Below are positions 1 through 64,000 of a DNA stretch of 64,000 bases, piece by piece. The position numbers were made by a program, and so were the translations under genes. The notes under the pieces are model-generated. The model was not told the DNA's origin. It ran no database searches and saw only the letters and a list, made by a program, of their open reading frames with translations. The stretch is from positions 1-64,000 of IMG/VR virus record IMGVR_UViG_3300045747_000583; one strand, given 5' to 3'. This stretch comes from a virus. Numbering within the stretch: position 1 is the stretch's first letter; the number at the start of each line of letters is the position of its first letter.

Positions 1-121
1 ACGAGCCGCGTCTGCTCCGGTGTCGGAGCGCGAGCGCCGCTACCTCGTCGGCGATCCCGTCGCGGATCGCTCGGTCTAGTACGGACGGCGCCCACGGGAC
101 GCCTCCGTGCCAGGCGCTCAT
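1..121 (-). CDS. Partial hypothetical protein (C-terminus beyond window)
   Basis: Forty codons are visible from an ATG at 121, which overlaps the stop of the upstream gene as ATGA. The visible part begins MSAWHGGVPWAPS, followed by a charged helical stretch (LDRAIRDGIADEV). The tight junction and GC-rich third positions support it as a real gene of the same operon. No family is recognised and the end is not in the window. Confidence 0.6.
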   Translation of the reverse strand, partial: MSAWHGGVPWAPSVLDRAIRDGIADEVAALALRHRSRRGS

Positions 122-387
122 CGCCCTCCCCTCCCCGCCCGCCCCGGACGGAAGATACCCACGACGACCCGTTCGTTGGTCGCGGAGACGTACTCCCAGT
201 CGTAGCGCCGTCCGTCGACGGCGCCCGCGTCAGCGACGCACCAACCGCCGGAGTCGCGACGCCAGCCGTCGAGCCACTGGCCGTTCCCGCCGGAGCGGGT
301 CACGACCACGGAGCCGTACTCCGGCTCATCCTCGAAGTCCAGCCCGAACGCGCTGACCTGCGCGAGCGGGAGCGGCTTGTCAGCCAT
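118..387 (-). CDS. Hypothetical small phage protein (89 aa)
   Basis: The start at 387 (MADKPLPLAQ) was chosen over the longer frame because it follows the end of a small membrane-protein gene with an 8-base overlap and a GGGGGTGGACTC purine-rich leader. Residues 20-80 look like a beta-rich domain with alternating V/W/Y (VVVTRSGG, WLDGWRR, WEYVSATNERVVVGIF). The tail is basic and glycine-rich. No family is recognised. It belongs to the string of small accessory genes at the left end. Confidence 0.6.
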   Translation of the reverse strand: MADKPLPLAQVSAFGLDFEDEPEYGSVVVTRSGGNGQWLDGWRRDSGGWCVADAGAVDGRRYDWEYVSATNERVVVGIFRPGRAGRGGR

Positions 388-517
388 GAGTCCACCCCCA
401 CAGCGCGAGCACAGCCATGAGCACCAGTAGCGCGAGCAGTGCAGCGCCGATGGTCGGGCCAGGCAGCTCCACCATCTCGCGGTCCGGGTTCGGCTTCGGC
501 GCTCCATAACCTCTCAT
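380..517 (-). CDS. Small single-span membrane protein (45 aa)
   Basis: This short gene starts at ATG 517 inside the stop of its upstream neighbour (ATGA) and overlaps the next gene by 8 bases. A polar N-terminus (MRGYGAPKPNPDREM) precedes one hydrophobic span of about 20 residues near positions 22-42 (IGAALLALLVLMAVLALW). With the neighbouring 42-residue membrane protein it forms a pair of tiny membrane genes. A role in superinfection exclusion or lysis timing is possible but nothing in the sequence proves it. Confidence 0.55.
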   Translation of the reverse strand: MRGYGAPKPNPDREMVELPGPTIGAALLALLVLMAVLALWGWTHG

Positions 518-642
518 CGGATCCATCCTTCGATTGCGGCGGGCAGGGACAGGGCCAGCACCAGCCCGACCAGCACCACGCTGGGTACGACCACCCAGCG
601 TACCACCGACCGGAGCTGGCGGCCCCGGCGGGTCAGAGTCAC
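514..642 (-). CDS. Small single-span membrane protein (42 aa)
   Basis: GTG start at 642 overlaps the stop of the upstream gene (GTGA), the common coupling junction of this genome. The N-terminus is basic (TLTRRGRQLR) and is followed by one membrane span at about residues 13-34 rich in V and L. Positive-inside topology would put the N-terminus in the cytoplasm. Its stop overlaps the start of the next membrane gene, so the two are translationally coupled. No family is recognised. Confidence 0.55.
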   Translation of the reverse strand: MTLTRRGRQLRSVVRWVVVPSVVLVGLVLALSLPAAIEGWIR

Positions 643-1124
643 ATCGGCTCCCACTCGGAGACGATCCAGACCTCGGACGCCTGGGTCAGCCACTTCTCGA
701 CCAGCGTGTCGAAGGTGACCGGTACTCCGGCCTGGCGCGGGCCCGACACGAACCAGCGGTCGGTGATCTTGATCGCCGTGTAGGTGAACACCGTCGGCGC
801 CCCGGAGAACCGGACCTTGAACAGCAGCACGGTCTCGTCCGGGTAGTCCTCGTCAGTGCCGAACTGCGACACGGCCTCGGCCCTGGCGTACAGGCGCTCG
901 AGCCTGCGCTCGGCCCTCTCGATCTCGCTCTGAACGTGCGTCATCGCCTTGCTCCTCTCACCGGTTCTGATCTCGATTCCCGGGTGGATGAATCCACCGC
1001 AGCTGCAGCCCCTTCGGCTACAGCGGATGTCCGGCACGAACGCCGGTACGTGGTCACTGATGTCAGCGGCCCAGTCCAGAGCTTCGCTCTGGTCCTCGTA
1101 GTAGCGGGCCATCTCGCCGATCAT
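639..1124 (-). CDS. Hypothetical protein, possible fusion of two small genes (161 aa; internal start at 944)
   Basis: The open frame runs from ATG 1124 to 639. Residues 1-58 form a small domain with a Cys cluster (CSRRGCSCGG), a probable zinc site. The join at residues 54-60 is encoded by GGTGAGAGGAGCAAGGCG, which is the same Shine-Dalgarno leader found before many start codons here, followed at 944 by an in-frame ATG (MTHVQSEIER). So the second half (101 aa: a charged helix, then a beta-rich domain ending in W-rich sequence) is probably also made alone, or the two genes have fused by loss of a stop. Function unknown. Confidence 0.6.
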   Translation of the reverse strand: MIGEMARYYEDQSEALDWAADISDHVPAFVPDIRCSRRGCSCGGFIHPGIEIRTGERSKAMTHVQSEIERAERRLERLYARAEAVSQFGTDEDYPDETVLLFKVRFSGAPTVFTYTAIKITDRWFVSGPRQAGVPVTFDTLVEKWLTQASEVWIVSEWEPM

Positions 1125-1128
1125 GACC

Positions 1129-1506
1129 TCACCCCTCCACGTCGTCAAAGCGCGAGTCCCAGGCAGCGTCCGGGTCCGGACCGTGCTCGTCGCGCTCGTC
1201 CTCCTCGTACTCGTGCCCACAGACCGGGCAGCCCCAGTGCAGCGCGCCGCTAGACGCCCAGGCGTAGACCTCACCGTCGATGAATGGGCACCGCTCAGCG
1301 GTCAGGGTCACGGCCGCAGCCGCGAGCTCTGCCGCCGTCGTGGCGCGCGGGTTGCGCTGCACCCCGACCAGCATGCGCTGCGCCTCGACACCGAGGATCG
1401 CGATCTCGACGTCGACCTGGTCGCAGCTCCGCTCGATCTCGCCCTCCCAGGACGGCCCGGCGATCGCTCTCTCGCGGCCGGTCACGCCCGGCGGGTAGTT
1501 GCTCAT
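1129..1506 (-). CDS. Hypothetical protein with a C-terminal CxxC pair (125 aa)
   Basis: Start ATG 1506 overlaps the preceding stop. The N-terminal half is helical and charged (EGEIERSCDQVDVEIAIL). Near residue 90 a Cys-x-x-Cys pair (CPVCGHEYEEDERDEHG) with nearby His suggests a zinc knuckle. The C-terminus is acidic. No named family is recognised. It is one of several small Cys-rich proteins in this end of the genome. Confidence 0.6.
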   Translation of the reverse strand: MSNYPPGVTGRERAIAGPSWEGEIERSCDQVDVEIAILGVEAQRMLVGVQRNPRATTAAELAAAAVTLTAERCPFIDGEVYAWASSGALHWGCPVCGHEYEEDERDEHGPDPDAAWDSRFDDVEG

Positions 1507-1715
1507 CGCCGATCACCCTCCTTCAACAGCGCCTTGTTGGGCGCGTCGGGCAGGCACTCCGGGCTGCAGGCGAAGAACTCGGCCTGCAGGCCACAGGACG
1601 CGTCCCTCACCATCCCGGTCCAGCCGTACTCCAACACCTCGCCCTTTGGGATGAAGTACGTCTTCCCGCAGCTGTCGCAGGTGAACTCGGTCACCGAGAT
1701 CGTCCGCTTGCTCAT
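1503..1715 (-). CDS. Small zinc-finger-like protein (70 aa)
   Basis: The start was placed at ATG 1715, in a TGATG junction with the upstream gene, rather than at the GTG one codon earlier. Two Cys pairs are visible: TCDSCGKTYFIPKG near residue 13 and FACSPECLPDAPN near residue 50. The spacing fits a treble-clef or zinc-ribbon fold. The partner is unknown. Phage proteins of this size and type often bind nucleic acid, but that is only inference here. Confidence 0.65.
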   Translation of the reverse strand: MSKRTISVTEFTCDSCGKTYFIPKGEVLEYGWTGMVRDASCGLQAEFFACSPECLPDAPNKALLKEGDRR

Positions 1716-2170
1716 CACCGATCACCCTTTCGCCACGCCGTGTTGATCCGGGCCCGCACCACGGCCTGCAGTGCGTCGATCTCCGGGAAGCTGCGGCAGT
1801 TGGCCGCGATCGCCTCGAGCTCACGCAGCGCGTGGTCCAGCTCGCCCGGCTTGGCCATTCGCTTCTCGGCGTCATTCTTTCGCTTCTCGAGCCTGTCGGC
1901 CTGGTCGCGCGCCTGCAGGATCAGGACCTCGTCGCCGTCCAGGTCGAGCTCGTTCAGGGACTCGGGCGGGTAGGCGCGTGCGCCACCGCTCTCGCCCCGG
2001 AGCACCCGCACCTGGTAGGCGCCCCCGACCACCCGCCCGGCCAGCTTCGGCCACAGTCCCTCGGACCCGCTCGGGTCGCGCCAGCAGTGCACCAACCGGC
2101 CGTCACGAGCCAGCCGCTGACCCAGGTAGACCCAGCGCTCGGTCGTCGGCTCGACCTTCAGCTCACTCAT
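1715..2170 (-). CDS. Hypothetical protein (151 aa)
   Basis: Start ATG 2170, 8-base overlap with the upstream stop. The first 65 residues look like a compact beta domain (RWVYLGQRLARDG, VVGGAYQVRVLRGE). Residues 75-145 are a long charged helix that could form a coiled coil (ARDQADRLEKRKNDAEKRM). No family is recognised. It is co-transcribed with small Cys-rich genes downstream of the promoter at 2566-2571. Confidence 0.6.
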   Translation of the reverse strand: MSELKVEPTTERWVYLGQRLARDGRLVHCWRDPSGSEGLWPKLAGRVVGGAYQVRVLRGESGGARAYPPESLNELDLDGDEVLILQARDQADRLEKRKNDAEKRMAKPGELDHALRELEAIAANCRSFPEIDALQAVVRARINTAWRKGDR

Positions 2171-2540
2171 CCGAGCTCGCCTCCTCGCTGAACGAGTCGG
2201 CCAGCACCGTGAAGGTGACTTGGTTGTCCACGAACCGGCGCAGGCACAGCGCGCACAGCGTGCCGCCGAACGCAGACTGGCGGCGGGGCGAGACCGAGAT
2301 CTCCCGACCGACTGCGGTCCGGATCACCTCGGGCAGGTGCACGGTGCAGCACGACCGGCTGGCACGTCGCGTCTCCGGCTCGTCCGGCAAGACCTCGAGC
2401 GGCAGGGCCGCGCTCTTGATCGTCACGCTGGTGTTCGGGCGGTAGACGCCCTGCACCTGCCAGCGCGCCTGGTCGGACTCCGCCAGCTCGATGCTGTCGT
2501 AGATGTACTCCATCAGGCGGAGCACTCGAATCTTGCTCAT
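2163..2540 (-). CDS. Hypothetical protein with paired cysteines (125 aa)
   Basis: First gene of the leftward left-end operon. ATG 2540 sits 7 bases after GAGAGGAGCA, the recurrent Shine-Dalgarno leader of this genome, with a TATACT -10 about 26 bases further up. Cysteines occur as RSCCTVHLPE near residue 63 and LCALCLRRFV near residue 95, a possible zinc site. Hydrophobic beta strands fill the rest. No family is recognised. Confidence 0.6.
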   Translation of the reverse strand: MSKIRVLRLMEYIYDSIELAESDQARWQVQGVYRPNTSVTIKSAALPLEVLPDEPETRRASRSCCTVHLPEVIRTAVGREISVSPRRQSAFGGTLCALCLRRFVDNQVTFTVLADSFSEEASSDE

Positions 2541-2565
2541 CAGCTTGCTCCTCTCAGTGACTCGC

Positions 2566-2571
2566 AGTATA
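2566..2571 (-). promoter_or_regulatory. -10 element for the left-end operon
   Basis: TATACT on the minus strand, perfect TAnnnT. No clear TTGACA-like -35 is present; ATGGAA lies 16 bases upstream. The predicted transcript has a leader of about 19 bases carrying CACTGAGAGGAGCA before ATG 2540. It is divergent to the plus-strand promoter at 2612. Confidence 0.45.
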
Positions 2572-2611
2572 CCGGGTGGGGTCGGGGTTCCATCTCAGGG
2601 GTCGCACCGGG

Positions 2612-2617
2612 TATGCT
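2612..2617 (+). promoter_or_regulatory. -10 element for the only plus-strand gene (leaderless)
   Basis: TATGCT lies 7 bases before GTG 2625, placing the predicted transcription start on the start codon, so the mRNA would be leaderless. The -35 is weak (TTCCAT at 2588-2593, 18-base spacer). Confidence 0.45.
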
Positions 2618-2624
2618 TGGACCC

Positions 2625-3071
2625 GTGACTCTCTCCCTCCGTGACTGGCTGCTGGTCGACCTCGACGACGACGTCGAAGAGTTGATCCGAGAAGTCGACG
2701 CCTCGGAGGACCGAGATCGGCGGCAGACCCGCCTGCTGGTGGCCATCCTGGCCGGACAACGACGATTGGAACAGAAGATGACCGAGCTCAGCCAGGCAGT
2801 GGCCGACCTGCAGACCGCCGTGCAGGGGGTCGCCGACCGTGTCGGCCCGACCGTGCAGGACCTCAAGGATCAGCTCGCCGCGGCTGCCGCGACCGCTGCC
2901 GAGATGGCCGCCGCGGACGCCACCGAGGACGCGAACTACGACCAGACCATCGCGGACCTGCAGGCCCAGCTCGCAGGTCAGCTGGCAGCTGCGACGGACG
3001 CCGCGACCACGATCGAGGCCAACGTCGGGCAGCTCAACGCGATCGCCGCGCCGGAGGCCCCTCCGGTCTGA
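2625..3071 (+). CDS. Coiled-coil protein, sole plus-strand gene (148 aa)
   Basis: GTG 2625 was chosen because a TATGCT -10 element ends 8 bases upstream; an in-frame ATG at 2613 would overlap that element. The first 30 residues are acidic (DWLLVDLDDDVEELIREVD). Residues 40-140 form long helices with heptad-like spacing and Ala-rich stretches (LEQKMTELSQAVADLQ, then repeated AAATAAEMAAADAT). GC-rich third positions support real coding. It converges with the GNAT-like gene, leaving an 11-base gap. Function unknown; a small scaffold, decoy or anti-host protein are all possible. Confidence 0.65.
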   Translation: MTLSLRDWLLVDLDDDVEELIREVDASEDRDRRQTRLLVAILAGQRRLEQKMTELSQAVADLQTAVQGVADRVGPTVQDLKDQLAAAAATAAEMAAADATEDANYDQTIADLQAQLAGQLAAATDAATTIEANVGQLNAIAAPEAPPV

Positions 3072-3082
3072 CCGACAGCTGC

Positions 3083-3466
3083 TCACGACGGCCGGGCCTC
3101 CAACGCCACGCGGAGCGCTCGGCCGTCGTGCGTGTAGTCCTGAATCTCGGGGTCGAGCTCGAGTCCGTGCGCGCGGGCCGCGGCGACCAGCCGGGTGGCG
3201 ACGCCCTGACGTCGGGCGTTCGGCCGCACGATCAGCGAGACGGTACCGGGGCGGTCCCACCAGGGTGCGGGTGAGCCGACCGGGAAGTGCATCAGCGCGC
3301 CGCGCAGGAACCCGTTCTCGTCGTAGTCCAGGAAGGCGTCGATCGGGACGTCGAACCCGACCTCGGCCGCCGGGTCGTAGTAGCGCACCGAGTTCGGCTC
3401 CCCGACCATCGGGTAGCCCTCCTGGACGAAGTAGCTCCAGCGGTAGATCCGGGGCAGCTCAGCCAT
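3083..3466 (-). CDS. GNAT-family acetyltransferase-like protein (127 aa)
   Basis: Residues 90-115 carry a typical GNAT motif A (VSLIVRPNARRQGVATRLV), matching the acetyl-CoA-binding Q/RxxGxG/A signature. The protein is short for the family (usually 140-170 aa) and its N-terminal part (residues 1-80) is aromatic-rich with DFDVPIDAFLDYDENGFLRGA. ATG 3466 is used; it overlaps the upstream gene by 8 bases. The substrate is unknown. It could acetylate a host protein or a small molecule. Confidence 0.6.
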   Translation of the reverse strand: MAELPRIYRWSYFVQEGYPMVGEPNSVRYYDPAAEVGFDVPIDAFLDYDENGFLRGALMHFPVGSPAPWWDRPGTVSLIVRPNARRQGVATRLVAAARAHGLELDPEIQDYTHDGRALRVALEARPS

Positions 3467-3704
3467 CACCGCGCCTCGTTCCGGCGCAGGTCCTCACGTA
3501 GATCTCACGCTCGACGGTGACGCAGACCATCGCGTCCGCGCCGCTCAGCGTGACGGGCGCCCAGATCGTGAGCTCGACGTAGTCGAGCGAGCCGGAGCCC
3601 AGGTCGACCAGCCGGGCGCCCTCGACCAGCCGGTACTTCTCGGTCAGCCCGCGGATCAGCACCCAGTCGGCCGACTTGACCTCGTCGGCGCGGATCGCCC
3701 TCAC
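3459..3704 (-). CDS. Hypothetical small beta-rich protein (81 aa)
   Basis: GTG 3704 overlaps the TGA of the upstream zinc protein (GTGA). This short start avoids a long arginine-rich extension that is the out-of-frame image of the upstream gene. The sequence alternates hydrophobic and polar residues (RLVDLGSGSLDYVELTIWAPV), consistent with a small beta barrel, ending in a basic tail. No family is recognised. Confidence 0.6.
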   Translation of the reverse strand: MRAIRADEVKSADWVLIRGLTEKYRLVEGARLVDLGSGSLDYVELTIWAPVTLSGADAMVCVTVEREIYVRTCAGTRRGDG

Positions 3705-4393
3705 GGGAGGTCCACCTCGAGCGCGGCCCGGGCTGCGTCGCGCAGCTGCTCCATGGCCTCGTCGTCGGGCTCGTCGTTGTCGTCGGCGTCGACGGTGCCC
3801 TCGCCGTCGCAGGCGCTGCAGTCGATCTTGCCGGTGCCGGAGCAGGCGTCGCAGTCGAGCGTCTCGCCCTCGTTCTCGGGGTCTTCGAGCTGGCCCTCGC
3901 CGGAGCAGGTCTCGCACTCGATCTCGGTCTCGCCCTCGCAGTCCACGCACTGCTTCTTGAGCTCGACGTCGCTGAGGTCGATGCTCTCGATCTCGTCGGC
4001 CGCGGACTCCAGCGTGTCGGCGCGCTCGATCGAGTCCGGGCTCCACTCGGTGCCGTTGTCGTCGGTGCCCGCCTCGCGGTACTCCTCGCCGACCTCGCGC
4101 ACGGCGCCCGCGTACTCTTCCAGCGCGGACTCGATGTCGGACTTGCAGCCCGCGCTCGAGAGCGCGTCCTCGAAGCTCTCCTGCGCGTCCCAGACGGTGG
4201 CCATCTTGCTGCCGTCGAGCTCGCTGTTCCGCGGGGTGCACTCGGGCTTCATGCACCGGATGCTGCGGTACCGGGTGCGGAACCCGACCTTGTACCAGCG
4301 GTACGTGCTGCCCTTCGGCAGCTCCTCGCGGCACTTGCCGCAGGTGTAGGGCTTCAGGCTCTTCGTCACCGTGGTGACGCGGGCGATGCTCAT
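3701..4393 (-). CDS. DnaJ-type zinc-domain protein without a J domain (230 aa)
   Basis: Residues 15-55 hold a first Cys set (YTCGKCREELPKGS, then CMKPEC). Residues 145-205 carry three clear CxxCxGxG repeats of the DnaJ cysteine-rich type: CETCSGEG, CDACSGTG and CSACDGEG, plus CVDCEG. The linker and C-terminus are strongly acidic. No HPD-containing J domain is present, so it is not a canonical co-chaperone; a protein-disulfide or DNA/RNA-binding role is possible. ATG 4393 follows GAGAGGAAGCACC and the class A promoter at 4426-4455. Confidence 0.75.
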   Translation of the reverse strand: MSIARVTTVTKSLKPYTCGKCREELPKGSTYRWYKVGFRTRYRSIRCMKPECTPRNSELDGSKMATVWDAQESFEDALSSAGCKSDIESALEEYAGAVREVGEEYREAGTDDNGTEWSPDSIERADTLESAADEIESIDLSDVELKKQCVDCEGETEIECETCSGEGQLEDPENEGETLDCDACSGTGKIDCSACDGEGTVDADDNDEPDDEAMEQLRDAARAALEVDLP

Positions 4394-4425
4394 GGTGCTT
4401 CCTCTCAGGTGGGGTCCGGACGGCG

Positions 4426-4455
4426 ATTTTACCACACGGCTTGCCTAGCAGGCCA
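4426..4455 (-). promoter_or_regulatory. Class A promoter with operator-like inverted repeat
   Basis: Minus strand: -35 TGGCCT (4450-4455), 18-base spacer, extended -10 TGG-TAAAAT (4426-4434). The -35 lies within the dyad TGCCT-AGC-AGGCC (4442-4454). It drives the DnaJ-type zinc gene and its downstream partners. The same arrangement recurs at 5914, 43714 and 58927. Confidence 0.6.
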
Positions 4456-4466
4456 GCCGGGGGTGC

Positions 4467-4814
4467 TCAAGCCGATCGGCGGGCCGCTCGCTTCGCCCTC
4501 CGGCGAGCTCGGGTCTCGGCCGCGGTGACCTTCGACTGCTCGTTGACCGAGCGGAACTGCGCCAGGATCGACGGGGGCCGGTCCGGGCTGGGCGCGGTCA
4601 AGTCGATCACGACCACGCTCGGCCTGGACCACGTCGCGCCGATCAGCCACGGGATGATCCACAGCCCGCAGGTCACGATGGTCATGACGATGTTCCCGAG
4701 CACGTGGTTCTCGACTGGCTTGACCAGTACGACCTCAGTCTCGCTGCAGGCCTGGATCGAGTAGCCGTCCTCGAGCAGCTCCTGTATGTCGTAGCGCTGC
4801 AGGCTGTTGCTCAT
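4467..4814 (-). CDS. Small membrane protein with basic tail (115 aa)
   Basis: Residues 38-60 form a hydrophobic hairpin or single span (LGNIVMTIVTCGLWIIPWLIG). The last 25 residues are highly basic (RARRRAKRAARRSA). The N-terminal 35 residues look like a small soluble domain. ATG 4814 follows TTGAGAGGAAGCACGA, the recurrent leader, and sits just below the stem-loop at 4835-4855. Function unknown; it could anchor something to the membrane or lower host membrane potential. Confidence 0.65.
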   Translation of the reverse strand: MSNSLQRYDIQELLEDGYSIQACSETEVVLVKPVENHVLGNIVMTIVTCGLWIIPWLIGATWSRPSVVVIDLTAPSPDRPPSILAQFRSVNEQSKVTAAETRARRRAKRAARRSA

Positions 4815-4825
4815 TCGTGCTTCCT

Positions 4826-4905
4826 CTCAAGTGGCCCTTCGTGGGGCACGAAGGGGTCTTTCGCTGTCTGGGACGGTGGCCCGGCCCCGGAAGGGCCGAG
4901 CGGGT
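4826..4905 (-). repeat. Intergenic structured element, copy 1 (two stem-loops)
   Basis: The element contains a perfect 9-bp hairpin, CCCTTCGTG / CACGAAGGG with a 3-base loop, at 4835-4855, and a second GC hairpin around 4880-4896. Its order of blocks (GGGGCACGA, CTTTCG, CTGTCT, CCCGGAAG on the plus strand) is repeated at 35255-35325. It could be a terminator, an RNA-processing site or a mobile intergenic module. Confidence 0.5.
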
Positions 4906-4909
4906 GCCG

Positions 4910-5869
4910 TCAGAGCCTTCCGCTGCAGACCGGGCCGATCCCGGCCTCGATCGAGCGCTCGTCGGTGAGCGTGCGCCCGCAGACGCAGCACGTGCCGTAG
5001 AGCGCGCCGAACGCCTTGGCGGCCTCGAGGCTCATCCGGTCGGCCGCGGTCAGCTTGCGGATCGCACCGGCCTCGTACTCGAAGCTGGCCTTCTCGCCGA
5101 ACTCGCCGGGGACCAGGCGCTTCGCGTAGAGGTGGCCGGAGCCGTGGACCGCGAGCTGGACCTTGTAGATCGCGCCGTCGGCGAGCTGGTACATCCCGGC
5201 CTCGATCGCGGAGTTGGCGGTCGTGACCGTCGCCCGCGGGAGGCCGAACAGCACGTCGATGAGCTTCGACGCGACGTGCTTCGGGAGCTGGCTGGCCTCG
5301 GCCACGCCCGCGAGGTCGCAGGCCGTCGCGATGGCCTCGGCTGCGCCCTGCTTCTCGTTTGTGAGCTTCGCGATCAGGGCGGCCTGCTTCTCCGAGAGCA
5401 CGGGCGCGTTCGGGACGCGTGGGTTCTGCGGCAGCGTCAGCAGCCACTCGATGAGGTCGGAGGCGTAGCGCTTGTTGAGCTCGCCGCGGCGGAACGCCGC
5501 GAGGGCGGCCTGCTCGCCGCCGGTCTCGGGGATCACGCGCTCAGCGACGAGCCGCGCGACGAAGGAGAGCTGTGCGGCGGAGGGAGTGTGGACCTTGAAG
5601 ACGCCGTACTGGTTCGAGGCCGCGGCACCGCCCACCGGGCGGTTCGAGGCCAGCTCGGGCCGGGGCGTCGCGTCAGAGCGGACGCGCCCGGCGAGCTCGT
5701 CGAGGACGGTCAGGCGGAAGTGCGAGACTGCGATCTGGTAGTCGTTGTCCGGCTCGGCGTCGGAGATGACGTCGAGGCTGATCTCGCGGTAGAGCGCGCG
5801 GGTCCCGGCGTCCGCGGCGATGACGGCGGCGCGGATCTGGTCCTGCACCTGCGGGCTGATCGTGGTCAT
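4910..5869 (-). CDS. Early protein with C-terminal DUF6011-like zinc motif (319 aa)
   Basis: The last 25 residues match the small zinc motif seen in many actinobacterial and phage proteins: C-x2-CGRTLTDERSIEAGIGPVC. Residues 90-180 are helical and repeat a FVARLVAER / LIEWLLTLPQN pattern. Residues 230-290 look beta-rich (YQLADGAIYKVQLAVHG). The operator, extended -10, 7-bp leader hairpin and CTGAGAGGAGCA before ATG 5869 mark it as an independently transcribed gene, probably early. The biochemical role is unknown; nucleic-acid binding is likely from the zinc motif. Confidence 0.65.
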   Translation of the reverse strand: MTTISPQVQDQIRAAVIAADAGTRALYREISLDVISDAEPDNDYQIAVSHFRLTVLDELAGRVRSDATPRPELASNRPVGGAAASNQYGVFKVHTPSAAQLSFVARLVAERVIPETGGEQAALAAFRRGELNKRYASDLIEWLLTLPQNPRVPNAPVLSEKQAALIAKLTNEKQGAAEAIATACDLAGVAEASQLPKHVASKLIDVLFGLPRATVTTANSAIEAGMYQLADGAIYKVQLAVHGSGHLYAKRLVPGEFGEKASFEYEAGAIRKLTAADRMSLEAAKAFGALYGTCCVCGRTLTDERSIEAGIGPVCSGRL

Positions 5870-5887
5870 GGTGGGTGCTCCTCTCAG

Positions 5888-5906
5888 GGTGGGTATGGGA
5901 CCCACC
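5888..5906 (-). promoter_or_regulatory. 5' leader stem-loop next to the ribosome-binding site
   Basis: Perfect 7-bp stem (GGTGGGT / ACCCACC, 5-base loop) directly before CTGAGAGGAGCA. Similarly placed stems occur at 43689 and 58901. It is likely an mRNA-stabilising or translation-controlling hairpin. Confidence 0.5.
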
Positions 5907-5913
5907 GAGACCA

Positions 5914-5943
5914 AGTAAACCACGTCTAGTGCCTCAAAGGCAA
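5914..5943 (-). promoter_or_regulatory. Class A promoter with perfect TGCCT-N3-AGGCA operator
   Basis: -35 TTGCCT (5938-5943), 18-base spacer, extended -10 TGG-TTTACT (5914-5922). The perfect dyad TGCCT-CAA-AGGCA (5930-5942) covers the -35 and also overlaps the stop codon of the upstream 55-residue gene. A protein bound here would block RNA polymerase. Confidence 0.65.
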
Positions 5944-6101
5944 GTCGGGTCCTCGATCGCGTCCTCGGACGCGGCGGTGTGCTGCTCGCCCCACTGGTCC
6001 GCGCGGGCACGCGTCTGCGTGGGCACGGAGGCCCAGCCGCAGGCGCAGGTGGCGACGAACAGGCCGTCGTGGCCGCGCTTGGTGACCGCGTTGTGCTTCA
6101 T
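5934..6101 (-). CDS. Small CxC protein, probably leaderless (55 aa)
   Basis: ATG 6101 lies 7 bases after a TACGCT -10 element with extended TGG. The protein carries CACGWASVP near residue 19 and a lone C-terminal Cys, resembling the small zinc-finger-like proteins common in actinophages that begin by sensing a CxCGW motif. The 3' end overlaps the operator of the next promoter. Function unknown. Confidence 0.6.
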   Translation of the reverse strand: MKHNAVTKRGHDGLFVATCACGWASVPTQTRARADQWGEQHTAASEDAIEDPTCL

Positions 6102-6108
6102 GTCCGGT

Positions 6109-6117
6109 AGCGTACCA
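6109..6117 (-). promoter_or_regulatory. Extended -10 element for a leaderless gene
   Basis: TGG-TACGCT ends 7 bases before ATG 6101, so the predicted start of transcription is the start codon. No good -35 is visible. It lies just before the stop region of the helicase gene. Confidence 0.45.
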
Positions 6118-6118
6118 G

Positions 6119-7453
6119 CTAGGCGGCTGACCTGATCTCGGCCGGGGTCAGCACGGCCCGGATGTGGGCGGCCTTCGCGAACAGGATGTCCCACTGGTTC
6201 CGGTCGACGGTCTTCGGCGTCACGAGCTGCCGGACCGTGACCGGCCGGAGCTGCCCGATCCGGTGCAGCCGCCGGACGACCTGCTCGACCTGGTCCGGGC
6301 GCCACGGTCGCTCGACGAGGATCAGCTCGTCGGAGGCGGTCAGCGTCAGGCCCTCGCCGATCACCAGCGCGGAGCCGATCAGCACGTCGAGCTCGCTACG
6401 CTGGAACGCTGCGATCGCCTCGCCTCGGGCCTTCGGGCTGGTGCTCTGTCCGACCGCGACGTAGCGCAGGCCCATCCGCTCGGCCACCCGGACCAGAGCC
6501 GCAGCCGTGTCCTTGAAGTAGCAGGCGACCAGCGTCGGCCGGTCGCGGTCCGAGAGCAGCTCGGCGACGGCGGCGAGCTTCCCGGAGTGCCGGTCGTCGG
6601 CGTCGGGATCAGCGACGCACAGTCCGGTGCTCATCATGCACAGCTTGATGAACTTCGAGGACGAGGTGAGCGCCTCGATCGAGACGCCCTCGGCCGGGAG
6701 CTCGGCGAGGAAGGTCTTCTCCATCTGCTTGTACGCCTGGCGTTGCGTCAGCGTCATCGGCGTGTAGAGCGGCTCGTCCACGCCGAGCAGCGGCGGGAGG
6801 TCGGGCTGGACGTCAGCGCGCAGCCGCCGGAGCATCCAGTCGGAGAGCTCCGCGTCGGCGAAGGCCTTCCAGTGCTCGCAGGACGACTCGAGGTTGATCG
6901 GCCCGCAGACGATCGGGTTGCAGCCCTTCAGCCCGGCGACCTCGTAGGCGGTCCACTGGCCGTGCACGACGTCGAAGTACTGCCGCACCCAGTTCCAGTA
7001 CGCCGGGCGCTCAGGGTCCAAGATCTTGAGCGGCGCCCAGAGCTCGACCGCCACGTTCGGGACCGGGGTGCCGGAGGCGAGGTGCACGCGGTCAGCGCGG
7101 TTCGCGAGCTTCGTCATCGCGAGGTTCCAGGACACCTTGCGGTCCTTGAGTCGGACGGCCTCGTCGGCGAGGACCACGGGGAAGGGGCGGCGGGTCGCCT
7201 CGGTCTTGACGATCTGGTGGTAGCTGATCACCGTGAGGTTCTCAGGATCGTGCCCGATCCGCTCGGCCTCCTGCTCCCAGACCTTCGCGTCCCGGATCAT
7301 GCCCGGCGCAATCACGAGCGTCTCGACGTCGCCCGCGGCGGTCAGGAGCTGGGCGGTCTTCCCGACGCCAGCTTCGTCCGCGAGGTACGACCGCGGGTGC
7401 TCGCGCAGCCAGTCGACGCCCTGCTGCTGGTACGGGAAGAGCTCAGGCCGCAT
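6119..7453 (-). CDS. SNF2-family DEAD/DEAH helicase-like ATPase (444 aa)
   Basis: Superfamily 2 motifs appear in order: Q-like FPYQQQGVDWL (residues 6-16), Walker A DEAGVGKT (26-33), motif II LADEAVRLKD near residue 95, motif III ASGTPVPN near 130, motif V IGSALVIGEGLTL near 365, and motif VI VVRRLHRIGQ near 395. HRIGQ and ERPWRPDQVEQ are typical of SNF2/Rad54-type enzymes. It would translocate on duplex DNA in replication, recombination or displacement of host proteins. ATG 7453 was chosen because it overlaps the HTH gene by 11 bases and avoids an unlikely extension. Length is close to minimal phage SNF2 helicases. Confidence 0.88.
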   Translation of the reverse strand: MRPELFPYQQQGVDWLREHPRSYLADEAGVGKTAQLLTAAGDVETLVIAPGMIRDAKVWEQEAERIGHDPENLTVISYHQIVKTEATRRPFPVVLADEAVRLKDRKVSWNLAMTKLANRADRVHLASGTPVPNVAVELWAPLKILDPERPAYWNWVRQYFDVVHGQWTAYEVAGLKGCNPIVCGPINLESSCEHWKAFADAELSDWMLRRLRADVQPDLPPLLGVDEPLYTPMTLTQRQAYKQMEKTFLAELPAEGVSIEALTSSSKFIKLCMMSTGLCVADPDADDRHSGKLAAVAELLSDRDRPTLVACYFKDTAAALVRVAERMGLRYVAVGQSTSPKARGEAIAAFQRSELDVLIGSALVIGEGLTLTASDELILVERPWRPDQVEQVVRRLHRIGQLRPVTVRQLVTPKTVDRNQWDILFAKAAHIRAVLTPAEIRSAA

Positions 7454-7688
7454 CGCCTGGGACCTCGAAGGCCCGGAACAACAGCTCCACCCACGGCTCA
7501 CGCTCTCCGGAGCTCGCGAGCGCACTCGCCCGGGTGAGCTCGTCGAGCGAGACGCCGAACTCCTCCGCGATCCTCACCGCGGTCCTCGGCGAGGCGATTC
7601 GCTCTCCGCGGCGCATGCGCGAGACAGCCGAATGGCTGAGGCCGAGCCTCTCGGCTACAGCATCGTTCGTCAGCTGGCTCATGGTCAT
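7443..7688 (-). CDS. XRE/Cro-type helix-turn-helix protein (81 aa)
   Basis: Residues 8-55 form a classic HTH_XRE domain: AVAERLGLSHSAVSRMRRGER followed by RIAEEFGVSLDELTR, with the usual Q/S-A-V-S recognition helix. A short tail follows. ATG 7688 lies 6 bases after the TATACT -10, so it is probably leaderless; an alternative ATG at 7682 would use AGGAG as a ribosome-binding site. It is the only obvious repressor in the window and so the best candidate to bind the TGCCT-N3-AGGCA operators, although nothing proves that link. Confidence 0.85.
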   Translation of the reverse strand: MTMSQLTNDAVAERLGLSHSAVSRMRRGERIASPRTAVRIAEEFGVSLDELTRASALASSGEREPWVELLFRAFEVPGDAA

Positions 7689-7694
7689 GCTCCT

Positions 7695-7725
7695 AGTATA
7701 CCCGACGGACTACCTGCGGCGCCAG
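7695..7725 (-). promoter_or_regulatory. Class B promoter of the HTH gene
   Basis: CTGGCGC (7719-7725), 18-base spacer, TATACT (7695-7700). The -10 is 6 bases from ATG 7688. The same CTGGYGC box at the same distance is present at 31961, 55520 and 57793. Confidence 0.6.
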
Positions 7726-7745
7726 CCTGCGAGACAAACCGCGAC

Positions 7746-8207
7746 CTACCAGATGATCCACCAGACGTGGACTGACCCAGCGATCGCGATGTTGGCCTTG
7801 ACCCAGTACGCCCGGAACCGGAACTGCGTGGCGGTGAACGACCCGGATATCGGCTGGACCGCGGCCACGTCGGTCCCGGCCTCGGCGATCGCGAGCCCCA
7901 TGACCCCGGAGTCGGGAGTGAACCCGGCGCCGTGAGTCACCGTCGCCTCGCCGTTCGCGTCGGTAGTGACCGTGTCCGTGCTGAAGGACGGCTTGTGGTT
8001 CGGCAGGTTCGTGTGGGTGTGGTTCCCGAGCGAGACCTGCGTGCTGCTGGTGCCGGTCGGGAGAGTCGCGATCGTATGCGAGTGCGAGCTCGCGCTCTTG
8101 GCCGCCAGCGCCGTGTCGAGCGCGAGCGCGAGGTCCATGATCGCGTCCGGCCCGTCCGACGCGTCGAGGTAGGAGGGGTACGGCAGGCCGCCGGGAGTCG
8201 TAGGCAT
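7746..8207 (-). CDS. Small phage fibre/appendage protein (153 aa)
   Basis: ATG 8207 overlaps the endolysin stop (TGATG). Residues 1-30 begin with TPGGLPYPSYLDA, a start seen in phage tail-fibre and minor-tail proteins. Residues 40-65 contain HSHTIATLPTGTSS and GNHTHTN, the His-x-His pattern of trimeric phage fibres that coordinate metal. The C-terminal 80 residues are beta-rich. It is probably a short receptor-binding or tip appendage, though its position after the lysin is slightly unusual. Confidence 0.65.
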   Translation of the reverse strand: MPTTPGGLPYPSYLDASDGPDAIMDLALALDTALAAKSASSHSHTIATLPTGTSSTQVSLGNHTHTNLPNHKPSFSTDTVTTDANGEATVTHGAGFTPDSGVMGLAIAEAGTDVAAVQPISGSFTATQFRFRAYWVKANIAIAGSVHVWWIIW

Positions 8208-9148
8208 CAGCTCAGCCCCAGTCGTGTCCAGGTGGCGAGGTCGGTCTGCCCGGAGGCGGGCAGGCCGTGGCCGCGCTGGAAGGCGAGCAGCGCGTTGTGG
8301 TCGGTAGTGCCCCAGGTCGTCGACGGCCCGACCAAGTACCTGTGGCCGTAGCCGAGCACCGTCAGGGCGCAGCCGACCAGCAGCGCGTTGTGGCCCCGAG
8401 GCGTGAGCGTGCGCGGCCACGGAGTCTTCGGTACGGCCTGCTCCCACGCGCGCTTCCAGGTGAGCGAGCCGGGGTGCCCGTCGGCGTCCGAGCCACGCCA
8501 GCCCTCGCTGAGCTGGAAGGCCTTCGTCGCGGCTTCAACGCCGCTCGTCCAGCTGTGCGAGAGCTGGCCGGTGCGAAGGTGCCCGAGCAGAACCATCCGC
8601 GACCCCCACTCCAGGATCGAGTCGCTGCTCTTCCCGCTCTGGAACGCCGCGGCCCCGGGGAAGGTGGGCACGGAGTTCCCGGGTCGCGGGTAGGCGGGGT
8701 TGAGCCACGGAGCCACCGGCGGGACTGGAGATGTCACCGGCTTGAGGTTGATCGCGCCGGAGGGCGTCCGGACGATCCAGCCGAGCTGCCGGAGGCCCCA
8801 GCTGTCGTGGACCAGCCTGAGCGGGACCTTGTCGATCTCGCCGCGCTTGAGGATGTCGTTGCTGTAGCAGTAGCCGCCCTCGGCCATGTAGACGACGTGC
8901 CCGGCCTCACCGCTGACCCGAGGATCGTCAAAGTAGACGAGGCTACCGGCCCGGGGCGTCCCGGTGCGCCGGTCGCGGGTTGGGGTCGCGTGCCAGGCGC
9001 CGAGCGCCGAGGCGGCCCAGCTGTTCGCGCCGACGCAGTTCCTCGCGAACATCTGGCAGAGTCGGTACCAGTCGTCCGGGTCGCCGGGTGGGTTCGGGTT
9101 CCGGCGCTGGCTCTCAGCGTACGCGAGGCCCGCGGCGTAGGACCTCAC
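8207..9148 (-). CDS. Endolysin: CHAP-like cysteine domain plus two peptidoglycan-binding repeats (313 aa)
   Basis: Residues 20-140 resemble a CHAP/NlpC-type amidase or peptidase: a catalytic Cys candidate in ARNCVGANSW, a GHVVYMAEGG His, and a downstream acidic/polar site (YSNDI). Residues 190-250 (VEAATKAFQLSEGWRGSDADG) and 255-313 (HNALLAFQRGHGLPASG) are two PG_binding_1-type repeats that would hold the enzyme on the cell wall. GTG 9148 overlaps the stop of the small acidic gene (GTGA). Holin candidates are not adjacent but at 52859-54384. Confidence 0.8.
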   Translation of the reverse strand: MRSYAAGLAYAESQRRNPNPPGDPDDWYRLCQMFARNCVGANSWAASALGAWHATPTRDRRTGTPRAGSLVYFDDPRVSGEAGHVVYMAEGGYCYSNDILKRGEIDKVPLRLVHDSWGLRQLGWIVRTPSGAINLKPVTSPVPPVAPWLNPAYPRPGNSVPTFPGAAAFQSGKSSDSILEWGSRMVLLGHLRTGQLSHSWTSGVEAATKAFQLSEGWRGSDADGHPGSLTWKRAWEQAVPKTPWPRTLTPRGHNALLVGCALTVLGYGHRYLVGPSTTWGTTDHNALLAFQRGHGLPASGQTDLATWTRLGLS

Positions 9149-9312
9149 GTCTCGTCCTCGACGTCGGGCGCCGGGTCGGAGTCGACGTCCTGGACGAGCT
9201 CTTCGTCCTCGGCGAGGTCGGCGTACGGGAGAGGCGCGACCTCGACCTCCAGGTCCGCGGGGTCGATCGCCTCGGGGTCGTCGTCGTAGGCGCCCGCTTG
9301 CTCCTCCACCAT
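9145..9312 (-). CDS. Small acidic protein upstream of endolysin (55 aa)
   Basis: ATG 9312 follows GAGAGGAGGACGC, a strong ribosome-binding site. The product has about 19 Asp/Glu and ends DVEDET; it has almost no basic residues. The stop forms a GTGA overlap with the endolysin start, so translation is coupled. Function unknown; a lysin regulator, a DNA mimic or an anti-host inhibitor are possible. GC-rich third positions favour real coding. Confidence 0.6.
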   Translation of the reverse strand: MVEEQAGAYDDDPEAIDPADLEVEVAPLPYADLAEDEELVQDVDSDPAPDVEDET

Positions 9313-9378
9313 GCGTCCTCCTCTCTCCGGCCCCCATCGTACCTCAACGCGACCGGTCGAGTGAACCCGACCTGGAAG

Positions 9379-10434
9379 TCACGCAGCCGCCTCGCACAGC
9401 GCGAGGTTCGACTGCAACCGCGGGACCTGGTCGCTCGGCGCCAGCTCGATCGCGGCCCTGGTCAGCTCGGCCGCTCGGGCGGGATAGCCGAGGTAGTACG
9501 ACGCCACCCCGGCGACGTCGTACGGCGCCCAGCCCCAGGCATCCGGCTCGCAGAGGTAGACCATCGGCTTCTCGGTGATCGCCAGCGCCCGCTCGGCCGC
9601 CTCCAGCGCTTCGCTCCAGTCGCGGCTGGCTAGCCGGTCCCTCGAGAGATCCACCCACGGCTCGCGGAGGAACGGGCAGAGTTCCGTGGCGGCGACGAAC
9701 CAGCGCGAGTCCCCTGTGATCTTCCCGAGGTAGCGCATCGAGGAAGCCCGCTCCGGCGCCCACACGGAGCTCGGCAGCGCGAGGTGCCGCCGGAACTCCG
9801 CCTCCGCGGCCCCGGGCTGGCCGGAGAAGAACAGGTCGCGAGCGTAGTAGTAGGCGTTCCGGTCGTTGTGCGGGTCTTCAGCGACGGCCATCGCGAGCAG
9901 CGGGAGGTACTGCGCCCGACTCTTGGCTGGGTCCGGGTGGTGGTGGATCTCGAGGTCGACGTAGCCTTCGATCTGGACCTGCCCACCGTACGCGGAGCAG
10001 GTCTCGTGCACGGGTCCGCGCCAGCGGTATCCGCGCCGAGCGTGGATCTTGTCCCCTCCGTACTGCAGCCCGGGTGAGCCGTCCTCGTTCCAGCTCCAGG
10101 TGTAGACGTAGCGCGGCCGGGTCAGCCCGAGCTCGAAGCCCGCCTCGAGCGCGGCCCGCCAGCCCGGTACGAGGACCTCGTCGAGGTCGAGCGCCACGCA
10201 GTAGTCGACATCGGCGCTGACGGCCGCAAGAGCGGCGTTCCGCGCGTCGTCGAACCGCCAAGGGGCGATCGTACCGTAGACCACCCGGCAGCCCGCTTCG
10301 GAGGCCTTCGTGGCCGTTTCGTCGGTACTCCCGGTGTCGAGCAGGACGATCTCGTCCGCCTCAGCGGCGCTGGCGGCCCAACGCTCGACGAACGCCTCCT
10401 CGTTAAGCGCGATGGCGTAGACAGCGACCTTCAT
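9379..10434 (-). CDS. Family-2 glycosyltransferase with C-terminal helical repeats (351 aa)
   Basis: Residues 1-120 show a GT-A fold signature: VAVYAIALNEEAFVERW, then DEIVLLDTGSTDET (the D/GSTD motif) and CVALDLDEVL (DxD-type metal site), followed by W-rich acceptor-domain sequence (YTWSWNEDGSP) and a VHETCSAYGG block. The last 150 residues look like TPR-type helices (ALEAAERALAITEK). ATG 10434 overlaps the tail-protein stop (TGATG). Its place inside the tail operon suggests it glycosylates a virion protein, for example the collagen-like fibre or tail fibre; this is inference. Confidence 0.82.
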   Translation of the reverse strand: MKVAVYAIALNEEAFVERWAASAAEADEIVLLDTGSTDETATKASEAGCRVVYGTIAPWRFDDARNAALAAVSADVDYCVALDLDEVLVPGWRAALEAGFELGLTRPRYVYTWSWNEDGSPGLQYGGDKIHARRGYRWRGPVHETCSAYGGQVQIEGYVDLEIHHHPDPAKSRAQYLPLLAMAVAEDPHNDRNAYYYARDLFFSGQPGAAEAEFRRHLALPSSVWAPERASSMRYLGKITGDSRWFVAATELCPFLREPWVDLSRDRLASRDWSEALEAAERALAITEKPMVYLCEPDAWGWAPYDVAGVASYYLGYPARAAELTRAAIELAPSDQVPRLQSNLALCEAAA

Positions 10435-11327
10435 CAGACCCACTTCGTATAGGTGATCTTGAGCAGCGGCGGACTCGACTGGTTCGGGCCCCGGAAGTAC
10501 CCGTAGTACTCGAGCGCGGTGGACGGACCTGGCCCGACCACGACCCCGTGGGTCGTGCTGGGCCAGTCGTCGGCCATCGCCGTGATGTTGCACCACTTCC
10601 CGCCGGACTTCGTCGACCAAGCCACGCGGACCTCGTCCTCGGCCGCGCTCGCGCCCGTGTGCGTGGCCGGTTCTGAGGTGAGGATGTGGTACCCGATCGA
10701 GGCGGTGCCCCCGGAGTCCGGCCCCCAGTGAATCGCGTAGAGCCACAGCTCAACCTTCGTCACCGTCGCGCCGGAGAGGTCAGACTGGATCGTAGCCGGG
10801 AACCCGATCAGGCTGCGCTGGTTCCCGTTGGTGCTGTCGAACTGACCCTGGTGCAGTTCGTCCGTCGCGCGCTTGTCGCCGTCCCCCTGGTACGAAGCTG
10901 CCCAGCTTGGCGCGTAGTTCTTGACGAACGTGGTCAGGACCTTCCGGACGACCGTCTTCGACGCCGAGGTCGAGGCCAGGTTTCCGGCTCCCGGGGTGTA
11001 GACCGCACGCCAGCTCCGGCTTGCCGCCTCGGTGTTCCCGGTGCGTGACCACGCTCCGGCAGAGACGGCGACGGCTGCGCCCGAGTTGATCCAGCTGCCG
11101 CTGTAGTACTGGACTTGGACCGTGCCGTTCGTGACGTTCGCCCCAGCGAGCGTCTTGACCGTGCCGCTGACGGTGAAGGCGGTATCACCGTTGGTAGAAG
11201 CCGGGACCGACGTCATCACCGTGGCAGTAGCGGCTGAGCCAGCGACGTTGAACGCCGCAGCCACGGGAGCGGCTGACGGGCGCCAGGCAGCGCCGTCCCA
11301 CCACTTGACTCGATCGTAGGCGGCCAT
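10434..11327 (-). CDS. Minor tail protein with Ig-like domain (297 aa)
   Basis: ATG 11327 overlaps the stop of the fibre gene. The N-terminus KWWDGAAWRPS is a motif found at the start of actinophage minor tail proteins. Residues 35-125 look like a bacterial Ig-like repeat (TVSGTVKTLAGANV, GTVQVQYYSGSW). Residues 130-297 resemble a carbohydrate-binding or adhesin beta-sandwich (KVELWLYAIHWGPDSGGTA). It likely contributes to host-surface binding. Confidence 0.7.
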   Translation of the reverse strand: MAAYDRVKWWDGAAWRPSAAPVAAAFNVAGSAATATVMTSVPASTNGDTAFTVSGTVKTLAGANVTNGTVQVQYYSGSWINSGAAVAVSAGAWSRTGNTEAASRSWRAVYTPGAGNLASTSASKTVVRKVLTTFVKNYAPSWAASYQGDGDKRATDELHQGQFDSTNGNQRSLIGFPATIQSDLSGATVTKVELWLYAIHWGPDSGGTASIGYHILTSEPATHTGASAAEDEVRVAWSTKSGGKWCNITAMADDWPSTTHGVVVGPGPSTALEYYGYFRGPNQSSPPLLKITYTKWV

Positions 11328-13810
11328 CAGGCCTCGCTCACGGTGATCTTCGTGAACCGACTGTTGCCGCGCGGGATGAAGTGGAACAGCGCCGAGAGCA
11401 GGCGAGCGGTGACGGCCGCTGCAGCGGTCCCGCCCAGGTAGTGCGCGAACTCGATGCTCGCTCCGACCCCTTCGTCGACCGCGCTAATCTCGATGACGTT
11501 CTGGCTGGTGAATCGCACCTCGCCGGTCGACGTGCCGCCGGTATGGCGGTTCTGTCCGTTGCTCTGCACGAGCTGGGTGGCCGTGCATCCGATCGCCGTC
11601 TTGGCGCGGACCTCCCAACCGATGAAGGCGTTCGCGGTGGAGCACTTCAGCAGCCCGCCGAAGTCGATGGTGAGCAGCCCGTCGCAGGGGAAGTCGATCG
11701 TCCAGGTGGACCAGCCCGCCTGCTCGAGGATCGTGCCGTTCAGAGTGCCCGGCGTGTGCTGCGTGCCTGAGTTGTTCTCCACCAGCACCCAGAACTCTTC
11801 GGCGTCGGCCTTCGAGGTGTCGTACCAACCTTGCCCGGGGTCGAGCACCGGCTCCGTGCCGGAGAATGTGATCCCCGGCGGCGCGATCTCCTCCCAGTGT
11901 CCGACGCCGATCTCGTCCGAGGACCAGACCCAGCCAGTCGGACCACCCGCGGCGATGTCCTCGTCCGACGGCGGAAGCTGCAGGTCTCCGATCGTGGCCT
12001 GCTCGAATATCGCCTCCGTCGCGACCACCGAAGTGGCGATGACTCCGGCCGGTACGCGCACTGAGGCGTCGAGTCGGTAGATCTCGATCGAGTCCAGGTC
12101 GAAGACACCCGAGGCGCTGAGCCCGTTGACGACGCGGACGAACGGGCGCCAGTACCGCACGTCCTCGGCGACCACGACGGCGGTATCCCAGTCGGCGTAG
12201 TAGACGGTGTCCGTGGTCGCGTACGCCCTGACATCGTCGACCCACGCCTGCTGCCCTGCGGTCGCGCCCCCCGACGGCCAGATCCCCAGGGTGTGGGCGG
12301 TGGCGGTCGGGACGAACTCCAGGGTGACCAGGTCGAACGCGTCCCTCACCGGGGACGAGTGCCCGACCTTCAGCCCGGCGATGACCAGTTGCAGCCCGGG
12401 GTGGCCGGTTGGCACGTACGCCTGGATGGTGACGCGGGTCACTTCGCCGACGGTGAGCCCAGTCAGCACGAGGCTGACGGTCGGCAGGAGACCGCCCGCG
12501 CCCCAGGTGATGAGCATGGACTTGGTGCCGACGTCGTAGGCGTGCGTGGCCGAGTTGGAGATGGCCGGTGGAACGGTCCCGCCCGTACTCCATGAGCCGG
12601 TCGTCCCGGCCTCGAACGAGGAATTCTCCGCGGACACCAGGTTGGTCAGCCCGCCCGCCCCGGACGGGATCCGTTGCGCGCCCCCGACGTCGGCCCGACC
12701 CGAGATGTACGCTGCGGCGTTAGCTGGGATGTCGATCCAGGCGTCCGCGGACCCAGTCGGGATTGGGTAGTCGACCAGCGCGGAGTGCGGGTCGGTCAGC
12801 ACCGCGGTGTTGTGCGCGTCGACGATGGTGGTGCGGTCCGCGGCGTAGCAGACGAACCCGGCGTGGATCGCGCCAGCGTTCGCGAATGCGGCGTTGGCCT
12901 TCCCTCGCATCCGGATCCGGTACAGGTCGTCGAGGCCGTACGGCAGCGGAGCTCCGAGCCACTCGGCCATCGCGTCGTCCCCGGCCGCGGCGAGGGAGAA
13001 CCGCATGACGCCCGGCACGGTCGGGGAGGCGGTGTCATTGTACCAAGCGACCGTCGAGGCGGCATCGCCCGCCACTTTCTCCCATGGGGAGATCCCCTGT
13101 TCCGGACCGAACCAGTTGATCAGCACGGGGTCGGTGACGATGTCGGCGATCACCGCGGCTGCAGGCGACCAGACGCCCGTGCCATCCGCCCCGGTGGCCG
13201 TGAGCACGTCCCCAGCCTCGACCGTCCCGACGAGCTGCGTGACCCGAAGGCCGCCGTCGAGGACGAGCAAGCCGGTCATCGTGTCGCCACCGACGTTGAC
13301 GTAGGACGAGTCGTGGTTGTGCGCGTGGCCGTGCGCGTCGAAGGTCTGCTTGGTGATCGGCTCGAGCGGAGCTGTCGCGTCCGCTGACAGGACGAGCGGG
13401 CCAGTCATCGTGTCGCCGTCGATGTTGACGTAGACCGCGTCATGGCCGTGCGCGTCGAAGAACTGCTTGGTGACGGCCTCGAGCGGGTCCTCAGGGTCGA
13501 GTGCGAGGTAGAGGCGGCCGGTCATCGTGTCGCCAGACTTCAGCACGTACCCGACAGTTCCCGGGATCCCGGTGTCGCCTTCGATGGGGGTGTCCGTCGC
13601 GAGCGAGCCCACGACGACCATGCGCTCAGCTCGAGACAGGACGACCACGACGTCCTTGACTCGCGGCGAGTACGACCCGATCCGCGGGACTACGACGGCG
13701 GTCCCGGCCCCGAGGTCTACGCCGACCATCAGCGTGTCGCTGTAGATCTCCGTCAGCACCCCGGTGAGCATCCGGACGGTGTCGGTCGGGAGGATCTGGC
13801 GCTCGGTCAC
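11327..13810 (-). CDS. Tail fibre / receptor-binding protein with GDTMTG repeats (827 aa)
   Basis: GTG 13810 overlaps the upstream stop (GTGA) and follows GGAGGTGCATC. Residues 1-75 are a beta-rich attachment domain. Residues 85-190 contain three GDTMTG-x-L-x-L repeats (near 90, 136 and 178), separated by AHGHDAVYVN and HAHNHDSSYVNVGG; these form trimeric beta-helical fibre shafts in many phages. Residues 280-560 look like carbohydrate-binding beta-sandwich modules, and 560-827 form a C-terminal knob. It is the main tail-fibre candidate. Confidence 0.82.
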   Translation of the reverse strand: MTERQILPTDTVRMLTGVLTEIYSDTLMVGVDLGAGTAVVVPRIGSYSPRVKDVVVVLSRAERMVVVGSLATDTPIEGDTGIPGTVGYVLKSGDTMTGRLYLALDPEDPLEAVTKQFFDAHGHDAVYVNIDGDTMTGPLVLSADATAPLEPITKQTFDAHGHAHNHDSSYVNVGGDTMTGLLVLDGGLRVTQLVGTVEAGDVLTATGADGTGVWSPAAAVIADIVTDPVLINWFGPEQGISPWEKVAGDAASTVAWYNDTASPTVPGVMRFSLAAAGDDAMAEWLGAPLPYGLDDLYRIRMRGKANAAFANAGAIHAGFVCYAADRTTIVDAHNTAVLTDPHSALVDYPIPTGSADAWIDIPANAAAYISGRADVGGAQRIPSGAGGLTNLVSAENSSFEAGTTGSWSTGGTVPPAISNSATHAYDVGTKSMLITWGAGGLLPTVSLVLTGLTVGEVTRVTIQAYVPTGHPGLQLVIAGLKVGHSSPVRDAFDLVTLEFVPTATAHTLGIWPSGGATAGQQAWVDDVRAYATTDTVYYADWDTAVVVAEDVRYWRPFVRVVNGLSASGVFDLDSIEIYRLDASVRVPAGVIATSVVATEAIFEQATIGDLQLPPSDEDIAAGGPTGWVWSSDEIGVGHWEEIAPPGITFSGTEPVLDPGQGWYDTSKADAEEFWVLVENNSGTQHTPGTLNGTILEQAGWSTWTIDFPCDGLLTIDFGGLLKCSTANAFIGWEVRAKTAIGCTATQLVQSNGQNRHTGGTSTGEVRFTSQNVIEISAVDEGVGASIEFAHYLGGTAAAAVTARLLSALFHFIPRGNSRFTKITVSEA

Positions 13811-14973
13811 GATGCACCTCCCCCACTCTCGAGCGCAGCGTCGAGTGCGGTCTTGCTCGCGGCCACGGTCAGCGACATCGGGCTGATCCTCTCCCCGAGC
13901 GGGATGGTGACGCCGATGACCTTGACCTTGATCTCGAGCTGGGAGGGTAGGACCAAGGTGAGGATGTCGTTCGGCTCGATCGCGGGGTTCGGCACGATCT
14001 GGACCGTGAACTGGACCTCCTGGTCCTTCTTGAGATTCGTCAGGCGGGTCCGGGCGCTGGCGTCGGCCGCGGCCTGCGTGGTGATGAACGGCGAGCTGAA
14101 GAACCCCGGGACCTGCCCGTACGGGCCGGTCCAGCGTGTCGGGCTGCTCGGGTCGTTGTCGTACGCCACCGACCAGTACGGCGCGATCGTTGCGCCGTCC
14201 TCGCCGCGAGCGACGATCGCATTGTAGATCGAGCTTCGGGAGTTGGTCGAGTCGATCGAGATCGCGACGCCCTGGCGTCCAGCTCCGATGCTCAGACCCG
14301 AGTCGACTGGAGTGGTGTGCTGCACGCGGAGGTCTCCGGCTCCGTCGATGTAGCAGTAGGCGTTGAGCGTAGAGGCGAGCTTCGCGACCGCTTCCGCTCG
14401 GTCCTCCTGGTAGACCAGGCCGCCCGGCGCGGCACGGTCGATCACGCGGAGGTCGACGACGCCCATCGGGACGATCCCCGCGACTAGCCGAGCGATCTCC
14501 TGCAGGCAGGTGTTGCCGGGCACGGGCTGGGACTGCGTGACGAACCGGGCGTCGACGACCTTCGCCATCCGGTCCATGGCGTTGAGCGAGATGTCGGCGC
14601 CGGACCGGACCCAGTCCTCCCCGTTCGGGTGGACAGTCCACCGCTCGTCGGCTTTGAAGTCCTCGATCCGGAACCACCCCAGCTCGAGCGTCTCCTCCGA
14701 GCTCGGCCAGGCAACACCGGAGCGAACCCGCAGCTCCTGCCCGTAGACGTTGAGCGGGTCGTTCCCCTGCCGAGGCACCAGGTCGCCGATCCGGTCAGCC
14801 ACCCGGATCGAGAGCTGGCCTTGCACCATGTCTGTGCGCGTGAGCGTGACCGTGCCACTCTCGATCGGGAGATCCGGGTAGACCAGCGCGCCGTCGTAGT
14901 AGGCGTCGACGTGCGACGCCACGGTGTGCGAACTCGCGACGGCGGCGAGGAACTCTGGAGAGGTGGCCTTCAT
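13807..14973 (-). CDS. Tail hub / minor tail protein, DUF5047-like (388 aa)
   Basis: The N-terminus (SPEFLAAVASSHTVASHVDAY) and the DMVQGQLSIRVADRIGDLVP region resemble DUF5047 minor tail proteins of actinophages, which sit between the distal tail protein and the fibres. Residues 200-330 are beta-rich with SRSSIYNAIVARGED, typical of baseplate-hub proteins related to gp27/Gp44 folds. It lies directly after the Dit-like gene (next base) and overlaps the fibre start, as expected for a tail-tip operon. Confidence 0.75.
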   Translation of the reverse strand: MKATSPEFLAAVASSHTVASHVDAYYDGALVYPDLPIESGTVTLTRTDMVQGQLSIRVADRIGDLVPRQGNDPLNVYGQELRVRSGVAWPSSEETLELGWFRIEDFKADERWTVHPNGEDWVRSGADISLNAMDRMAKVVDARFVTQSQPVPGNTCLQEIARLVAGIVPMGVVDLRVIDRAAPGGLVYQEDRAEAVAKLASTLNAYCYIDGAGDLRVQHTTPVDSGLSIGAGRQGVAISIDSTNSRSSIYNAIVARGEDGATIAPYWSVAYDNDPSSPTRWTGPYGQVPGFFSSPFITTQAAADASARTRLTNLKKDQEVQFTVQIVPNPAIEPNDILTLVLPSQLEIKVKVIGVTIPLGERISPMSLTVAASKTALDAALESGGGAS

Positions 14974-15813
14974 TCAGACCGCCGACGGGTCGTTCAGGGC
15001 CTGCAGCCAGGTCATGCCGCGGTCAAGCAGGACCTGCCACGTGGCGTTCCCGTCCTTGACCTCTTGCCAGGAGTTCCCGACCTTCGTCATCTGCGCGACG
15101 TCCGGCTCGGCTGCGACGGCATAGGGCAGCACCCAGCGCCGCTCCGGCCGACGGACGTCCGGTATGACTCGACTGATCGAGACGTCCCCGATCTGGGCGT
15201 AGAACATCGCGTGCTCGGGGTCGGCCTCCTCGGGGATCCGGACCAGCACGACTCGGCCGGAGCTGAGGATGGCGCGCAGCGCCTCCGCTTCGTTGGCCGT
15301 GTGCGTGAGCACCTCGAAGGAACCGGAGGCGCTGGAGCGGACCCCGCCGACCGCGACACGGTCGGGTCTCCCGATCACGTCGAAGACCACCCCGCGAGCG
15401 GTGAGCGTCTGGTCCTGCGACCCGTACGACCAGGTGCCGACCGCCTCGAGCCCGGGGTTGACCGGGTCGTTGACCACGACTGGGTAGCAGCCCGCAGGCG
15501 AGCTCGGGAACGGCATCGTGATGTCGATCGTAGCCGAGTGGTCGATGGCGTCGACGGTGTACGTCACGTCGTAGTAGGTGATCCCGCCGAGGCGCGGGGC
15601 CGCGTCGGCGATCACTAGCACGTCGTTCCCGGAGACGGCCTCGGCGTTCGCGTTCGCGAGCGTCTGCGCGGTCAGCCGCTGGTTGTCACGCCGCTTGATC
15701 GTGATGACGGTCGGCTGGTTGGAGGCAGTGGTCGCGATGATCCGGACCGAGCCCTGAGTGGCGGGCTCCACCAGGACGTTGCCGTAGACACCGATGACTG
15801 CTGAGCTGCTCAC
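14974..15813 (-). CDS. Distal tail protein (Dit-like, 279 aa)
   Basis: ATG 15813 overlaps the tape-measure stop (ATGA). Position immediately after the tape measure is the standard place of the distal tail protein. The sequence is beta-rich (YYDVTYTVDAIDHSATIDIT, GSFEVLTHTANEAEALRAIL) and ends with a helical WQEVKDGNATWQVLLDRG tail. No catalytic motif is present. The Dit assignment rests mainly on gene order. Confidence 0.65.
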   Translation of the reverse strand: MSSSAVIGVYGNVLVEPATQGSVRIIATTASNQPTVITIKRRDNQRLTAQTLANANAEAVSGNDVLVIADAAPRLGGITYYDVTYTVDAIDHSATIDITMPFPSSPAGCYPVVVNDPVNPGLEAVGTWSYGSQDQTLTARGVVFDVIGRPDRVAVGGVRSSASGSFEVLTHTANEAEALRAILSSGRVVLVRIPEEADPEHAMFYAQIGDVSISRVIPDVRRPERRWVLPYAVAAEPDVAQMTKVGNSWQEVKDGNATWQVLLDRGMTWLQALNDPSAV

Positions 15814-18800
15814 AGCTGACCCACCCCGACCCTGGCGTAGACGGCGTTCCGCGCGGCGGCGCTGCTCCCGCGGTCGACCTCTACCTTCACGATGTCGGTG
15901 AGCTCGCGGTCGCCGATGAAGACCCGGACCTCTCCGACTCCCCCTCCCGTGAGTGCCGCGATCAGCGCCCTGTCACGGTTGCTCAGGCCGTTCTGGTCGA
16001 GCGGCTCGACGCGCTCCGGCCGACCCGCCTCGGCGATCGTTGCCAGCACGCCCCCAGGACGCGGGAAGACGGTACCACCGGCGGCGAGCCGAGGGATCGT
16101 CGGGATATCCGGTCCGGGGACGTTGTTCAGGATGTCGATCGCGCCGTTCGCCTTGTCGATGATCCACTCGTTGATCCAGTCCTTGATCGAGTTGAAGGCG
16201 CCCTTCACCCCGTTAGAGACGGTGGTCCAGACGGCTCCGAGCACCTTGCCAAGACCCTCCCAGATCCCCTTGACCTGGTTGTATACGACCTGGAACGCCG
16301 TGCGGATCGGGTCTAGCGCTGTCCCGATCGCGCTGGTGATCGTGGACCAGACCCCGCTGATGAACGTGCCGATCCTCCCGAACCAGGTCGAGGCCCAGGT
16401 CCAGATCGATCGGAACACCCCGCCGATCCACCCGGCGACTGTACTGATCCGCGCCCAGATCCAGCCGAAGACGGTCGAGACCACGGTCCAGACGGCGTTC
16501 CAGACGGTGCTGGCGACCTTGAACATGATCTGGAACCAGATCCCGATCATGGTGACGACCTTCCCGACGATCGCGTAGATCGCCTGGAACACCCACGAGA
16601 CGACACCCCACATGGCCTGGAAGGCCCCGACGAGTACGGTCCCGATGAACTTCCCGACCTCGAACAGGACGTTCCACATCGCCGTGACGATCGGCACCAC
16701 GTAGTCGCGGATCCAGCCGAACACGGTGACGGTGATGGCCCACAGCGCCTTGAACGCAGCGACCAGCACGTTGACGATGAACTTCCCGACCTCGAACAGG
16801 ACGTTCCAGACGTTCCGGAGGATCGGGATCAGCGTGCCCGTGATCCAGCCGAAGACCGCCGTGAGGACGGCCCACCAGATCTTGAAGGCCCCGACCAGGA
16901 CCCCTCCGACAAACTTCGCAACGGTGACCAGGATCGGGAAGACGTTATCTCGGATCCAGCCGAAGACGCTCTGGATGATCGGGAGCGCGGTGTCCTGGAA
17001 CCAGGCCCAGACCGACTGCATCTTCTCCCACATCCAGAGGGCACCAGCTACGATCACTTCCCACGCCTTGTCGATCGCGGCGCGGAACCAGTCGACGTTG
17101 TTGTAGGCCCAGATCAGCCCGGCGATGAGCGCGGCGATCGCGGCGGCGATCACGATCAGCCATCCGACGCTGATCCCGAGCGCGGCAGACAGTGCCGCCA
17201 CGGCTGGGATCACGATCGACCGGATGACCGTCGTTGCGATCCACTGCAGCAGACCGCCGACAAGCTTGAGTACCCCGCCGAACCCGGGGATGAAGCTGAC
17301 CGCCTTGAGGAACGCGAAGATCGAGAGTGTCCACCCGGCGATCTGCCCGATGACTGGGGCGGCCAGGATCTTTGCCAGCACGGTGAAGACCGTCTGCAGG
17401 GCGGTGGTGAACGCGCCGAGCGCCCCGCTCTTTCCCATCTGCTCGAAGAAGTCGCCGATCGAGGCGAACAGCGCGCTCAGCCCTGGTCCGGCGTTGCTGA
17501 ACGCTTTCGCGATCTGGACCAGTGTCGGGAGGATCTGCGTGCGGATCGTCTTGATGAACTCGATCGTACCCTTGTTCCCGCCCCCGGTCATGCCTTCACC
17601 CAGCAGCCGGAACACGTCGCCGATCAAGCCGTTGAACTCGTGCACCACGGGGAGCGCGTCGGCGAACCACTTCGACATCTTGTTCTTCCCGCCGACCGAG
17701 CTCGTCCAGGTCGCCCACTTCAGCGTCAGCGCCTCGATCCGATCGAGCAGCGTCTGCCCGGCCGGAGAGGCGGCCTTGAGAACGTCCCAGATCGCGTAGA
17801 AGACGTTGTGGAAGATCCGCCCGAGTTGGCTCGCGCTCTTGCCAGCTCGCTCCATGAACGCAGCGAGCTTGCCGTTGGCCTCGCCGTTCTTCGCGGCGAG
17901 GTTCGCACCGACCGCGAGCTTCTCGACCCACTTCCCGAACTGCTCGGTGAGCGGTCGGGCGGCGGAGAGCAGGATGACCGCCGTGTCGGCGATCGCGACG
18001 AACGCTGTGCCGAAGCTGCGCAGGGCGTTGTTGTTGCCCTTCATCACGTTTGCGAGCCGGGCCTGGAACAGCGGGTTCTCCGTCATCGCGGCGAACTGGC
18101 CCGAGATGCGCCCGACGATCCGGCCAGTCTGGACGAGCCGAGCCTGCATCGTCGGGAGCACCGCGTCGGTGATCCGGGTCAGCGACTGCCCGAAGACCGG
18201 CAGCACCTCGCGCTGGATCGCCTGCCCGACCTTCGACCACTCCTTCCCGATCGCGGAGGTGACCTCCTTGAACCGGTCGAGCATCGGGCCCTTCGTCTTG
18301 AGTGCGAGCATCACGGCGCCGATGCCTGTGCCCAGCGCCAGGAACGAGCTCGCCCCGACGAGGGCCGCTCCGGCGAACGCCGGACCGAGGGCCGAGACGA
18401 GCGAGATCGTCGCGGCCACGTAGGACCCGACGATCTTGAGCGCCCCGCCGATCAGCGGGAGAGCGAACCCGGCTAGCGCCAGCAGCTTCGGCAGCGGGAT
18501 CTTCTTGACCCCGTCAGCGATCGACGCCCCGAGCTTTGACCCGCCGCTAGGCGGCTTGTTCGCGCGGTTCCAGAAGGCCCGGGCGATCCGGTCGCCGAGC
18601 CCGCTGACCTGTCTAGTCAGGCCAGCGCTGATCCGCCCGGTGAACCGGCGCGCCCAGCCTGCAGCGCGAGCCGCCGTGCTCCGCTCGTACCCGTCGTGGA
18701 ACCAGCCGCCAGCGCGGTCGCCGAGCCCGCTCATCTTGGTCTTGAGGCGAGCGCCGATCCGGTCGGGGATCTTCTCGAACGCCTTGGTGATCCCGTCGTT

Positions 18801-18974
18801 CTTTCCGATCCCCTTGGCCGCCCCGTCGCCTATCGAGTCGCCGACCTTCTCGCCCGACTTCTCCAGGCTGGGGGCCGCCTTCTTGACGCCATCGTCGACT
18901 GAGTCGCCGATCTGCTTGTCGAGACCCTTGGTGATCGCCTTGATCACGACGTATGCCGTGCCGACCACAGCCAC
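15810..18974 (-). CDS. Tape measure protein (1054 aa)
   Basis: Long helical protein with an N-terminal KQIGDSVDDGVKKA region, several hydrophobic segments at about residues 155-215 and 560-640, and a tryptophan-rich quasi-repeat between residues 640 and 960 in which VFGWI, WNVLFEVGKFI and LVGAFK/Q recur about every 45-50 residues. The C-terminal 100 residues include PRLAAGG and a globular end. At about 0.15 nm per residue the tail would be near 160 nm. It follows the tail-chaperone genes and precedes the Dit gene, the normal siphovirus order. Confidence 0.93.
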   Translation of the reverse strand: MAVVGTAYVVIKAITKGLDKQIGDSVDDGVKKAAPSLEKSGEKVGDSIGDGAAKGIGKNDGITKAFEKIPDRIGARLKTKMSGLGDRAGGWFHDGYERSTAARAAGWARRFTGRISAGLTRQVSGLGDRIARAFWNRANKPPSGGSKLGASIADGVKKIPLPKLLALAGFALPLIGGALKIVGSYVAATISLVSALGPAFAGAALVGASSFLALGTGIGAVMLALKTKGPMLDRFKEVTSAIGKEWSKVGQAIQREVLPVFGQSLTRITDAVLPTMQARLVQTGRIVGRISGQFAAMTENPLFQARLANVMKGNNNALRSFGTAFVAIADTAVILLSAARPLTEQFGKWVEKLAVGANLAAKNGEANGKLAAFMERAGKSASQLGRIFHNVFYAIWDVLKAASPAGQTLLDRIEALTLKWATWTSSVGGKNKMSKWFADALPVVHEFNGLIGDVFRLLGEGMTGGGNKGTIEFIKTIRTQILPTLVQIAKAFSNAGPGLSALFASIGDFFEQMGKSGALGAFTTALQTVFTVLAKILAAPVIGQIAGWTLSIFAFLKAVSFIPGFGGVLKLVGGLLQWIATTVIRSIVIPAVAALSAALGISVGWLIVIAAAIAALIAGLIWAYNNVDWFRAAIDKAWEVIVAGALWMWEKMQSVWAWFQDTALPIIQSVFGWIRDNVFPILVTVAKFVGGVLVGAFKIWWAVLTAVFGWITGTLIPILRNVWNVLFEVGKFIVNVLVAAFKALWAITVTVFGWIRDYVVPIVTAMWNVLFEVGKFIGTVLVGAFQAMWGVVSWVFQAIYAIVGKVVTMIGIWFQIMFKVASTVWNAVWTVVSTVFGWIWARISTVAGWIGGVFRSIWTWASTWFGRIGTFISGVWSTITSAIGTALDPIRTAFQVVYNQVKGIWEGLGKVLGAVWTTVSNGVKGAFNSIKDWINEWIIDKANGAIDILNNVPGPDIPTIPRLAAGGTVFPRPGGVLATIAEAGRPERVEPLDQNGLSNRDRALIAALTGGGVGEVRVFIGDRELTDIVKVEVDRGSSAAARNAVYARVGVGQL

Positions 18975-18979
18975 TCAGT

Positions 18980-19309
18980 TCACCTCCCGCCAATGACGCC
19001 CACGGGCCGCTCGCGCAGTCCGGGGATGGGGCTGACCTCGTCGATCGCTGCCGCCTCCTCGTCGAGGAGGCAGTATTCCTCGGTCTGCAGCCGGACCTTG
19101 GCCTTGGCCTGCGCCACCTCCTTCTCGTCGGTGGACAGCTCCTCAATCATGGCCGCGACGGTGTTCAGAAGCCGGGCAGGGGAGAGCTCTCGTAGGTCGA
19201 GACCTCGGAGGGTGCAACGACCGTCAGCCCAGGCCCACTCGGCTGCAAGCCAGCCAAGGAGAGCGAGGACGGCCCGGTAGGGCGCTCGGTGTACTGCTCG
19301 CTCATCCAC
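18980..19309 (-). CDS. Tail assembly chaperone, second frame (likely frameshift product)
   Basis: This frame is in the -1 register relative to the upstream chaperone and overlaps its 3' end by about 145 bases. It has no good start with a ribosome-binding site after the upstream stop (only ATG 19150). That is the layout of lambda G/T-type tail chaperones, where a -1 frameshift makes a longer fusion. Visible motifs are RAVLALLGWLAAEWAW and AAMIEELSTDEKEVAQAK. I found no canonical X-XXY-YYZ slippery heptamer in the overlap, so the shift site is unknown. Confidence 0.65.
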   Translation of the reverse strand: MDERAVHRAPYRAVLALLGWLAAEWAWADGRCTLRGLDLRELSPARLLNTVAAMIEELSTDEKEVAQAKAKVRLQTEEYCLLDEEAAAIDEVSPIPGLRERPVGVIGGR

Positions 19310-19593
19310 CCGGCGAGCTCACCGAGTTGCTCGGGGCCGAGGCCGGACCGGGGGTTGGACGCGACGCGGTCGAACTCGGCCCAGTCCTCGGGGGTGACGA
19401 CGGCCTTGAGGAAGTCGAGCACGGCGACTGCCGACTCGGCTCCGCCCTGGGTCGTCGCGGCCACGAACTTCAGCAGCTGCATGCCCGAGACCTCGGGGAC
19501 GATGTGGAAGAGGCTCCCGTTGAGCTCAAAGGGGATCGGCTCCGGGACTTCCTCACGATAGAACGAGAAGGTCTTGCGTGCGGGTAGACTCAT
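19165..19593 (-). CDS. Tail assembly chaperone, first frame (142 aa)
   Basis: ATG 19593 has AGGAGG 8 bases upstream and was preferred over an ATG ten codons earlier. Residues 5-100 match actinophage G-type chaperones: SFYREEVPEPIPFELNG, LKFVAATTQG, AVLDFLKAVVTPEDWAEFDRV, and a C-terminal EQYTERPTGPSSLSL followed by a Pro/Ser-rich tail. These proteins coat the tape measure during tail assembly and are absent from the virion. It sits just upstream of the tape measure. Confidence 0.85.
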   Translation of the reverse strand: MSLPARKTFSFYREEVPEPIPFELNGSLFHIVPEVSGMQLLKFVAATTQGGAESAVAVLDFLKAVVTPEDWAEFDRVASNPRSGLGPEQLGELAGWMSEQYTERPTGPSSLSLAGLQPSGPGLTVVAPSEVSTYESSPLPGF

Positions 19594-19621
19594 CGGTTCC
19601 GCCTCCTGGTAGGTTGGGGAC

Positions 19622-19630
19622 ATTCTATCA
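19622..19630 (-). promoter_or_regulatory. Possible internal promoter before the tail chaperone
   Basis: TGA-TAGAAT, an extended -10 whose TGA is also the stop codon of the upstream gene. TGGCTG lies 18 bases upstream. The leader to ATG 19593 is about 22 bases. Only one feature (the -10) is strong. Confidence 0.35.
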
Positions 19631-20080
19631 GCGGACGGCGTCGGGCAGCCATCGGCTGATGTACTTTAGGGCAGGGTTGCCCGGGTGATTGACTCGAGTG
19701 GTCACGACGACAGCGCCGATCCGGCGCCAGAAGAAGCGCAGCGCCTTCGCGTGCCGCGGTCGGATCACGTGCGCGGAGGTGCCCTCATGTTGGAACTCCG
19801 CGTAGCCCTTCCTTCCGGTCGGGCTCGGGTTCGCCCCGACCCAGGCCTCGAGCTGGTCGGGCTTGGCCGGAGCGCGCACTGTCTTGATGCTCGTCTTGAG
19901 CGCCCCCGGCACGCGGAGCACGGGCGCTGGGTCGCGCGGGTCGTGCCGGTAGATCGGTGCGGACTCCCGGGCCCGGAACTCGAGGGTGCGCAGTCTGCGC
20001 TGAAAGTCACGCCCGACTGGCCCCTCCCAGCCGGTGAAGCGCTCGTACTCGGCCCTGTTCAGCACGAAGACCACCATCAT
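19628..20080 (-). CDS. HK97 gp10-like head-tail/tail-completion protein (150 aa)
   Basis: The sequence has an N-terminal helix (FQRRLRTLEFRARESAPIY) and PVLRVPGALKTSIKTV, followed by GYAEFQHEGTSAHVIRPRHAKALRF. The pattern of a helical arm, then an F-QH-GT-H.I.P..AKALRF block, is the hallmark of HK97 gp10-type tail-component proteins. It lies between a tail-terminator-like gene and the tail chaperones. A double ATG (20080 and 20077) is present; the first is used. Confidence 0.82.
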   Translation of the reverse strand: MMVVFVLNRAEYERFTGWEGPVGRDFQRRLRTLEFRARESAPIYRHDPRDPAPVLRVPGALKTSIKTVRAPAKPDQLEAWVGANPSPTGRKGYAEFQHEGTSAHVIRPRHAKALRFFWRRIGAVVVTTRVNHPGNPALKYISRWLPDAVR

Positions 20081-20574
20081 AGGCCCCAGGGGTTCATCGT
20101 CACGGAGGTGGTCACGGCGACCAGGCCGCCTTCGGTCTGCTGGAACGTGAGGTTCACCTGCGGGAAGCCGGTGAGCCGTGTCCCGGCCAGGGCGGCAGCT
20201 GCCCCGGTCAGGACGGCGGCGTCAGCCGACATCTGGACCATGTCGGCCTCGATCATGTCTGGTGTGGGCGGGAGCTGGCCTCGAGGCCCGACGGGCATCT
20301 CGCACGCCCTGCGTACGATCGCGCACCCGACCGTGACGTTCCAGACCGCCGGGATCGGCGCGAGGTCGGACATCGGGTTCTGGTCGGCCCCGACGATCCC
20401 GGTACCGGCGTTGATGAGTGTGACCGCGACCTCCTCGCAGTCGTAGACGACGCCCCCAGCAGTGAGCAGCTGACGCTCCGGCAGTAGCACCCCGAGCTCA
20501 TCGGCGGAGGTCAGAATCGCTGCGAGCACGGCTCGCGCGGCTCTCTCGAGCTCGTCGGCCTCAAGCGCGGCCAC
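20077..20574 (-). CDS. Tail terminator / tail-completion-like protein (165 aa)
   Basis: GTG 20574 is preceded by AGAGG at a 6-base spacing. The fold looks alpha/beta with an N-terminal helix (LEADELERAARAVLAAIL), a central DCEEVAVTLIN strand and a C-terminal FQQTEGGLVAVTTSV strand. Position between the connector/fibre block and the gp10-like gene matches the tail-terminator slot of related phages. No sequence motif proves the assignment. Confidence 0.55.
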   Translation of the reverse strand: MAALEADELERAARAVLAAILTSADELGVLLPERQLLTAGGVVYDCEEVAVTLINAGTGIVGADQNPMSDLAPIPAVWNVTVGCAIVRRACEMPVGPRGQLPPTPDMIEADMVQMSADAAVLTGAAAALAGTRLTGFPQVNLTFQQTEGGLVAVTTSVTMNPWGL

Positions 20575-20596
20575 GTTGCCCCTCTTTCCGGTCTAT

Positions 20597-20632
20597 CCCG
20601 GCTCCGTGCGGCCTGACGGGCGCGGAGCCGGG
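20597..20632 (-). terminator. Strong intergenic hairpin upstream of tail-completion genes
   Basis: A perfect 10-bp stem CCCGGCTCCG / CGGAGCCGGG with a 16-base loop lies in the 87-base gap after the gene ending at 20662. No U-run follows on the minus strand, so it may be a partial terminator, attenuator or RNA-processing hairpin. Confidence 0.45.
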
Positions 20633-20661
20633 TCGAGGTCTTTCGGAGGCCTTCGTGGGCC

Positions 20662-21252
20662 TCAGGTGACGACGACGTTCGCGCTCGGGAGCGAAGCCGC
20701 GCCAGCGCCGTGGGCGTTGATCGCGAAGACCCGGAGCTTGAAGGTCCCGGCGCCGGTCGGGACGGCGGCCTGAGTGAGGTCGGCGTCGCCCGTGTTTGCG
20801 ACCTCCTCGACCCAGGTCACGCCGTCGTCGACCGTCGAGTCGATCTTGTAGCCGACGATCACGCTGTGCCCGTCCGAGACCGGGGCGACCCAAGTCACAG
20901 CCGCAGTGCCCGATCCGTCGTCGACGCCAGTGACGGCGGTCGGCGCTCCCGGGACCGTCTCAGCCCAGCTGTCGACCGTGAAGTGCTCGGTGGCGACGTT
21001 GGCGCCCTGCGTCGCGGTCACTGTGTAGGTGCCGTTGTGGGCGTAGACGTGCGTCTTCTTCCCGGTGACGCCGGTCGCCTCGCTGGCGCCGTCGCCGTAG
21101 ACCATGGCAGTCACGGCCTTCGGCCGGACCTGGAAGACGACGGAGCCGTCGGCGCCGGAGAGGTCCGCAGACAGCGAGATCTCGATCTCGCCGTCGGGCA
21201 CGTCCTTGAACGGCGCGTAGGGGTCGTACTGGCGAGCGCGGGTGGAGACCAT
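20662..21252 (-). CDS. Major tail protein candidate with PKD-like and fibronectin-III domains (196 aa)
   Basis: Residues 1-100 resemble an Ig-like/PKD fold (VVFQVRPKAVTAMVYGDG, YAHNGTYTVTATQGAN). Residues 108-196 are a recognisable fibronectin type III domain: PGAPTAVTGVDDGSGTAAVTW, GYKIDSTVDDG and FKLRVFAINAHG. The gene sits between fibre/connector and tail-completion genes, the place of a major tail tube protein, and C-terminal FN3/Ig domains are common on tail tubes. It has its own hairpin-bounded unit and a TAGAAT -10 at 21284-21289. It could instead be a decoration protein. Confidence 0.55.
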   Translation of the reverse strand: MVSTRARQYDPYAPFKDVPDGEIEISLSADLSGADGSVVFQVRPKAVTAMVYGDGASEATGVTGKKTHVYAHNGTYTVTATQGANVATEHFTVDSWAETVPGAPTAVTGVDDGSGTAAVTWVAPVSDGHSVIVGYKIDSTVDDGVTWVEEVANTGDADLTQAAVPTGAGTFKLRVFAINAHGAGAASLPSANVVVT

Positions 21253-21315
21253 GACGGCTGCCTTTCGTGGTCGGTTGGTTCGGATTCTACGCCAAGGGGG
21301 AGCCTCGGCGGTAGT

Positions 21316-21429
21316 TCACATCGCGAGGCCCCAGTTCTCGACGACCGCGGCGGGTGGTGTGCCACCTGAGAGGGCGACGTCGAAGGTGGCGACCCCGTTA
21401 TCACGCAAGGTGACGTCGAAGGTGGCCAT
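21316..21429 (-). CDS. Very small protein (37 aa)
   Basis: ATG 21429 overlaps the TGA of the upstream 634-residue gene (TGATG) and TGA ends at 21316. The product has two short similar strands (TFDVTLRDNG and TFDVALSGGT) and ends with VVENWGLAM. The coupled start, GC-rich codons and its place in the gap suggest a real gene. A phage virion minor protein is possible. No family is recognised. Confidence 0.55.
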   Translation of the reverse strand: MATFDVTLRDNGVATFDVALSGGTPPAAVVENWGLAM

Positions 21430-23333
21430 CAGGCCGCCGTCCCCGCCTCGGAGCGGCCTAGGTGCGTGCCGTCCTCGCGGGCGCTGACGAACACCGGCTC
21501 GACGTTGTCGTACCAGGTCATCGAGTAGGAGCCGTCCCCGACGCGGGTGGTGGCCGCGACGATCTCACCTGTCGCGTCGCGGTGGACCTCCAGCGTGACC
21601 GTTCCTCCCGCGGATCCGGTGACGGCCCCTGCCACCGCGTAGCTGATCGTGTGGTACGTCATGAGCAGGTTGAGGCAGTACAGCCCCTGGCCGGTGATCG
21701 GACCGTTGTAGATGACCCAGCGCCGCGCGGTCTCGATGTCGAGTCGACCACTGTTGTCGCCCGGCCAGCGCTTGAAGAAGTCCTTGATCTGGCCGTAGAA
21801 GCTGAACAGCCCGGCCTCCTGGTCGCCGTGCACGACGTCCTTGTAGGCGACCAGCCACTGCACGCCGCCCTCAGCCGCCGTCTTCTCGAGCAGGCAGGTC
21901 AGCGAGGACATGAACGCCGTGCCGTTCGCGTTGACCTCCAGCCGCACGCCGAGCGCGGTCATGTAGTACGTGGTCTCCGGGATCACCGGAGCGACTGCCG
22001 CGGTGACCTTGGAGGTCTGGGTGGCGACGCCGTCGAAGGTCGTGGGGCCCAGATTCCACAGCACGGTGTGGTTCGCCGCCCCGTAGCCCTGCGTCGGCTT
22101 GGACGCGGTGTAGTTCACGATCCAGAATCCCGACAGGGACCAACCCAGGTCCAGGACGTCAGAACGGTAGGCGTCGAAGATGAGCGAGTTCCTCCCCCGC
22201 GCCAGGGTGAGCGCGGCGTCGTTGCGGACCATCGCCCCGTTGCTGCCCGTGACAGTACCGGCGGCGTCCGTATAGGTGACGAAGGCGCCTGTTCCTACGC
22301 GGAACTGCAGCGTGGAGATGGCGGCGATCTGCGACCAGTGCGGGAAGAAGGAGATGGCCTTGGTGGTGATGCTGCCTGGTTCCTCGATGAACAGCTCGCG
22401 CGTGGTGCGCTGGTAGTCCGCCGAGGTGGTCCCGCCGATCGGGGAGTCGAAGTCGTTGGGCAGCATCACCGAGACGTAGACGTCGGTGGATGCGGAGGCG
22501 TCGAACTCGTAGGTCACCACCAACCACGCCTGGCAGTGGTTCATCCTGGCGACGTTGCTCCAGACGAACCAGCCCATCGAGGCGCTGGTGTTGAGCACGG
22601 CGGAGCAGTCCCACATGTAGCGGAACCAGTAGTCCGTGGCGAGCACCGCCGCGAACGGGCCCGAGGTGGCGGCAGCCGTTGCATCAAGCTGCTGGGTGAT
22701 CGTCAGAGACGTGGTGTTCGCGACGTTGGCGGCGTTACCCTGGATGACGACGTGAGTGGACCGGAAGACCTTGCTCGACTCGGGCAGCTCAGTCGAGAGG
22801 TTCGGGATCGTCGCTACGGCCGCCCCCGGCTTAGCTACGGCCAGGGCGCCGACCGGCCAGTTCAGCGGGATCCGCACCGTCTTGATCTGGGTGGTGCTGG
22901 TGTCATCGTACTCGTAGGTCACCGACAGTGAGACGCAGGCGTTGGACGCCCCCGGGACAGTGGAGACGCTGTCGAACAGGACCTGGGAGTCGAAGGTCAT
23001 CGAGGTGCCCGACCAGTTGGCGGTGAAGTGCGCCGTGAGGTCGACGCTGTGGAACACGATCAGGTCCTCGCCGGAGTTCGTGATCACGTTGGAGTTCGTG
23101 TGCGCGGTGTAGGCCGCTGCGCCCAGGCGGCACTGCAGCTGGCGGGTGGTGAGGTTGCCCGCGGCAGCCCCGGAGATGCTCGCAGAGACGGTGGCGACCA
23201 CCGACCGGAACGTCTTGGTCCCCGTCTCGGGCAAGTAGACGGTGGTCTGTGTGCAGGTCGTGAGCGTGTTGTCGACGATCGCGCCGTTGATCGTTGGGTG
23301 CGCGAACTCGACGGTCTTGAGTCGGGTAGTCAT
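21429..23333 (-). CDS. Large beta-rich virion protein, fibre partner (634 aa)
   Basis: ATG 23333 overlaps the end of the collagen-like gene (ATGA). The protein is almost wholly beta, with repeated blocks about 150 residues apart that share VTYEYD/VVTYEFD and FRSTHVV/FRSVVAT motifs (for example [18 protein letters not shown] and [17 protein letters not shown]), suggesting tandem copies of one beta-sandwich. The last 75 residues resemble a carboxypeptidase-regulatory-like domain ([17 protein letters not shown]). It probably assembles with the collagen-like fibre. Whether on the head or tail is unknown. Confidence 0.65.
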
Positions 23334-26300
23334 GAGGTCCTCGTCATGCGGAGAACGACGGTCAGGTCAGCGCCAGCGATGGTGGAGCCGACCTGATCAA
23401 CGTCGATGGTGATGTAGTCCCCGGACACGAAGGTGCTGACGTCGGGCGCAGTCGTGGTGCCCAGGAACCCGGATGCGGCGATCGTGGGGCGGTTCCCCTG
23501 GGTGGTGAACAGCGTCGTGCCGTTCTTGTTGACGTCGACGATGAGGCTCGCCCCGGTAGGTGCGGTACCCACGGACACCCGGTAGTCGAGGAGCGTGTAG
23601 GAGCCGCTCAGGTAGAGGCGGGCCGTACCCGCTACCGCCGTCAGGGTTCCCGAGCGCGACATAGTGAACACTTCGGGCGCGTTGCCGCCGACTACCCCGA
23701 CGACGCTGAACAGCCAGTCGGAGAACACCCCACCACCGGAGACCCGGTGGATGTAGACCGAGATGTCGTTGCCCGTGATCCCAGTGATCTGGCCTTCCAT
23801 GTAGAACGTCGGTGCCGACTCCCGGACGATGCGCACCTGAGCGCCGACGACGTAGGCCCCGACGTTGTCCACGGTGAAAGTCTTGGTGACCAGCGCGGAG
23901 ATGCCGAAGGTGGTGGTGGAGCGGGTGCCGCCGTAGCCGAGTCCGATCGGTCCGGTCGGCCCAGTCACGGTCGACGTGGCGCCCGTCGGCCCGGTAACGG
24001 TGGAAGCCGCTCCGGTCGGACCGGTTGGACCGGTCGGTCCGATGGGGCCAGTGACCGTCGAGTTCGCCCCAGTCGGTCCGGTGGGACCGGTGGGTCCAGC
24101 TGGCCCGGTCGGACCGGACACTCCGGTGTTCCCGCTCAGGGTGAACACCACCGCGGTCCCGACTCCGTTCGTGAGGACCGGGCCGTTCAGGTAGGCCACC
24201 GGGATCTTGCGGTATCCCGTCGCGGTGATGACTGCGCCGTTGATGCCGAAGACGGTGACCGCGCCCGTCGAGACGTTCGTAAGGTACAGGTAGCCGCGGA
24301 TCGGGGCGTTGGAGTCGTCCCAGACCGAGTACCAGCCGGTCATGTCGCTACCGGCGGCGTCGACGTCGTCGATGAAGAGGTGGGTGATGGAGGCGTAGGA
24401 GCTGTTGTTCGCTCGGATGACACCTGCGCCGGGGTCGGCGTCGGTGATCGTAGTGGACCAGGTGTAGCGGACCCCGCCCGGTCCGCCCGGCCCGGTGGGA
24501 CCGGTCACTGTCGATGTAGCACCCGTAGGCCCGGTCGGGCCCGTGACCGTAGAGCTAGCTCCCGTGGGACCGGTCGGGCCGGTGACCGTAGAGGTCGCAC
24601 CTGTGGGTCCGGTCGGACCCGTCACTCCTGGCCCGGTCGGACCCGTCACCGTCGAGCTCGCACCGGTCGGACCCGTCGGACCGGTCACCGTCGAGCTGGC
24701 GCCGGTAGGACCGGTCGGACCTTGGGCGCCAGTCGGACCTGTGACGGTGCTCGCAGCACCGGCGGGGCCAGTAGGACCCGTGACCGTGCTGGTCGCACCA
24801 GTCGGACCTGTGGGGCCCGCCACGGTAGAGGCCGCACCTGTCGGGCCCGTTGGCCCGGTGACTCCCGGACCGGTCGGGCCCGTGACGGTGCTGGCCGCAC
24901 CCGTCGGGCCAGTCGGACCTTGGGCGCCGGTCGGACCGGTGACTGTGGAGGCCGCGCCAGTAGGACCCGTCGGACCAGCTGGCCCCGTGACTGTGGAGGC
25001 CGCGCCAGTAGGACCGGTCGGGCCCTGGACTCCCTGGGGGCCGGTCACCGTGCTGGCGGCCCCTGTCGGCCCGGTGGGGCCCTGCGCACCAGTCGGACCC
25101 GTGACCGTGGAGGCCGCGCCGCCCGCACCCGTAGGCCCTGTCGGTCCCGTCACAGCAGAGGCTGCGCCGGTCGGACCGGTGGGGCCGGTGACCGTGGAGT
25201 TGGCTCCCGCGGGCCCGGTCGGACCAGTCACCGTGGAGTTGGCCCCCGTGGGTCCGGTCGGACCGGTCACCGTCGAGGACGCCCCTGTCGGTCCGGTCGG
25301 GCCGGTCGAACCCTGCGCTCCGACGTTACCAGCCAGACCGAACGTCCAGGCGGCCAGCGTGCCGGAGCCGCCGGTGGCGTCCACGGTGACTGTGATCACC
25401 GACCCGGCGACGTTGGCGATGACGCCTTCCATGTAGTTCGCTGGAGTGCCGGTGTTGACGACCCGGACGCGGTTGCCGATCACGTAGGCGCCGACCGCGT
25501 TGACGGTGAAGGCCTTCGACCCGGTGGCGACGAGCAGGCTCGTCGTCGAGGTGGTGGTACCGTACCCCAGCCCGGTCGGACCCGTGGGACCGGTCACGGT
25601 TGAAGCTGCACCGGTCGGACCGGTCGGACCAGTCACCGTGCTCGCTGCACCGGTCGGGCCGGTCGGGCCCTGAGCACCAGTAGGCCCCGTGACGGTCGAG
25701 GCGGCTCCAGTAGGACCGGTCGGTCCCTGAGGGCCGGTGACGGTCGAGGCCGCACCTGTCGGTCCCGTGGGCCCTTGAGCACCCTGCGGGCCTGTGACGG
25801 TGGAGGCTGCACCCGTCGGCCCGGTTGGGCCTTGCGCCCCAGTAGGACCGGTGACCGCAGACGCCGCGCCGGTGGGGCCAGTCGGACCGGTGACCGTTGA
25901 GCTCGCGCCTGTAGGCCCGGTGGGGCCGGTGATCCCCGGACCGGTCGGTCCGGTCACCGTACTCGCGGCACCCGCGGGACCCGTAGGACCCGTGACCGTC
26001 GAGGCAGCCCCGGCGGGACCGGTGGGGCCTGTGACGGTCGAGCTCGCCCCAGTGGGACCTGTGGGGCCGGTGACAGTCGAGGCGGCACCCGTCGGACCGG
26101 TGACGCCCGGACCCGTGGGGCCGGTCACCGTGGAGGCTGCACCCGTCGGGCCAGTGGGGCCCTGCGGTCCCGTGACCGTAGAAGCCGCGCCGGTCGGACC
26201 GGTCGGCCCTTGCGCTCCAGTCGGACCCGTCACCGAGCTCGAGGCGCCGGTCGGACCGGTCGGACCGGTCGGACCCGTGACCGTCGAGGCTGCACCGGTG

Positions 26301-27601
26301 GGCCCCGTGGGTCCCGTCACGGTGCTGGCGGTGCCCGCGGGTCCGGTAGGGCCGGTCACCGCGCTGGCCGCCCCCGTAGGCCCCGTCGGACCTTGAGTGC
26401 CCGCGGGACCCGTCACGGTCGAGGCCGCTCCGGTGGGGCCGGTCGGACCCTGGGGCCCAGTCACAGTTGAGGCTGCACCCGTGGGGCCCGTAGGACCCTG
26501 CGCCCCTGTCGGGCCGCTCGCACCCTGCGGGCCGCGGATGGGTCCGACGTTGGACCAGGCGCTACCCGTCCAGACCAGGCCGTCGCCGGGGGATCCCCCG
26601 CCAGCGGTGTCCGACTGGATCCACATGTCCCCGATCGCGGGGGCGGGCTTGGCTTGGATATTCGCGTAGGTGTCGCTGCCCTTGATGGTCACGCCCGAGC
26701 CCGCCGCGCCAACCGGTCCGGTGGGCCCGGTCGGGCCAGTCACTGCGCTGGCAGCCCCGGTCGGGCCGGTGGGTCCCTGGGTCCCTGCGGGGCCTGTGAC
26801 TGTGCTCGCTGCTCCTGTAGGTCCGGTAGCACCCTGTGCGCCGGTAGGGCCGGTCACGCTCGACGCGGCGCCCGTCGGGCCAGTCGGACCCGTCGCCCCG
26901 GCAGGGCCGGTGACGGCACTCGCCGCACCCGTGGGACCCGTGGCACCAGCTGGGCCAGCGGGCCCGGTGACCAGGGAAGCCGCCCCCGTGGCGCCGGTGG
27001 GCCCGCTCGGGCCAGTCGCACCCGTTGCACCGGTGGGCCCCGTTACCGTGCTTGCTGCGCCGGTAGGCCCGCTCGCTCCAGTCGGACCCGTCGGGCCGAT
27101 GCCTCCCGTCGCTCCGCTCGGGCCTGTACCTCCCACCAGGCCTTGAGGACCAGTAGGGCCGGTAGGACCAGCAGGTCCAGTGTTACCCGCAGCGCCAGTA
27201 GCGCCAGTCGGTCCGGTGACACCTTGTCCTCCCGTGGCTCCAGTCGGACCGGTCGGGCCCGTGACTGTCGAGCTCGCGCCTGTAGGGCCGGTCGGACCGG
27301 TCGGACCGCCGCCTCCTGGACCCGTAGGGCCGGTGACCTCGCTGGCGGCCCCGGTCGGACCAGAGGGACCGGTCGGGCCCTGGGCGCCTGTAGGGCCGGT
27401 GCCGCCCAGGAACCCGGCAGCGCCAGTCGGTCCGGTCGGCCCAGTCGGGCCGCCAGGCCCAGCAGGACCGGTAGGGCCGGGGAATCCGCGCGGGCCGACG
27501 CCCTCGATCACTTCGACGACGTCGGGAGGAAAGACCGCGCCCTCGACGATCTCGATGGTGGTGGTCGGCACCTCTACGATCACGATGTCGTCGGCGGCCA
27601 T
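23330..27601 (-). CDS. Collagen-like fibre protein (1423 aa)
   Basis: After a short N-terminal domain (residues 1-35) come long runs of Gly-x-y triplets dominated by GPTGPTGP and [12 protein letters not shown] blocks. Four non-collagen inserts interrupt them at about residues 303-359, 677-758, 1043-1157 and 1217-1303; the second and fourth are related (both begin GLGYG and contain FTV-NVGAYV and YMEG). Residues 1303-1423 form a beta-rich tip ([20 protein letters not shown]). Such proteins form trimeric triple-helical fibres. It lies right after a head-tail connector gene, not in the tail-tip operon, so a head fibre or decoration fibre is plausible. Confidence 0.9.
23940..27480 (-). repeat. 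GC-rich Gly-Pro-Thr coding repeats
   Basis: Near-identical 9-, 27- and 36-base units encode GPTGPTGP and GAASTVTGP in tandem and are broken by four unique domains. Such arrays can expand or contract by recombination. The repeat is on the coding strand of a continuous open frame, so it is not a CRISPR array. Confidence 0.85.
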
Positions 27602-27606
27602 AGCCC

Positions 27607-28602
27607 CTACCAGACGATCTCGGGACTGACCAAGACCGGCCCCGTCACGAACTGCCCGTCCGAAGGACCGACCGGAGGCGTCAGGTCGATCGCGTAGATG
27701 TAGCGGTGCGCGGTCAGCAGGCGTGTCTGCGCCTCGTCCAGCGTGAGCTGGACTGTGGCGGTGAGCTCGTCGATCGGGAGAGCGAGGTCGAGAACCGGTG
27801 CGTAGGCGGGCCCGAGCTTGACCTGGAACCGAGAGGTGTATCCGGCCAGGGGAGCCGGAGTCACACCGTCCGAGAGGAGCTTCCGGAAGCCGCGGGTGTA
27901 CGGCGTCCCGGCGGTGATGTAGAGCGCGTACTGCTCCTCGGTGCTGAGCACTTCGATCCGACGCGGGGGCGGAAACTCCGGGCTGAACACGCGAGCTCGG
28001 GCCTTCGCCCGTCCGAGATTCACCGTGTTGAGGACAAGGTCGACCTCGTAGATCCCGGTACGCCCGTCGTCGAGGAAGTCCTGCGGGTCGATCACCGTCC
28101 AGCTGATGCCCTGACGGCTGACGTTCGTGACTCGCTCAGGGAGGCGGCACGGCTGGTCCTGCGACGCGAGCTGGATCTCGTTCGCTAGCACCTCGATCGC
28201 ACGCGCGACCATCGCGGGCGGCTCGGAGCCGTAGGTGTACGTGACGGTGACCTCGGGGTACTCGCCGCACATCGAGCTGGCGAGCTGGCGCCGGTCGAGC
28301 GTCAGCACGAACCCGTTCGAGAGCTCGTAGGAGAGATCCCTCCCGCTCGGACCGACGACCCGCGCGACGTCGGTGACGGGTCGACCAGAGAGATGCAACC
28401 GCGGCTTCCCACCACCCGCGTCCCTGGAGGTCAGCGGCAACGCCGACCCGTGCGCGGACACCGGGGAGCCTACCCAGCTCCCCGGCGCCTTGTACTTCTC
28501 CACGACCGTCCGCGCGGGCCACGTCCAGCGGCCACCAGACAGCGCTCTGATGACTTCGCCTGCGTAGGTGAGAGCCTGCTGGTCAGTGAGCTCCGTCACC
28601 AT
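27607..28602 (-). CDS. Head-tail adaptor fused to a second domain (331 aa)
   Basis: Residues 5-185 resemble a gp6/gp15-type head-completion protein: an N-terminal helix ([19 protein letters not shown]), [36 protein letters not shown], and [12 protein letters not shown] near the end of the domain. Residues 190-331 form a second beta-rich domain ([30 protein letters not shown]) that may be a separate interface for the fibre encoded next. ATG 28602 is used. Only 5 bases separate its stop from the fibre start. Confidence 0.7.
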
Positions 28603-28617
28603 CTAGGCCACCCGCGC

Positions 28618-29487
28618 TCAGATGATCGGCAGGTAGCCGAAGGCTTCCGGAGCCGTAGCGTCGCGGGCGTACTGGTAGGCCGACGTGGTCGGGAAGGCCC
28701 AGTCCCCGCCAGGACCGGTACCGAACTCCGCGTTGCCGAGGCCGTAGCCCTCGAACGTGTTGGCCATCGCGCCGTTCTCCAGCACACGGTCGCCCGCGAG
28801 CTTGAGCTGGGCGTACGGGAAGACCCAGCGCCAGAACGGGTTGACCACGGCCGGGCGCCCGGCGACGATCGCCTTGCTCCAGACCTCGATCCCGACCCCG
28901 TTCGGCGTCGCGACCGAGCCGGAATCCGGAGCGCTCCAACCCAGCGTACCGACGCCCGCCTTCGTCGCGGTGCCTGTCGCCGCGCCGGATACGACGTTGG
29001 CGTTGGTCTTCGGGAACGTGATCGTGCTGCCCGCGACGGTGATGACATGCGTCCCGTCGAAGACGGGGTCGGCCGGGGTGATCGCGACGACGACGGTGTC
29101 GCCGGACGTGAGACCGACGACGCTGGTCAGCGTGAGCGTCGCGACGTTGCTGGTCAGCGCCTTGTTCGTGACGGCGCCGACCACTTCGGCGTCCGCGAGC
29201 AGCGTCCCACCGACGAGGATCTCGGTGAGCTCCGGGTTGGGGTCGCAGATCGCGAGGTTGAGCGTGACACGCTTGAGCACGTCGGGCATCTGGTAGTAGA
29301 CGCAGACGGAGCCGTCCGCGGCCTTCTGCTCGATCTCGTCACCGGCCGTGTACTCGGGGGTGAACCCGAGGGACATGAAGGCGTTGGTGACGTAGGCGGA
29401 CTTCGTGCCTGCCAGGGGCGCTCCGGTGTCGTCGAGCTTCACCACGCGGAGTGCGACGCCCTGGACGCTGGCGGCGTAGTCGTTCAT
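28618..29487 (-). CDS. Virion structural protein (289 aa)
   Basis: ATG 29487 was preferred over one 16 codons upstream. The protein is beta-rich with VLKRVTLNLAICDPNPELTEIL near residue 70, an Ig-like TITFPKTNANVVSGAATGT block near residue 150, and NPFWRWVFPYAQLKLAGDRV near residue 215. These features recur in actinophage head- or tail-tube-associated proteins, and the inserted beta domain at 105-180 looks like an Ig-type extension. It could be the major tail protein or a capsid-stabilising protein; order alone cannot decide. Confidence 0.55.
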   Translation of the reverse strand: MNDYAASVQGVALRVVKLDDTGAPLAGTKSAYVTNAFMSLGFTPEYTAGDEIEQKAADGSVCVYYQMPDVLKRVTLNLAICDPNPELTEILVGGTLLADAEVVGAVTNKALTSNVATLTLTSVVGLTSGDTVVVAITPADPVFDGTHVITVAGSTITFPKTNANVVSGAATGTATKAGVGTLGWSAPDSGSVATPNGVGIEVWSKAIVAGRPAVVNPFWRWVFPYAQLKLAGDRVLENGAMANTFEGYGLGNAEFGTGPGGDWAFPTTSAYQYARDATAPEAFGYLPII

Positions 29488-29504
29488 CTGTGTCTCTTCC
29501 CCTC

Positions 29505-30200
29505 TTACGCGGTGATGGCCCGAACGGCGGCGCACGGATCGAACTCGATCGCGCCCAGCCGGTTGGCCTCGATGTTGGTGCGGTTGACGTCGCGGTCGTA
29601 AGCCTGCAGCGCCTGCACGCTGCTCAACCGCACGAGCACCGGTCCGGTGACCGCGACACCGTTCGCCGGGTAACCCGGACTGACCGCCACCTGGATTCCG
29701 ATCTTGAGGTTGCCTTCGTTGTTCAGCGCGTCGCCGACCGTGAGAGCCGCGCTGTACCCGAGGTGGAGGATCGGCTCCACGCCGGGCACCGATATGGCGA
29801 ACGCACGCAGCACCTTCGCGACCGTCTCGGCCACGTTGGCGCCTGCTGCGACCGTCTCGACGTCCGGCGACAGGAGGAACATCTCAGCGGACTCGAAGCC
29901 CTCCCAGAACGCCTTGCCAGCCGCAAGCTCCGTGGCCTCTTCGACCGCACTCCGGATGTACTCGAGCTCCGTACCTTCCGCGCAGCGGTTCGTGCGGCTC
30001 ATCTTCGCGATGATGCCGAACGACCCAACGAGGTAAGCGCTGGGGTCGATGTCATCCTCGCCGGAGATGAGCGTAGGCACCGGGGTGCACGGGTCGGCAA
30101 GCCACACCGACACCGCGCACCCCAGTGACTCGCTGGTGTAGCCCGCGGTCCAGTCGCCGTCGCCGGTGTCGACCTTGGCGACGCTCAGCAGACCGTTCAT
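29505..30200 (-). CDS. Virion structural protein after the capsid gene (231 aa)
   Basis: It follows the major capsid gene by 35 bases. The sequence is mixed alpha/beta (AVEEATELAAGKAFWEGFESAEMFLL, VGDALNNEGNLKIGIQVAVSPGY), ending in VNRTNIEANRLGAIEFDP. This pattern is typical of a conserved actinophage protein found after capsid genes, perhaps a capsid or minor head component. No enzymatic motif is seen. Confidence 0.6.
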   Translation of the reverse strand: MNGLLSVAKVDTGDGDWTAGYTSESLGCAVSVWLADPCTPVPTLISGEDDIDPSAYLVGSFGIIAKMSRTNRCAEGTELEYIRSAVEEATELAAGKAFWEGFESAEMFLLSPDVETVAAGANVAETVAKVLRAFAISVPGVEPILHLGYSAALTVGDALNNEGNLKIGIQVAVSPGYPANGVAVTGPVLVRLSSVQALQAYDRDVNRTNIEANRLGAIEFDPCAAVRAITA

Positions 30201-30235
30201 CGGACTACTCCCCTCTCGTCTCAGCCCGAGCTAGC

Positions 30236-31846
30236 TCAGGCGACCGTGTCGACGGTGCCCGCGACGCCACCGGCGATGTGGGTCGTCGTGGTGACCTTGA
30301 TCGACTCGATGCCGACCTTCGCCACGCCCTCGAACGTCTCCACGAACATCCGGTAGTCGTTGGTGCTGACCAGCGCGGAGTCACGGACGATGCCGAGGTC
30401 GAGGGTGCCGCCGTCGAGGAAGAGGAACGTGCCCTCGGCGAAGAGGTACCACACGATCGTGGTCGGGAAGTCGACGAGCGCGCCCGCGGCCTGGGCCGGG
30501 AAGGCGTCGTCCATGTGCCAGCTGATCGACACGTTGCGCGCCGAGAGGTAGCCCGAGATCTCGCTGTCGGCCGCAGCCAGGTGGTCGCCCGGGAGGCCGT
30601 ACGCGAGGTCCTCGCGCATGGCGTCGAGGACCCAGGCCGGAGCGATGACCCGCAGCGGGTCGGTGCGCTCCATGCGGTGGCGGGAGCGGTACGCAGCCGC
30701 AGCCCGACCGATCGAGAGCAGGAAGTCCCGGGCCACGCCCAGCGTGAAGGCTGAGGTGACCGCGGTGCTCGCCGCGCCGATCTTCGACAGGAGGGTGAGC
30801 TCGCCGAGACGAGCGTGCTCGATGAGAGCCAGCTCGTTGTTCCGGGTGACGAGCTCGGGGAAGGCGCGGGCCATGAGGTTGCCGAACTCGAGCTGGAGCG
30901 TCACGGCGTCGACCGTGGCGGTCTGCTCAGGGGCGCACTCGATCGCGAGGAACGCCTTGACGGCAGCGGCCGGAGCGGCGTCGACCGCAGCGGTCCAGAG
31001 GCCGACAGCAGCGGCGTTGTCGCCGAGCTTGGGCGGCTCGGTGAAGCGGATGCCACCGCGGCTGGCCTGGAAGCCCGCGAGGGCGTCCCGGACCGGACGA
31101 GCCGCAGAGCCGAGACCGAAGATGTCGTACTTGGTCTCGAGCGGTGCGCACCAGCCACCAGCCGCCGTGATCGCCTCAGGCGAGGTGACCTTGCGGATCT
31201 TCTCCCAGTTCCCCTCGGGGTCGTTGGGGTTGAGCTGGCGGTCCTCGCCAGCCGTAGCGACGATGGTGGCGACGAGGTGCTGGTCCCCATCGCCTCCCGT
31301 CGCGCGCCGGATCGAGTCGAGCCGACGGACGAAGGCCTGGGAGACCTCCTCCATCGAGCCAAACTCGCTCCCTGCGCTGTAGCCAGGGATGTCAGCGCCT
31401 GCGGTGACCTTCACCGCCGACGCGGTGACGACCGGCTTGCGGTCCTCGGGGATGTCCACCGCGGCGTCCTCCGTTCCTTCCTCGCTGTTGTCCCCGGCGA
31501 CGTCGCCGTCAGGGTTGTCCTCGGGCGCGGACTCAGGGTCCGGCTCCGACTCCGCGTCGACGACAGGCTCGGCCTCGGCAGAAGCCGCGACGGGCTCCGC
31601 CGACTCATCTGCCGGAGTCTCGGTCGCCTCTTCGGCGGGGTTCTCACTCGACTCGCCCGCGAGACCGCGCTTCTCCATCTCGGCCCGGACCTGGTCCAGA
31701 GCGTCAGCGGTTGCGCTCATCGTGTCGAGATCGTCGGCCTGGTCGGCCTCGTCAAACGTCGCGATGATGTCCTGCTCGAGCTGAGTCACGTCCTCGTCAC
31801 TCAGGCTCTCGAGCTGGGCGAGACGATCCTCGTAAGGCTGCGCCAT
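30236..31846 (-). CDS. Major capsid protein with N-terminal acidic extension (536 aa)
   Basis: ATG 31846 has GGAGG 8 bases upstream. Residues 1-45 form a helical delta-like region (MAQPYEDRLAQLESLSDED), 65-135 are very acidic and low-complexity, and residues 140-536 match the HK97-fold capsids of actinophages (GGWCAPLETKYDIFGLGS, RGGIRFTEPP, ALIEHARLGELTLLSKIG, HMDDAFPAQAAG). The upstream gene encodes the protease that would remove the N-terminal part. A class B promoter with a palindrome lies about 90 bases upstream. Confidence 0.9.
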   Translation of the reverse strand: MAQPYEDRLAQLESLSDEDVTQLEQDIIATFDEADQADDLDTMSATADALDQVRAEMEKRGLAGESSENPAEEATETPADESAEPVAASAEAEPVVDAESEPDPESAPEDNPDGDVAGDNSEEGTEDAAVDIPEDRKPVVTASAVKVTAGADIPGYSAGSEFGSMEEVSQAFVRRLDSIRRATGGDGDQHLVATIVATAGEDRQLNPNDPEGNWEKIRKVTSPEAITAAGGWCAPLETKYDIFGLGSAARPVRDALAGFQASRGGIRFTEPPKLGDNAAAVGLWTAAVDAAPAAAVKAFLAIECAPEQTATVDAVTLQLEFGNLMARAFPELVTRNNELALIEHARLGELTLLSKIGAASTAVTSAFTLGVARDFLLSIGRAAAAYRSRHRMERTDPLRVIAPAWVLDAMREDLAYGLPGDHLAAADSEISGYLSARNVSISWHMDDAFPAQAAGALVDFPTTIVWYLFAEGTFLFLDGGTLDLGIVRDSALVSTNDYRMFVETFEGVAKVGIESIKVTTTTHIAGGVAGTVDTVA

Positions 31847-31936
31847 TGTGGCGACCTCCTGTTCGACCGTCTCTTCCGATCGTGGCCTACCCACGACGGG
31901 TGCCAGGGAGGTACGCAGAGGTCGCTCCCAAGCCGA

Positions 31937-31967
31937 AGCTTACCATGGCTAGAACTTCTAGCACCAG
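31937..31967 (-). promoter_or_regulatory. Class B promoter with 15-bp palindrome, upstream of the capsid gene
   Basis: CTGGTGC (31961-31967), 18-base spacer, extended -10 TGG-TAAGCT (31937-31945). The perfect palindrome GCTAGAA-G-TTCTAGC occupies 31948-31962, inside the spacer and touching the -35. It could be an operator for boosting or delaying capsid synthesis. The leader to ATG 31846 is about 83 bases. Confidence 0.55.
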
Positions 31968-31977
31968 GTAGCCGAGT

Positions 31978-32877
31978 TCAGCACTTCTTGACGCGCTTGC
32001 GCAGCGCGTCCTTCGGGTCGGCAGCGGCGGTGACCGGCTTCTTCTTCTTCTTCTCCCAAGGCTTGCCCTCGTCGTCGGCGGACTCCTCGTCCGGGTCGGC
32101 GTCGGCGTCGGCCTCAGCGGCTTCGTCCTTCTTCTTCTTGGCGTTCGCGAGGAACTCCGGTGGGAGTGCCGCGACGAGCGCCTCGAGCTCGGTGACGCGC
32201 TCACGCAACGTGGACCGCTCCTCGGCCCGGCGCTGAGCCATGTCCAGCGCCCCAGCGGCCACGAGGGCGAGGGTCGCGCCGGATGCGACGCGGGCCCGGG
32301 CGACGGGGAATCCGGGCACGTTGACCTGCACGCAGGCCACCAGCTCGAGTGCGCCGTTGATCGGGCGCCAGTCTCCGGACGGAGCCGAGGCTCGCAGCGC
32401 GCGGATCTGGTCGTCGGAGACGCCCGGCCGGAGCGCGCCCGCAACGTAGATCCCGTGGCGGTCCTCCCCGGCGGTGACGTCAGCGACAGCCGAAGCCGTG
32501 TCGTCGTAGTGCTTGACGGCGGCGCCTGCGTCGGCCGAGAGCGGAGCGTGGCCGCCCGCCAGCGTCAGCTGGCCGACCGGCACGTCCTGGCCGTCCGCGG
32601 TCGTGACCACGCCCGTCTTGAAGAAGGCGTACCCGCTGCGAGACCGCGGTGGTACGACATGCCCAGGCATCCCGATGTGCTTCGTGCCCCAGGCGGCGAT
32701 GTGGCCGTAGACCCGGCCGTCCGCGGTCACCGTCAGCGGAGTCGGTCCGTCGAGCTCGGGGTTGACGAACCACTCACCCGGAGGCGCCACGGGGATCCCA
32801 GCGGCGGTCAGGGCGAGGCGTGACCGCCGGACAGGGGGACCGGCGGGGTCGTGCTCGGTGTAGATCCTCGTGGACAC
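31978..32877 (-). CDS. Prohead protease with C-terminal scaffold-like tail (299 aa)
   Basis: Residues 30-190 match the actinophage capsid-maturation protease family: GPTPLTVTADGRVYGHIAAWG, KHIGMPGHVVPPRS, HYDDTASAVADVTAGEDRHG and SGDWRPINGALELVACVQVN-type blocks. Residues 200-240 are a coiled coil (RRAEERSTLRERVTELEALV) and the end is lysine/acid-rich, like a fused scaffolding segment. GTG 32877 has AAGGAG 6 bases upstream. It should cut the capsid N-terminus and perhaps the large head proteins encoded upstream. Confidence 0.85.
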   Translation of the reverse strand: MSTRIYTEHDPAGPPVRRSRLALTAAGIPVAPPGEWFVNPELDGPTPLTVTADGRVYGHIAAWGTKHIGMPGHVVPPRSRSGYAFFKTGVVTTADGQDVPVGQLTLAGGHAPLSADAGAAVKHYDDTASAVADVTAGEDRHGIYVAGALRPGVSDDQIRALRASAPSGDWRPINGALELVACVQVNVPGFPVARARVASGATLALVAAGALDMAQRRAEERSTLRERVTELEALVAALPPEFLANAKKKKDEAAEADADADPDEESADDEGKPWEKKKKKPVTAAADPKDALRKRVKKC

Positions 32878-32907
32878 CTTGGTCTCCTTTGTCAGGCACT
32901 TGACTTC

Positions 32908-32926
32908 AGCGTACCGGAAGATCCGG
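32908..32926 (-). promoter_or_regulatory. Possible promoter of the prohead protease gene
   Basis: TACGCT (32908-32913) directly follows a 13-base dyad CCGGATCTTCCGG (32914-32926). No good -35 is visible. The leader before GTG 32877 is about 24 bases and carries AAGGAG. Confidence 0.35.
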
Positions 32927-32959
32927 CGCGCGGGGAACCGGAGAGGCGGCCACGCAACT

Positions 32960-35236
32960 TCACCCTCCGAGCGGGTAGGTCGTCTGATCCGGTCCGACGC
33001 AGACGACCAGCGAGCCGAAGTCCACGAGGACGGGGTCGTCCAGCACAGGATCGAGGCCGGAGCCGTCCTTCGGGGCGTAGGCCAGAGTCATGTGCGGGGT
33101 GAAGCCGTGGTCGGAGCGCGGCTCAGCGCCGTAATCCGAGAGCTCCGAGACGAGATCTTGGCGGGCCTCGGAGAGCCCCGGCGCGTCGAGCGCGAGCCAG
33201 ATCGGGTCGCCCTCCTCGTCCGAACCGAGGAACCGGCCGTAACCGCCGAGCTCACCTCCGATCGGGGCGGTCCGACCCGCCACGTTCGCGACCGCGGCGT
33301 GCAACGAGCTGATCTCCTCGTCGGAGAGCTCATCAACGTCGCCGTGGTAGCTGAGTGTGATGTGCAGGTCCTCCGGCGGCTCGCCGCCCTCGAGGGCCAG
33401 CCTCGACGCGACCTCCGGGGGCGGGTACAGCGCCACCATCACGCCGGAGGGGTGCCGGTCACCCGCAGCATGCAGGGCCTTCTTGGCCTTCCCGCCGTGC
33501 GCGTTCTTCCCCGGCCACGTGCCCGTCGCGATCTTGTGCAGGTTCGCGCACGCGCCTGCGAGCTGCCCGGGCTTGAGGTACTTCGCGAGCTGCTTCCGGC
33601 AGCGGTTGAAGTCACCGCCGGTACCCCAACGGATCTTCGCCGCGCCCTTCCCGTGCGCCCAGTAGCTCGAGAGCTTGTTAGGCATCGAGGAGGTGGCGGG
33701 CGGGTTGGCGCCAGCAGCCAGCAGGGCGAGGCGCTGCTGCCGCGTCATCGTCGGGACTCCGGCGGACGCCTTCACCGTGGACCTCAGCTTCAGCTTCGTC
33801 CTTTCCCGGGCGTGACGCCGCGACAGCGCGAGCTGCGAGACCTTCCGCGACTGCGCGCGCAACCCGAGGTTCTCCTCCATCGACCGGATCTTGAACGCCT
33901 CGGCGTTCTCTGCGCTGTCCGCGTCGTACTTCTTCCGTCGACCGAGCTCGGCCTGCATGCGCAGGCCCAGCAGCATGTTGACCTGGGTCGGGTCGCGCCC
34001 CTCGTTGAGCAGCTTGACCAGCTGGTCGCCGATGCCGGTGTCGAACTTGGCCCGACGCTGCTTCTCCGCGAAGTCTCCCTTCGCCTGGTCGAGCCTGGCT
34101 CGGTCGATGCTGTCTGCGGTGTCAGCCTGGCGCTTCGCCAGCGCCTGCTGCGCGGCCTCGGTCACGGGGTCGGAGCCGGGCGCCCCCGCGCCCCCGCCTG
34201 CGCCACCGCTGCGCTTGCTCTTGACCTTCGCTGCGGCCTTCTTCTTCTTCTCGACCGCGGTGACCCCGGCGGGCCGCTTCCCGCCTCTCAGGATATAGTT
34301 CCCCATCGCGTCGGCTCGGGTGTTCCCGGACGGGGCGACGCCACCGTCAGTGCTGGCCCTCTTCCCGCCGTCCTTCTTTGCGAACTTGCCAGCCTCACGC
34401 GGGTGCAGATCTTCGGTCCACGCACCAGCCGCGGTCATCGCCGCGTCTTCGGTCTTCGGCGGGTTCGCCTGGTCGTAGTCGTCGATCTGCGCGACCACGG
34501 CGGCGAGGTGCTCCGGTTCGATCGCGACGATCGCGGGAGGGTCGACCGAGGTCAGCTTCGGCAGCAGGTCCTCAGCGGGCTTCCAGGCTGCGGCTGAGCG
34601 GCGGTAGACGCTGGGCCCGGCCATCACGAAGAACAGGTCGAGTACAGCGCTGGTGTCGAGGTCGTCGACTACTGCGTAGACCTTGGCGCCGGGCGGGAGC
34701 GGCGGAGGCTGCTCCTCGTCGTCGTTGACCTCGTCCGCAGCGGCAGTCAGCGTGAGCGGGATCCCGGGCTCCTGCAGGTAGCCCCGGGGCCGGGTCGCGC
34801 GCAGCACCAGCGATCCACCGCTCCCGATCGCGTCGAGCGCCTGCGCGAGCAGGTCCCGGTCGCTGGTGAGATCGACGAAGTCGTACCCGACCGGCTCGAG
34901 CTCAGCCGGGACGACCTCCCAGGCCGAGCCCTGCCAGCGGGTCATGGTCGCGTCGGCTGGGTCCTGGCGGACGATGTGCACGACGGTCGGCGTCTCGGAG
35001 TCGGGGCGGAACAGGCCGCGGTAGCTGCAGCCAGGCATGTCATCAACCCCAGCGGCGGTCAGCGCCTCCTCACGTACGACTCCGGAGCGCGCGTCGATCC
35101 GGTCGCAGATCGCCTCGGCCCAGCCCGAGGCTTCGGCGCCGGACGCGGCGATCACCCGCAGCGCCTCCTCAGTCACCGTGGGCCGTCCGACCCCGGGGAT
35201 GAGCCGGGTCGGCACCGGGTACGTCCTAGATCCCAC
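32960..35236 (-). CDS. Large head-region protein with C-terminal 2H phosphoesterase domain (758 aa)
   Basis: GTG 35236 has GGAGG upstream and removes a non-coding leader. Residues 1-260 are an alpha/beta domain. LHPREAGKFA near 280 matches a motif in the two giant proteins. Residues 320-500 are helical and basic. Around 520-580 lies a block seen in actinophage head proteins (YWAHGKGAAKIRWGTGGDF ... KYLKPGQ). Residues 600-758 form a 2H phosphoesterase fold with both signature motifs: HITL near 624 and HMTL near 715 (DLHITLSYHGD; GFTPHMTLAY). These enzymes cut or ligate cyclic and 2'-5' phosphodiesters. It may be packaged in the head and delivered on infection. Confidence 0.75.
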   Translation of the reverse strand: MGSRTYPVPTRLIPGVGRPTVTEEALRVIAASGAEASGWAEAICDRIDARSGVVREEALTAAGVDDMPGCSYRGLFRPDSETPTVVHIVRQDPADATMTRWQGSAWEVVPAELEPVGYDFVDLTSDRDLLAQALDAIGSGGSLVLRATRPRGYLQEPGIPLTLTAAADEVNDDEEQPPPLPPGAKVYAVVDDLDTSAVLDLFFVMAGPSVYRRSAAAWKPAEDLLPKLTSVDPPAIVAIEPEHLAAVVAQIDDYDQANPPKTEDAAMTAAGAWTEDLHPREAGKFAKKDGGKRASTDGGVAPSGNTRADAMGNYILRGGKRPAGVTAVEKKKKAAAKVKSKRSGGAGGGAGAPGSDPVTEAAQQALAKRQADTADSIDRARLDQAKGDFAEKQRRAKFDTGIGDQLVKLLNEGRDPTQVNMLLGLRMQAELGRRKKYDADSAENAEAFKIRSMEENLGLRAQSRKVSQLALSRRHARERTKLKLRSTVKASAGVPTMTRQQRLALLAAGANPPATSSMPNKLSSYWAHGKGAAKIRWGTGGDFNRCRKQLAKYLKPGQLAGACANLHKIATGTWPGKNAHGGKAKKALHAAGDRHPSGVMVALYPPPEVASRLALEGGEPPEDLHITLSYHGDVDELSDEEISSLHAAVANVAGRTAPIGGELGGYGRFLGSDEEGDPIWLALDAPGLSEARQDLVSELSDYGAEPRSDHGFTPHMTLAYAPKDGSGLDPVLDDPVLVDFGSLVVCVGPDQTTYPLGG

Positions 35237-35254
35237 TGCCGTCCCTCCAGAAGG

Positions 35255-35325
35255 CCCCACAACGGGGCACGAGCGGCCTTTCGGCTGTCTCACGGAACGT
35301 CGGCGCCCGGAAGGCCGCGAACGGC
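35255..35325 (-). repeat. Intergenic structured element, copy 2
   Basis: It shares an ordered set of blocks with 4826-4905 (GGGGCACGA, CTTTCG, CTGTCT, CCCGGAAG, GCCG). On the minus strand it can fold a GGCCG-TTCG-CGGCC tetraloop hairpin, a short GCC-GAAA-GGC hairpin and a GCCCC/GGGGC hairpin. It fills the gap between the 2277-residue and 758-residue genes and may terminate or process the transcript. Confidence 0.5.
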
Positions 35326-35362
35326 CTCCCGGGGCGACGGGCGGGCTTCACGAGGCTCCCGC

Positions 35363-38300
35363 TCACCGCTGGCGCCTGCGCAGGAGACCAGCGGCGTCAC
35401 TGCGCGGCAGGGCGACCTGCCCTGGAGTCAGGCCCGGCTTCTCAGCGAGGCTCCGACGCCGGTCGAGCTCGCCTCGGAGCGCTTCGATCAGCGCGTAGTC
35501 CCGCTTGTTCGCCTTGGTCGACTGCGCCTCCGCTTCGAGCTGGTTGATCTCTCCCCAGATCTGCTCCTCCGGCATGTCGGAGGCGGGCTGGCCGTAGCGG
35601 CTCTGGATCGTCTCGGCGTGCCGCGCCTCGAGCTGGACGTTGGCTTCCCGCTGGTTCCGCTCGCGCACCAGGTTCATCAGGCGGTCGCGCTGGTAGCCGG
35701 TCTTCCCGGTCCCGAGCCGACGGATCCGTCCGATCTCGCTCTCGAGCAGCGTCGGGGAGAGCTCGGTCAGGTCCGGGTCGGTGAAGGCCTCGTTGTCGAA
35801 CATCCCCCACTTGATCGCCTTCTGCATCTCGCCCGGGTCGCCCTGGAAGTCAGCGAAGTGTCGACCGGTGCGACTGTTGGCCCACTCGAACAGCGTGTCG
35901 TCGTCCCAGCCCTGGCGCGCGGCCTGCTCGAGCACGAACGCATCGGACGCCTCCTGCTGCGCGCGGGCCATCTTGCGCCGACCGTCGAGGTAGCCCCAGC
36001 CGCCCCAATCCCCGCTCTGCTCGAGCGCCTCGAACCTCGCGCTGTCCGCGGCGGGGTCGGACGCCCTCCCCGGAGCCGGACCGGAGGGAGCCGACGCACC
36101 CTTGTACGTCTGGTTGGCGCCGGGCTTCCAGTCGGCATCGGAGAGCTGGCCCTTGACGTCTTCGATCTGCTTCTTCATGTCGGCGTCGTCGCGCATCATC
36201 TTCTTGAACTTTGGGTCGCGCCGGACCTGCGAGTCCAGCTCCTTGAGCCGGGCTTCGTCGACATCCGCACCGTCGACCCATCCGGACGCCAGGTCGGACC
36301 ACTCATCGACCACGCCGACCTCGGGCTGATCCCAGCTGTTGTCAGCGGGGCCGGAGGGAGCCGACGCACTCGGGCGCTTGACCCCGAGGTCGTTGTAGGC
36401 CCACTCACGGAGAGCCTCGGCGGTTGGCTCGACCTTCCCGCCGAACCCGTAGAACGTCTCGTCCGGGCCGATACCGGCGACCTTCCGCATCGCAGCGTCG
36501 TAGCCGTCCGGCCAGGACCGACCGCCCTCGACTGCCTTACCCAGAACCCGAGCTGCCGTCTGGACCGCGGCATCGTCGGGGTTCTCCAGCGCAGCCTGAG
36601 TCTCGGCGTGGTAGTTCTCGTTCTCGAGGGCCCGGAACTCAGGGTCGTCCACCACCAGACTGCGGGTCTTCTTCGCGGTCTTCGCGGCGACGGGCTTCTT
36701 GGCCGCGTTCGTCTGGCGGCGCTCCCTCGCAGCGTCCTTCCGGTACTTCACCTCGGCCTGGACGTCCTCCATCGTGCCCCAGGTACCCTTGCTGTTGGTG
36801 AACGGGCCGGGACCGTGCTTGCCGGAGGCGAACTCTTGGAGCACGGACGCGGAGTGCGCCGCGAACGGGTTGGCAGCCGTGGTGCGGACCGGCGGGACGA
36901 GCTCGCGGCCCCCGGTGTCCGGCGTCTTAACGCCGGTGCCGTCCTTGACCGAGACGAGCTGGTCGAGTGCGGAGGCCTGCGCCGGACCGACGAGCACCCC
37001 GGAGGCATCGGACTGCTCGTTCGGCCCGGCCTTCGGAGACGAGGTGCCGCCGTAGCCGCGCTCGTTCGCGAGCCGCCACTTTCCGTCGCTGCCCTTCCGG
37101 AACTGGAAGTCGCCGACATCCAGCGAGGTGCCGAGGTTGTTGCGGCTCACCTTGACCCGGCCCGTGCTGGTGCTGCGCACGGCGTCGAGCGCGCGCTCCA
37201 GCGAGGATACCGCGGGCTTGGCCGGGACGTCCGGCGTCGGAGGCGCCGGTGGGGTGACGGGCTTGCCGATCGGCTGCACGATCTCGGTGGCGGGCTCGAT
37301 GTTCATCGTCCCGAGCAGGTTCCGCGCGTCCTGCTTTGAGATCGAGATCTCTGAGCCCGACGGCGGCTTGATCGTGACGTAGACAGAGTCGGGGTCGGCC
37401 AGGTCGGCCTGGATCCCGTCGAGCCTCGTCCGGATCAGGTCCTCGACCGAGCCGCTCGCCCCCTGCTCGCGCATCGAGTCGGCGAGGTCGGCCTTCGCCT
37501 GCACCCAGGTGCGGCCCTCCACGAAGCCCTTGCCCTGGTTCGCGACCTTGAAGTCAGCGTTGCGCTTCTTCGCAGCGTCGAACTCGCTGATGTCAGGGCC
37601 CGGCGTGGGTACCGGAGCGCCGAGCTCGCGCAGCTTCTCAGCCGCGGCTGCCTTCTGCGTCTGCAGCCGCTTGAACTGCGCAACGTTCGCCGAGTTCTTC
37701 AGCTGCTGGTCGAGCTTCAGCCACTCGGCGGTCGCGTCGGCCACGGCCTTCGCGTCCGGCACCTCGGCGGAGACGTCGGGCTCGGGCGTCTTGCCAGCCC
37801 GCGTCAGCAGGATCTCGCGCATAGCTTCGGCCTGGTTCTTCGGGATCAGCGCGCCGCCGGTGGACTTGAGCGGACGCTTGTCCGGGCCGAGGGCGAGCAC
37901 GCCGGAGCGCTCGGCGACCCAGCGGCCGGTGCGCACGTTGACGCGCGGGTCCATCTCGTCGAAGCCGACCTTGCCCGTCTGGGTGTATCCGACGATCTCA
38001 CCGCTCGAATCGCGGATCTCAGTCGCCTTCCCAGACGTGCGGTACTTGCTGCTGAAGCTCGAGAGGTCGATCTGGTCGACCGAGGTCTTGGTCAGCCCGG
38101 CCTTCTTTAGGGCGGTGGCGACGTTCCCGGCGTTCATCGTACGCGGGTCAAAGACCTCGTCAGCGATCGCGGCGAAGTCAACCGCTGCGGCGGGCTCCGG
38201 CTCAGGAACGACGTCCGGCTCGGGTGTGACGTCGGGCTCGGGCGTCACGACCGGAGGCGTCGGAGTCTTGTCCTTGTCCCCGGACCACTGGTTCCGAACG

Positions 38301-41300
38301 GTGACCTTCGCGTCGCCGATGTCGTAGACCTTGCTGTCGTTCTCGTCCAAGACCGAGGCCCCGTAAGCGGTGCGCACCACGATGCCTGTGTGCTCCGCCC
38401 CGTCGGCGCCGCGCATCGTGATGCGCTGCCCCACCAGGGCGTCGTTGTTCGCGTCCCTGGTCTTGATGGGGTCCCCGCCGGACGAGGCGAAGTGCGCATC
38501 GAGCATCTCGCGGTAGCGGGCGCGCTGCTTCCCGCCGAGCTTGAGCTCGGTCATCAGCACGGCGAGCCGGGCGTGCGCGATCTTCGGGTCGGAGGTCTGC
38601 TCGATCTCGGCGACCCTGTCGGCGACGCCAGCCTTGGTCCCGAGCCCCTTGTTCTCTGCGGACGCGCCGAGGTGCTTCGCGATCGTCGCGGTGTGCTCCG
38701 AGCCGCCGCCCGCAGGCGCCGCACCCTCGTCCGGCTTCGGGAGAGCGTCGCGGCGGGCCTTCTCCGCCATCAGCGCCTTGGTGCGGGCGCGGCGAGCGTC
38801 GGACTCCTTCGCCGTGAGCGCCGCGGGCTTGCCCTTGCGCTGGTCGAGATCGATCGCTGAGGCGAGCTGCTGGTCGGTGAACTGGCCCAGAGGCTTCGAG
38901 AAGCCCGGGACGCGCTTGTTCGGGTCGTAGGTGTCCGGCTCGGGGGTGGGGGTGGAGTCGTCCCCCTTCGTCATCGACCCATCGGTGTCGACCCGGAACC
39001 CGCGGCGGTTCGCCTCCGTGATCAGGCCGTGCAGCCGGACCGGCGCGAGGCCGTCCGAGCCGTCGGCGAAGAACTTCGCGTCGGGTCCGAGTTCGGAGAC
39101 CAGGTTGTTGACGTGCTGCTGGAGCTCCTCGTCGGTGAGTTCGCGGATCGAGGCGTCGGTGCCGCGGAGCTGGCGGGTCAAGAAGTTGCTGTCGCCCGCG
39201 AACGCCTCAGCCGTGGCCTTGTCCGGGAATACGCCGCGCCCGCCGTTCTTCGACCCGTCGTCGTTGACCGTCCAGACCTCGTAGTGTCCGAAGTTCGGGT
39301 CGCGGGGGTCGAGGATCGGGAAGGAGCGGAGCTCGGTGTCACCGAACGCCTCAGCGCGGGACTTCGTGCGGGCGTCGTCGGGGCCTGACGCCTTGTAGCT
39401 CGGGGCGTCGCCGAACTCGTCGGCCTCGCCCTTCGCCCGCCGGACGGCCTCCTTGAGACGCGCGGTGAGCTTCCCACTGTCGACCGCCCCGGGGTCGGTC
39501 CGGATCGTCTCGGCGGCGTACTGCGAGAGCGCCCCAAAGAACTCCGCGTCGAGGTCGGAGTCCTGAACGACGTCGACGCTGTCCGCGACGTTCTCGGCCC
39601 ACTCGATCGCGGCGGCTCCGCCGTCCTCGCGGTTCCCCGTGTGGTCCGAGGCGAGGCCCCAGACGGTGGAGGAGAAGCTCGGGCCGAGCCGCTTTAGCCG
39701 CTCGTCGACGACGTCGGCGCGGGCACCCAGCGCAGCCTCGCGGTTCTGCTGCAGGCCGCCTACGCGGTCGTCTACGTCGAGGTACTCGCGGAGCGCGTCG
39801 GTCACGGCGCGGAGGTCCTCGTTCCGGCTCTCGCCGAGCCGGTCGACGATCAGCTGCAGCGCGTTGGAGTTCTGGTCTTCGAGCGCCCGCTTCCCGACGA
39901 TGCTGTTGAGCTGTTCCTTCACCGCCCAACCGAGGCCGTCGATCGCCTGGTAGTCGTCGAGGTAGTCGTCCGGGTCCTCGTAGCCGAGGCCGCCAGCGAT
40001 GTCCAGCATGTTCTGGTAGGCGCGAACGAGTCGAGGCTCGAACTCGCCGTCGTTCTCGGTCGGGTCGGTACCCGACTCGAGCATGCTCCGGAACTCGTCG
40101 ATCCGGGCGTCGAGGTTCCCGCCCTCGGTCCAGCTCGGGGTGTCGAAGTCCTCGAGGTTCGGACGCTGCGTCAGCGTCGTACCCTCGGGGCCGGACTCGA
40201 GCAGGTCGGAGTCGGCGAAGGGGTCGCCCCCGAGGCCCATCGACGCCGCCCGGCGCTCCTTCTCGGCCTCGAGTGCGTCGAGGATCTGCCGGTCCGACCG
40301 GCCGAACGAGCCGGGAGCCTGCTTCTCGATCTGGTGGTAGGTCTGGATCTCGTTGCTGAGCCTGCTGTCGCGCAGTGTGGTGAGGTCCGTGGTGTTGAAC
40401 CTGGACTGCAGCTCCTTCTGCAGCGTAGCGGAGTCCGCGGCGGACTTCTCTGCCGCCATCTGCGACTCGGTGGTCATCCCCATCTCGTTGGCGATCCTGG
40501 TCAGCTCGTCGGGGACGGGGCGACCCTTCGACGGAGGCGGCTCGAACCCGGCCTGCTCCGCGATCCCCGCGAGCTTCTCCATCCCGGACGGACCGTTCGG
40601 GTCGGGCGTGCCCGGGAGCGCGAGCGCGTCGGGAGGAACGACGGTGGCGTCGCCGGGGCCGGAGGGATCCCCGAAGAGCCCCTCAGCGATCGAACGGGCG
40701 GCGACCACCGACTGGCCGTGCTCGGCCTCGGGGTCGCCGTCGTAGCCCTCAGCGTCCGCAGGGTCGAGGTAACCCCACGACTCCTCCTCGCGATCGAGCA
40801 CCTCAGCCAGCTTTGCGCCGAGCTGGTCGCTCAGTCCGGGCTGTTCCTTCGCGGCGGCCTCGAAGTCCGAAGCGACCGTGAGCGGGACGTTGACGGCGTC
40901 GACCAGGTCCTGACCCGCGTACCCCGCCAGGATGTCATCCGGGTCGCCGCGGAGGAACAGGTCGCCCTGAGTCGCATCGTCCCCGACGCCAGGGTCGGCG
41001 GGGGCGCCGTCCGCCTCGGGGCGGTGCGGGAGGTCGCCGTCGTTCATGTCGGCGTAGCCGTCCTGGAGGTACCCCGACATGTCGTCGGCGGCGTCGGCCA
41101 TGGCCGCGGAGTCGCCGGAGCGGATCGCCGTCGCGAGCGCGTCCATCCGAGTCTTCAGGTCGCTGTCGACCCAGGGGTCCTCGGCATCCTCGACGTTCGC
41201 CTCCTGGTAACCCTGCGCCTCGCTGAAGACCGCCTTCGCGTAGTCCTCGTTCGTCTTCGGGTCGGGGTCCCCGGAGCGCCAGTCGGAGTCGATGCCCTCG

Positions 41301-42196
41301 TAGTCCGCGGCGTCGTAGCCAGCCAGGTCGCCACCGTCGAAGGCGTCCGGGACGGACGGCTCGACGACGTCGGGGCCGACGGCGTGGTCGTCCTCGTACG
41401 GGCCGCCGCCCATCTCGAGGTTGTCGGCTGCCTGCTTGATCAGGTCCTCGTTGTCGCTGTCGAGCTGGAGCTCGGCGAACAGGTCGCGCAGCCCGCTCCT
41501 CTCGGTGCCGCTGGCCTGGCTCATGTCCCAGTTGCTCAGCACCTCAAGCGCGTCGTCCGGCGTCAGCTGGTCAGCGGTGTAGTCAGCGATGAACCGCTTG
41601 TAGTCGGCGCCCTCGTCGGCCTGGTCCACCTGGTCCGTGAAGGCCTTGTCGCGCTCGGGATCGTCCGGGCCGCCGCCCCAGCTCGGGTCGGCCTCGCTCT
41701 GGGCCTCGTCGGGGTGCTCCTCGTCGGAGCGGAGCTTCGCGAGGTGGGAGTCGGCGGACCCGCCGTCGAGCCGGGCCTTCGCGTCCGGGGCGTTGTCGAG
41801 GTTCTTCGGCTCGACCTCGATCAGGCTGCCGTCGTCGAGCTGGACCTGCACGACGATGTGCTTGCCCACGTTGTCCCGCGAGACTCCGACGGCCGTACCC
41901 TGCTTGCTCGGCTTGGCGAACCCGGCGCCGTCGTAGACGTTGACCCGGCCGCCGTTCTCGATGAACTGGCCGTCGCGACCGCGCGGGTGCAGCGCCTCGC
42001 TCCAGGCGGTCTTGATGCCCCTGACGACCTTGTCCCCGGCCCCGGCCGTGAGGCCCCAGCCCTCCGGGATCTGAGCCTCGGCGCCGAACGCCCGCGCCCT
42101 CCGGGTGACGTACCACCGGCTCTTCGGGTTCCGGTCCGCGTAGCGGATCGCCCCGTCCAGGTCAGCTGCCGAGGCCACAACGGGCACAGTGGACAT
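35363..42196 (-). CDS. Giant head-region protein (2277 aa)
   Basis: ATG 42196 has GGAG 6 bases upstream; ATG 42208 is an alternative start. Residues 70-80 carry HPRGRDGQFIE, shared with the 2301-residue protein. Residues 80-500 are extremely acidic with repeated helix/loop blocks (DPYDD-type, PDAFDGGDLAGYDAADYEG). Residues 500-1100 are helical. Residues 1100-2277 alternate helices with VTPEPD/PKPD low-complexity linkers and several small beta modules (for example VGQRITMRGADGAEHTGIVV and KVSRNNLGTSLDVGDFQFRKG). No catalytic motif was found. Its size, multidomain make-up and place in the head operon suggest an internal virion or ejection protein. Confidence 0.65.
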   Translation of the reverse strand: MSTVPVVASAADLDGAIRYADRNPKSRWYVTRRARAFGAEAQIPEGWGLTAGAGDKVVRGIKTAWSEALHPRGRDGQFIENGGRVNVYDGAGFAKPSKQGTAVGVSRDNVGKHIVVQVQLDDGSLIEVEPKNLDNAPDAKARLDGGSADSHLAKLRSDEEHPDEAQSEADPSWGGGPDDPERDKAFTDQVDQADEGADYKRFIADYTADQLTPDDALEVLSNWDMSQASGTERSGLRDLFAELQLDSDNEDLIKQAADNLEMGGGPYEDDHAVGPDVVEPSVPDAFDGGDLAGYDAADYEGIDSDWRSGDPDPKTNEDYAKAVFSEAQGYQEANVEDAEDPWVDSDLKTRMDALATAIRSGDSAAMADAADDMSGYLQDGYADMNDGDLPHRPEADGAPADPGVGDDATQGDLFLRGDPDDILAGYAGQDLVDAVNVPLTVASDFEAAAKEQPGLSDQLGAKLAEVLDREEESWGYLDPADAEGYDGDPEAEHGQSVVAARSIAEGLFGDPSGPGDATVVPPDALALPGTPDPNGPSGMEKLAGIAEQAGFEPPPSKGRPVPDELTRIANEMGMTTESQMAAEKSAADSATLQKELQSRFNTTDLTTLRDSRLSNEIQTYHQIEKQAPGSFGRSDRQILDALEAEKERRAASMGLGGDPFADSDLLESGPEGTTLTQRPNLEDFDTPSWTEGGNLDARIDEFRSMLESGTDPTENDGEFEPRLVRAYQNMLDIAGGLGYEDPDDYLDDYQAIDGLGWAVKEQLNSIVGKRALEDQNSNALQLIVDRLGESRNEDLRAVTDALREYLDVDDRVGGLQQNREAALGARADVVDERLKRLGPSFSSTVWGLASDHTGNREDGGAAAIEWAENVADSVDVVQDSDLDAEFFGALSQYAAETIRTDPGAVDSGKLTARLKEAVRRAKGEADEFGDAPSYKASGPDDARTKSRAEAFGDTELRSFPILDPRDPNFGHYEVWTVNDDGSKNGGRGVFPDKATAEAFAGDSNFLTRQLRGTDASIRELTDEELQQHVNNLVSELGPDAKFFADGSDGLAPVRLHGLITEANRRGFRVDTDGSMTKGDDSTPTPEPDTYDPNKRVPGFSKPLGQFTDQQLASAIDLDQRKGKPAALTAKESDARRARTKALMAEKARRDALPKPDEGAAPAGGGSEHTATIAKHLGASAENKGLGTKAGVADRVAEIEQTSDPKIAHARLAVLMTELKLGGKQRARYREMLDAHFASSGGDPIKTRDANNDALVGQRITMRGADGAEHTGIVVRTAYGASVLDENDSKVYDIGDAKVTVRNQWSGDKDKTPTPPVVTPEPDVTPEPDVVPEPEPAAAVDFAAIADEVFDPRTMNAGNVATALKKAGLTKTSVDQIDLSSFSSKYRTSGKATEIRDSSGEIVGYTQTGKVGFDEMDPRVNVRTGRWVAERSGVLALGPDKRPLKSTGGALIPKNQAEAMREILLTRAGKTPEPDVSAEVPDAKAVADATAEWLKLDQQLKNSANVAQFKRLQTQKAAAAEKLRELGAPVPTPGPDISEFDAAKKRNADFKVANQGKGFVEGRTWVQAKADLADSMREQGASGSVEDLIRTRLDGIQADLADPDSVYVTIKPPSGSEISISKQDARNLLGTMNIEPATEIVQPIGKPVTPPAPPTPDVPAKPAVSSLERALDAVRSTSTGRVKVSRNNLGTSLDVGDFQFRKGSDGKWRLANERGYGGTSSPKAGPNEQSDASGVLVGPAQASALDQLVSVKDGTGVKTPDTGGRELVPPVRTTAANPFAAHSASVLQEFASGKHGPGPFTNSKGTWGTMEDVQAEVKYRKDAARERRQTNAAKKPVAAKTAKKTRSLVVDDPEFRALENENYHAETQAALENPDDAAVQTAARVLGKAVEGGRSWPDGYDAAMRKVAGIGPDETFYGFGGKVEPTAEALREWAYNDLGVKRPSASAPSGPADNSWDQPEVGVVDEWSDLASGWVDGADVDEARLKELDSQVRRDPKFKKMMRDDADMKKQIEDVKGQLSDADWKPGANQTYKGASAPSGPAPGRASDPAADSARFEALEQSGDWGGWGYLDGRRKMARAQQEASDAFVLEQAARQGWDDDTLFEWANSRTGRHFADFQGDPGEMQKAIKWGMFDNEAFTDPDLTELSPTLLESEIGRIRRLGTGKTGYQRDRLMNLVRERNQREANVQLEARHAETIQSRYGQPASDMPEEQIWGEINQLEAEAQSTKANKRDYALIEALRGELDRRRSLAEKPGLTPGQVALPRSDAAGLLRRRQR

Positions 42197-42238
42197 CCGT
42201 ATCTCCATCTCCGACGCCCTTGGCGGGGTTCGAGCTCG

Positions 42239-42247
42239 AGTTTATCA
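42239..42247 (-). promoter_or_regulatory. Possible promoter for the 2277-residue gene
   Basis: Extended -10 TGA-TAAACT, 30-42 bases before the two candidate starts. No good -35 match is seen. It lies in the gap after the 211-residue zinc protein. Confidence 0.4.
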
Positions 42248-42267
42248 GACTTGAGGACAGCGAGGTA

Positions 42268-42903
42268 TCAGGACGCGTTCGCACCCCACCTCGCCTGGGC
42301 GCGCTCAAGGGCCCATGACCCGGGGCGCAGGTCGAGGGCCGCGGAGCGCTCCTTCAGGTCCTCGGGGACCTTCGCGGGCCATCTGGTCGCGAGCTCCTGC
42401 AGAGACTCGTCGTCACCCGTTCGTGCGGCCTTGAGCAGCATGCTCGTGAGCCGGGCGTCGTGCCCCATCCGGAACCGGCCGCCCTTCGTCGGCTCGCCGC
42501 AGCACTCGCAGCGTCCGGCCTTCCTCGAGGCGGTCGGCGTGCGGAAGGCGTCGGTGCCGACCGCCGAGTCGGCCTTCCGCTTCGCGTTCTGGGCCACGAG
42601 CTCGGACGCGGACTTCCCGGTCCACGCCTGCGGTGGGGTCTGCCCGTGATTGTAGCCCGCCAGGATCGCGGCGGCGCAGTTCGCCCGGTCGTGGCACTCG
42701 CCGTTCGAGTCGACCTCGTCCGGGCGTCGCGCCCGGCCGCACTGGTTGCAGCGCGCTCCGCGACTGTAGTCGCAGCCGCAGCCGCAGCGACCGGGCGCCT
42801 CGCACTCGGCGTGCGCGTCGACGGGCCGGACCGCGGCGCTGATCCTGCCCTCCGCGAGCAGCCTAGCTGTCACGCAGGAGGAGCACACGACCGCGGCGGT
42901 CAT
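42268..42903 (-). CDS. Cys-rich protein with MGHD zinc module (211 aa)
   Basis: ATG 42903 overlaps the upstream stop (ATGA). Residues 1-75 carry many cysteines (CSSCVTARLL, CEAPGRCGCGCDYSRGARCNQCG, GECHDRANC). Residues 128-160 hold CECCGEPTKGGRFRMGHDARLTS, which matches the module of the upstream protein (CPCGC ... FGMGHDIRLRG). The two adjacent genes therefore look paralogous in this part. The module resembles small phage zinc ribbons with a GHD.RL motif. It likely binds nucleic acid or protein. Confidence 0.65.
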   Translation of the reverse strand: MTAAVVCSSCVTARLLAEGRISAAVRPVDAHAECEAPGRCGCGCDYSRGARCNQCGRARRPDEVDSNGECHDRANCAAAILAGYNHGQTPPQAWTGKSASELVAQNAKRKADSAVGTDAFRTPTASRKAGRCECCGEPTKGGRFRMGHDARLTSMLLKAARTGDDESLQELATRWPAKVPEDLKERSAALDLRPGSWALERAQARWGANAS

Positions 42904-43667
42904 GAGACCTTCGCCAGCTTGCCATCAGCGGTCTTGCGGACGACGTGGACGACGCCCTTCGCGTCGCTGTACTCGAACTCGATCTCAGCGCCCTTCTTGT
43001 AGATCGCGACGACGCGACCGTCGTAGGACCAGCGCCCGATCTTGAGCAGCTCGCGGTCGCCGACCATCGGGCCGGTAGCTGCGGCGAGCACGGCCTTGTC
43101 GGCGTGCTTCCCGCGGTTCGCGATCCGGTCGACGCCCGCAGCGACCGACGCCGACCAGTCGAGCTTGTCGGTGCTGTAGAAGGCGGCGAAGTCGATCGGA
43201 TCGTGCTGACGGTGCGAGTCGTTGGCCGGGTCGACTTCGACGACCTTCGCTCCGGCCGCGGCGGCGCGGATCAGCTTCCCGCGCAGGCGGATGTCGTGGC
43301 CCATGCCGAAGGTGGCGTTCTTCCCCTTCGGCGTAATGGCGCAGCCACACGGGCAGTCGCCGGGAGTGATCGCGAGGATCAGGGCGGACGGGTACTGCTC
43401 ACGCAGCGACCCGACGCGGTAGTCGACCGAGCTGTCGTCGATCGGCGCGTACTTGCCGGGGGTCCATCGGTTCATCTTGATTCTCCTCGTCGGGCGGCCC
43501 GTGGTTGAGCCGCAGTCTGTGTCCTGGTCGTCCTGGTCGTGCTGCGCTTCGCACCCGGGGAGGCACCCCGGCCGTGTGCACGGAAGCGTCCGGCCCTCGC
43601 TGATCCACTCGACGGGGATCAGGACCTCGGTGGCCTCGCACCAGCATGTCGCGGTGACTTGTCGCAT
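42900..43667 (-). CDS. Zinc-motif protein, possible two-gene fusion (255 aa; internal start at 43475)
   Basis: Residues 8-42 hold CWCEATEVLIPVEWISEG and CTRPGCLPGC, a phage-type zinc domain. At residue 65 (M, coordinate 43475) the DNA has GAGGAGAATCAAG directly upstream, a strong ribosome-binding site, so the second part (191 aa) may also be made alone. That part carries CPCGCAITPKGKNATFGMGHDIRLRG and a C-terminal KOW/Tudor-like beta segment (RWSYDGRVVAIYKKGAEIEF). Class A promoter and leader hairpin lie upstream. Confidence 0.65.
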   Translation of the reverse strand: MRQVTATCWCEATEVLIPVEWISEGRTLPCTRPGCLPGCEAQHDQDDQDTDCGSTTGRPTRRIKMNRWTPGKYAPIDDSSVDYRVGSLREQYPSALILAITPGDCPCGCAITPKGKNATFGMGHDIRLRGKLIRAAAAGAKVVEVDPANDSHRQHDPIDFAAFYSTDKLDWSASVAAGVDRIANRGKHADKAVLAAATGPMVGDRELLKIGRWSYDGRVVAIYKKGAEIEFEYSDAKGVVHVVRKTADGKLAKVS

Positions 43668-43688
43668 GTCAGCCGACTCCTCTCAGAA

Positions 43689-43704
43689 GACGGGGTGGCC
43701 CGTC
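43689..43704 (-). promoter_or_regulatory. 5' leader stem-loop next to the ribosome-binding site
   Basis: Perfect 6-bp stem GACGGG / CCCGTC with a 4-base loop, followed by TTCTGAGAGGAG. Matches the placement of the hairpins at 5888 and 58901. Confidence 0.5.
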
Positions 43705-43713
43705 CTGGAGTCA

Positions 43714-43743
43714 AGTAAACCACACCGGGTGTCTCAAAGGCAA
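43714..43743 (-). promoter_or_regulatory. Class A promoter with near-perfect operator
   Basis: -35 TTGCCT (43738-43743), 18-base spacer, extended -10 TGG-TTTACT (43714-43722). Dyad TGTCT-CAA-AGGCA (43730-43742). The promoter is nearly identical in sequence and spacing to that at 5914-5943. Confidence 0.65.
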
Positions 43744-43800
43744 GACGGAGACAAAAGTCGCGCCCCGACCGCGAGACCAGTGGCGCGAGCGTCAGGTGGC

Positions 43801-44079
43801 TCAGTGGATGGCGACGCCGGGGCCCTCCGGCGGGGCGGGCTCGCTCTCCGCGACGAAGCCCGGGATCGACGCGACGACAGCGGCCAGCGTCTCGGGGTCG
43901 TCGACCGAGACGGCTCGCTGCTCGCCAGACGGTGCGGCTCCGACGTAGACTAGCTCGCCATACGCCAGCGCCACCTCGATCTCGACCCACAGCGGGCCGG
44001 TCGCGACGTACCGGCCGGGCCTCGCGAACAGGAACTCGCGCTGCCCACCGACCGTGCCGACCAGGACAACATCCGTCAT
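43801..44079 (-). CDS. Hypothetical small beta-rich protein (92 aa)
   Basis: It starts one base after the stop of the 2301-residue gene. Residues 1-55 form a beta-rich segment (VVLVGTVGGQREFLFARPG, GELVYVGAAPSG), and residues 60-92 contain an acidic linker and a Pro/Glu-rich tail (AESEPAPPEGPG). No family is recognised. It may be a small partner of the giant head-region protein. Confidence 0.55.
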   Translation of the reverse strand: MTDVVLVGTVGGQREFLFARPGRYVATGPLWVEIEVALAYGELVYVGAAPSGEQRAVSVDDPETLAAVVASIPGFVAESEPAPPEGPGVAIH

Positions 44080-44080
44080 C

Positions 44081-47000
44081 TCACACCGCCTTCAGCTTTG
44101 CACCCGGAGTGCCAGGCTTGAGACCGCGTCGGACGGCCGAGTGCTCCTGGGCGAGCAGCACAATCCCGAGGTACCAGGCGCGCATCCACTTGGCCCGGTC
44201 GCGAGTCGCCTGCTCCGAGACCGGAGACACATCGGACCGGTCGCCGAGCACGGCCTCGGACGTCATCGTCAGCAGCTCGTAGCTCGCGGTGTGCGATCCG
44301 ATCTTGTCGTCGGCCCAGCTGCCCGGCGCGTACACCTTCCCGACGTACGGACTGTAGAACTCGTCGCGGAAGGCGATCTCGTACTTGCTGTAGCCGTCGC
44401 CCGGCAGGATCGTCGCCAGCTTGGTCTTCCGGTACTTGAACAGCTCCTTCGCAGTGCCCTTCTTGACCTTCCGTTCGCCCGGCTTCCCGCGGTAGCACGA
44501 GTCGGTCATCGCAGCCCACTCGAGCCGCTTCACCCACGCAGCATTGTTCTCGACTGCGTGGTGTTCCTCGTGGATCACCGTCGAGACGGCTTCGTGGTCG
44601 CTCGGGAGGCTCAGCTCCGCGGTGCCGCGCGAGCCGCGGCGAGCGGCCCGCACCGTCACCTTGTGGCCGTCGCCCCAGGCCGTCTCGACCATGGCGGTCG
44701 GCATCTGGCGCAGGCCTTCCTTGATCCCGCGGGCCTGCACCCGGTCCGTGCTTTCGAGCGTGACCGGAGCCTCGTGCCAGGCGTAGCTCGGAAGGCGGTC
44801 GGCTGACGTTCCGTCGCTGTACTCGAAGTGCCAGGATCCATCGGACTCCTGGCGCACGACCGTGACCGTGACCGCGCGCTTGAACTTCGTCGGCCGGTTC
44901 CGGTCGCCGCCCGAGGAGACGAGGGTGCCGACCTTGAGCTGGCTCGGGGAGACCCACGACCGATCGGTGTCCCAGACGTACGGCGCGTCGATCTCTTCGG
45001 GCGCCCCGAACGGCACACCCAGGCGCTGCAGCAGCTCGACGTAGATCGCCTTCCGGCGCTCGAAGTACAGTCGACGCTCGTTCCCGAGCGGGTTCCCGGT
45101 GCGTGACTTGAGCGTCTGCTCGAGCCGCTCCGCCCAGGCAGCGAGCTCGGGCCCCACGGCTGCGTCGTAGTCGCGCTCCCAGTCAGAGTCGATGTAGTTC
45201 TCGTGGTAGACGTGGTCGGTCCGGTCGAGCCAGGCCATGATGTAGTCGCGCCGGTTGGTCACGCCGCGGCTCTTCAGCACGTCGGCTGCGGCCTCGTCGA
45301 ACGCCTGCCACTTCGCGTCGTCGAAGTCCGCCAGCAGCTGCCGGTACTTCTTGACCTCGGTCGCGTCGGGGAAGATCTTCGCGGCGTCGAGCCCTTCGGC
45401 GGCGAGCTGCGCATCGACCTCGTCCTCGAGCGCCTGGCCCATCGCGACGACGGCCTCGAGCTGCGCGACCGTCGTCTCGCCCGGGCCACCGTCCGGCATG
45501 TAGTCGACCTGCTGGATCGAGTTCTGACCACGCTCGAGGCGCTTCTTGAGCATCAGACGGTTGCCCTCGAGCGCGTCCCGCGCTCGGTACCGGAAGTCAG
45601 CCGCCTCCTCCGCCTGCCTGCTCATCGAGACGGAGAGGTAGTAGTCGTCGGTGTTGGTGTGACTCCAGTAGTACGGCGACGCGTAGTTCCTGACTCGCGA
45701 GAGGAAGGCCGGATCGAACTCGTTGGCCGGGTCGAGAACCGAAGCCGGAGGCTCGACCAGCGTGATGTCCTCCGGGTCCTTCATCCCGGCGTGCTGGATC
45801 GCCTCGTACCACACGGCCAGCGCGTTGCGGCGACGCTCGTAGAACTCCGCGAGGTTCTTCTTCTTGACGTAGCCCGCGTCGGTCTCAGGGGTCCACGACC
45901 CGTCCGCGAGGGCTCGGGCGTTCGCGGCCTTCTCGGTCGAGTCGGCGGCGTTCTTGCGCAGCCTCCGCGCCCGCTTCACCGGATCCCAGTTCTCCAGCGT
46001 CTCATCGCGCAGGTTCGACTTCCCAGGGACGCCGAACGTCTCGTAGGAACCGACGCGCATGACGTACTGGAACCCGTCAGTCGTGCGCTTCCCAAGCACC
46101 CGCACTGTGCTCTTCGGGGGCGGCACGTCCTCGCTGCTGGGGTGGTCCCAGTCGTTGACGAACCCACCTGGCTCGGCGGCCCGACGCTCATACTCCGCCC
46201 GGACAGCATCGACCCAGTCCTCCCAGGCCTTCGCCTCGGCCAGGTGGGCCGTGGCCTCGCGCTCGTAGCGCCCGACCATCGCGTCCTGCTCCGGGTCCCG
46301 GTCGCCCGTCGTCAGTCCGATCTCGCTCGGGTCGTCCGGGAGCTTCTCGCGTGCCCGCGCCACGCGTGCGTGCGCACGCTCGACCGCTTCCGGGCTGAGC
46401 ACGGGGAGGAACCCAGTGACCGGATCGGCGGTCAGCCCCATCTGCTCTGGAGAGATCGCGTCGGCCGGGCCGGACCGCCCTCCGGCCTCACCTTCGGAGA
46501 ATATCGGGCGGTAGTCCTCGAACCGGAGCGAGCCGTCGGGGTTCTGGTGGTTCGAGACGTCGTCATCCCAGTTCTGGTTCGTGGTATAGAGCGTCTTCCC
46601 CGAGCTGAGCTTGACTTCGGGGTGTGCCCGGCTCTCGTAGGTGAAGTGGTGCTCACCGACGGCCTCGAAGTCCGCGAACTTTGGCGGAGCGTCGACATGC
46701 CCGACCCACCGGGCGAAGTGCAGGTCACCGTCGACGTCGACGGTCACCATCGCGGTGCGCGACTTCTCCGACGTACGCTTGAAGTCCCAGGGTCCCTCAG
46801 CCCCGACCTCCATCGGCGCTGCGGTCACGAGGATGTGGTTCGCGTCGACGACCTCCGCGGCCTCGATCCAGTAGATGTGGTTCGCGTCGTCGTTCGGGAG
46901 CAGCTGGCGCCCTCCGTCACTGACGTGCAGCGTCCCGCCGTCCTGCGTGATCGCGCTGGAGTGGACCATCCCGTTGTTCCCGCTGAATGTGTCGCCGTAG

Positions 47001-50000
47001 AGCCAGACGGAGCGGTCCCCGGGGAGGTCGATCGAGAGCGAGACATCGGCGGCGCCCCACTCCGCGGTCGGGACCTTCGACCACATCGCCGCGAACCCAG
47101 CCGCACTAGTCGGAGCGGCCACCCGCGCCTTGGCCGGGACGGAGACGTGCGGTGTCTCCTGCGCCGAGATGCTAGTCTGCGGGAGCGGCGGCGCGATGGC
47201 GTCGGGGGAGTCGGCGTCAGCGTCGTCACCGTCGAGCATCGAGATCCCGACGCCAGACAGCGCAAGCGCTGCGGCTCCGCTCGCGACCAGCTTCCGGATC
47301 AGCGAGGTGCGCATCCAGTTGTGACTGTGCACCTGCCGGGTATCCAGCGACCTGGTCTTCGCCAGGATCTCCTCGGCGGTCGGGACGACCTCCAGGACCT
47401 CGTGCACCTCGTCCGCGTCGTACGGCAGGACGTGGTCCCCGACCCTGATCTCGGACGCGGGCGAGCTCGCGTAGTGCCGCGGCGCCCAGCTCGAGCCTTC
47501 CCACCGGTCCGACTCGTCCACGGACGGCGCGGGGCCGGACGGCGCGGGGCCGGACGGCGCGTCGCGGCGCTCCCGGCCGCCCCCTCGCACGTGGTAACCC
47601 TCGTCGATCGACTCGGCGCTGACGGAGCCCGCCGAGCCACCCGCCGACGGACGCCACCGGCCGTCTTCGAGCTTCGTGTAGAACTGACGGCCGGGTCGCT
47701 CAACGATCGTACCAGGCGAGAGCGCGTCGAGCTCTCCGAGGCTCAGCCCCTCCTTCGGGTCGAAAGGTGTAGCAGTGTACGAGCCGTCGTCGTTGATCCA
47801 CCCGGCGAACGGGTCGTCGACGCGGTTCTTCTTGGTCTTCTTCCGGTGGCTCGCGACCATCCCGGCGCGCACCTCGTCCGGGTCGACCCCACGCTTCTCA
47901 GCGATCGCAGCGACGACGATCTCCATCGCCTCCCAGCTCGCGCGCTTCTGCGAGTCGGGCTTGTAGCTCCAACCGATGTAGTCCGCGGCGCCGCTCCACC
48001 AGTTCAGCGCGGCGCGCTCGGTGCGGAACGTCTCGCGGATCCCGCCGTCGTTGATCACCAGCGGCTCGCCCGTGGCCGTCGGCGCGTTGGCCTTCGCCTG
48101 CGCCTCACGCTCGAGCTTCGCTTGCGCCCGGAGTTCGCGGTCCTCCGCGGCCTTCCGCTCGTCGGGGGAGAAGATCCTGGTCTTCCGGTTCAGCGCGCTG
48201 ACCGGTGCGGTCGGGTAGCACGTCGTGCAGGCCCTCTCACCAGCGTCACCGACGATCCGGTCCTCCTTCTCGTCGGCATACTCCGGCAGCCAGATGAACT
48301 CAGTGCCGCCCGACCAGGTCCCGTCGGGGCGGTACTGCCCGGGGCGGCAGGTCGAGCACTCCCGGCTCTTGTGTACGTGCCCCCCGCCGGAGGACGTCAC
48401 GAGGAAGGCGCGCGTCCACCTGCCGCGGCGGTGGAACTCGCCCCTGTAGACCTCTTCGGCGGCTACCGCGACGCGACGCCTCTCCTGCAGCGCGTCGTAC
48501 CGGGTACGCAGGTCGACGGTCCCGTACTCCTGAGTGGTGTAGTTGTACTCCTGCTTCGGCTCGTAGGCCGCGAGCACGTCAGCGAACGGCATCGCGTACA
48601 GGCGGTCATCCTCGCGCCACTTCGGCTTCTCACCGGCCTTCTCGGTCCCGCCCGGCGTCGCGCGCCGGATCTGGTCCTGCAGTCGCGCAACCTCAGTCGC
48701 GACCTCGTACTGCTCGACCCAGGTCTGCTCGGTGTTGACGTCGATCTGCTTCGGTGAGAGGTCCTGGATCGCCGCGACGTCCGGATGCAGCCAGTCCTCG
48801 GTGAGTGCGGGTCGGACCGGCGGAGGGGTGTCTACGGGGTCGGAGACCTCCAGCGGAGGCGGAGGGACGGGCGCAGGCTCCGGGTCCACCGCAACCGGAC
48901 CCGGAGGCGTCTTCTGGTCTACGTACGCAGCGCCGCGGTGATCGGTGGCGCTGAGCGCGTCGCGGATGGCATCGGCGCGACTGCGGAACCCGAACCGCTC
49001 ACGCTGCGTACCGGGGAGCACGCCGGGCTCCGGGGCCCACGACCAGAGCGTCGCGTCCTTCCGGCTGCTCACGATCCGGCCGGAGCCTGGGCTCTTCTTG
49101 TCGATGTACCCCTCGTACGACTTGACACGGCCGAGCTTGGTTCCGTCCGGGGCGTACACACCGTAGGCCTTGCCGTCCCCCGAGCCGCTCTCGAGGACGA
49201 CGGCGAACGTCTCCGGTGCGACGGGCCCCGGGTTCGGTGCGATGGGCCTCGGGAGGCCTTCGTCGGCCTTCTCGGGGGCGACGTCGCCGCGGAGCAGAGC
49301 GGCCTTCCGCTGCAGCGCCCGCAGCTGCTCCTCACGGTCGAGCTGGTAACCAGCAGCGACAGCCCGCCGCACAGCATCGGTCAGGCTGTTCGTGTCGATC
49401 GTGTCCTGAGCGCCGATAAGGGCGACGCGAAGGTCCTCGTCGTCTCCGGCGGACACGGCGTAACGCAACCCGCCCCTGCGGGAGTAGTAAGTGTGGACGA
49501 CGGCGCGGGTCTGCCGGTCGCCGACGTACACGTCGAACGTGCTGGCGTACTGGGCGACCGCCCCGGTATCGGGTCGGACCCACACGGCCTCGCCATTTGA
49601 ACCGTCCACGCCCTCGATCGGGACAGACCAACGCCCATCGGAATCCTGCCGCGCCTGGGACGGCGGGGTCAGCCCGACGCCGATGGGCTTCTCGACCACC
49701 GGAGGCGGAAGCTCCGCGGGGTCGGCCGCCTCGACGGGCTCCGATCCGCCCCTCGCCTCCTTCAGCGCGGCGTCCCGGGCGTCCGACATGTCGGTCATGC
49801 CGGTGACGGCCATGTAGCGCTGGACAGCCGCGTTGCGGGTGTCCCGCTTCTTCATCTTCTCCCGGTCGCCCTTGGGGGACGCCTGCCAGGTCGCCTCGGC
49901 CTCCGCGACCGCCGCGGCGGCCGAAGCGCGGTCGGCGCCGGGCTCCGGTACGTTCGGGGCGGGGTCGGGCTTCGGCGTCGGTGGGATGACCGCCTTCTTC

Positions 50001-50986
50001 CTCGGGGTCGGGTTCGTGCCGCGCTTCGTCAGGGCCATGGTGACGGCACCGCGGCGAGCGGCGAGCTTTGCGGAGCTGGAGCGGTACTGCGCCATCAGCT
50101 CGTCGTGCGGGAGATCGGACCGGTTGGTGACGTCCATCTCGTCGTAGTACTCGGCATCGGCCCGGCTCATCCGGAGGACGGCCCACAGCGCGATCACCTC
50201 GCCGGTGTTGATCGACTCGCCGCGAGCGATCTTCCGAGCTCCGGAGCCGATCCTGTCGGCGAGCTCCTCGAGGGTCGGAGCGCGGTCCTTGCCCTTCTTC
50301 TCATCGTAAACCGCGGAGAGGTTGTTGAGCCCTTGAGCGCGCAGGCCGTTGAACGCGTCCTCGAGGGTGCGACCGGTCTCCGGGTCGACCACGACCTGCT
50401 CGGTCGTCCACCCGACCCGGCCCGACTTGATCGTGTCCTCGATCTCGTACGGAGTCATCGGCCGACCGTCGTCGCCCAGCGGCGGCCACTCCGAGCTGGT
50501 CGGCCCCGAGCTCGAGGGGATCTCGGCCTTGACCGAGGCGGTCTGGACCTGGTCGTAGTCGAAAGTCGCGTCGGTACCTCCGGCGGCCTCGGACCGAAGC
50601 ACGACCTTCCCGTCGCTGAACCCGACGACGCGGCCGGACGCTACCTCCCGTGCCCCGTCGAAGACCTGCGCGAACGCGCCGACCTCGATGAACCTCCCGT
50701 CCCGCCCGCGCGGGTGGGCGTCGGCGTCCCAGACGCGCCCGAGGGCGCCCGCGACGTCGGGTGCGATGCTTGCGTGCTCAGCCATGCGGCCGATTGTACT
50801 CGCAGTCAAGCCCATTTCACGACCGCGTCGCACGATGTGCGTGGCCGAGCCGAAGAGGTCCGGCGTACGTCCGGCTGCGAGCAGCGCCGCGATCACGTCG
50901 TCGACGTCCTCGATCGGGAGCCGACCGTCCGGCGTGGCGACGCCAGCGCGGGCCGCCTCGGCAACCCGGGACGGGGTCCAGATCAC
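44081..50986 (-). CDS. Giant head-region protein with zincin metallopeptidase and propeller-like domains (2301 aa)
   Basis: GTG 50986 overlaps the portal stop (GTGA) and has GGAGGAGG upstream. Residues 1-85 are helical; HPRGRDGRFIE at 91-101 matches a motif in the 2277-residue protein. Residues 500-1150 alternate Pro/acidic linkers with modules that include Cys sets (CSTCRPGQYRPDG, CTTCYPTAP near 870-910). A hydrophobic segment near 1225-1250 (ASGAAALALSGVGISML) is followed by a beta-propeller-like region (WLYGDTF near 1325). Near the C-terminus HEEHH (2139-2143) followed by YELLTMTSEAV near 2236 marks a gluzincin-type metallopeptidase. Some phage minor head proteins carry such a domain. It may be an ejected, self-processing or host-attacking protein. 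Confidence 0.7.
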   Translation of the reverse strand: MIWTPSRVAEAARAGVATPDGRLPIEDVDDVIAALLAAGRTPDLFGSATHIVRRGREMGLTASTIGRMAEHASIAPDVAGALGRVWDADAHPRGRDGRFIEVGAFAQVFDGAREVASGRVVGFSDGKVVLRSEAAGGTDATFDYDQVQTASVKAEIPSSSGPTSSEWPPLGDDGRPMTPYEIEDTIKSGRVGWTTEQVVVDPETGRTLEDAFNGLRAQGLNNLSAVYDEKKGKDRAPTLEELADRIGSGARKIARGESINTGEVIALWAVLRMSRADAEYYDEMDVTNRSDLPHDELMAQYRSSSAKLAARRGAVTMALTKRGTNPTPRKKAVIPPTPKPDPAPNVPEPGADRASAAAAVAEAEATWQASPKGDREKMKKRDTRNAAVQRYMAVTGMTDMSDARDAALKEARGGSEPVEAADPAELPPPVVEKPIGVGLTPPSQARQDSDGRWSVPIEGVDGSNGEAVWVRPDTGAVAQYASTFDVYVGDRQTRAVVHTYYSRRGGLRYAVSAGDDEDLRVALIGAQDTIDTNSLTDAVRRAVAAGYQLDREEQLRALQRKAALLRGDVAPEKADEGLPRPIAPNPGPVAPETFAVVLESGSGDGKAYGVYAPDGTKLGRVKSYEGYIDKKSPGSGRIVSSRKDATLWSWAPEPGVLPGTQRERFGFRSRADAIRDALSATDHRGAAYVDQKTPPGPVAVDPEPAPVPPPPLEVSDPVDTPPPVRPALTEDWLHPDVAAIQDLSPKQIDVNTEQTWVEQYEVATEVARLQDQIRRATPGGTEKAGEKPKWREDDRLYAMPFADVLAAYEPKQEYNYTTQEYGTVDLRTRYDALQERRRVAVAAEEVYRGEFHRRGRWTRAFLVTSSGGGHVHKSRECSTCRPGQYRPDGTWSGGTEFIWLPEYADEKEDRIVGDAGERACTTCYPTAPVSALNRKTRIFSPDERKAAEDRELRAQAKLEREAQAKANAPTATGEPLVINDGGIRETFRTERAALNWWSGAADYIGWSYKPDSQKRASWEAMEIVVAAIAEKRGVDPDEVRAGMVASHRKKTKKNRVDDPFAGWINDDGSYTATPFDPKEGLSLGELDALSPGTIVERPGRQFYTKLEDGRWRPSAGGSAGSVSAESIDEGYHVRGGGRERRDAPSGPAPSGPAPSVDESDRWEGSSWAPRHYASSPASEIRVGDHVLPYDADEVHEVLEVVPTAEEILAKTRSLDTRQVHSHNWMRTSLIRKLVASGAAALALSGVGISMLDGDDADADSPDAIAPPLPQTSISAQETPHVSVPAKARVAAPTSAAGFAAMWSKVPTAEWGAADVSLSIDLPGDRSVWLYGDTFSGNNGMVHSSAITQDGGTLHVSDGGRQLLPNDDANHIYWIEAAEVVDANHILVTAAPMEVGAEGPWDFKRTSEKSRTAMVTVDVDGDLHFARWVGHVDAPPKFADFEAVGEHHFTYESRAHPEVKLSSGKTLYTTNQNWDDDVSNHQNPDGSLRFEDYRPIFSEGEAGGRSGPADAISPEQMGLTADPVTGFLPVLSPEAVERAHARVARAREKLPDDPSEIGLTTGDRDPEQDAMVGRYEREATAHLAEAKAWEDWVDAVRAEYERRAAEPGGFVNDWDHPSSEDVPPPKSTVRVLGKRTTDGFQYVMRVGSYETFGVPGKSNLRDETLENWDPVKRARRLRKNAADSTEKAANARALADGSWTPETDAGYVKKKNLAEFYERRRNALAVWYEAIQHAGMKDPEDITLVEPPASVLDPANEFDPAFLSRVRNYASPYYWSHTNTDDYYLSVSMSRQAEEAADFRYRARDALEGNRLMLKKRLERGQNSIQQVDYMPDGGPGETTVAQLEAVVAMGQALEDEVDAQLAAEGLDAAKIFPDATEVKKYRQLLADFDDAKWQAFDEAAADVLKSRGVTNRRDYIMAWLDRTDHVYHENYIDSDWERDYDAAVGPELAAWAERLEQTLKSRTGNPLGNERRLYFERRKAIYVELLQRLGVPFGAPEEIDAPYVWDTDRSWVSPSQLKVGTLVSSGGDRNRPTKFKRAVTVTVVRQESDGSWHFEYSDGTSADRLPSYAWHEAPVTLESTDRVQARGIKEGLRQMPTAMVETAWGDGHKVTVRAARRGSRGTAELSLPSDHEAVSTVIHEEHHAVENNAAWVKRLEWAAMTDSCYRGKPGERKVKKGTAKELFKYRKTKLATILPGDGYSKYEIAFRDEFYSPYVGKVYAPGSWADDKIGSHTASYELLTMTSEAVLGDRSDVSPVSEQATRDRAKWMRAWYLGIVLLAQEHSAVRRGLKPGTPGAKLKAV

Positions 50987-52566
50987 GCCGGGACCTCCTC
51001 CTGCATCGGCACGGCCGAGAGGCCCGGGGGCGCTGCCTCGATCGCGACCGGAGCCGGAGCGGATGTGGCGGCGAGCTGCTCCTGCAGCCCGGGCGGGAAC
51101 GGACTGGCCGACTGGTTCGAGGTCTGCGCCTTCTTGAGCACCTCGGGCATGAGGAACATCAGCAGCGCCTGCGAGATCTCCTCCGGGATGATCGCCTTCT
51201 CGACTGCCATCCGCCAGGTGATCTCCTCCTCGGTCGGCGCGTCGTTGTCGCCGAACCCGTGCGCCGCGCGCCAGGCCTCGCCGGAGAGGATGTACTTCTC
51301 GTACCCGCTGTCGGCGTCGTTGCTGCGGTTCGGCCGGACGACGACCTCGGACGGGTCGTACCACACGACGATCCGGTTGACATCCTCGGTCTCGTAGCCC
51401 GCGGCGCGCAGCAGCGGCCGGAGGTAGATGTCCGTGATCGCGTCGCAGAACATCAGCGCCAGCGGCTCGATGTGCGCCTTGTACAGGCCCTCGTCGATCT
51501 GGATCGCGTTGCTGTATTTGACGTTGGCCAGACCGGTCACGATGTCCTTCGGCACGTCGATCCCCTGCAGGATCCGCTCGAGCACGCGCTCAGCCCGGTT
51601 GACCAGCGCCTCGTCGCTGTCGCGGCTCAGCTGGATGTACGCGATCTTCTCACCCTGCTCGGCCGGACCGCGAACCAGCAGCGGGACAACGCTCGCGGCG
51701 CTGCCCTCGTCGCTGATCGGCTGGGTCATCGCGGCGACGAGCTCGACCTCGAACGGATCCTCGCCCTCGGTCTCCTCCTCCCCGGGTGTGCGGGCCGAGA
51801 TCGAGAGCGAGTCGGGCACGAACAGCAGACCGGCGTTGAGCCGGGAGCGGGTCGTCGCCCGGATCATCCGGCTCAGCAGCAGCAGCTCCTCGCAGTCCCC
51901 GCGGAGCGCCTTCATCGAGCTGTCCGGGTCGGCGCTGAACCGCGGGTGCGCCCGCCAGATCCGGCCGATCGGGGTGTCCTTCGGGATGACCTTCTCCCGG
52001 GCGGTGCTGGTCGAGACCGAGGCCTTGAGCACGATCCGCCCGGCGCTGTTGACCCGCAGCTCGTCGACGGACTTCACACTCCACCGGTTCTCGATGCACA
52101 CGAGGTAGCACTCGCCCGGGACGCTCATGTTCAGGCCGTAGGAGCGCAGCATCGCCGGGATCCCGTCGCCCTGACTCAGCTGCTCCATGAAGCGCTGGGC
52201 GTCCTTCGCCAGCCTGGGGTCGATCGGAGTCAGGCCCTGCAGCGGGCCGTCGTCGGCGTACTGCCCCTCGCCTTTGACGCCCGCGGCATCCGTGACGTTC
52301 GTCGGCGGGGCGTCAGAGTTGAGCACGGCGGAGGCGACGAGACGCACCCGGCTCAGCACGTTCGCGACCAGACCAAACCCGAACTTGACCTCGCCGATCG
52401 CGTCGTAGTACGCCCAGGCCTCGGCCTGCCACTCGGCGTTCGGGCCGCTCAGACGCTCGCGCATCTGCTCGGCCTCGCCCTTCTTCGAGAGCGAGACCTT
52501 CGCAGCCGACGCAGTCAGCGTGCGGGTCTGGTTGTACGGAGCGGCCCTAGGCCTTCCGAACACCAC
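50983..52566 (-). CDS. Portal protein (527 aa)
   Basis: Actinophage portal features are clear: YYDAIGEVKFGFGLVANVLSR near residue 55, WRAHPRFSADPDSSMKALRGD near 215, RVLERILQGIDVPKDIVTGL near 340, and AHIEPLALMFCDAITDIYLRP near 390. It forms the 12-mer at the packaging vertex. GTG 52566 overlaps the DUF1360-like gene by 20 bases; an extended -10 at 52612 may add an internal promoter. It is separated from the terminase by the MuF-like gene and four small membrane genes, an unusual order. Confidence 0.9.
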   Translation of the reverse strand: MVFGRPRAAPYNQTRTLTASAAKVSLSKKGEAEQMRERLSGPNAEWQAEAWAYYDAIGEVKFGFGLVANVLSRVRLVASAVLNSDAPPTNVTDAAGVKGEGQYADDGPLQGLTPIDPRLAKDAQRFMEQLSQGDGIPAMLRSYGLNMSVPGECYLVCIENRWSVKSVDELRVNSAGRIVLKASVSTSTAREKVIPKDTPIGRIWRAHPRFSADPDSSMKALRGDCEELLLLSRMIRATTRSRLNAGLLFVPDSLSISARTPGEEETEGEDPFEVELVAAMTQPISDEGSAASVVPLLVRGPAEQGEKIAYIQLSRDSDEALVNRAERVLERILQGIDVPKDIVTGLANVKYSNAIQIDEGLYKAHIEPLALMFCDAITDIYLRPLLRAAGYETEDVNRIVVWYDPSEVVVRPNRSNDADSGYEKYILSGEAWRAAHGFGDNDAPTEEEITWRMAVEKAIIPEEISQALLMFLMPEVLKKAQTSNQSASPFPPGLQEQLAATSAPAPVAIEAAPPGLSAVPMQEEVPA

Positions 52567-52855
52567 GCGTGACCACCGCCTCTGAGACGACCGACTGGAC
52601 GTACGAAGTTGAGTTTACCACGGCGGTCGTTGCCGCGGCCAGAGCCAGAGCGTACCGCAACTTCGGGGGCACCAACCCCGTCGCCACGGCCAGCCCTGCC
52701 CACAGGCTGACGCAGTGCGGACACTCGAACCAGTATGCCAGCGGACTGTCCGGCCACCGCTCGTTGACTGCTTCGCGCGCCGGACGAGTGATCTCGTCCT
52801 GCGTGACCAGCCGAGCGATGCGCCAGACAGCCGCAGCGTCGATCAGGACGCCCAT
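52547..52855 (-). CDS. DUF1360-like small membrane protein (102 aa)
   Basis: RIARLVTQDEITRPAREAV near residue 12 and YWFECPHCVSLWAGLAVATG near residue 41 match the DUF1360 pattern of an R-x-D-I-T-x-P-x-R motif and a CPxCxSxW membrane motif. Two hydrophobic segments span residues 48-65 and 68-95. These small proteins are common next to phage head genes; their role is not established. It overlaps the portal gene. Confidence 0.75.
   Translation of the reverse strand: MGVLIDAAAVWRIARLVTQDEITRPAREAVNERWPDSPLAYWFECPHCVSLWAGLAVATGLVPPKLRYALALAAATTAVVNSTSYVQSVVSEAVVTRGVRKA
52612..52620 (-). promoter_or_regulatory. Possible internal promoter before the portal gene
   Basis: Extended -10 TGG-TAAACT. 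CTGGCCG sits at the class B -35 distance (18-base spacer), a partial match. Lies inside the DUF1360-like gene. Confidence 0.35.
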
Positions 52856-52858
52856 CGG

Positions 52859-53257
52859 TCAGGCGGCCAGCGAGAGACTACCCTGCCCGGCGGGAACCGG
52901 GACCACCTGGGTGCGGTTGAACATGGCCAACGCGATAGCCGAGACGGCGATGATGGCCCCGGTCTGCTCAGAAGTGAGATGAGCTCCGAATCCGATCGCC
53001 AGTGCGATCACGGTGTCGAGCAGGCCCAGGATCAACGATGCCAGGGTCTGGAGGGTGACGTAGGCGACGTAGACCGCAAGAGCCGCGGCAACGACACCGT
53101 TGATCAGACCGATCTGCTCTGGGCTCATCACGGCCCAGAACGCGGTGACTGCGACGAGCGCTGCCTTGATGAACCCGGCGACCAGGGCCGGTTCCCTACC
53201 GAAGATCACGATGGGCTCTCCTTCAGTTGGCGGGGCGACGCGGATCGCCGCTCCCAT
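52859..53257 (-). CDS. Holin-like membrane protein with internal duplication (132 aa)
   Basis: Two related halves are visible: residues 25-70 (ALVAVTAFWAVMSPEQIGLINGVVAA) and 75-125 (VIALAIGFGAHLTSEQTGAIIAVSAIAL). Each has a membrane span, an xLTxEQxGAI/xL-type turn and a second span, the pattern of actinophage holin-like proteins, here duplicated in tandem. The C-terminus FNRTQVVPVPA also matches their R-x-x-VxP end. Gene position is by the terminase/portal, away from the endolysin, so a role in lysis is likely but unproven. Confidence 0.65.
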   Translation of the reverse strand: MGAAIRVAPPTEGEPIVIFGREPALVAGFIKAALVAVTAFWAVMSPEQIGLINGVVAAALAVYVAYVTLQTLASLILGLLDTVIALAIGFGAHLTSEQTGAIIAVSAIALAMFNRTQVVPVPAGQGSLSLAA

Positions 53258-53285
53258 CTTACCGCTGATCGCGGTTGCTTTGGGC

Positions 53286-53837
53286 TCATCGCAGTGAGAT
53301 GAGCACGGTCACGATGCCCAGGATGATGATAACCAGCCCACCGAAGGCCGCCCACATCGCGTAGAGTCGGGCCTGCTGCGCGGCCTGGCCGCTGTCCTTG
53401 CCGGTGTTCTGGTCCATCCGCGAGGCCAAGACGACGTAGCGCTCGTTGTTGACCAGCCGCTCGGCGTCGAAGCGCTCGAGCAGAGACTGGAAGCGGACCT
53501 CGGCCTCGGACCGAGACATGAGGGTGGCGGCCTGGTCCGCGAGCTGGCCGCGGAACTCGTTGACCGACTCGAAGCGCTTCTCACTCGACGCCTCCGACTT
53601 AGCCACGGCCTCCTTTGCCGACTCCAGGGCGGCCTGCACCGCCTTGTCGGCGGCGATGAACGCGGTCTGCATGGCAGTGGTCTGCGCGACGTAGGCAGCG
53701 TCGGTGGCCTTGGTCTGCGTCTCGTAGCGCTCGTTGAGCTGGTCGCGCAGGTCGTCGTGCTGTCGCTGCATGAACTGCAGCGCGGTGTCCACAGTCCACC
53801 CACTGGGCTGCTGCTCCGTCTCCCCGCTCATCGTCAT
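53286..53837 (-). CDS. Coiled-coil protein with C-terminal membrane anchor (183 aa)
   Basis: Residues 20-150 are a long coiled coil (LQFMQRQHDDLRDQLNERYE, ESAKEAVAKSEASSEKRFESV, LERFDAERLVNNERYVVLASR). Residues 157-180 are a membrane span (MWAAFGGLVIIILGIVTVLI). This architecture is widespread near phage lysis or head genes, where it resembles membrane-anchored spanin-like or holin-accessory proteins. It overlaps the next small membrane gene by 4 bases. Confidence 0.7.
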   Translation of the reverse strand: MTMSGETEQQPSGWTVDTALQFMQRQHDDLRDQLNERYETQTKATDAAYVAQTTAMQTAFIAADKAVQAALESAKEAVAKSEASSEKRFESVNEFRGQLADQAATLMSRSEAEVRFQSLLERFDAERLVNNERYVVLASRMDQNTGKDSGQAAQQARLYAMWAAFGGLVIIILGIVTVLISLR

Positions 53838-53992
53838 TCACCCTCCCGCCGGTGCTTGTGATCTTCGACCGAGTGCGAACCGCACTCATCGTCGTGCTCG
53901 TTGCGTCCGGTCGGCCAGTGGTAGGCGGCAAACATCAGGATCGCAGTCTGGACCGCCGCAATCAGGGGCGCGAGGACGTAGGACCAGTCCAT
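53834..53992 (-). CDS. Small single-span membrane protein (52 aa)
   Basis: ATG 53992 overlaps the upstream stop (TGATG). One span at residues 5-25 (VLAPLIAAVQTAILMFAAYHW) is followed by a polar tail rich in His, Asp and Glu (NEHDDECGSHSVEDHKHR). The His/Cys-rich tail may bind metal. It is coupled to the neighbouring membrane genes and may function in lysis or membrane energisation. Confidence 0.6.
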   Translation of the reverse strand: MDWSYVLAPLIAAVQTAILMFAAYHWPTGRNEHDDECGSHSVEDHKHRREGE

Positions 53993-54384
53993 CAGGCCCC
54001 CGCCGAGGCCCTCTGGTCCGCTTTCTCCAGCAGGTAAGACCCGCTGGCGACCACCACCCAGCAGACCGAGAGCCACAGGCCCTCCAGCGTGATGTTCCCA
54101 GGGTTGACCAGCACGATCAGCCAGAACCTCGTCGCCCACACGAAGGAGGCCAGCAGCAGGCCCACCTCGGCCAAGCGCTGCGAGCTGCGGACCCAGCCAG
54201 CGACCAGGACGCCCGCAGTCAGTAGCGCCGATCCAGCCAGCAGGTCGGCCCATGACGAGCTGTTGAGCACCCCGACGTTGGTGACCGCCGCCCAGGCGAT
54301 GATGAGCATCGTGATCGTCAGCGCTAGGGCCACGGGCTTGACTGGGCGCCCCCAGACCTTCCAGCGCAGGTTCATCGGCGGCAT
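53992..54384 (-). CDS. Four-span membrane protein (130 aa)
   Basis: Four hydrophobic segments are visible at about residues 16-38 (VALALTITMLIIAWAAVTNVG), 47-66, 74-94 (VGLLLASFVWATRFWLIVLV) and 100-120. A short basic N-terminus (NLRWKVWGRPVK) suggests it stays in the cytoplasm. ATG 54384 overlaps the MuF stop. It is a candidate holin or a membrane protein used by the head genes. No family is recognised. Confidence 0.6.
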   Translation of the reverse strand: MPPMNLRWKVWGRPVKPVALALTITMLIIAWAAVTNVGVLNSSSWADLLAGSALLTAGVLVAGWVRSSQRLAEVGLLLASFVWATRFWLIVLVNPGNITLEGLWLSVCWVVVASGSYLLEKADQRASAGA

Positions 54385-55175
54385 CAGACTGGCACCGTCC
54401 GCTCGGACCGGATCACCGGGCCGACCTCCGGACTGGTCAGCTCGATGACGCTCTCGCCCCGCTGGAACGTGCGCACCGTGGTCGGGACCAAGTAAGCCAG
54501 CCGACAACGGCAGTTCGCCGTCTCCCCGATCGGTGCGGCCGGGTCGCCGGGGTACAGGATCTCGCTGCCGTCGACGGTCACGAACGGCTCCCCGAGCGGC
54601 CGAGTCTCACCCTCGAGCGCACCGTGCGTGAGCCGGACTCGATCGTCCTTCCGGGTCCGCCAGGTCCCGCCCTCAGCACCGAGGCCCTCAGCGAGCTGAG
54701 AGCGCACCATCTCCCGGGCCCGGGTGGTCCCGGTCTGCGCCAGTCGGGCCGACCCGACCCGGACTCGGCGGTAGATGTCGGCGGTGAGCTCGTGCTGCGG
54801 CTTCGGCTTCACGACGGCGGCGCCCGGGGCGAGCCGCTCCCCGGCGGCCTGATAGGTCCCGGCGAGGCCGTCAGCGATCTGCGTCACCATCTCATCGTGC
54901 ACAGCCGGTACGATCTCGTCGACTACCCGGGCGGCCGGAGCCCCGGTGACTCCTGAGCGAGTCAGGAACCGGAACGCGGTGCGCACCAGGTAGGCCTTCA
55001 GCGCGAGGCCGATCGCGTCCTGTACGAGCCCCGGCCAGGGGGCCGCGGTGAGTGACATCGGTGACGGCGTCGCTGGGTCGGTCGAAGCGAGCGCCCCCGC
55101 CAGCGCTGTGGCGATCAGCCTCTCCGTCTCGGTGGCGTCCTGCTCGTCGACGTCGTCGACGGTCCGGGCGGCCAT
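54384..55175 (-). CDS. MuF-like minor head protein (263 aa)
   Basis: The C-terminal 75 residues carry the Phage_Mu_F signature: WRTRKDDRVRLTHGALEGE, then GEPFVTVDGSEILYPGDPAAPIGETANCRCR, with the conserved R-H-ALxG, YPGD and NCRC blocks. The N-terminal 180 residues are helical. MuF-like proteins sit inside the head near the portal and aid DNA packaging or ejection. It lies between large terminase and small membrane genes, upstream of the portal. ATG 55175 overlaps the preceding stop (TGATG). Confidence 0.88.
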   Translation of the reverse strand: MAARTVDDVDEQDATETERLIATALAGALASTDPATPSPMSLTAAPWPGLVQDAIGLALKAYLVRTAFRFLTRSGVTGAPAARVVDEIVPAVHDEMVTQIADGLAGTYQAAGERLAPGAAVVKPKPQHELTADIYRRVRVGSARLAQTGTTRAREMVRSQLAEGLGAEGGTWRTRKDDRVRLTHGALEGETRPLGEPFVTVDGSEILYPGDPAAPIGETANCRCRLAYLVPTTVRTFQRGESVIELTSPEVGPVIRSERTVPV

Positions 55176-55489
55176 CAGATCCCGACCTGGACGTGCCCGC
55201 GGCCCTCGTACGGGTCGAACCGACGCAGCCTCGAGCCGCAACCGCACCGGCCGGACCGGGTCACGACCACGATCCCCTCGACGACCTGCACGGCGAACCC
55301 GGAGGTGTGCGCCCCCTCGTAGCTGACGATCACCGAGTGGTAGACGCGCTCCGGACCGGCGACCGAATCTTTCCAGATCGAGAGCTCGCCGTCGCCGAGG
55401 ATGACCCGGGCGGGCTCGAAGATGAGGTCGCCGACCGGGTACCGGGCCTTGGCCGGGAACATGTCGAAGACGACCTGGACAGCGCTCAC
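55175..55489 (-). CDS. Hypothetical protein with C-terminal Cys knuckle, leaderless (104 aa)
   Basis: GTG 55489 lies 7 bases after a TAGAAT -10, so a leaderless mRNA is predicted. Residues 10-80 form a beta-rich domain (YPVGDLIFEPARVILGDGEL, HTSGFAVQVVEGIVVVTRS). The end RCGCGSRLRRFDPYEGRG is a compact CxC motif. It sits between the large terminase and the MuF gene. Function unknown. Confidence 0.55.
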   Translation of the reverse strand: MSAVQVVFDMFPAKARYPVGDLIFEPARVILGDGELSIWKDSVAGPERVYHSVIVSYEGAHTSGFAVQVVEGIVVVTRSGRCGCGSRLRRFDPYEGRGHVQVGI

Positions 55490-55496
55490 GTCGACG

Positions 55497-55526
55497 ATTC
55501 TACCAAAGCCGACGTCCGCGCACCAG
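55497..55526 (-). promoter_or_regulatory. Class B promoter for a leaderless gene in the packaging block
   Basis: CTGGTGC (55520-55526), 17-base spacer, extended -10 TGG-TAGAAT (55497-55505), 7 bases from GTG 55489. Matches the class B pattern at 7695, 31937 and 57770. Confidence 0.6.
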
Positions 55527-55527
55527 A

Positions 55528-56982
55528 TTAGCCTGCACGGCGGCCGTTGATCGAGTTGCGCGAGGTCACCGCGGCTGCGCCGGTCGGAATCCGGCCGCGA
55601 GAGCCGGGGCCGGAGACGCTGGTCGAGCCGACCCCGCTCCGGACCGCGGCCGGTACGATCAGCGCGGTCATCCCGTGCACCATCGCATCGAGCCGGTCCG
55701 GACTCTTCGCGGTCTCACCCGGGACCCAGGTCGTCATCTGGTCCTCGAGGCTGAGGAACCGGCCGACGTGGTGGATCCGGTGCTGGTCGTAGGCCAGCGT
55801 GACCGGCTCGGCGCGCAGCGCCTTGCCCTGCTTGGCGTGCACCAGCTTGACCGCGACCCCGGGGTCTAGGCTGTGGATGACCTCGCGCACCAGCGCCCCG
55901 CCCTGGTTCGCCTCCGCCACGATCGGGCAGCTGTACGTTCGCGCAGCCTCGACCGCCGCGGCGGCCCAGACGCTCGGCGGTCCGAGCACGGACCGGTCCG
56001 CGAGCACGAACGCCTGGCGCTCGATCGGCCGGATCTCGGAGGTCGCACCGCACACGACGATCCCGCACTCATCGCCAGGCTCGTCCGCGACCGAAGGGTC
56101 GACGCCGACGACGCGCAGCGGCGGGAGTTGGAACCCGTGCGACTCGACCCGGTCGGCGTCAATCTCCTCGAGCTTCCAGAGCGCACCCTGGACGTCGGCG
56201 AGCATCTGCGCGTACAGCTCCTGCGCACCGAGCCGGGTGCCCTCGTACCGGCGCAGGATGACGTCGAGGTAGACCTGCGCGAGGTGCGGGTTGTCGAACG
56301 TCGAAGCGGTGTGCAGCTCGACCTCGTTGGTCTCTTCCTCAGCCAGCGCGTATAGTTCACGCATAACCGGCGTGCGCTTCGGTGTGGTCGTGACGAACAG
56401 CTGCGGGTGGCTCCCGAGCCGGGTCGCGATCTGCGCGTTGTCCCAGGCGGTCAACCCGGAGTCGTCCGGCTTGTGGTCCCAGGCCGCAAGCTCGTCCGCC
56501 CAGGTGTAGTGGAACTGCGGACCTCGGAGCTGACTCGGCTCCTCAGCGCTGAAGCACAGCGCCTCGGAGCCGTTGGCGAACTCGACCTTTCGTAGGCTCG
56601 GGATGTAGCGCGGTCGCTGGCTCGGCGGGTAGACTGCGAGCAGCCCGGACTCGCCTTGGACCATGACGTCACGCACGTCGGCGACCGTGCGCCCGACCAA
56701 CGCCAGCCGCACGGGTGAGTCGTGCGGCCCGGTCTTGTCCCGGATCCACTCGGCGCCGGAGCGCGTCTTACCTGATCCGCGGCCAGCGCTGAACAGGATG
56801 ATCCGAGCCAGCGACCGGACCGCGGCGAGCTGGCTGGGCCGCCCCATGTAGTCCCAGTCGTGCAGTAGCGCGTCGAGCTCGAGCTCTACCAGGATCAGCG
56901 AGCGCTCCTCCTCCGAGAGGATAGCGACGCGAGACTCGAGGCTGAGGTCGAGCGGTGGCGCCTCAGGCAGCAGGGTCGTCAT
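55528..56982 (-). CDS. Large terminase subunit (484 aa)
   Basis: Walker A SAGRGSGKT at residues 65-73 with the downstream RSGAEW signature, Walker B-like FHYTWADELAAW near 170, motif III VTTTPKRTP near 210, and the RNase H-type nuclease start VGVDPSVADEPGDECG near residue 300. These are standard large-terminase ATPase and nuclease features. ATG 56982 overlaps the small-terminase gene by 20 bases. The C-terminal 40 residues are Gly/Ser-rich. It drives DNA packaging through the portal. Confidence 0.93.
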   Translation of the reverse strand: MTTLLPEAPPLDLSLESRVAILSEEERSLILVELELDALLHDWDYMGRPSQLAAVRSLARIILFSAGRGSGKTRSGAEWIRDKTGPHDSPVRLALVGRTVADVRDVMVQGESGLLAVYPPSQRPRYIPSLRKVEFANGSEALCFSAEEPSQLRGPQFHYTWADELAAWDHKPDDSGLTAWDNAQIATRLGSHPQLFVTTTPKRTPVMRELYALAEEETNEVELHTASTFDNPHLAQVYLDVILRRYEGTRLGAQELYAQMLADVQGALWKLEEIDADRVESHGFQLPPLRVVGVDPSVADEPGDECGIVVCGATSEIRPIERQAFVLADRSVLGPPSVWAAAAVEAARTYSCPIVAEANQGGALVREVIHSLDPGVAVKLVHAKQGKALRAEPVTLAYDQHRIHHVGRFLSLEDQMTTWVPGETAKSPDRLDAMVHGMTALIVPAAVRSGVGSTSVSGPGSRGRIPTGAAAVTSRNSINGRRAG

Positions 56983-57763
56983 CGCCCACCAGCTCAGCCT
57001 CGAAGATCTCTTCGACCGAGAGGCCACGAGCGGACGCCTCGAGCTGGACCATGGCCGCGCTGTTGAGTCGGTCGAGCCGCTCCGCGATCACCTGGGCCGG
57101 GGAAGGCCGCCCGTCGTCCTCAACGTCAGCCGCGCCGAGTCGGAGCGTGGAGGTCGGGCCGACCCCGACGCGGTCGAGTACGGCGACCGCGGCGTCGAGC
57201 CGGACCTTCTCCGAGCGGCCGTGGTCGAGCAGGTCCTCGATCACGCCGACGGCCCGCTCCGAGAGCCCGAGCAGGTGGTCCGCGACCATGCGGCTGACCA
57301 TCTCGCGGTCGGCGGTCGACATGGTCTGCGCACCGTGCCGGTGGCAGAGCTCGGACCCGGCCGGAGGCTGACGGAAGCAGCCCGGCTCGGTGCAGAGCTT
57401 CGGCGCCTCGGGGTAGAACGGGCTGGCCAGCCCGCCGACGCCGATCCGGTCCACGGCGGTGAGACCGAACTGGGTAGCGTAGTCGTCCGCGAGCAGCTTC
57501 GCGCCGACCAGGTGCGGGCTGTCCTCCCGGCGTAGCACGCGGACGACCCGCTCATGCCGGTAGAACTCGTTGAAGCTCCAACGGGTCGCGATGTGCTTCG
57601 CGGCCTCGGCCCGCTGCGCGTCGAGGTTCGTCGGCTGCAGCGCCATCCACTCGTAGAACGGTGGGATCTTCGGCTTCCGGGGCCGCTTCGCCGGTACCGG
57701 GGCAGAGCCAGCAGCGACCACGACCTTTGAGGGCGTGGGCCTCTTCGCCGGGACAGGTGCCAT
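56963..57763 (-). CDS. Small terminase subunit (266 aa)
   Basis: It directly precedes the large terminase. The N-terminus is basic (PVPAKRPTPSK, PAKRPRKPK) and residues 145-160 carry CTEPGCFRQPPAGSELCHRH, a zinc-like site. The C-terminal part has the small-terminase-type helical pattern VIEDLLDHGRSEKVRLDAAVAV. ATG 57763 lies 6 bases after a class B TACAAT -10, so the mRNA is likely leaderless. It would recognise the packaging start site. Confidence 0.75.
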   Translation of the reverse strand: MAPVPAKRPTPSKVVVAAGSAPVPAKRPRKPKIPPFYEWMALQPTNLDAQRAEAAKHIATRWSFNEFYRHERVVRVLRREDSPHLVGAKLLADDYATQFGLTAVDRIGVGGLASPFYPEAPKLCTEPGCFRQPPAGSELCHRHGAQTMSTADREMVSRMVADHLLGLSERAVGVIEDLLDHGRSEKVRLDAAVAVLDRVGVGPTSTLRLGAADVEDDGRPSPAQVIAERLDRLNSAAMVQLEASARGLSVEEIFEAELVGDDDPAA

Positions 57764-57769
57764 GCGGCC

Positions 57770-57799
57770 ATTGTACCGGCACTTGACTTTGCGCGCCAG
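57770..57799 (-). promoter_or_regulatory. Class B promoter of the terminase operon (leaderless)
   Basis: CTGGCGC (57793-57799), 17-base spacer, TACAAT (57770-57775), 6 bases from ATG 57763. Confidence 0.6.
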
Positions 57800-57835
57800 G
57801 TGGGGGTTTGCCCGGAAGGGCCCCTTCCCGCCCCG

Positions 57836-57869
57836 AAAAGCCGCACTCCCGGCCCTCACGGGTCGGGAG
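57836..57869 (-). terminator. Candidate terminator between early genes and terminase
   Basis: Minus-strand hairpin CTCCCG / CGGGAG (57846-57851 with 57864-57869) is followed, after TGCGGC, by TTTT (57836-57839). It lies between the early-gene block and the terminase promoter. Confidence 0.5.
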
Positions 57870-57891
57870 CGGGCGTTCGGGCCGCGAGCGG

Positions 57892-58191
57892 TCAGCGAGG
57901 GGCGTTCCGCCACTCGAAGAACGACGCGACCACGGCCTCCGGCGTGGTCCGCCACTCCCGGCAGCAGACCCAGCAGACGCGGTCGGCCTGGGGCGCGAGC
58001 CGCGGGTGCACGCCGACCCAGTCGGCGTGGGTGAACTGGCGGCAGGCCGTGTGGCCCGGGTCGAGCGACGCGAGGTGCAGCTCGATCGGCTGCGACGGGA
58101 TCCGGCGGACGAGCAGGATGCCGGTCTTCTCAGCCAGATCGGCTGCAGCGCGCTCACGGGTGAAGATCGTTGCGGTGCTTGGTGCGGGCAT
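57892..58191 (-). CDS. Small zinc-binding protein (99 aa)
   Basis: ATG 58191 has AAGGAGGGG upstream. Near residue 70 the sequence VCWVCCREWR carries three close cysteines, and HTACRQFTHADW near residue 48 adds Cys and His. This fits a small zinc site. It follows two other Cys-rich small genes and ends before the hairpin/terminator. Function unknown. Confidence 0.6.
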   Translation of the reverse strand: MPAPSTATIFTRERAAADLAEKTGILLVRRIPSQPIELHLASLDPGHTACRQFTHADWVGVHPRLAPQADRVCWVCCREWRTTPEAVVASFFEWRNAPR

Positions 58192-58212
58192 GGCCCCTCC
58201 TTGGGGGTTCGT

Positions 58213-58236
58213 CCCGGGCCACCTGTGCGGCCCGGG
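58213..58236 (-). promoter_or_regulatory. Hairpin in the short intergenic region
   Basis: 8-bp stem CCCGGGCC / GGCCCGGG around an 8-base loop, between two zinc-protein genes. No U-run. It may be a transcript-processing or pausing hairpin. Confidence 0.4.
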
Positions 58237-58247
58237 GGGTCTGTGGG

Positions 58248-58553
58248 TCAGAGCTCCCGGCGGGAGCGCTCGGTGTCGTCGGTGCGGCCGTTGTCGGCAG
58301 CGGCCCAGTCGACGAAGCCGCAGGAGCGGCACTTCCCGTCCCGCATCACGTCGGTCCGGAAGCAGCGCTCGCACTGGCCGGGCTCGAGCTCGGGCGTCGG
58401 GCGGTCCGGCTGGGTGGGGCGCTGGGTCGCGGCCTGCAGGTCGTCGCAGAGCTTGTCGCAGCGGGCGCAGATCGGGACGCCGCCCAGGATCGGGTGCGGT
58501 CGCGTGAGCGTCGCCTCATTGTGGCAATTGAGGTACCACTGGCACTCGGCCAT
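58248..58553 (-). CDS. Small multi-zinc-motif protein (101 aa)
   Basis: ATG 58553 overlaps the upstream stop. Three Cys sets are visible: CQWYLNCHNEATL near residue 4, ICARCDKLCDDL near 29, and QCERCFRTDVMRDGKCRSCG near 60. This resembles small phage zinc-ribbon proteins that contact DNA, RNA polymerase or host regulators. Part of the class A promoter 58927 operon. Confidence 0.65.
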   Translation of the reverse strand: MAECQWYLNCHNEATLTRPHPILGGVPICARCDKLCDDLQAATQRPTQPDRPTPELEPGQCERCFRTDVMRDGKCRSCGFVDWAAADNGRTDDTERSRREL

Positions 58554-58882
58554 CAGAGCTCGCCGATGACGGTCTGGCAGCGCGGGCAGTAGACCCAGCC
58601 GGTCGATTCGGTGAGCCGACCCGCGACGTGGACGATCTCGCCGGGGTAGACACAGAACGCGCCGAGGTGGGCGCAGGACGCAGCGCGGGCAGTGCGCCCG
58701 AGGCGAGCCTTGAGCTCGGCGGCGCTCGGGCTGTGCGTCTCGGTGTAGTGCTTCGCGTAGCGTGCTGGGACGGTCGCGTTCTTCCGCTCCTCGATCCGCT
58801 CGCCGCACGCCGGGCAGGTCACGGCGTCCCCGTCGTCGACCCAGGTCGCGAACGGGACGCCGGTGGTGATCTTGGCGGTCAT
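58553..58882 (-). CDS. Small zinc-binding protein (109 aa)
   Basis: ATG 58882 follows GCTGAGAGGAGCACCACC, a 7-bp leader hairpin and a class A promoter. Cys sets CPACGERIEERKNATVP near residue 23 and YCPRCQTVIGEL at the C-terminus, plus RYAKHYTETHSPS, indicate one or two zinc knuckles (a C2H2-like element is possible). It is the first gene of its operon. Function unknown. Confidence 0.65.
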   Translation of the reverse strand: MTAKITTGVPFATWVDDGDAVTCPACGERIEERKNATVPARYAKHYTETHSPSAAELKARLGRTARAASCAHLGAFCVYPGEIVHVAGRLTESTGWVYCPRCQTVIGEL

Positions 58883-58900
58883 GGTGGTGCTCCTCTCAGC

Positions 58901-58919
58901 CGGTGGGCGTGCCCCACCG
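58901..58919 (-). promoter_or_regulatory. 5' leader stem-loop next to the ribosome-binding site
   Basis: Perfect 7-bp stem CGGTGGG / CCCACCG with a 5-base loop, just before GCTGAGAGGAGCA. Confidence 0.5.
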
Positions 58920-58926
58920 TGCCCCA

Positions 58927-58955
58927 ATTCAATCACGCCGTTGCCTTCGAGGCAA
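58927..58955 (-). promoter_or_regulatory. Class A promoter with perfect TGCCT-N3-AGGCA operator
   Basis: -35 TTGCCT (58950-58955), 17-base spacer, extended -10 TGA-TTGAAT (58927-58935). Perfect dyad TGCCT-TCG-AGGCA (58942-58954). Confidence 0.6.
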
Positions 58956-58965
58956 GCCGGGGTGC

Positions 58966-59631
58966 TCAAGGCGCGAGCAGCGGGTGCTCCGCCGAGGCGA
59001 TCAGCTCGAACCCTTCCGGCCCGGCGCCGATCGCCGGGAGCTCCGGGCGGTGCAGCCGGATCGGCTCGATCGAGGGCTCGACGGTGGCGAACCGCGGATC
59101 CTGCGGGAGCTGGATCAGCCAGCCGCGCTGAAGGTCGGCCAGCGTCTCGCGCAGCAGCCGGATGCCCATCGGGAAGAGCGCCTCGGCCCACAGGTCGCTG
59201 GGGGTCCAGCGCGGGTCGACGTGGCAGAAGTCCTGCTTCGCGATCGGGCCGGTGTCGACCCCGGCGTCGGCGTAGAACCAGGTGAACCCGGTGACCGGGT
59301 CGCCCATCCGGACGGTCCACTCGACGCTCGAGCGCCCACGGTGCCGCGGGAGCAGGGAGGGGTGCCCGACCAGCGCACCGAGCCGGGTCGCCGCTCGGCT
59401 GTCCTTCCCGATGTAGGCGTGACAGTGTGCCGCGACGATCAGGTCGGCCTGCACCATCTTTACCCAGGCCGGGTGGAGCTCCGGCGCCCAGCTGAGGCCG
59501 TGGCGACCCGCAGCGTCATGCAGCTTGTCGTCGAGCGGCGCGACCACGCCGACGACTGCGTGCCCGTCCTTGAGCACCTGCTCGAGCGCGGCGACGCCGA
59601 ACGACTTCGTGCCTGCAACGATGACCCTCAT
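58966..59631 (-). CDS. Formyltransferase-fold protein with altered active site (221 aa)
   Basis: Residues 1-130 match the formyltransferase N-terminal fold of Fmt/ArnA-type enzymes: VIVAGTKSFGVAALEQVLK, a central GHPSLLPRHRG block (90-99) and FYADAGVDTGPI (119-130). His90 and Asp126 align with the catalytic His and Asp of N-H-D. The expected Asn two residues before His is Val88, so the classic NxH motif is not intact. The C-terminal Fmt domain is absent or unrecognised. It follows the GNAT gene by 5 bases, so a transfer reaction linked to DNA modification is plausible. ATG 59631 was chosen over an extension. Confidence 0.75.
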   Translation of the reverse strand: MRVIVAGTKSFGVAALEQVLKDGHAVVGVVAPLDDKLHDAAGRHGLSWAPELHPAWVKMVQADLIVAAHCHAYIGKDSRAATRLGALVGHPSLLPRHRGRSSVEWTVRMGDPVTGFTWFYADAGVDTGPIAKQDFCHVDPRWTPSDLWAEALFPMGIRLLRETLADLQRGWLIQLPQDPRFATVEPSIEPIRLHRPELPAIGAGPEGFELIASAEHPLLAP

Positions 59632-59636
59632 GACCC

Positions 59637-60164
59637 CTACCTCTTGTACCTGAACCCGGCGACGCTTCTCCAATGGCCTCCAAACTCCATCTTCAAGTCC
59701 TTGCTCACCCGGCTCCCGGCCCCGCCGATCAGCTTCTGGCTGACCTGGTGCCAGTCCGGGTTCCGACGCAGCGCAGCGCAGAGCGCGGGGTGCGCGGTGT
59801 GCATCAGCGTCGGGACGGGCGAGCCGATGAAGCCGTCGCCGAGGAACTCGCGCTCAGCCAGGTGGTTCAGGAACCGCAGGCCCACGCCAGCACCCTGCCA
59901 CTCCGGGTGCGTCACCATCCGGCAGGCTCGGGCGATCCGACGCTGGCCCGCCCAGAACCCGCTCATCCCGAGGAAGACGACCGGGTCGCCGCTGACCGCC
60001 TCGAACCCGGTGTAGGCGGTGCTGAACGGCATCGGCTTCGCGTCGTGGAGGTAGTGGTGGTAGCGCGCCCACTCGAACCATGGACCCCAGCCCGTCTCGA
60101 CCACCTCGAGCACGATCGGCTCGCGCTGGAAGATCTCGGGCGCCGCGAGCACCAGCTGCGTCAT
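59637..60164 (-). CDS. Mom/COG2401-like GNAT acyltransferase (175 aa)
   Basis: The sequence begins an acetyltransferase fold with WFEWARYHHYLHDAKPMP near residue 28, the (W)xxYHYL motif of the acyltransferase half of COG2401 proteins, then a core CRMVTHPEWQGAGVGLRF (near residue 80), the acetyl-CoA-binding R/Q-x-x-G-x-G/A signature, and SPVPTLMHTAHPALCAALR. ATG 60164 overlaps the ABC ATPase stop (ATGA). In bacteria this domain is often fused to the ABC ATPase; here they are separate neighbouring genes. A DNA base-acylation role is inferred from the link to Mom. Confidence 0.75.
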   Translation of the reverse strand: MTQLVLAAPEIFQREPIVLEVVETGWGPWFEWARYHHYLHDAKPMPFSTAYTGFEAVSGDPVVFLGMSGFWAGQRRIARACRMVTHPEWQGAGVGLRFLNHLAEREFLGDGFIGSPVPTLMHTAHPALCAALRRNPDWHQVSQKLIGGAGSRVSKDLKMEFGGHWRSVAGFRYKR

Positions 60165-60853
60165 GCGACCACCTGGCCGACCGTGGGTGAGTCGAAGCCG
60201 TCGCGGCGCGTGACCGTCGGCTCGACGGCCGACCAGTCGTCGCCTACGGTCGGGACGCCCTCGAGGCTCGTGCGCAGCACCCAGTCGGGCTGGAGCCAGG
60301 GCAGGATGTCGTCGTGCGGGGTCAGCATGACGATCCGGCGTTCCTCCCCGCGACGCCACGCCTTCGCGAATGCGCCCGCCCCCACACGTGCGACGTTCCG
60401 GTCCAGCACGCTGGTGAACTCGTCGAACCAGACCCGGTCCGGACGGTCGGCGAGCAGCCGGGCGAGCTCGGCGCGGTACTTCTCGCCGTTCGAGAGGACG
60501 TGGTAGGGCCGGAGCCACGAAGGTACCGTTCCGAGGCCGACGGAGGCCAGCACGGACGTCACGGCGTCGAAGTCGCCGTCGGGGGCGATCGCGTCGATGA
60601 GGGCCGAAGAAGGCCACGGTTCGGAGCCCCACTCGGTCCAGCCCTCGGCGCTCAGCGCCCGGCCGACGCTGGTCTTCCCCGAGCCGGACGGCCCGACGAC
60701 GACGCCGATCCGCCAGCCGTCCTCCTCGACCGGGATCTCGACGTCGAAGCAGAACTCCGCACCCATGCTCTCTTGGACGTTGAAAAGCCCCAGCGCGCGG
60801 TCGACGCGGTAAGAGCGCGGGAGCTCCAGGCGGTTCCGTACCTCGATCCTCAT
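60161..60853 (-). CDS. COG2401-like ABC ATPase (230 aa)
   Basis: Walker A GPSGSGKTS (54-62), ABC signature VLSNGEKYRAELARLL (119-134), Walker B RVWFDEFTSVLDR (140-152) and a switch-His TPHDD near residue 176. The N-terminal lead-in (SYRVDRALGLFNVQ) and FDEFTSV-DR are typical of COG2401 ATPases paired with an acetyltransferase. No membrane domain is present, so it is not a transporter. ATG 60853 overlaps the ParB-like stop (TGATG). It probably powers movement on DNA or target selection for the GNAT enzyme. Confidence 0.85.
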   Translation of the reverse strand: MRIEVRNRLELPRSYRVDRALGLFNVQESMGAEFCFDVEIPVEEDGWRIGVVVGPSGSGKTSVGRALSAEGWTEWGSEPWPSSALIDAIAPDGDFDAVTSVLASVGLGTVPSWLRPYHVLSNGEKYRAELARLLADRPDRVWFDEFTSVLDRNVARVGAGAFAKAWRRGEERRIVMLTPHDDILPWLQPDWVLRTSLEGVPTVGDDWSAVEPTVTRRDGFDSPTVGQVVA

Positions 60854-61425
60854 CAGATCGCCACGACGCGGACGGTCAGCCCTTCGGCCACGAATCGGTC
60901 GTAGAGCTCGCGCTGGTGGTCCTCGTCGCGGCACTCGATCACCAGGCCGAACTGGCGCTCGAAGTCCTCGTCGTCAGGCTCGGGCACGATCTTCTCGTCC
61001 TCGTCGACGAACACCGCGAGCTCCTCGAGGTCGACGTCGAAGCCCGTGCCGGTCAGGTCGCCGAGCTCCTCGAGCACGCGGTCGAGGATGTCGCGGTTGT
61101 AGCCCGCCCGGTCGGAGGTGGCGTTGTCCGCGAGCAGAATCCGGATCGCCTCGACGTCGTCGGCGACCACGACCATGCACGGGACCTCCGCGATCCCCTT
61201 GCGCCGGGCAGACTCGACCCGGCCGTGCCCGGCGAGGATCTGCCAGGCCTGGGCGGGGAGGCCGTCGTCGGCCGGGAGCTCGCGGACGGTGACGGTGCCG
61301 TAGAAGTCGTTGGTCTCCATCGAGCTGTCGATCGCGGCCTCGTCATGAGTGCGCGGGTTGTCCGGGTGCGGGACCAGCTGCACGATCGGGAGGGTCAGGA
61401 ACTGCTGCTCACGGATGACTGCCAT
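60853..61425 (-). CDS. ParB/Srx-like nuclease-fold protein (190 aa)
   Basis: Residues 10-100 match the ParB-like fold: LPIVQLVPHPDNPRTHD, the DSSMETNDFYG position, ILAGHGRVESARRKGIAEVP, and ILLADNATSDRAGYNRD with L-x-x-LLEELG. ParB-fold proteins bind DNA, hydrolyse nucleotides or cut DNA, and many phages pair them with base-modification genes. ATG 61425 is 6 bases from the -10, so the mRNA is probably leaderless. Overlapping or closely spaced starts link it to the ATPase, GNAT and formyltransferase-fold genes. Confidence 0.85.
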   Translation of the reverse strand: MAVIREQQFLTLPIVQLVPHPDNPRTHDEAAIDSSMETNDFYGTVTVRELPADDGLPAQAWQILAGHGRVESARRKGIAEVPCMVVVADDVEAIRILLADNATSDRAGYNRDILDRVLEELGDLTGTGFDVDLEELAVFVDEDEKIVPEPDDEDFERQFGLVIECRDEDHQRELYDRFVAEGLTVRVVAI

Positions 61426-61431
61426 GACGCC

Positions 61432-61461
61432 AGTCTATCATGCCTAGCGGGCACTCTGTAA
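61432..61461 (-). promoter_or_regulatory. Class A-related promoter of the ParB cassette (leaderless)
   Basis: Extended -10 TGA-TAGACT (61432-61440), -35 TTACAG (61456-61461), 18-base spacer. The dyad TGCCT-AGC-GGGCA (61441-61453) sits inside the spacer, nearer the -10 than in the other class A promoters. One arm has a mismatch. Confidence 0.5.
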
Positions 61462-61463
61462 CC

Positions 61464-61712
61464 CTACGACGACCGCGGTTGCACCAGGTCGACGTACCCG
61501 TCGCGGATGAGCATCGTGATGTTCGCGCACGAGGCGCAGGTGATCCGGTCGTGCACCGTCACAGGAGCCGGGACCAAGTCGGTCCGGATCCCGCATAGGG
61601 TGCGGCCAGCCCCCATGATCGAGACATGGAGCTGGCCGCGGTACCCATCCTGGAGGTAGATCGTCCCGACCGTAGGTCGGGCCATCTGCCCTGTCTTCGG
61701 TATCCTGCCCAT
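61464..61712 (-). CDS. Small zinc-motif protein (82 aa)
   Basis: ATG 61712 overlaps the dUTPase stop (TAATG). The N-terminal half is beta-rich (GTIYLQDGYRGQLHVSIM). Residues 38-65 contain TLCGIRTDLVP and ITCASCANIT, a plausible four-ligand zinc site with CASC. The family is not named with confidence; related small proteins are common in actinophages. Confidence 0.6.
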   Translation of the reverse strand: MGRIPKTGQMARPTVGTIYLQDGYRGQLHVSIMGAGRTLCGIRTDLVPAPVTVHDRITCASCANITMLIRDGYVDLVQPRSS

Positions 61713-62569
61713 TACCCGCCCGTGCTCCCGAACCCACGTTCACCGCGACCGTCCCCGGGGACGGCGGCGAACTCCTCCGGCGTAGCCCAGCTTGCGAAGT
61801 ACTGGTTCGCGACGAGGTCGTGGAGGATCAGCTGCGCAACGCGCTCGCCAGCCTCCAGTATCACCTGCGTCGGAGACAGGTTCCGGACTCCGGCGAACAG
61901 CGGCCCGCGGTACCCCTGGTCGATGACCCCGTCGGCGACGAGCAGGCCCTTCCGCCGCAGCGTCGAGCTCCGACCGGTGATCCGCGCCCAGACCCCGGGC
62001 GGGAGGGCCGCGCGGACGCCGCACGGGACGTCAACGAATGAGTCGTGCCGGACCACGGTGCGCTCCGCGACGTAGAGGTCGAAGGCAGCGTCGCCCTCGT
62101 AGGCCCGGGTCGGGAGCACCGCGTCCGGATAGTCCGGCTCGGCCATGAACCGGAGCGGCTCACCAGCCAGCGCGGCAGTCTGCTCCCCGACCCAGGCCGC
62201 GAGACCGGGGGCGGAGGCGGTGCTGAACGGGAACCGGCGGCAGTCGGTCGCCGACCAGAGGTTCCCGTCCGCGACCACGGCGACGGGCTTCAGCATCGAG
62301 CGGGCGGCCTCGATCTCGCGCCCGACCCCGAGCGTCGGGATCCCCGGCGGGAGCAGCGCGACGACCACGTCGGCGGACCGCAGCGCCTCACGGTTGACGC
62401 GCTCGAGCCGAGGGTCCGGGGAGACCTGCGGGTGGACCAGGAACGCGCGCTCCGGACGGTAGACCAGGTGCTCCTGGAACCGAAGCTCGGAATCGATCTC
62501 GTCGAGGACGTGGTGCCAGCCGTCATCCTCTCCGGACCGGTCGACGGGTCGCGCCCTGTAGACGAACAT
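61712..62569 (-). CDS. Nucleoside 2-deoxyribosyltransferase-like / dUTPase fusion (285 aa)
   Basis: Residues 1-130 look like a nucleoside-deoxyribosyltransferase-type domain: FVYRARPVDRSG, SADVVVALLPPGIPTLGVGREIEAA (the D..VA.L ... G.EIE.A signature). Residues 140-285 are a full dUTPase: motif 1 DAAFDLYV, motif 2 GRSSTLRRKGL, motif 3 GVIDQGYRGPLFAGVRN, motif 4 ERVAQLILH, and motif 5 GRGERGFGSTG. dUTPase hydrolyses dUTP to dUMP, lowering uracil in DNA; the partner domain may trim or swap bases. The fusion couples nucleotide-pool steps. Whether the N-terminal active site is intact is unclear. Overlap TGATG with the upstream gene. Confidence 0.88.
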   Translation of the reverse strand: MFVYRARPVDRSGEDDGWHHVLDEIDSELRFQEHLVYRPERAFLVHPQVSPDPRLERVNREALRSADVVVALLPPGIPTLGVGREIEAARSMLKPVAVVADGNLWSATDCRRFPFSTASAPGLAAWVGEQTAALAGEPLRFMAEPDYPDAVLPTRAYEGDAAFDLYVAERTVVRHDSFVDVPCGVRAALPPGVWARITGRSSTLRRKGLLVADGVIDQGYRGPLFAGVRNLSPTQVILEAGERVAQLILHDLVANQYFASWATPEEFAAVPGDGRGERGFGSTGG

Positions 62570-62874
62570 CAGGCCACCAGACCTTCGACCCGGGAGCAGA
62601 GCTGGTCCGAGAGAGCCTCGAGCTCGAACGGAGTGGTGCCGGGGTGGATCCTCGTCCGCTCGTGCTCCTCGTGGAACGCAGAGCGACCGCCAGGCCGCAC
62701 CCAGGTGTCCACCACGAACTCACCCCCAGCGTACGCAGTCCGGACCCAGATCTCGCCGCTCGGATTGACCAGCTCGCCCGCGCTGTTCGCGTGGACGAAC
62801 CCACAGGCGAGCAGCCTGTTGCGGAAGCCCTTGACCATCGCGGCGAGCCGCTCCGTCTGCTCCGTCGATCCCAT
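62569..62874 (-). CDS. Hypothetical protein (101 aa)
   Basis: ATG 62874 has AGGAG 4 bases upstream. An N-terminal helix (EQTERLAAMVKGFRNRLL) is followed by a beta-rich middle (GEIWVRTAYAGGEFVVDTWV) and an acidic helical end. No family is recognised. It is the first gene after an 86-base gap with a TAGGAT-like element, and feeds into the dUTPase gene by a TGATG overlap. Confidence 0.55.
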   Translation of the reverse strand: MGSTEQTERLAAMVKGFRNRLLACGFVHANSAGELVNPSGEIWVRTAYAGGEFVVDTWVRPGGRSAFHEEHERTRIHPGTTPFELEALSDQLCSRVEGLVA

Positions 62875-62960
62875 GTTACTCCTAGCTCCGGCCCCGCAGC
62901 GTCCTGACGCGCAGGGCGTGTTGTACGACCCATCCTAGCTGCCTGGCCGGGGATTCCGCC

Positions 62961-63287
62961 TCAGAGCACGCTGTGGTACTCCTCGTGGTAAGCCCGGGCG
63001 GCCCGCGAGAGCTGGATCCGATAGATCCCCTCGACGTACCTGGTGGCCGTCGCGGCGTCGCCCGCCTCCCACGCCCTCCGAGCCTCTTCGTACTTGGCCG
63101 GATCGCCGGTCTTGGCGAACAGCAGCGCCGCCCACACCGTCATCCCCGGGTGCATCGGCGTACGCTCACGCAGCCGCCGCATCGTCCAGTGGTAGAGCCA
63201 GTTCGGCAGCTGGTTCGCCGCCTGCGACTTCGCGATGAGGATCGCCTCAGCGTAGTCACGCTCGGTGACCTCACTCTCGTCAGCCAT
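62961..63287 (-). CDS. Hypothetical helical protein (108 aa)
   Basis: ATG 63287 overlaps the upstream stop by 8 bases. The whole chain is helical with several W/Y residues (LPNWLYHWTMRRLRERTP, VWAALLFAKTGDPAKYEEARRAWEAG, YRIQLSRAARAYHEEYH). No family or motif is recognised. It may be a small phage regulator or structural helper. Confidence 0.55.
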   Translation of the reverse strand: MADESEVTERDYAEAILIAKSQAANQLPNWLYHWTMRRLRERTPMHPGMTVWAALLFAKTGDPAKYEEARRAWEAGDAATATRYVEGIYRIQLSRAARAYHEEYHSVL

Positions 63288-63561
63288 TGGTCCCCTCCTC
63301 CTCTCGCCGAGCGATCGATGCGTTGGCGAAGAACACGACCTCGTCGAGGTGCGTGAGTGCGAGCGCCTGCTCCCGGCTGGCGGGGGTCAGCTCCACGATC
63401 AGCCGGGCCAGGTGCAGCGCCCCGGAGCGGAGCGCGACGTAGCGCTCGGGCTGATCGCCCGTCGGTGCGTGGTAGCTGAACCGCGTGAGCAGCTCCTCGT
63501 CGGTCAGGAGCGCGTCAGTCCGGATGGTGACCTCCACCGGGATCTTCGGCATCTGGGCCAT
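63280..63561 (-). CDS. Acb2/Tad1-like cyclic-nucleotide sponge candidate (93 aa)
   Basis: Residues 25-85 contain the pattern common to phage Acb2/Tad1 hairpin proteins: TRFSYHAPTGDQPERY, ALRSGALHLARLIVELTP, SREQALALTHLDEV and FFANASIARREEEG (the A-N-A/S-x-I-A-R end). Those proteins bind cyclic oligonucleotides or cADPR-type signals and so block CBASS or Thoeris defence. The 20-residue N-terminus is extra. ATG 63561 was chosen in a TGATG overlap. Function by motif likeness only; the ligand is unknown. Confidence 0.65.
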   Translation of the reverse strand: MAQMPKIPVEVTIRTDALLTDEELLTRFSYHAPTGDQPERYVALRSGALHLARLIVELTPASREQALALTHLDEVVFFANASIARREEEGTNG

Positions 63562-63809
63562 CAGACTACCTCCTCGTACGTGGCCTCGAAGATCTCGGGC
63601 TTGCACGGGTAGAACTCGCCCGCGACGCCGCAGATGATCCAGTCACCGAGGTCGGCGCGCATCGGCCCCTCGAGCGTCTGGATTAGCAGGAACGCGACGC
63701 GGTTGCCCTCCTTGACCATCGATGCCCCACACCACTCAACGAGTGGCGCGTACGGCTGCTCGACCCGGCGGGCCTCGATCACGACCGGCAGCTTCCGGAA
63801 CCGGCCCAT
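63561..63809 (-). CDS. Conserved small phage protein with GDWII.GV.GEFYPC motif (82 aa)
   Basis: This matches a widespread small phage/prophage protein family with F-R-K-x-P-V-x-IEA at the start, the central LLIQTLEGPMRADLGDWIICG and the ending GEFYPCKPEIFEATYEEV. I recognise the family but its biochemical role is not established. ATG 63809 overlaps the upstream stop; a GTG nine bases earlier is a possible alternative. Coupled to the sponge candidate gene. Confidence 0.7.
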   Translation of the reverse strand: MGRFRKLPVVIEARRVEQPYAPLVEWCGASMVKEGNRVAFLLIQTLEGPMRADLGDWIICGVAGEFYPCKPEIFEATYEEVV

Positions 63810-64000
63810 CACGGCCACCTCCCCGTCTCTCGTGCGAACATCGCCATCGAGGCGTACACCAGCGTGTCGCTCCAGGTGTCGAAGCTCGGCGTCTTGCCCT
63901 TGAGCATCGCATCGGCGACGCGCTGCACCTTCCCGTAGACGTAGAGGAAGCAGCCGATCTCGACGGCCTCCCGCTCCTCGATCTCGCGGCCCTGGCCGCG
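63808..64000 (-). CDS. Partial hypothetical protein (start outside window)
   Basis: The visible C-terminal 63 residues include CFLYVYGKVQRVADAMLKG and PSFDTWSDTLVYASMAMFA, a pattern I associate with small conserved actinophage proteins that contain a D-T-W-x-D-x-x-VYA-x-MA motif. The stop forms an overlap with the next gene. The start lies outside the window. Function unknown. Confidence 0.6.

Follow-up and report, generated by a model that had tools for sequence, protein, structure and literature searches.

A conserved four-gene cassette of phages and bacterial genomes as a candidate system for acylation of DNA bases

The stretch of DNA analysed here (hereafter the window) comprises 64,000 nt of a virus record of 84,788 bases. 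Four adjoining and tightly packed genes lie on its minus strand, in the order ParB-like protein, ABC ATPase, GNAT acyltransferase and formyltransferase-fold protein (FT). The features of this region are listed below.

60853..61425, minus strand: ParB-like protein (190 aa, GHGR motif)
60853..60975, minus strand: C-terminal tail of the ParB-like protein, about 40 aa (phrog_28816 matches residues 157-190)
60161..60853, minus strand: ABC ATPase (230 aa), equal to the N-terminal half of phrog_11143
60671..60694, minus strand: Walker A GPSGSGKT of the ABC ATPase, from sequence and alignment
59637..60164, minus strand: GNAT acyltransferase (175 aa), equal to the C-terminal half of phrog_11143
60048..60062, minus strand: GNAT motif YHHYL (in a 38-sequence alignment, Y38 and L39 do not vary)
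59880..59897, minus strand: QGAGVG acyl-CoA-binding loop of the GNAT (Q/R-x-x-G-x-G/A), from the 38-sequence alignment
58966..59631, minus strand: FT (221 aa), of the FDH (10-formyl-THF dehydrogenase hydrolase) type, proposed formyl-CoA maker
59356..59364, minus strand: H90-P91-S92 of FT, corresponding to His106 and Ser108 of FDH (HPS in all 131 scorable cassette FTs)
59254..59256, minus strand: D126 of FT, corresponding to Asp142 of FDH, numbered via the FDH alignment
55528..57027, minus strand: terminase large subunit, same strand, downstream of the cassette (Terminase_6N, 1.8e-17)
61712..62569, minus strand: dUTPase with a nucleoside-deoxyribosyltransferase-like N-terminus (dUTPase, 5.7e-22; Nuc_deoxyrib_tr, 0.007, a weak match)
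G000:64189-65271, just past the window edge: PurZ (NF038379, 314.9 bits, cut-off 300)

The stop codon of the ParB-like gene and the start codon of the ABC gene have one base in common (TGATG at 60853), the ABC gene runs four bases into the GNAT gene (ATGA, 60161-60164), and FT starts 5 bases past the GNAT stop. An earlier note, made from the letters of the window, had described these genes, and its four ORFs on the minus strand, its TGATG and ATGA overlaps and all of its motifs (Walker A GPSGSGKT, LSNGE, FDEFTSVLDR, YHHYL, QGAGVG and ILAGHGR) were found again at the same places. Searching Rfam around the cassette returned no matches, and megablast of the region against known phages returned no direct DNA similarity.

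In family searches, the ABC ATPase matches phrog_11143 (2.7e-68) and ABC_tran (1.2e-6), while the GNAT matches phrog_11143 (1.1e-27) and, under Pfam's cut-off, Acetyltransf_7 (2.2e-4). phrog_11143 is a PHROG of unknown function with 357 positions, of which the ABC covers 1-190 and the GNAT 198-348. The two genes are consecutive parts of one family, indicating that in the window two genes encode what is usually one fused protein, and these adjoining matches bear out the assignment to a COG2401-like ABC ATPase and GNAT family made in the earlier note. The split was scored in 35 of 170 loci, among which frameshifts or fragments may be included; since many of them have an identical two-gene layout, a sequencing frameshift as the origin of the split appears unlikely. 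The alignment of the ABC ATPase contains 26 invariant columns, including Walker A, S121-G123 and D144-E145, and in the 38-sequence alignment of the GNAT the residues Q90, G91, G93 and G95 of the CoA loop are invariant. For the AF2 model of the GNAT (pLDDT 84.7), Foldseek matches are GNATs (E about 2e-5), the nearest of which are protein N-acetyltransferases.

For GNATs that are coupled to an ABC ATPase, Aravind's group has predicted the acylation of a DNA base, a modification as yet uncharacterised, with Tenacibaculum phage pT24 as the cited example (PMC7824862); pT24 is among the tblastn matches of the window's ABC. The description of the whole system as undescribed is thus too broad, because the ABC-coupled GNAT had already been predicted as a DNA-base acylator in that source. 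FT as a member of the cassette, proposed earlier with no donor mechanism, looks new within the literature searched, and an earlier mention is possible in the key Iyer/Krishnan papers, which lay outside the search.

By tblastn among phages, the ABC was found in 69 records and FT in 43, and scans of IMG/VR and GTDB genomes gave 160 further loci. Cassette loci were scored with home-made profiles and ranked by their likeness to the window's ABC. FT stands directly after ABC-GNAT on the same strand in 129 of the 155 loci with enough downstream sequence, which is the co-occurrence that the earlier note had proposed to check, although such counts are not independent events, as the FT carriers are essentially one ABC clade (single-linkage at 60% identity gave two FT clusters). 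At the level of clusters at 90% identity, FT adjoins the GNAT in 103 of 125. About a sixth of the loci (26 of 155) are without FT, so formyl cannot be the only donor. GNAT profile matches were found in 168 loci, compared with 171 loci with the ABC. ABC and FT distances are correlated (Mantel r 0.415, reached by 0 of 999 permutations), but weakly among divergent pairs (r 0.11).

For example, genes 1-4 of Gordonia phage NHagos encode a ParB-like protein, a fused ABC-GNAT, FT and terminase, and Pseudomonas phage Komp_PAO1_1 as well as Porphyromonas phages contain an ORF of 42-49 aa followed by ABC-GNAT and FT. In many phages, the window included, the cassette adjoins terminase genes. Judged by record titles, the bacterial hosts belong to Actinobacteria, Bacteroidetes, Proteobacteria, Planctomycetes and Firmicutes-type lineages. 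Identical order, strand and spacing in more than 100 loci is far beyond chance, and it is near certain that the four genes make up a conserved cassette of phages and bacterial genomes.

The FT of the window matches Formyl_trans_N (2.9e-21) in Pfam, so the formyltransferase fold seen earlier holds and can be sharpened to the FDH-hydrolase type. Against PDB sequences, FDH is matched at 4e-25 and Fmt at 6e-14; by profile, the values are 5.5e-44 for FDH and 1e-26 for Fmt; by fold, the top five Foldseek matches are all FDH (TM 0.79, E 9.6e-21). Judged by sequence and model, FT is nearest to the hydrolase domain of FDH, with which it has the segment HPSLLPRHRG in common. The His, Ser and Asp of FDH are kept in all 131 scorable cassette FTs. 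In the same 131 sequences the Asn two residues before the His is absent, its place being taken by G, I, V, A or S, while the controls E. coli Fmt (INVH) and PurN (LNIH) contain it; as a mark of FDH this loss was compared across FDH, Fmt and PurN. At positions 88 and 89 the window FT has Val and Gly, unlike the Gly/Ile-Tyr/Phe of nearly all other cassette FTs; the Gly89 in place of Tyr or Phe speaks against the proposed activity in the window phage. The PHROG name of the FT family is phosphoribosylglycinamide formyltransferase.

FDH moves the formyl group of 10-formyl-THF to a 4'-phosphopantetheine thiol (PMC8748788; PMC6802093), and for HypX the formation of formyl-CoA from 10-formyl-THF has been proposed (PMC6802093). 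In the family search, the 221 aa of the window FT matched Formyl_trans_N only, and neither the 4'-phosphopantetheine carrier and dehydrogenase domains of FDH nor the enoyl-CoA hydratase-like C-domain of HypX was found, indicating an FDH-like domain rather than an FDH. A carrier-protein domain was likewise not seen in the cassette. The position of an FDH-type FT beside a CoA-dependent GNAT suggests formyl-CoA as the link between the two.

At the other end of the cassette, the ParB-like protein matches ParB_N at 1.4e-4 (22.3 bits, below the Pfam cut-off of 26.3), phrog_723 at 1.9e-28 and phrog_498 (DNA methyltransferase) at 9.8e-20, and its residues 12-154 match PADLOC MTase_II at 2e-10. These matches point to kinship of the N-domain with ParB domains that occur in fusion with DNA methyltransferases of phages. 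A ParABS partition system was considered for this protein and rejected, for ParB_N is below the cut-off and the family search found no HTH. The C-terminal tail is the more constant element: of the 164 loci for which upstream sequence was available, 160 have it ahead of the ABC, in 95 of these 160 the tail alone is recognised, and it also occurs as a free-standing ORF of 41-85 aa. The earlier note had regarded the ParB-like protein as a core member; the gene is indeed present, but the domain itself was recognised in only 65 loci. The tail is probably a contact to the ABC ATPase. Among natural fusions of ParB tail with ABC or of GNAT with FT, a doubtful 85-aa ORF (L088) was the sole candidate.

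The GNAT had also been described as Mom-like. Compared with eight Mom proteins, it gave an hhalign probability of 1% (E 0.056, 61 columns), that is, no detectable homology beyond the fold, and other searches led to generic GNAT matches, so membership of the Mom family was rejected at family level. Foldseek with the GNAT model returned one viral Mom model (E 2.6e-4) among many GNATs. The Q-x-x-G-x-G CoA loop, invariant in cassette GNATs, was not seen in the Mom alignment.

The relation to Mom is one of genome position. In the Porphyromonas phages phage008a and phage006a, the cassette stands at the very end of the genome. Annotations of transposase, MuB and Gam at the left end of phage008a mark it as Mu-like. 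Their sibling phage013a has a Mom homologue in the cassette slot. By accession, among these P. gingivalis phages, Mom is in BK068094 and the cassette in BK068090 and BK068089, between common flanks. Identity is 92% and 88% to the left of the slot and 81-82% at the right ends. This right-end slot of Mu-like phages is held by the cassette in the P. gingivalis phages, not in the window phage. The finding of cassette and true Mom in one slot supports DNA modification. In Microbacterium phage Antuna, a Mom-like gene is directly preceded by a ParB-like gene.

A sister clade carries a different set of genes in the FT position. Phage Jace is without FT and has there two other genes, one PanD-like (PF02261, 2e-33) and one resembling class III CoA-transferases (PF02515, 2e-8). 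Jace included, the PanD-like aspartate decarboxylase was found in 15 loci and the CoA-transferase-like gene in 19, in constant order, several of these loci being near-identical contigs and seven adjoining a second ABC-GNAT copy. The Gly-Ser cleavage site of PanD is conserved in this module, as is the Asp of a GDT motif, which we take to be the catalytic Asp of class III CoA-transferases. That the pair produces beta-alanyl-CoA is a guess. Distant ABC-GNAT relatives (L193-L210) contain no recurrent donor gene, indicating that a donor module is not universal.

The window phage encodes a second potential route of base modification. Its PurZ contains GSEAKG, with Ser at the hallmark Asp13 site, and Ser is found at this site in all phage PurZ (PMC12884076). 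Also just past the window edge are a DpoZ-like polymerase (best family NF038381 DpoZ_2, 308 bits, E 1.3e-91, below the cut-off of 350) and a PurB-like lyase. With PF13023 and PF01966 as models (the DatZ family's own is PF12917), a search for DatZ gave no match; in PurZ0 phages, DutZ/DmtZ stand in place of DatZ (PMC12884076). The best phage relatives of the dUTPase at 61712-62569 are PurZ-bearing Arthrobacter and Streptomyces phages, and Streptomyces phage Hiyaa contains PurZ, dUTPase and PurB-like genes together. From PurZ, the DpoZ-like polymerase, the PurB-like lyase and the DmtZ-DutZ-like dUTPase, it appears that 2-aminoadenine probably replaces adenine in the window phage, and with PurZ and the polymerase encoded, the cassette may act on 2-aminoadenine DNA. 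Among 62 further records with the cassette or ABC-GNAT (54 + 8), several of them fragments, none carries PurZ, indicating that the Z pathway does not belong to the cassette and that the two systems are independent; their presence in one phage is unusual. A protein-pattern search of IMG/VR found no close PurZ relatives.

We propose that the cassette is a self-protection system which, late in infection, adds acyl groups to the bases of the phage genome. FT would move the formyl group of host 10-formyl-tetrahydrofolate to the thiol of CoA, and from the resulting formyl-CoA the GNAT would pass it on to an exocyclic amino group of a DNA base, giving an N-formyl base. The ABC ATPase, whose gene is either fused with that of the GNAT or overlaps it, may load or move the GNAT on DNA, and the ParB-like protein may activate or target the ATPase via its conserved C-terminal tail. 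In the window phage, the substrate would probably be 2-aminoadenine-containing DNA. Acylation of the phage's own DNA bases is quite probable, and the role of FT as a thiol-directed formyl donor for the GNAT is evenly balanced. We give the whole account, self-protection by DNA-base acylation via formyl-CoA, a probability of about 0.5. A formylated base in the window phage is a tentative prediction, and a wider scheme of modular DNA N-acylation with exchangeable donors (formyl in the FT clade, beta-alanyl in the Jace clade), here acting on a 2-aminoadenine genome so that the DNA is doubly altered, is more speculative still. To our knowledge, N-formyl bases have not been described as an enzymatic DNA modification. 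The base-modification machine of the earlier note survives as one cassette for which DNA modification is the best reading, while the Mom-like GNAT and the ParB domain as core do not.

Other roles for FT can be considered. The GNAT might install an amine-bearing group (e.g. glycyl, as in Mom's glycinamide adenine), which FT would then formylate on the DNA as PurN or Fmt do. The PHROG name of FT fits such a reaction, and amines are the substrates of the better-known members of Formyl_trans_N (PurN, Fmt, ArnA), but none of the 131 cassette FTs has the Asn typical of amine formyltransferases, FDH rather than PurN or Fmt is nearest, and CoA-metabolism-like genes hold the FT position in another clade, which together make this unlikely. 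It is very unlikely that FT is a 10-formyl-THF hydrolase altering the host folate/purine pool, while the GNAT draws on acetyl-CoA or another ordinary donor: hydrolase activity was the first to be described for the FDH N-domain, and phages often carry nucleotide-pool enzymes, yet this function has no need for the order and strand coupling to ABC-GNAT seen in more than 100 loci.

The target could also be other than DNA, if the cassette served host takeover by acylating the host's RNA polymerase, ribosome or tRNA. The nearness of the GNAT model to protein N-acetyltransferases agrees with this, and phage GNATs that modify host proteins are described in PMC7824862, but the exchange with mom at one locus, the ParB domain of the methyltransferase-linked kind and the location beside terminase in many phages argue for DNA, leaving the host target quite unlikely. 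Finally, a ParB and an ABC/SMC-like ATPase might act on DNA ends or in plasmid-like maintenance as a partition, packaging or defence module, in which GNAT and FT are incidental. Such a role, suggested by the ParB name, the nearby terminase and a weak match of the ATPase to the defence protein mad3, is scarcely credible, for ParB_N is under the Pfam cut-off with no HTH found, the domain is unrecognised in 95 of 160 loci, and the conserved followers are GNAT and FT.

The preferred reading, DNA-base acylation, bears on a GNAT system that has been a predicted DNA modifier for years with no clue to the added group; FT and the PanD/CoA-transferase partners provide first concrete guesses (formyl and beta-alanyl). 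If true, it would represent a new class of DNA base modification, a new route of restriction evasion and a source of tool enzymes for DNA labelling. Paired with PurZ, it would bring two strategies of base modification together in one genome, a rare combination, and 2-aminoadenine offers two exocyclic amines, if the GNAT acts on such an amine. Isolated carriers on record are Gordonia phage NHagos and its relatives, Pseudomonas phage Komp_PAO1_1 and Jace.

Compared with known systems, the cassette has the GNAT superfamily and a probable role in phage self-modification in common with Mom of phage Mu, whereas Mu mom has neither an FT nor an ABC partner. The closest structure to FT is the N-terminal domain of FDH (ALDH1L1), with the His-Ser-Asp triad in common and no Asn before HPS; unlike FDH, the cassette FT is shorter, is without carrier or dehydrogenase domains and has a GNAT as operon partner. 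HypX differs in that it is without the Ser, makes CO and carries an enoyl-CoA hydratase-like C-domain. Outside the cassette, a little upstream of the ParB-like gene, the dUTPase (61712-62569) resembles a DmtZ-DutZ fusion that has been reported for PurZ0 2-aminoadenine phages (PMC12884076). The ABC-coupled GNAT system of the Iyer/Aravind prediction (COG2401 type, phrog_11143) has identical ABC and GNAT families; the passage on that prediction in PMC7824862 names neither an acyl donor nor an FT, whereas the window has split, overlapping genes with an added FDH-type FT, and the constant partner here is the ParB tail.

In sibling Mu-like Porphyromonas phages, the slot at the right end carries a Mom gene in one phage (L216), while it is occupied by the cassette in two others (L004 and L223), and its flanks are near-identical between L216 and L004/L223. 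Mom, too, is accompanied by ParB-like partners, as indicated by the gene overlap in Microbacterium phage Antuna:
L220:969-2121, two overlapping genes, one ParB-like and the other for a Mom-like acetyltransferase

The position of the formyltransferase-fold gene, after ABC-GNAT, is filled by other genes in some related loci, and ABC-GNAT is present in a second copy in L173-L178 and L183:
L007:5083-6194 and L172-L189, PanD-like and class III CoA-transferase-like genes

The C-terminal tail of the ParB-like protein also occurs as a free-standing ORF, for which an anti-CRISPR label is doubtful because the tail is the conserved cassette element:
L003:3855-4004 and L004:3876-4004, free-standing ParB tail, annotated “hypothetical” or “acr candidate”

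Upstream of the cassette, at a distance of about 1.9 kb, lies a gene whose product is probably a cyclic-nucleotide sponge against CBASS/Thoeris. Two further genes were annotated elsewhere in the window, and the 777-aa ORF additionally matches a PHROG for head maturation protease.
63280-63606, minus strand, Acb2/Tad1 hairpin-domain protein (PF24729, 1.8e-16)
32960-35293, minus strand, 777-aa ORF with C-terminal 2H phosphoesterase/LigT-like domain (3.9e-13)
9379-10746, minus strand, GT2 glycosyltransferase containing TPR-like repeats (phrog_13126, 4.5e-99)

In the whole record (G000), PurZ, found together with a DpoZ-like polymerase and a PurB-like lyase, probably marks a 2-aminoadenine genome:
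G000:64189-65271 (L224:189-1271), minus strand, PurZ, above the curated NCBIfam cut-off, just past the window edge
G000:68949-70940, DpoZ-like polymerase
G000:75013-76209, PurB-like lyase
window 61712-62569, minus strand, dUTPase with nucleoside-deoxyribosyltransferase-like N-terminus

In this PurZ, the Asp13 site is occupied by Ser. The dUTPase resembles the DmtZ-DutZ fusions of PurZ0 phages.
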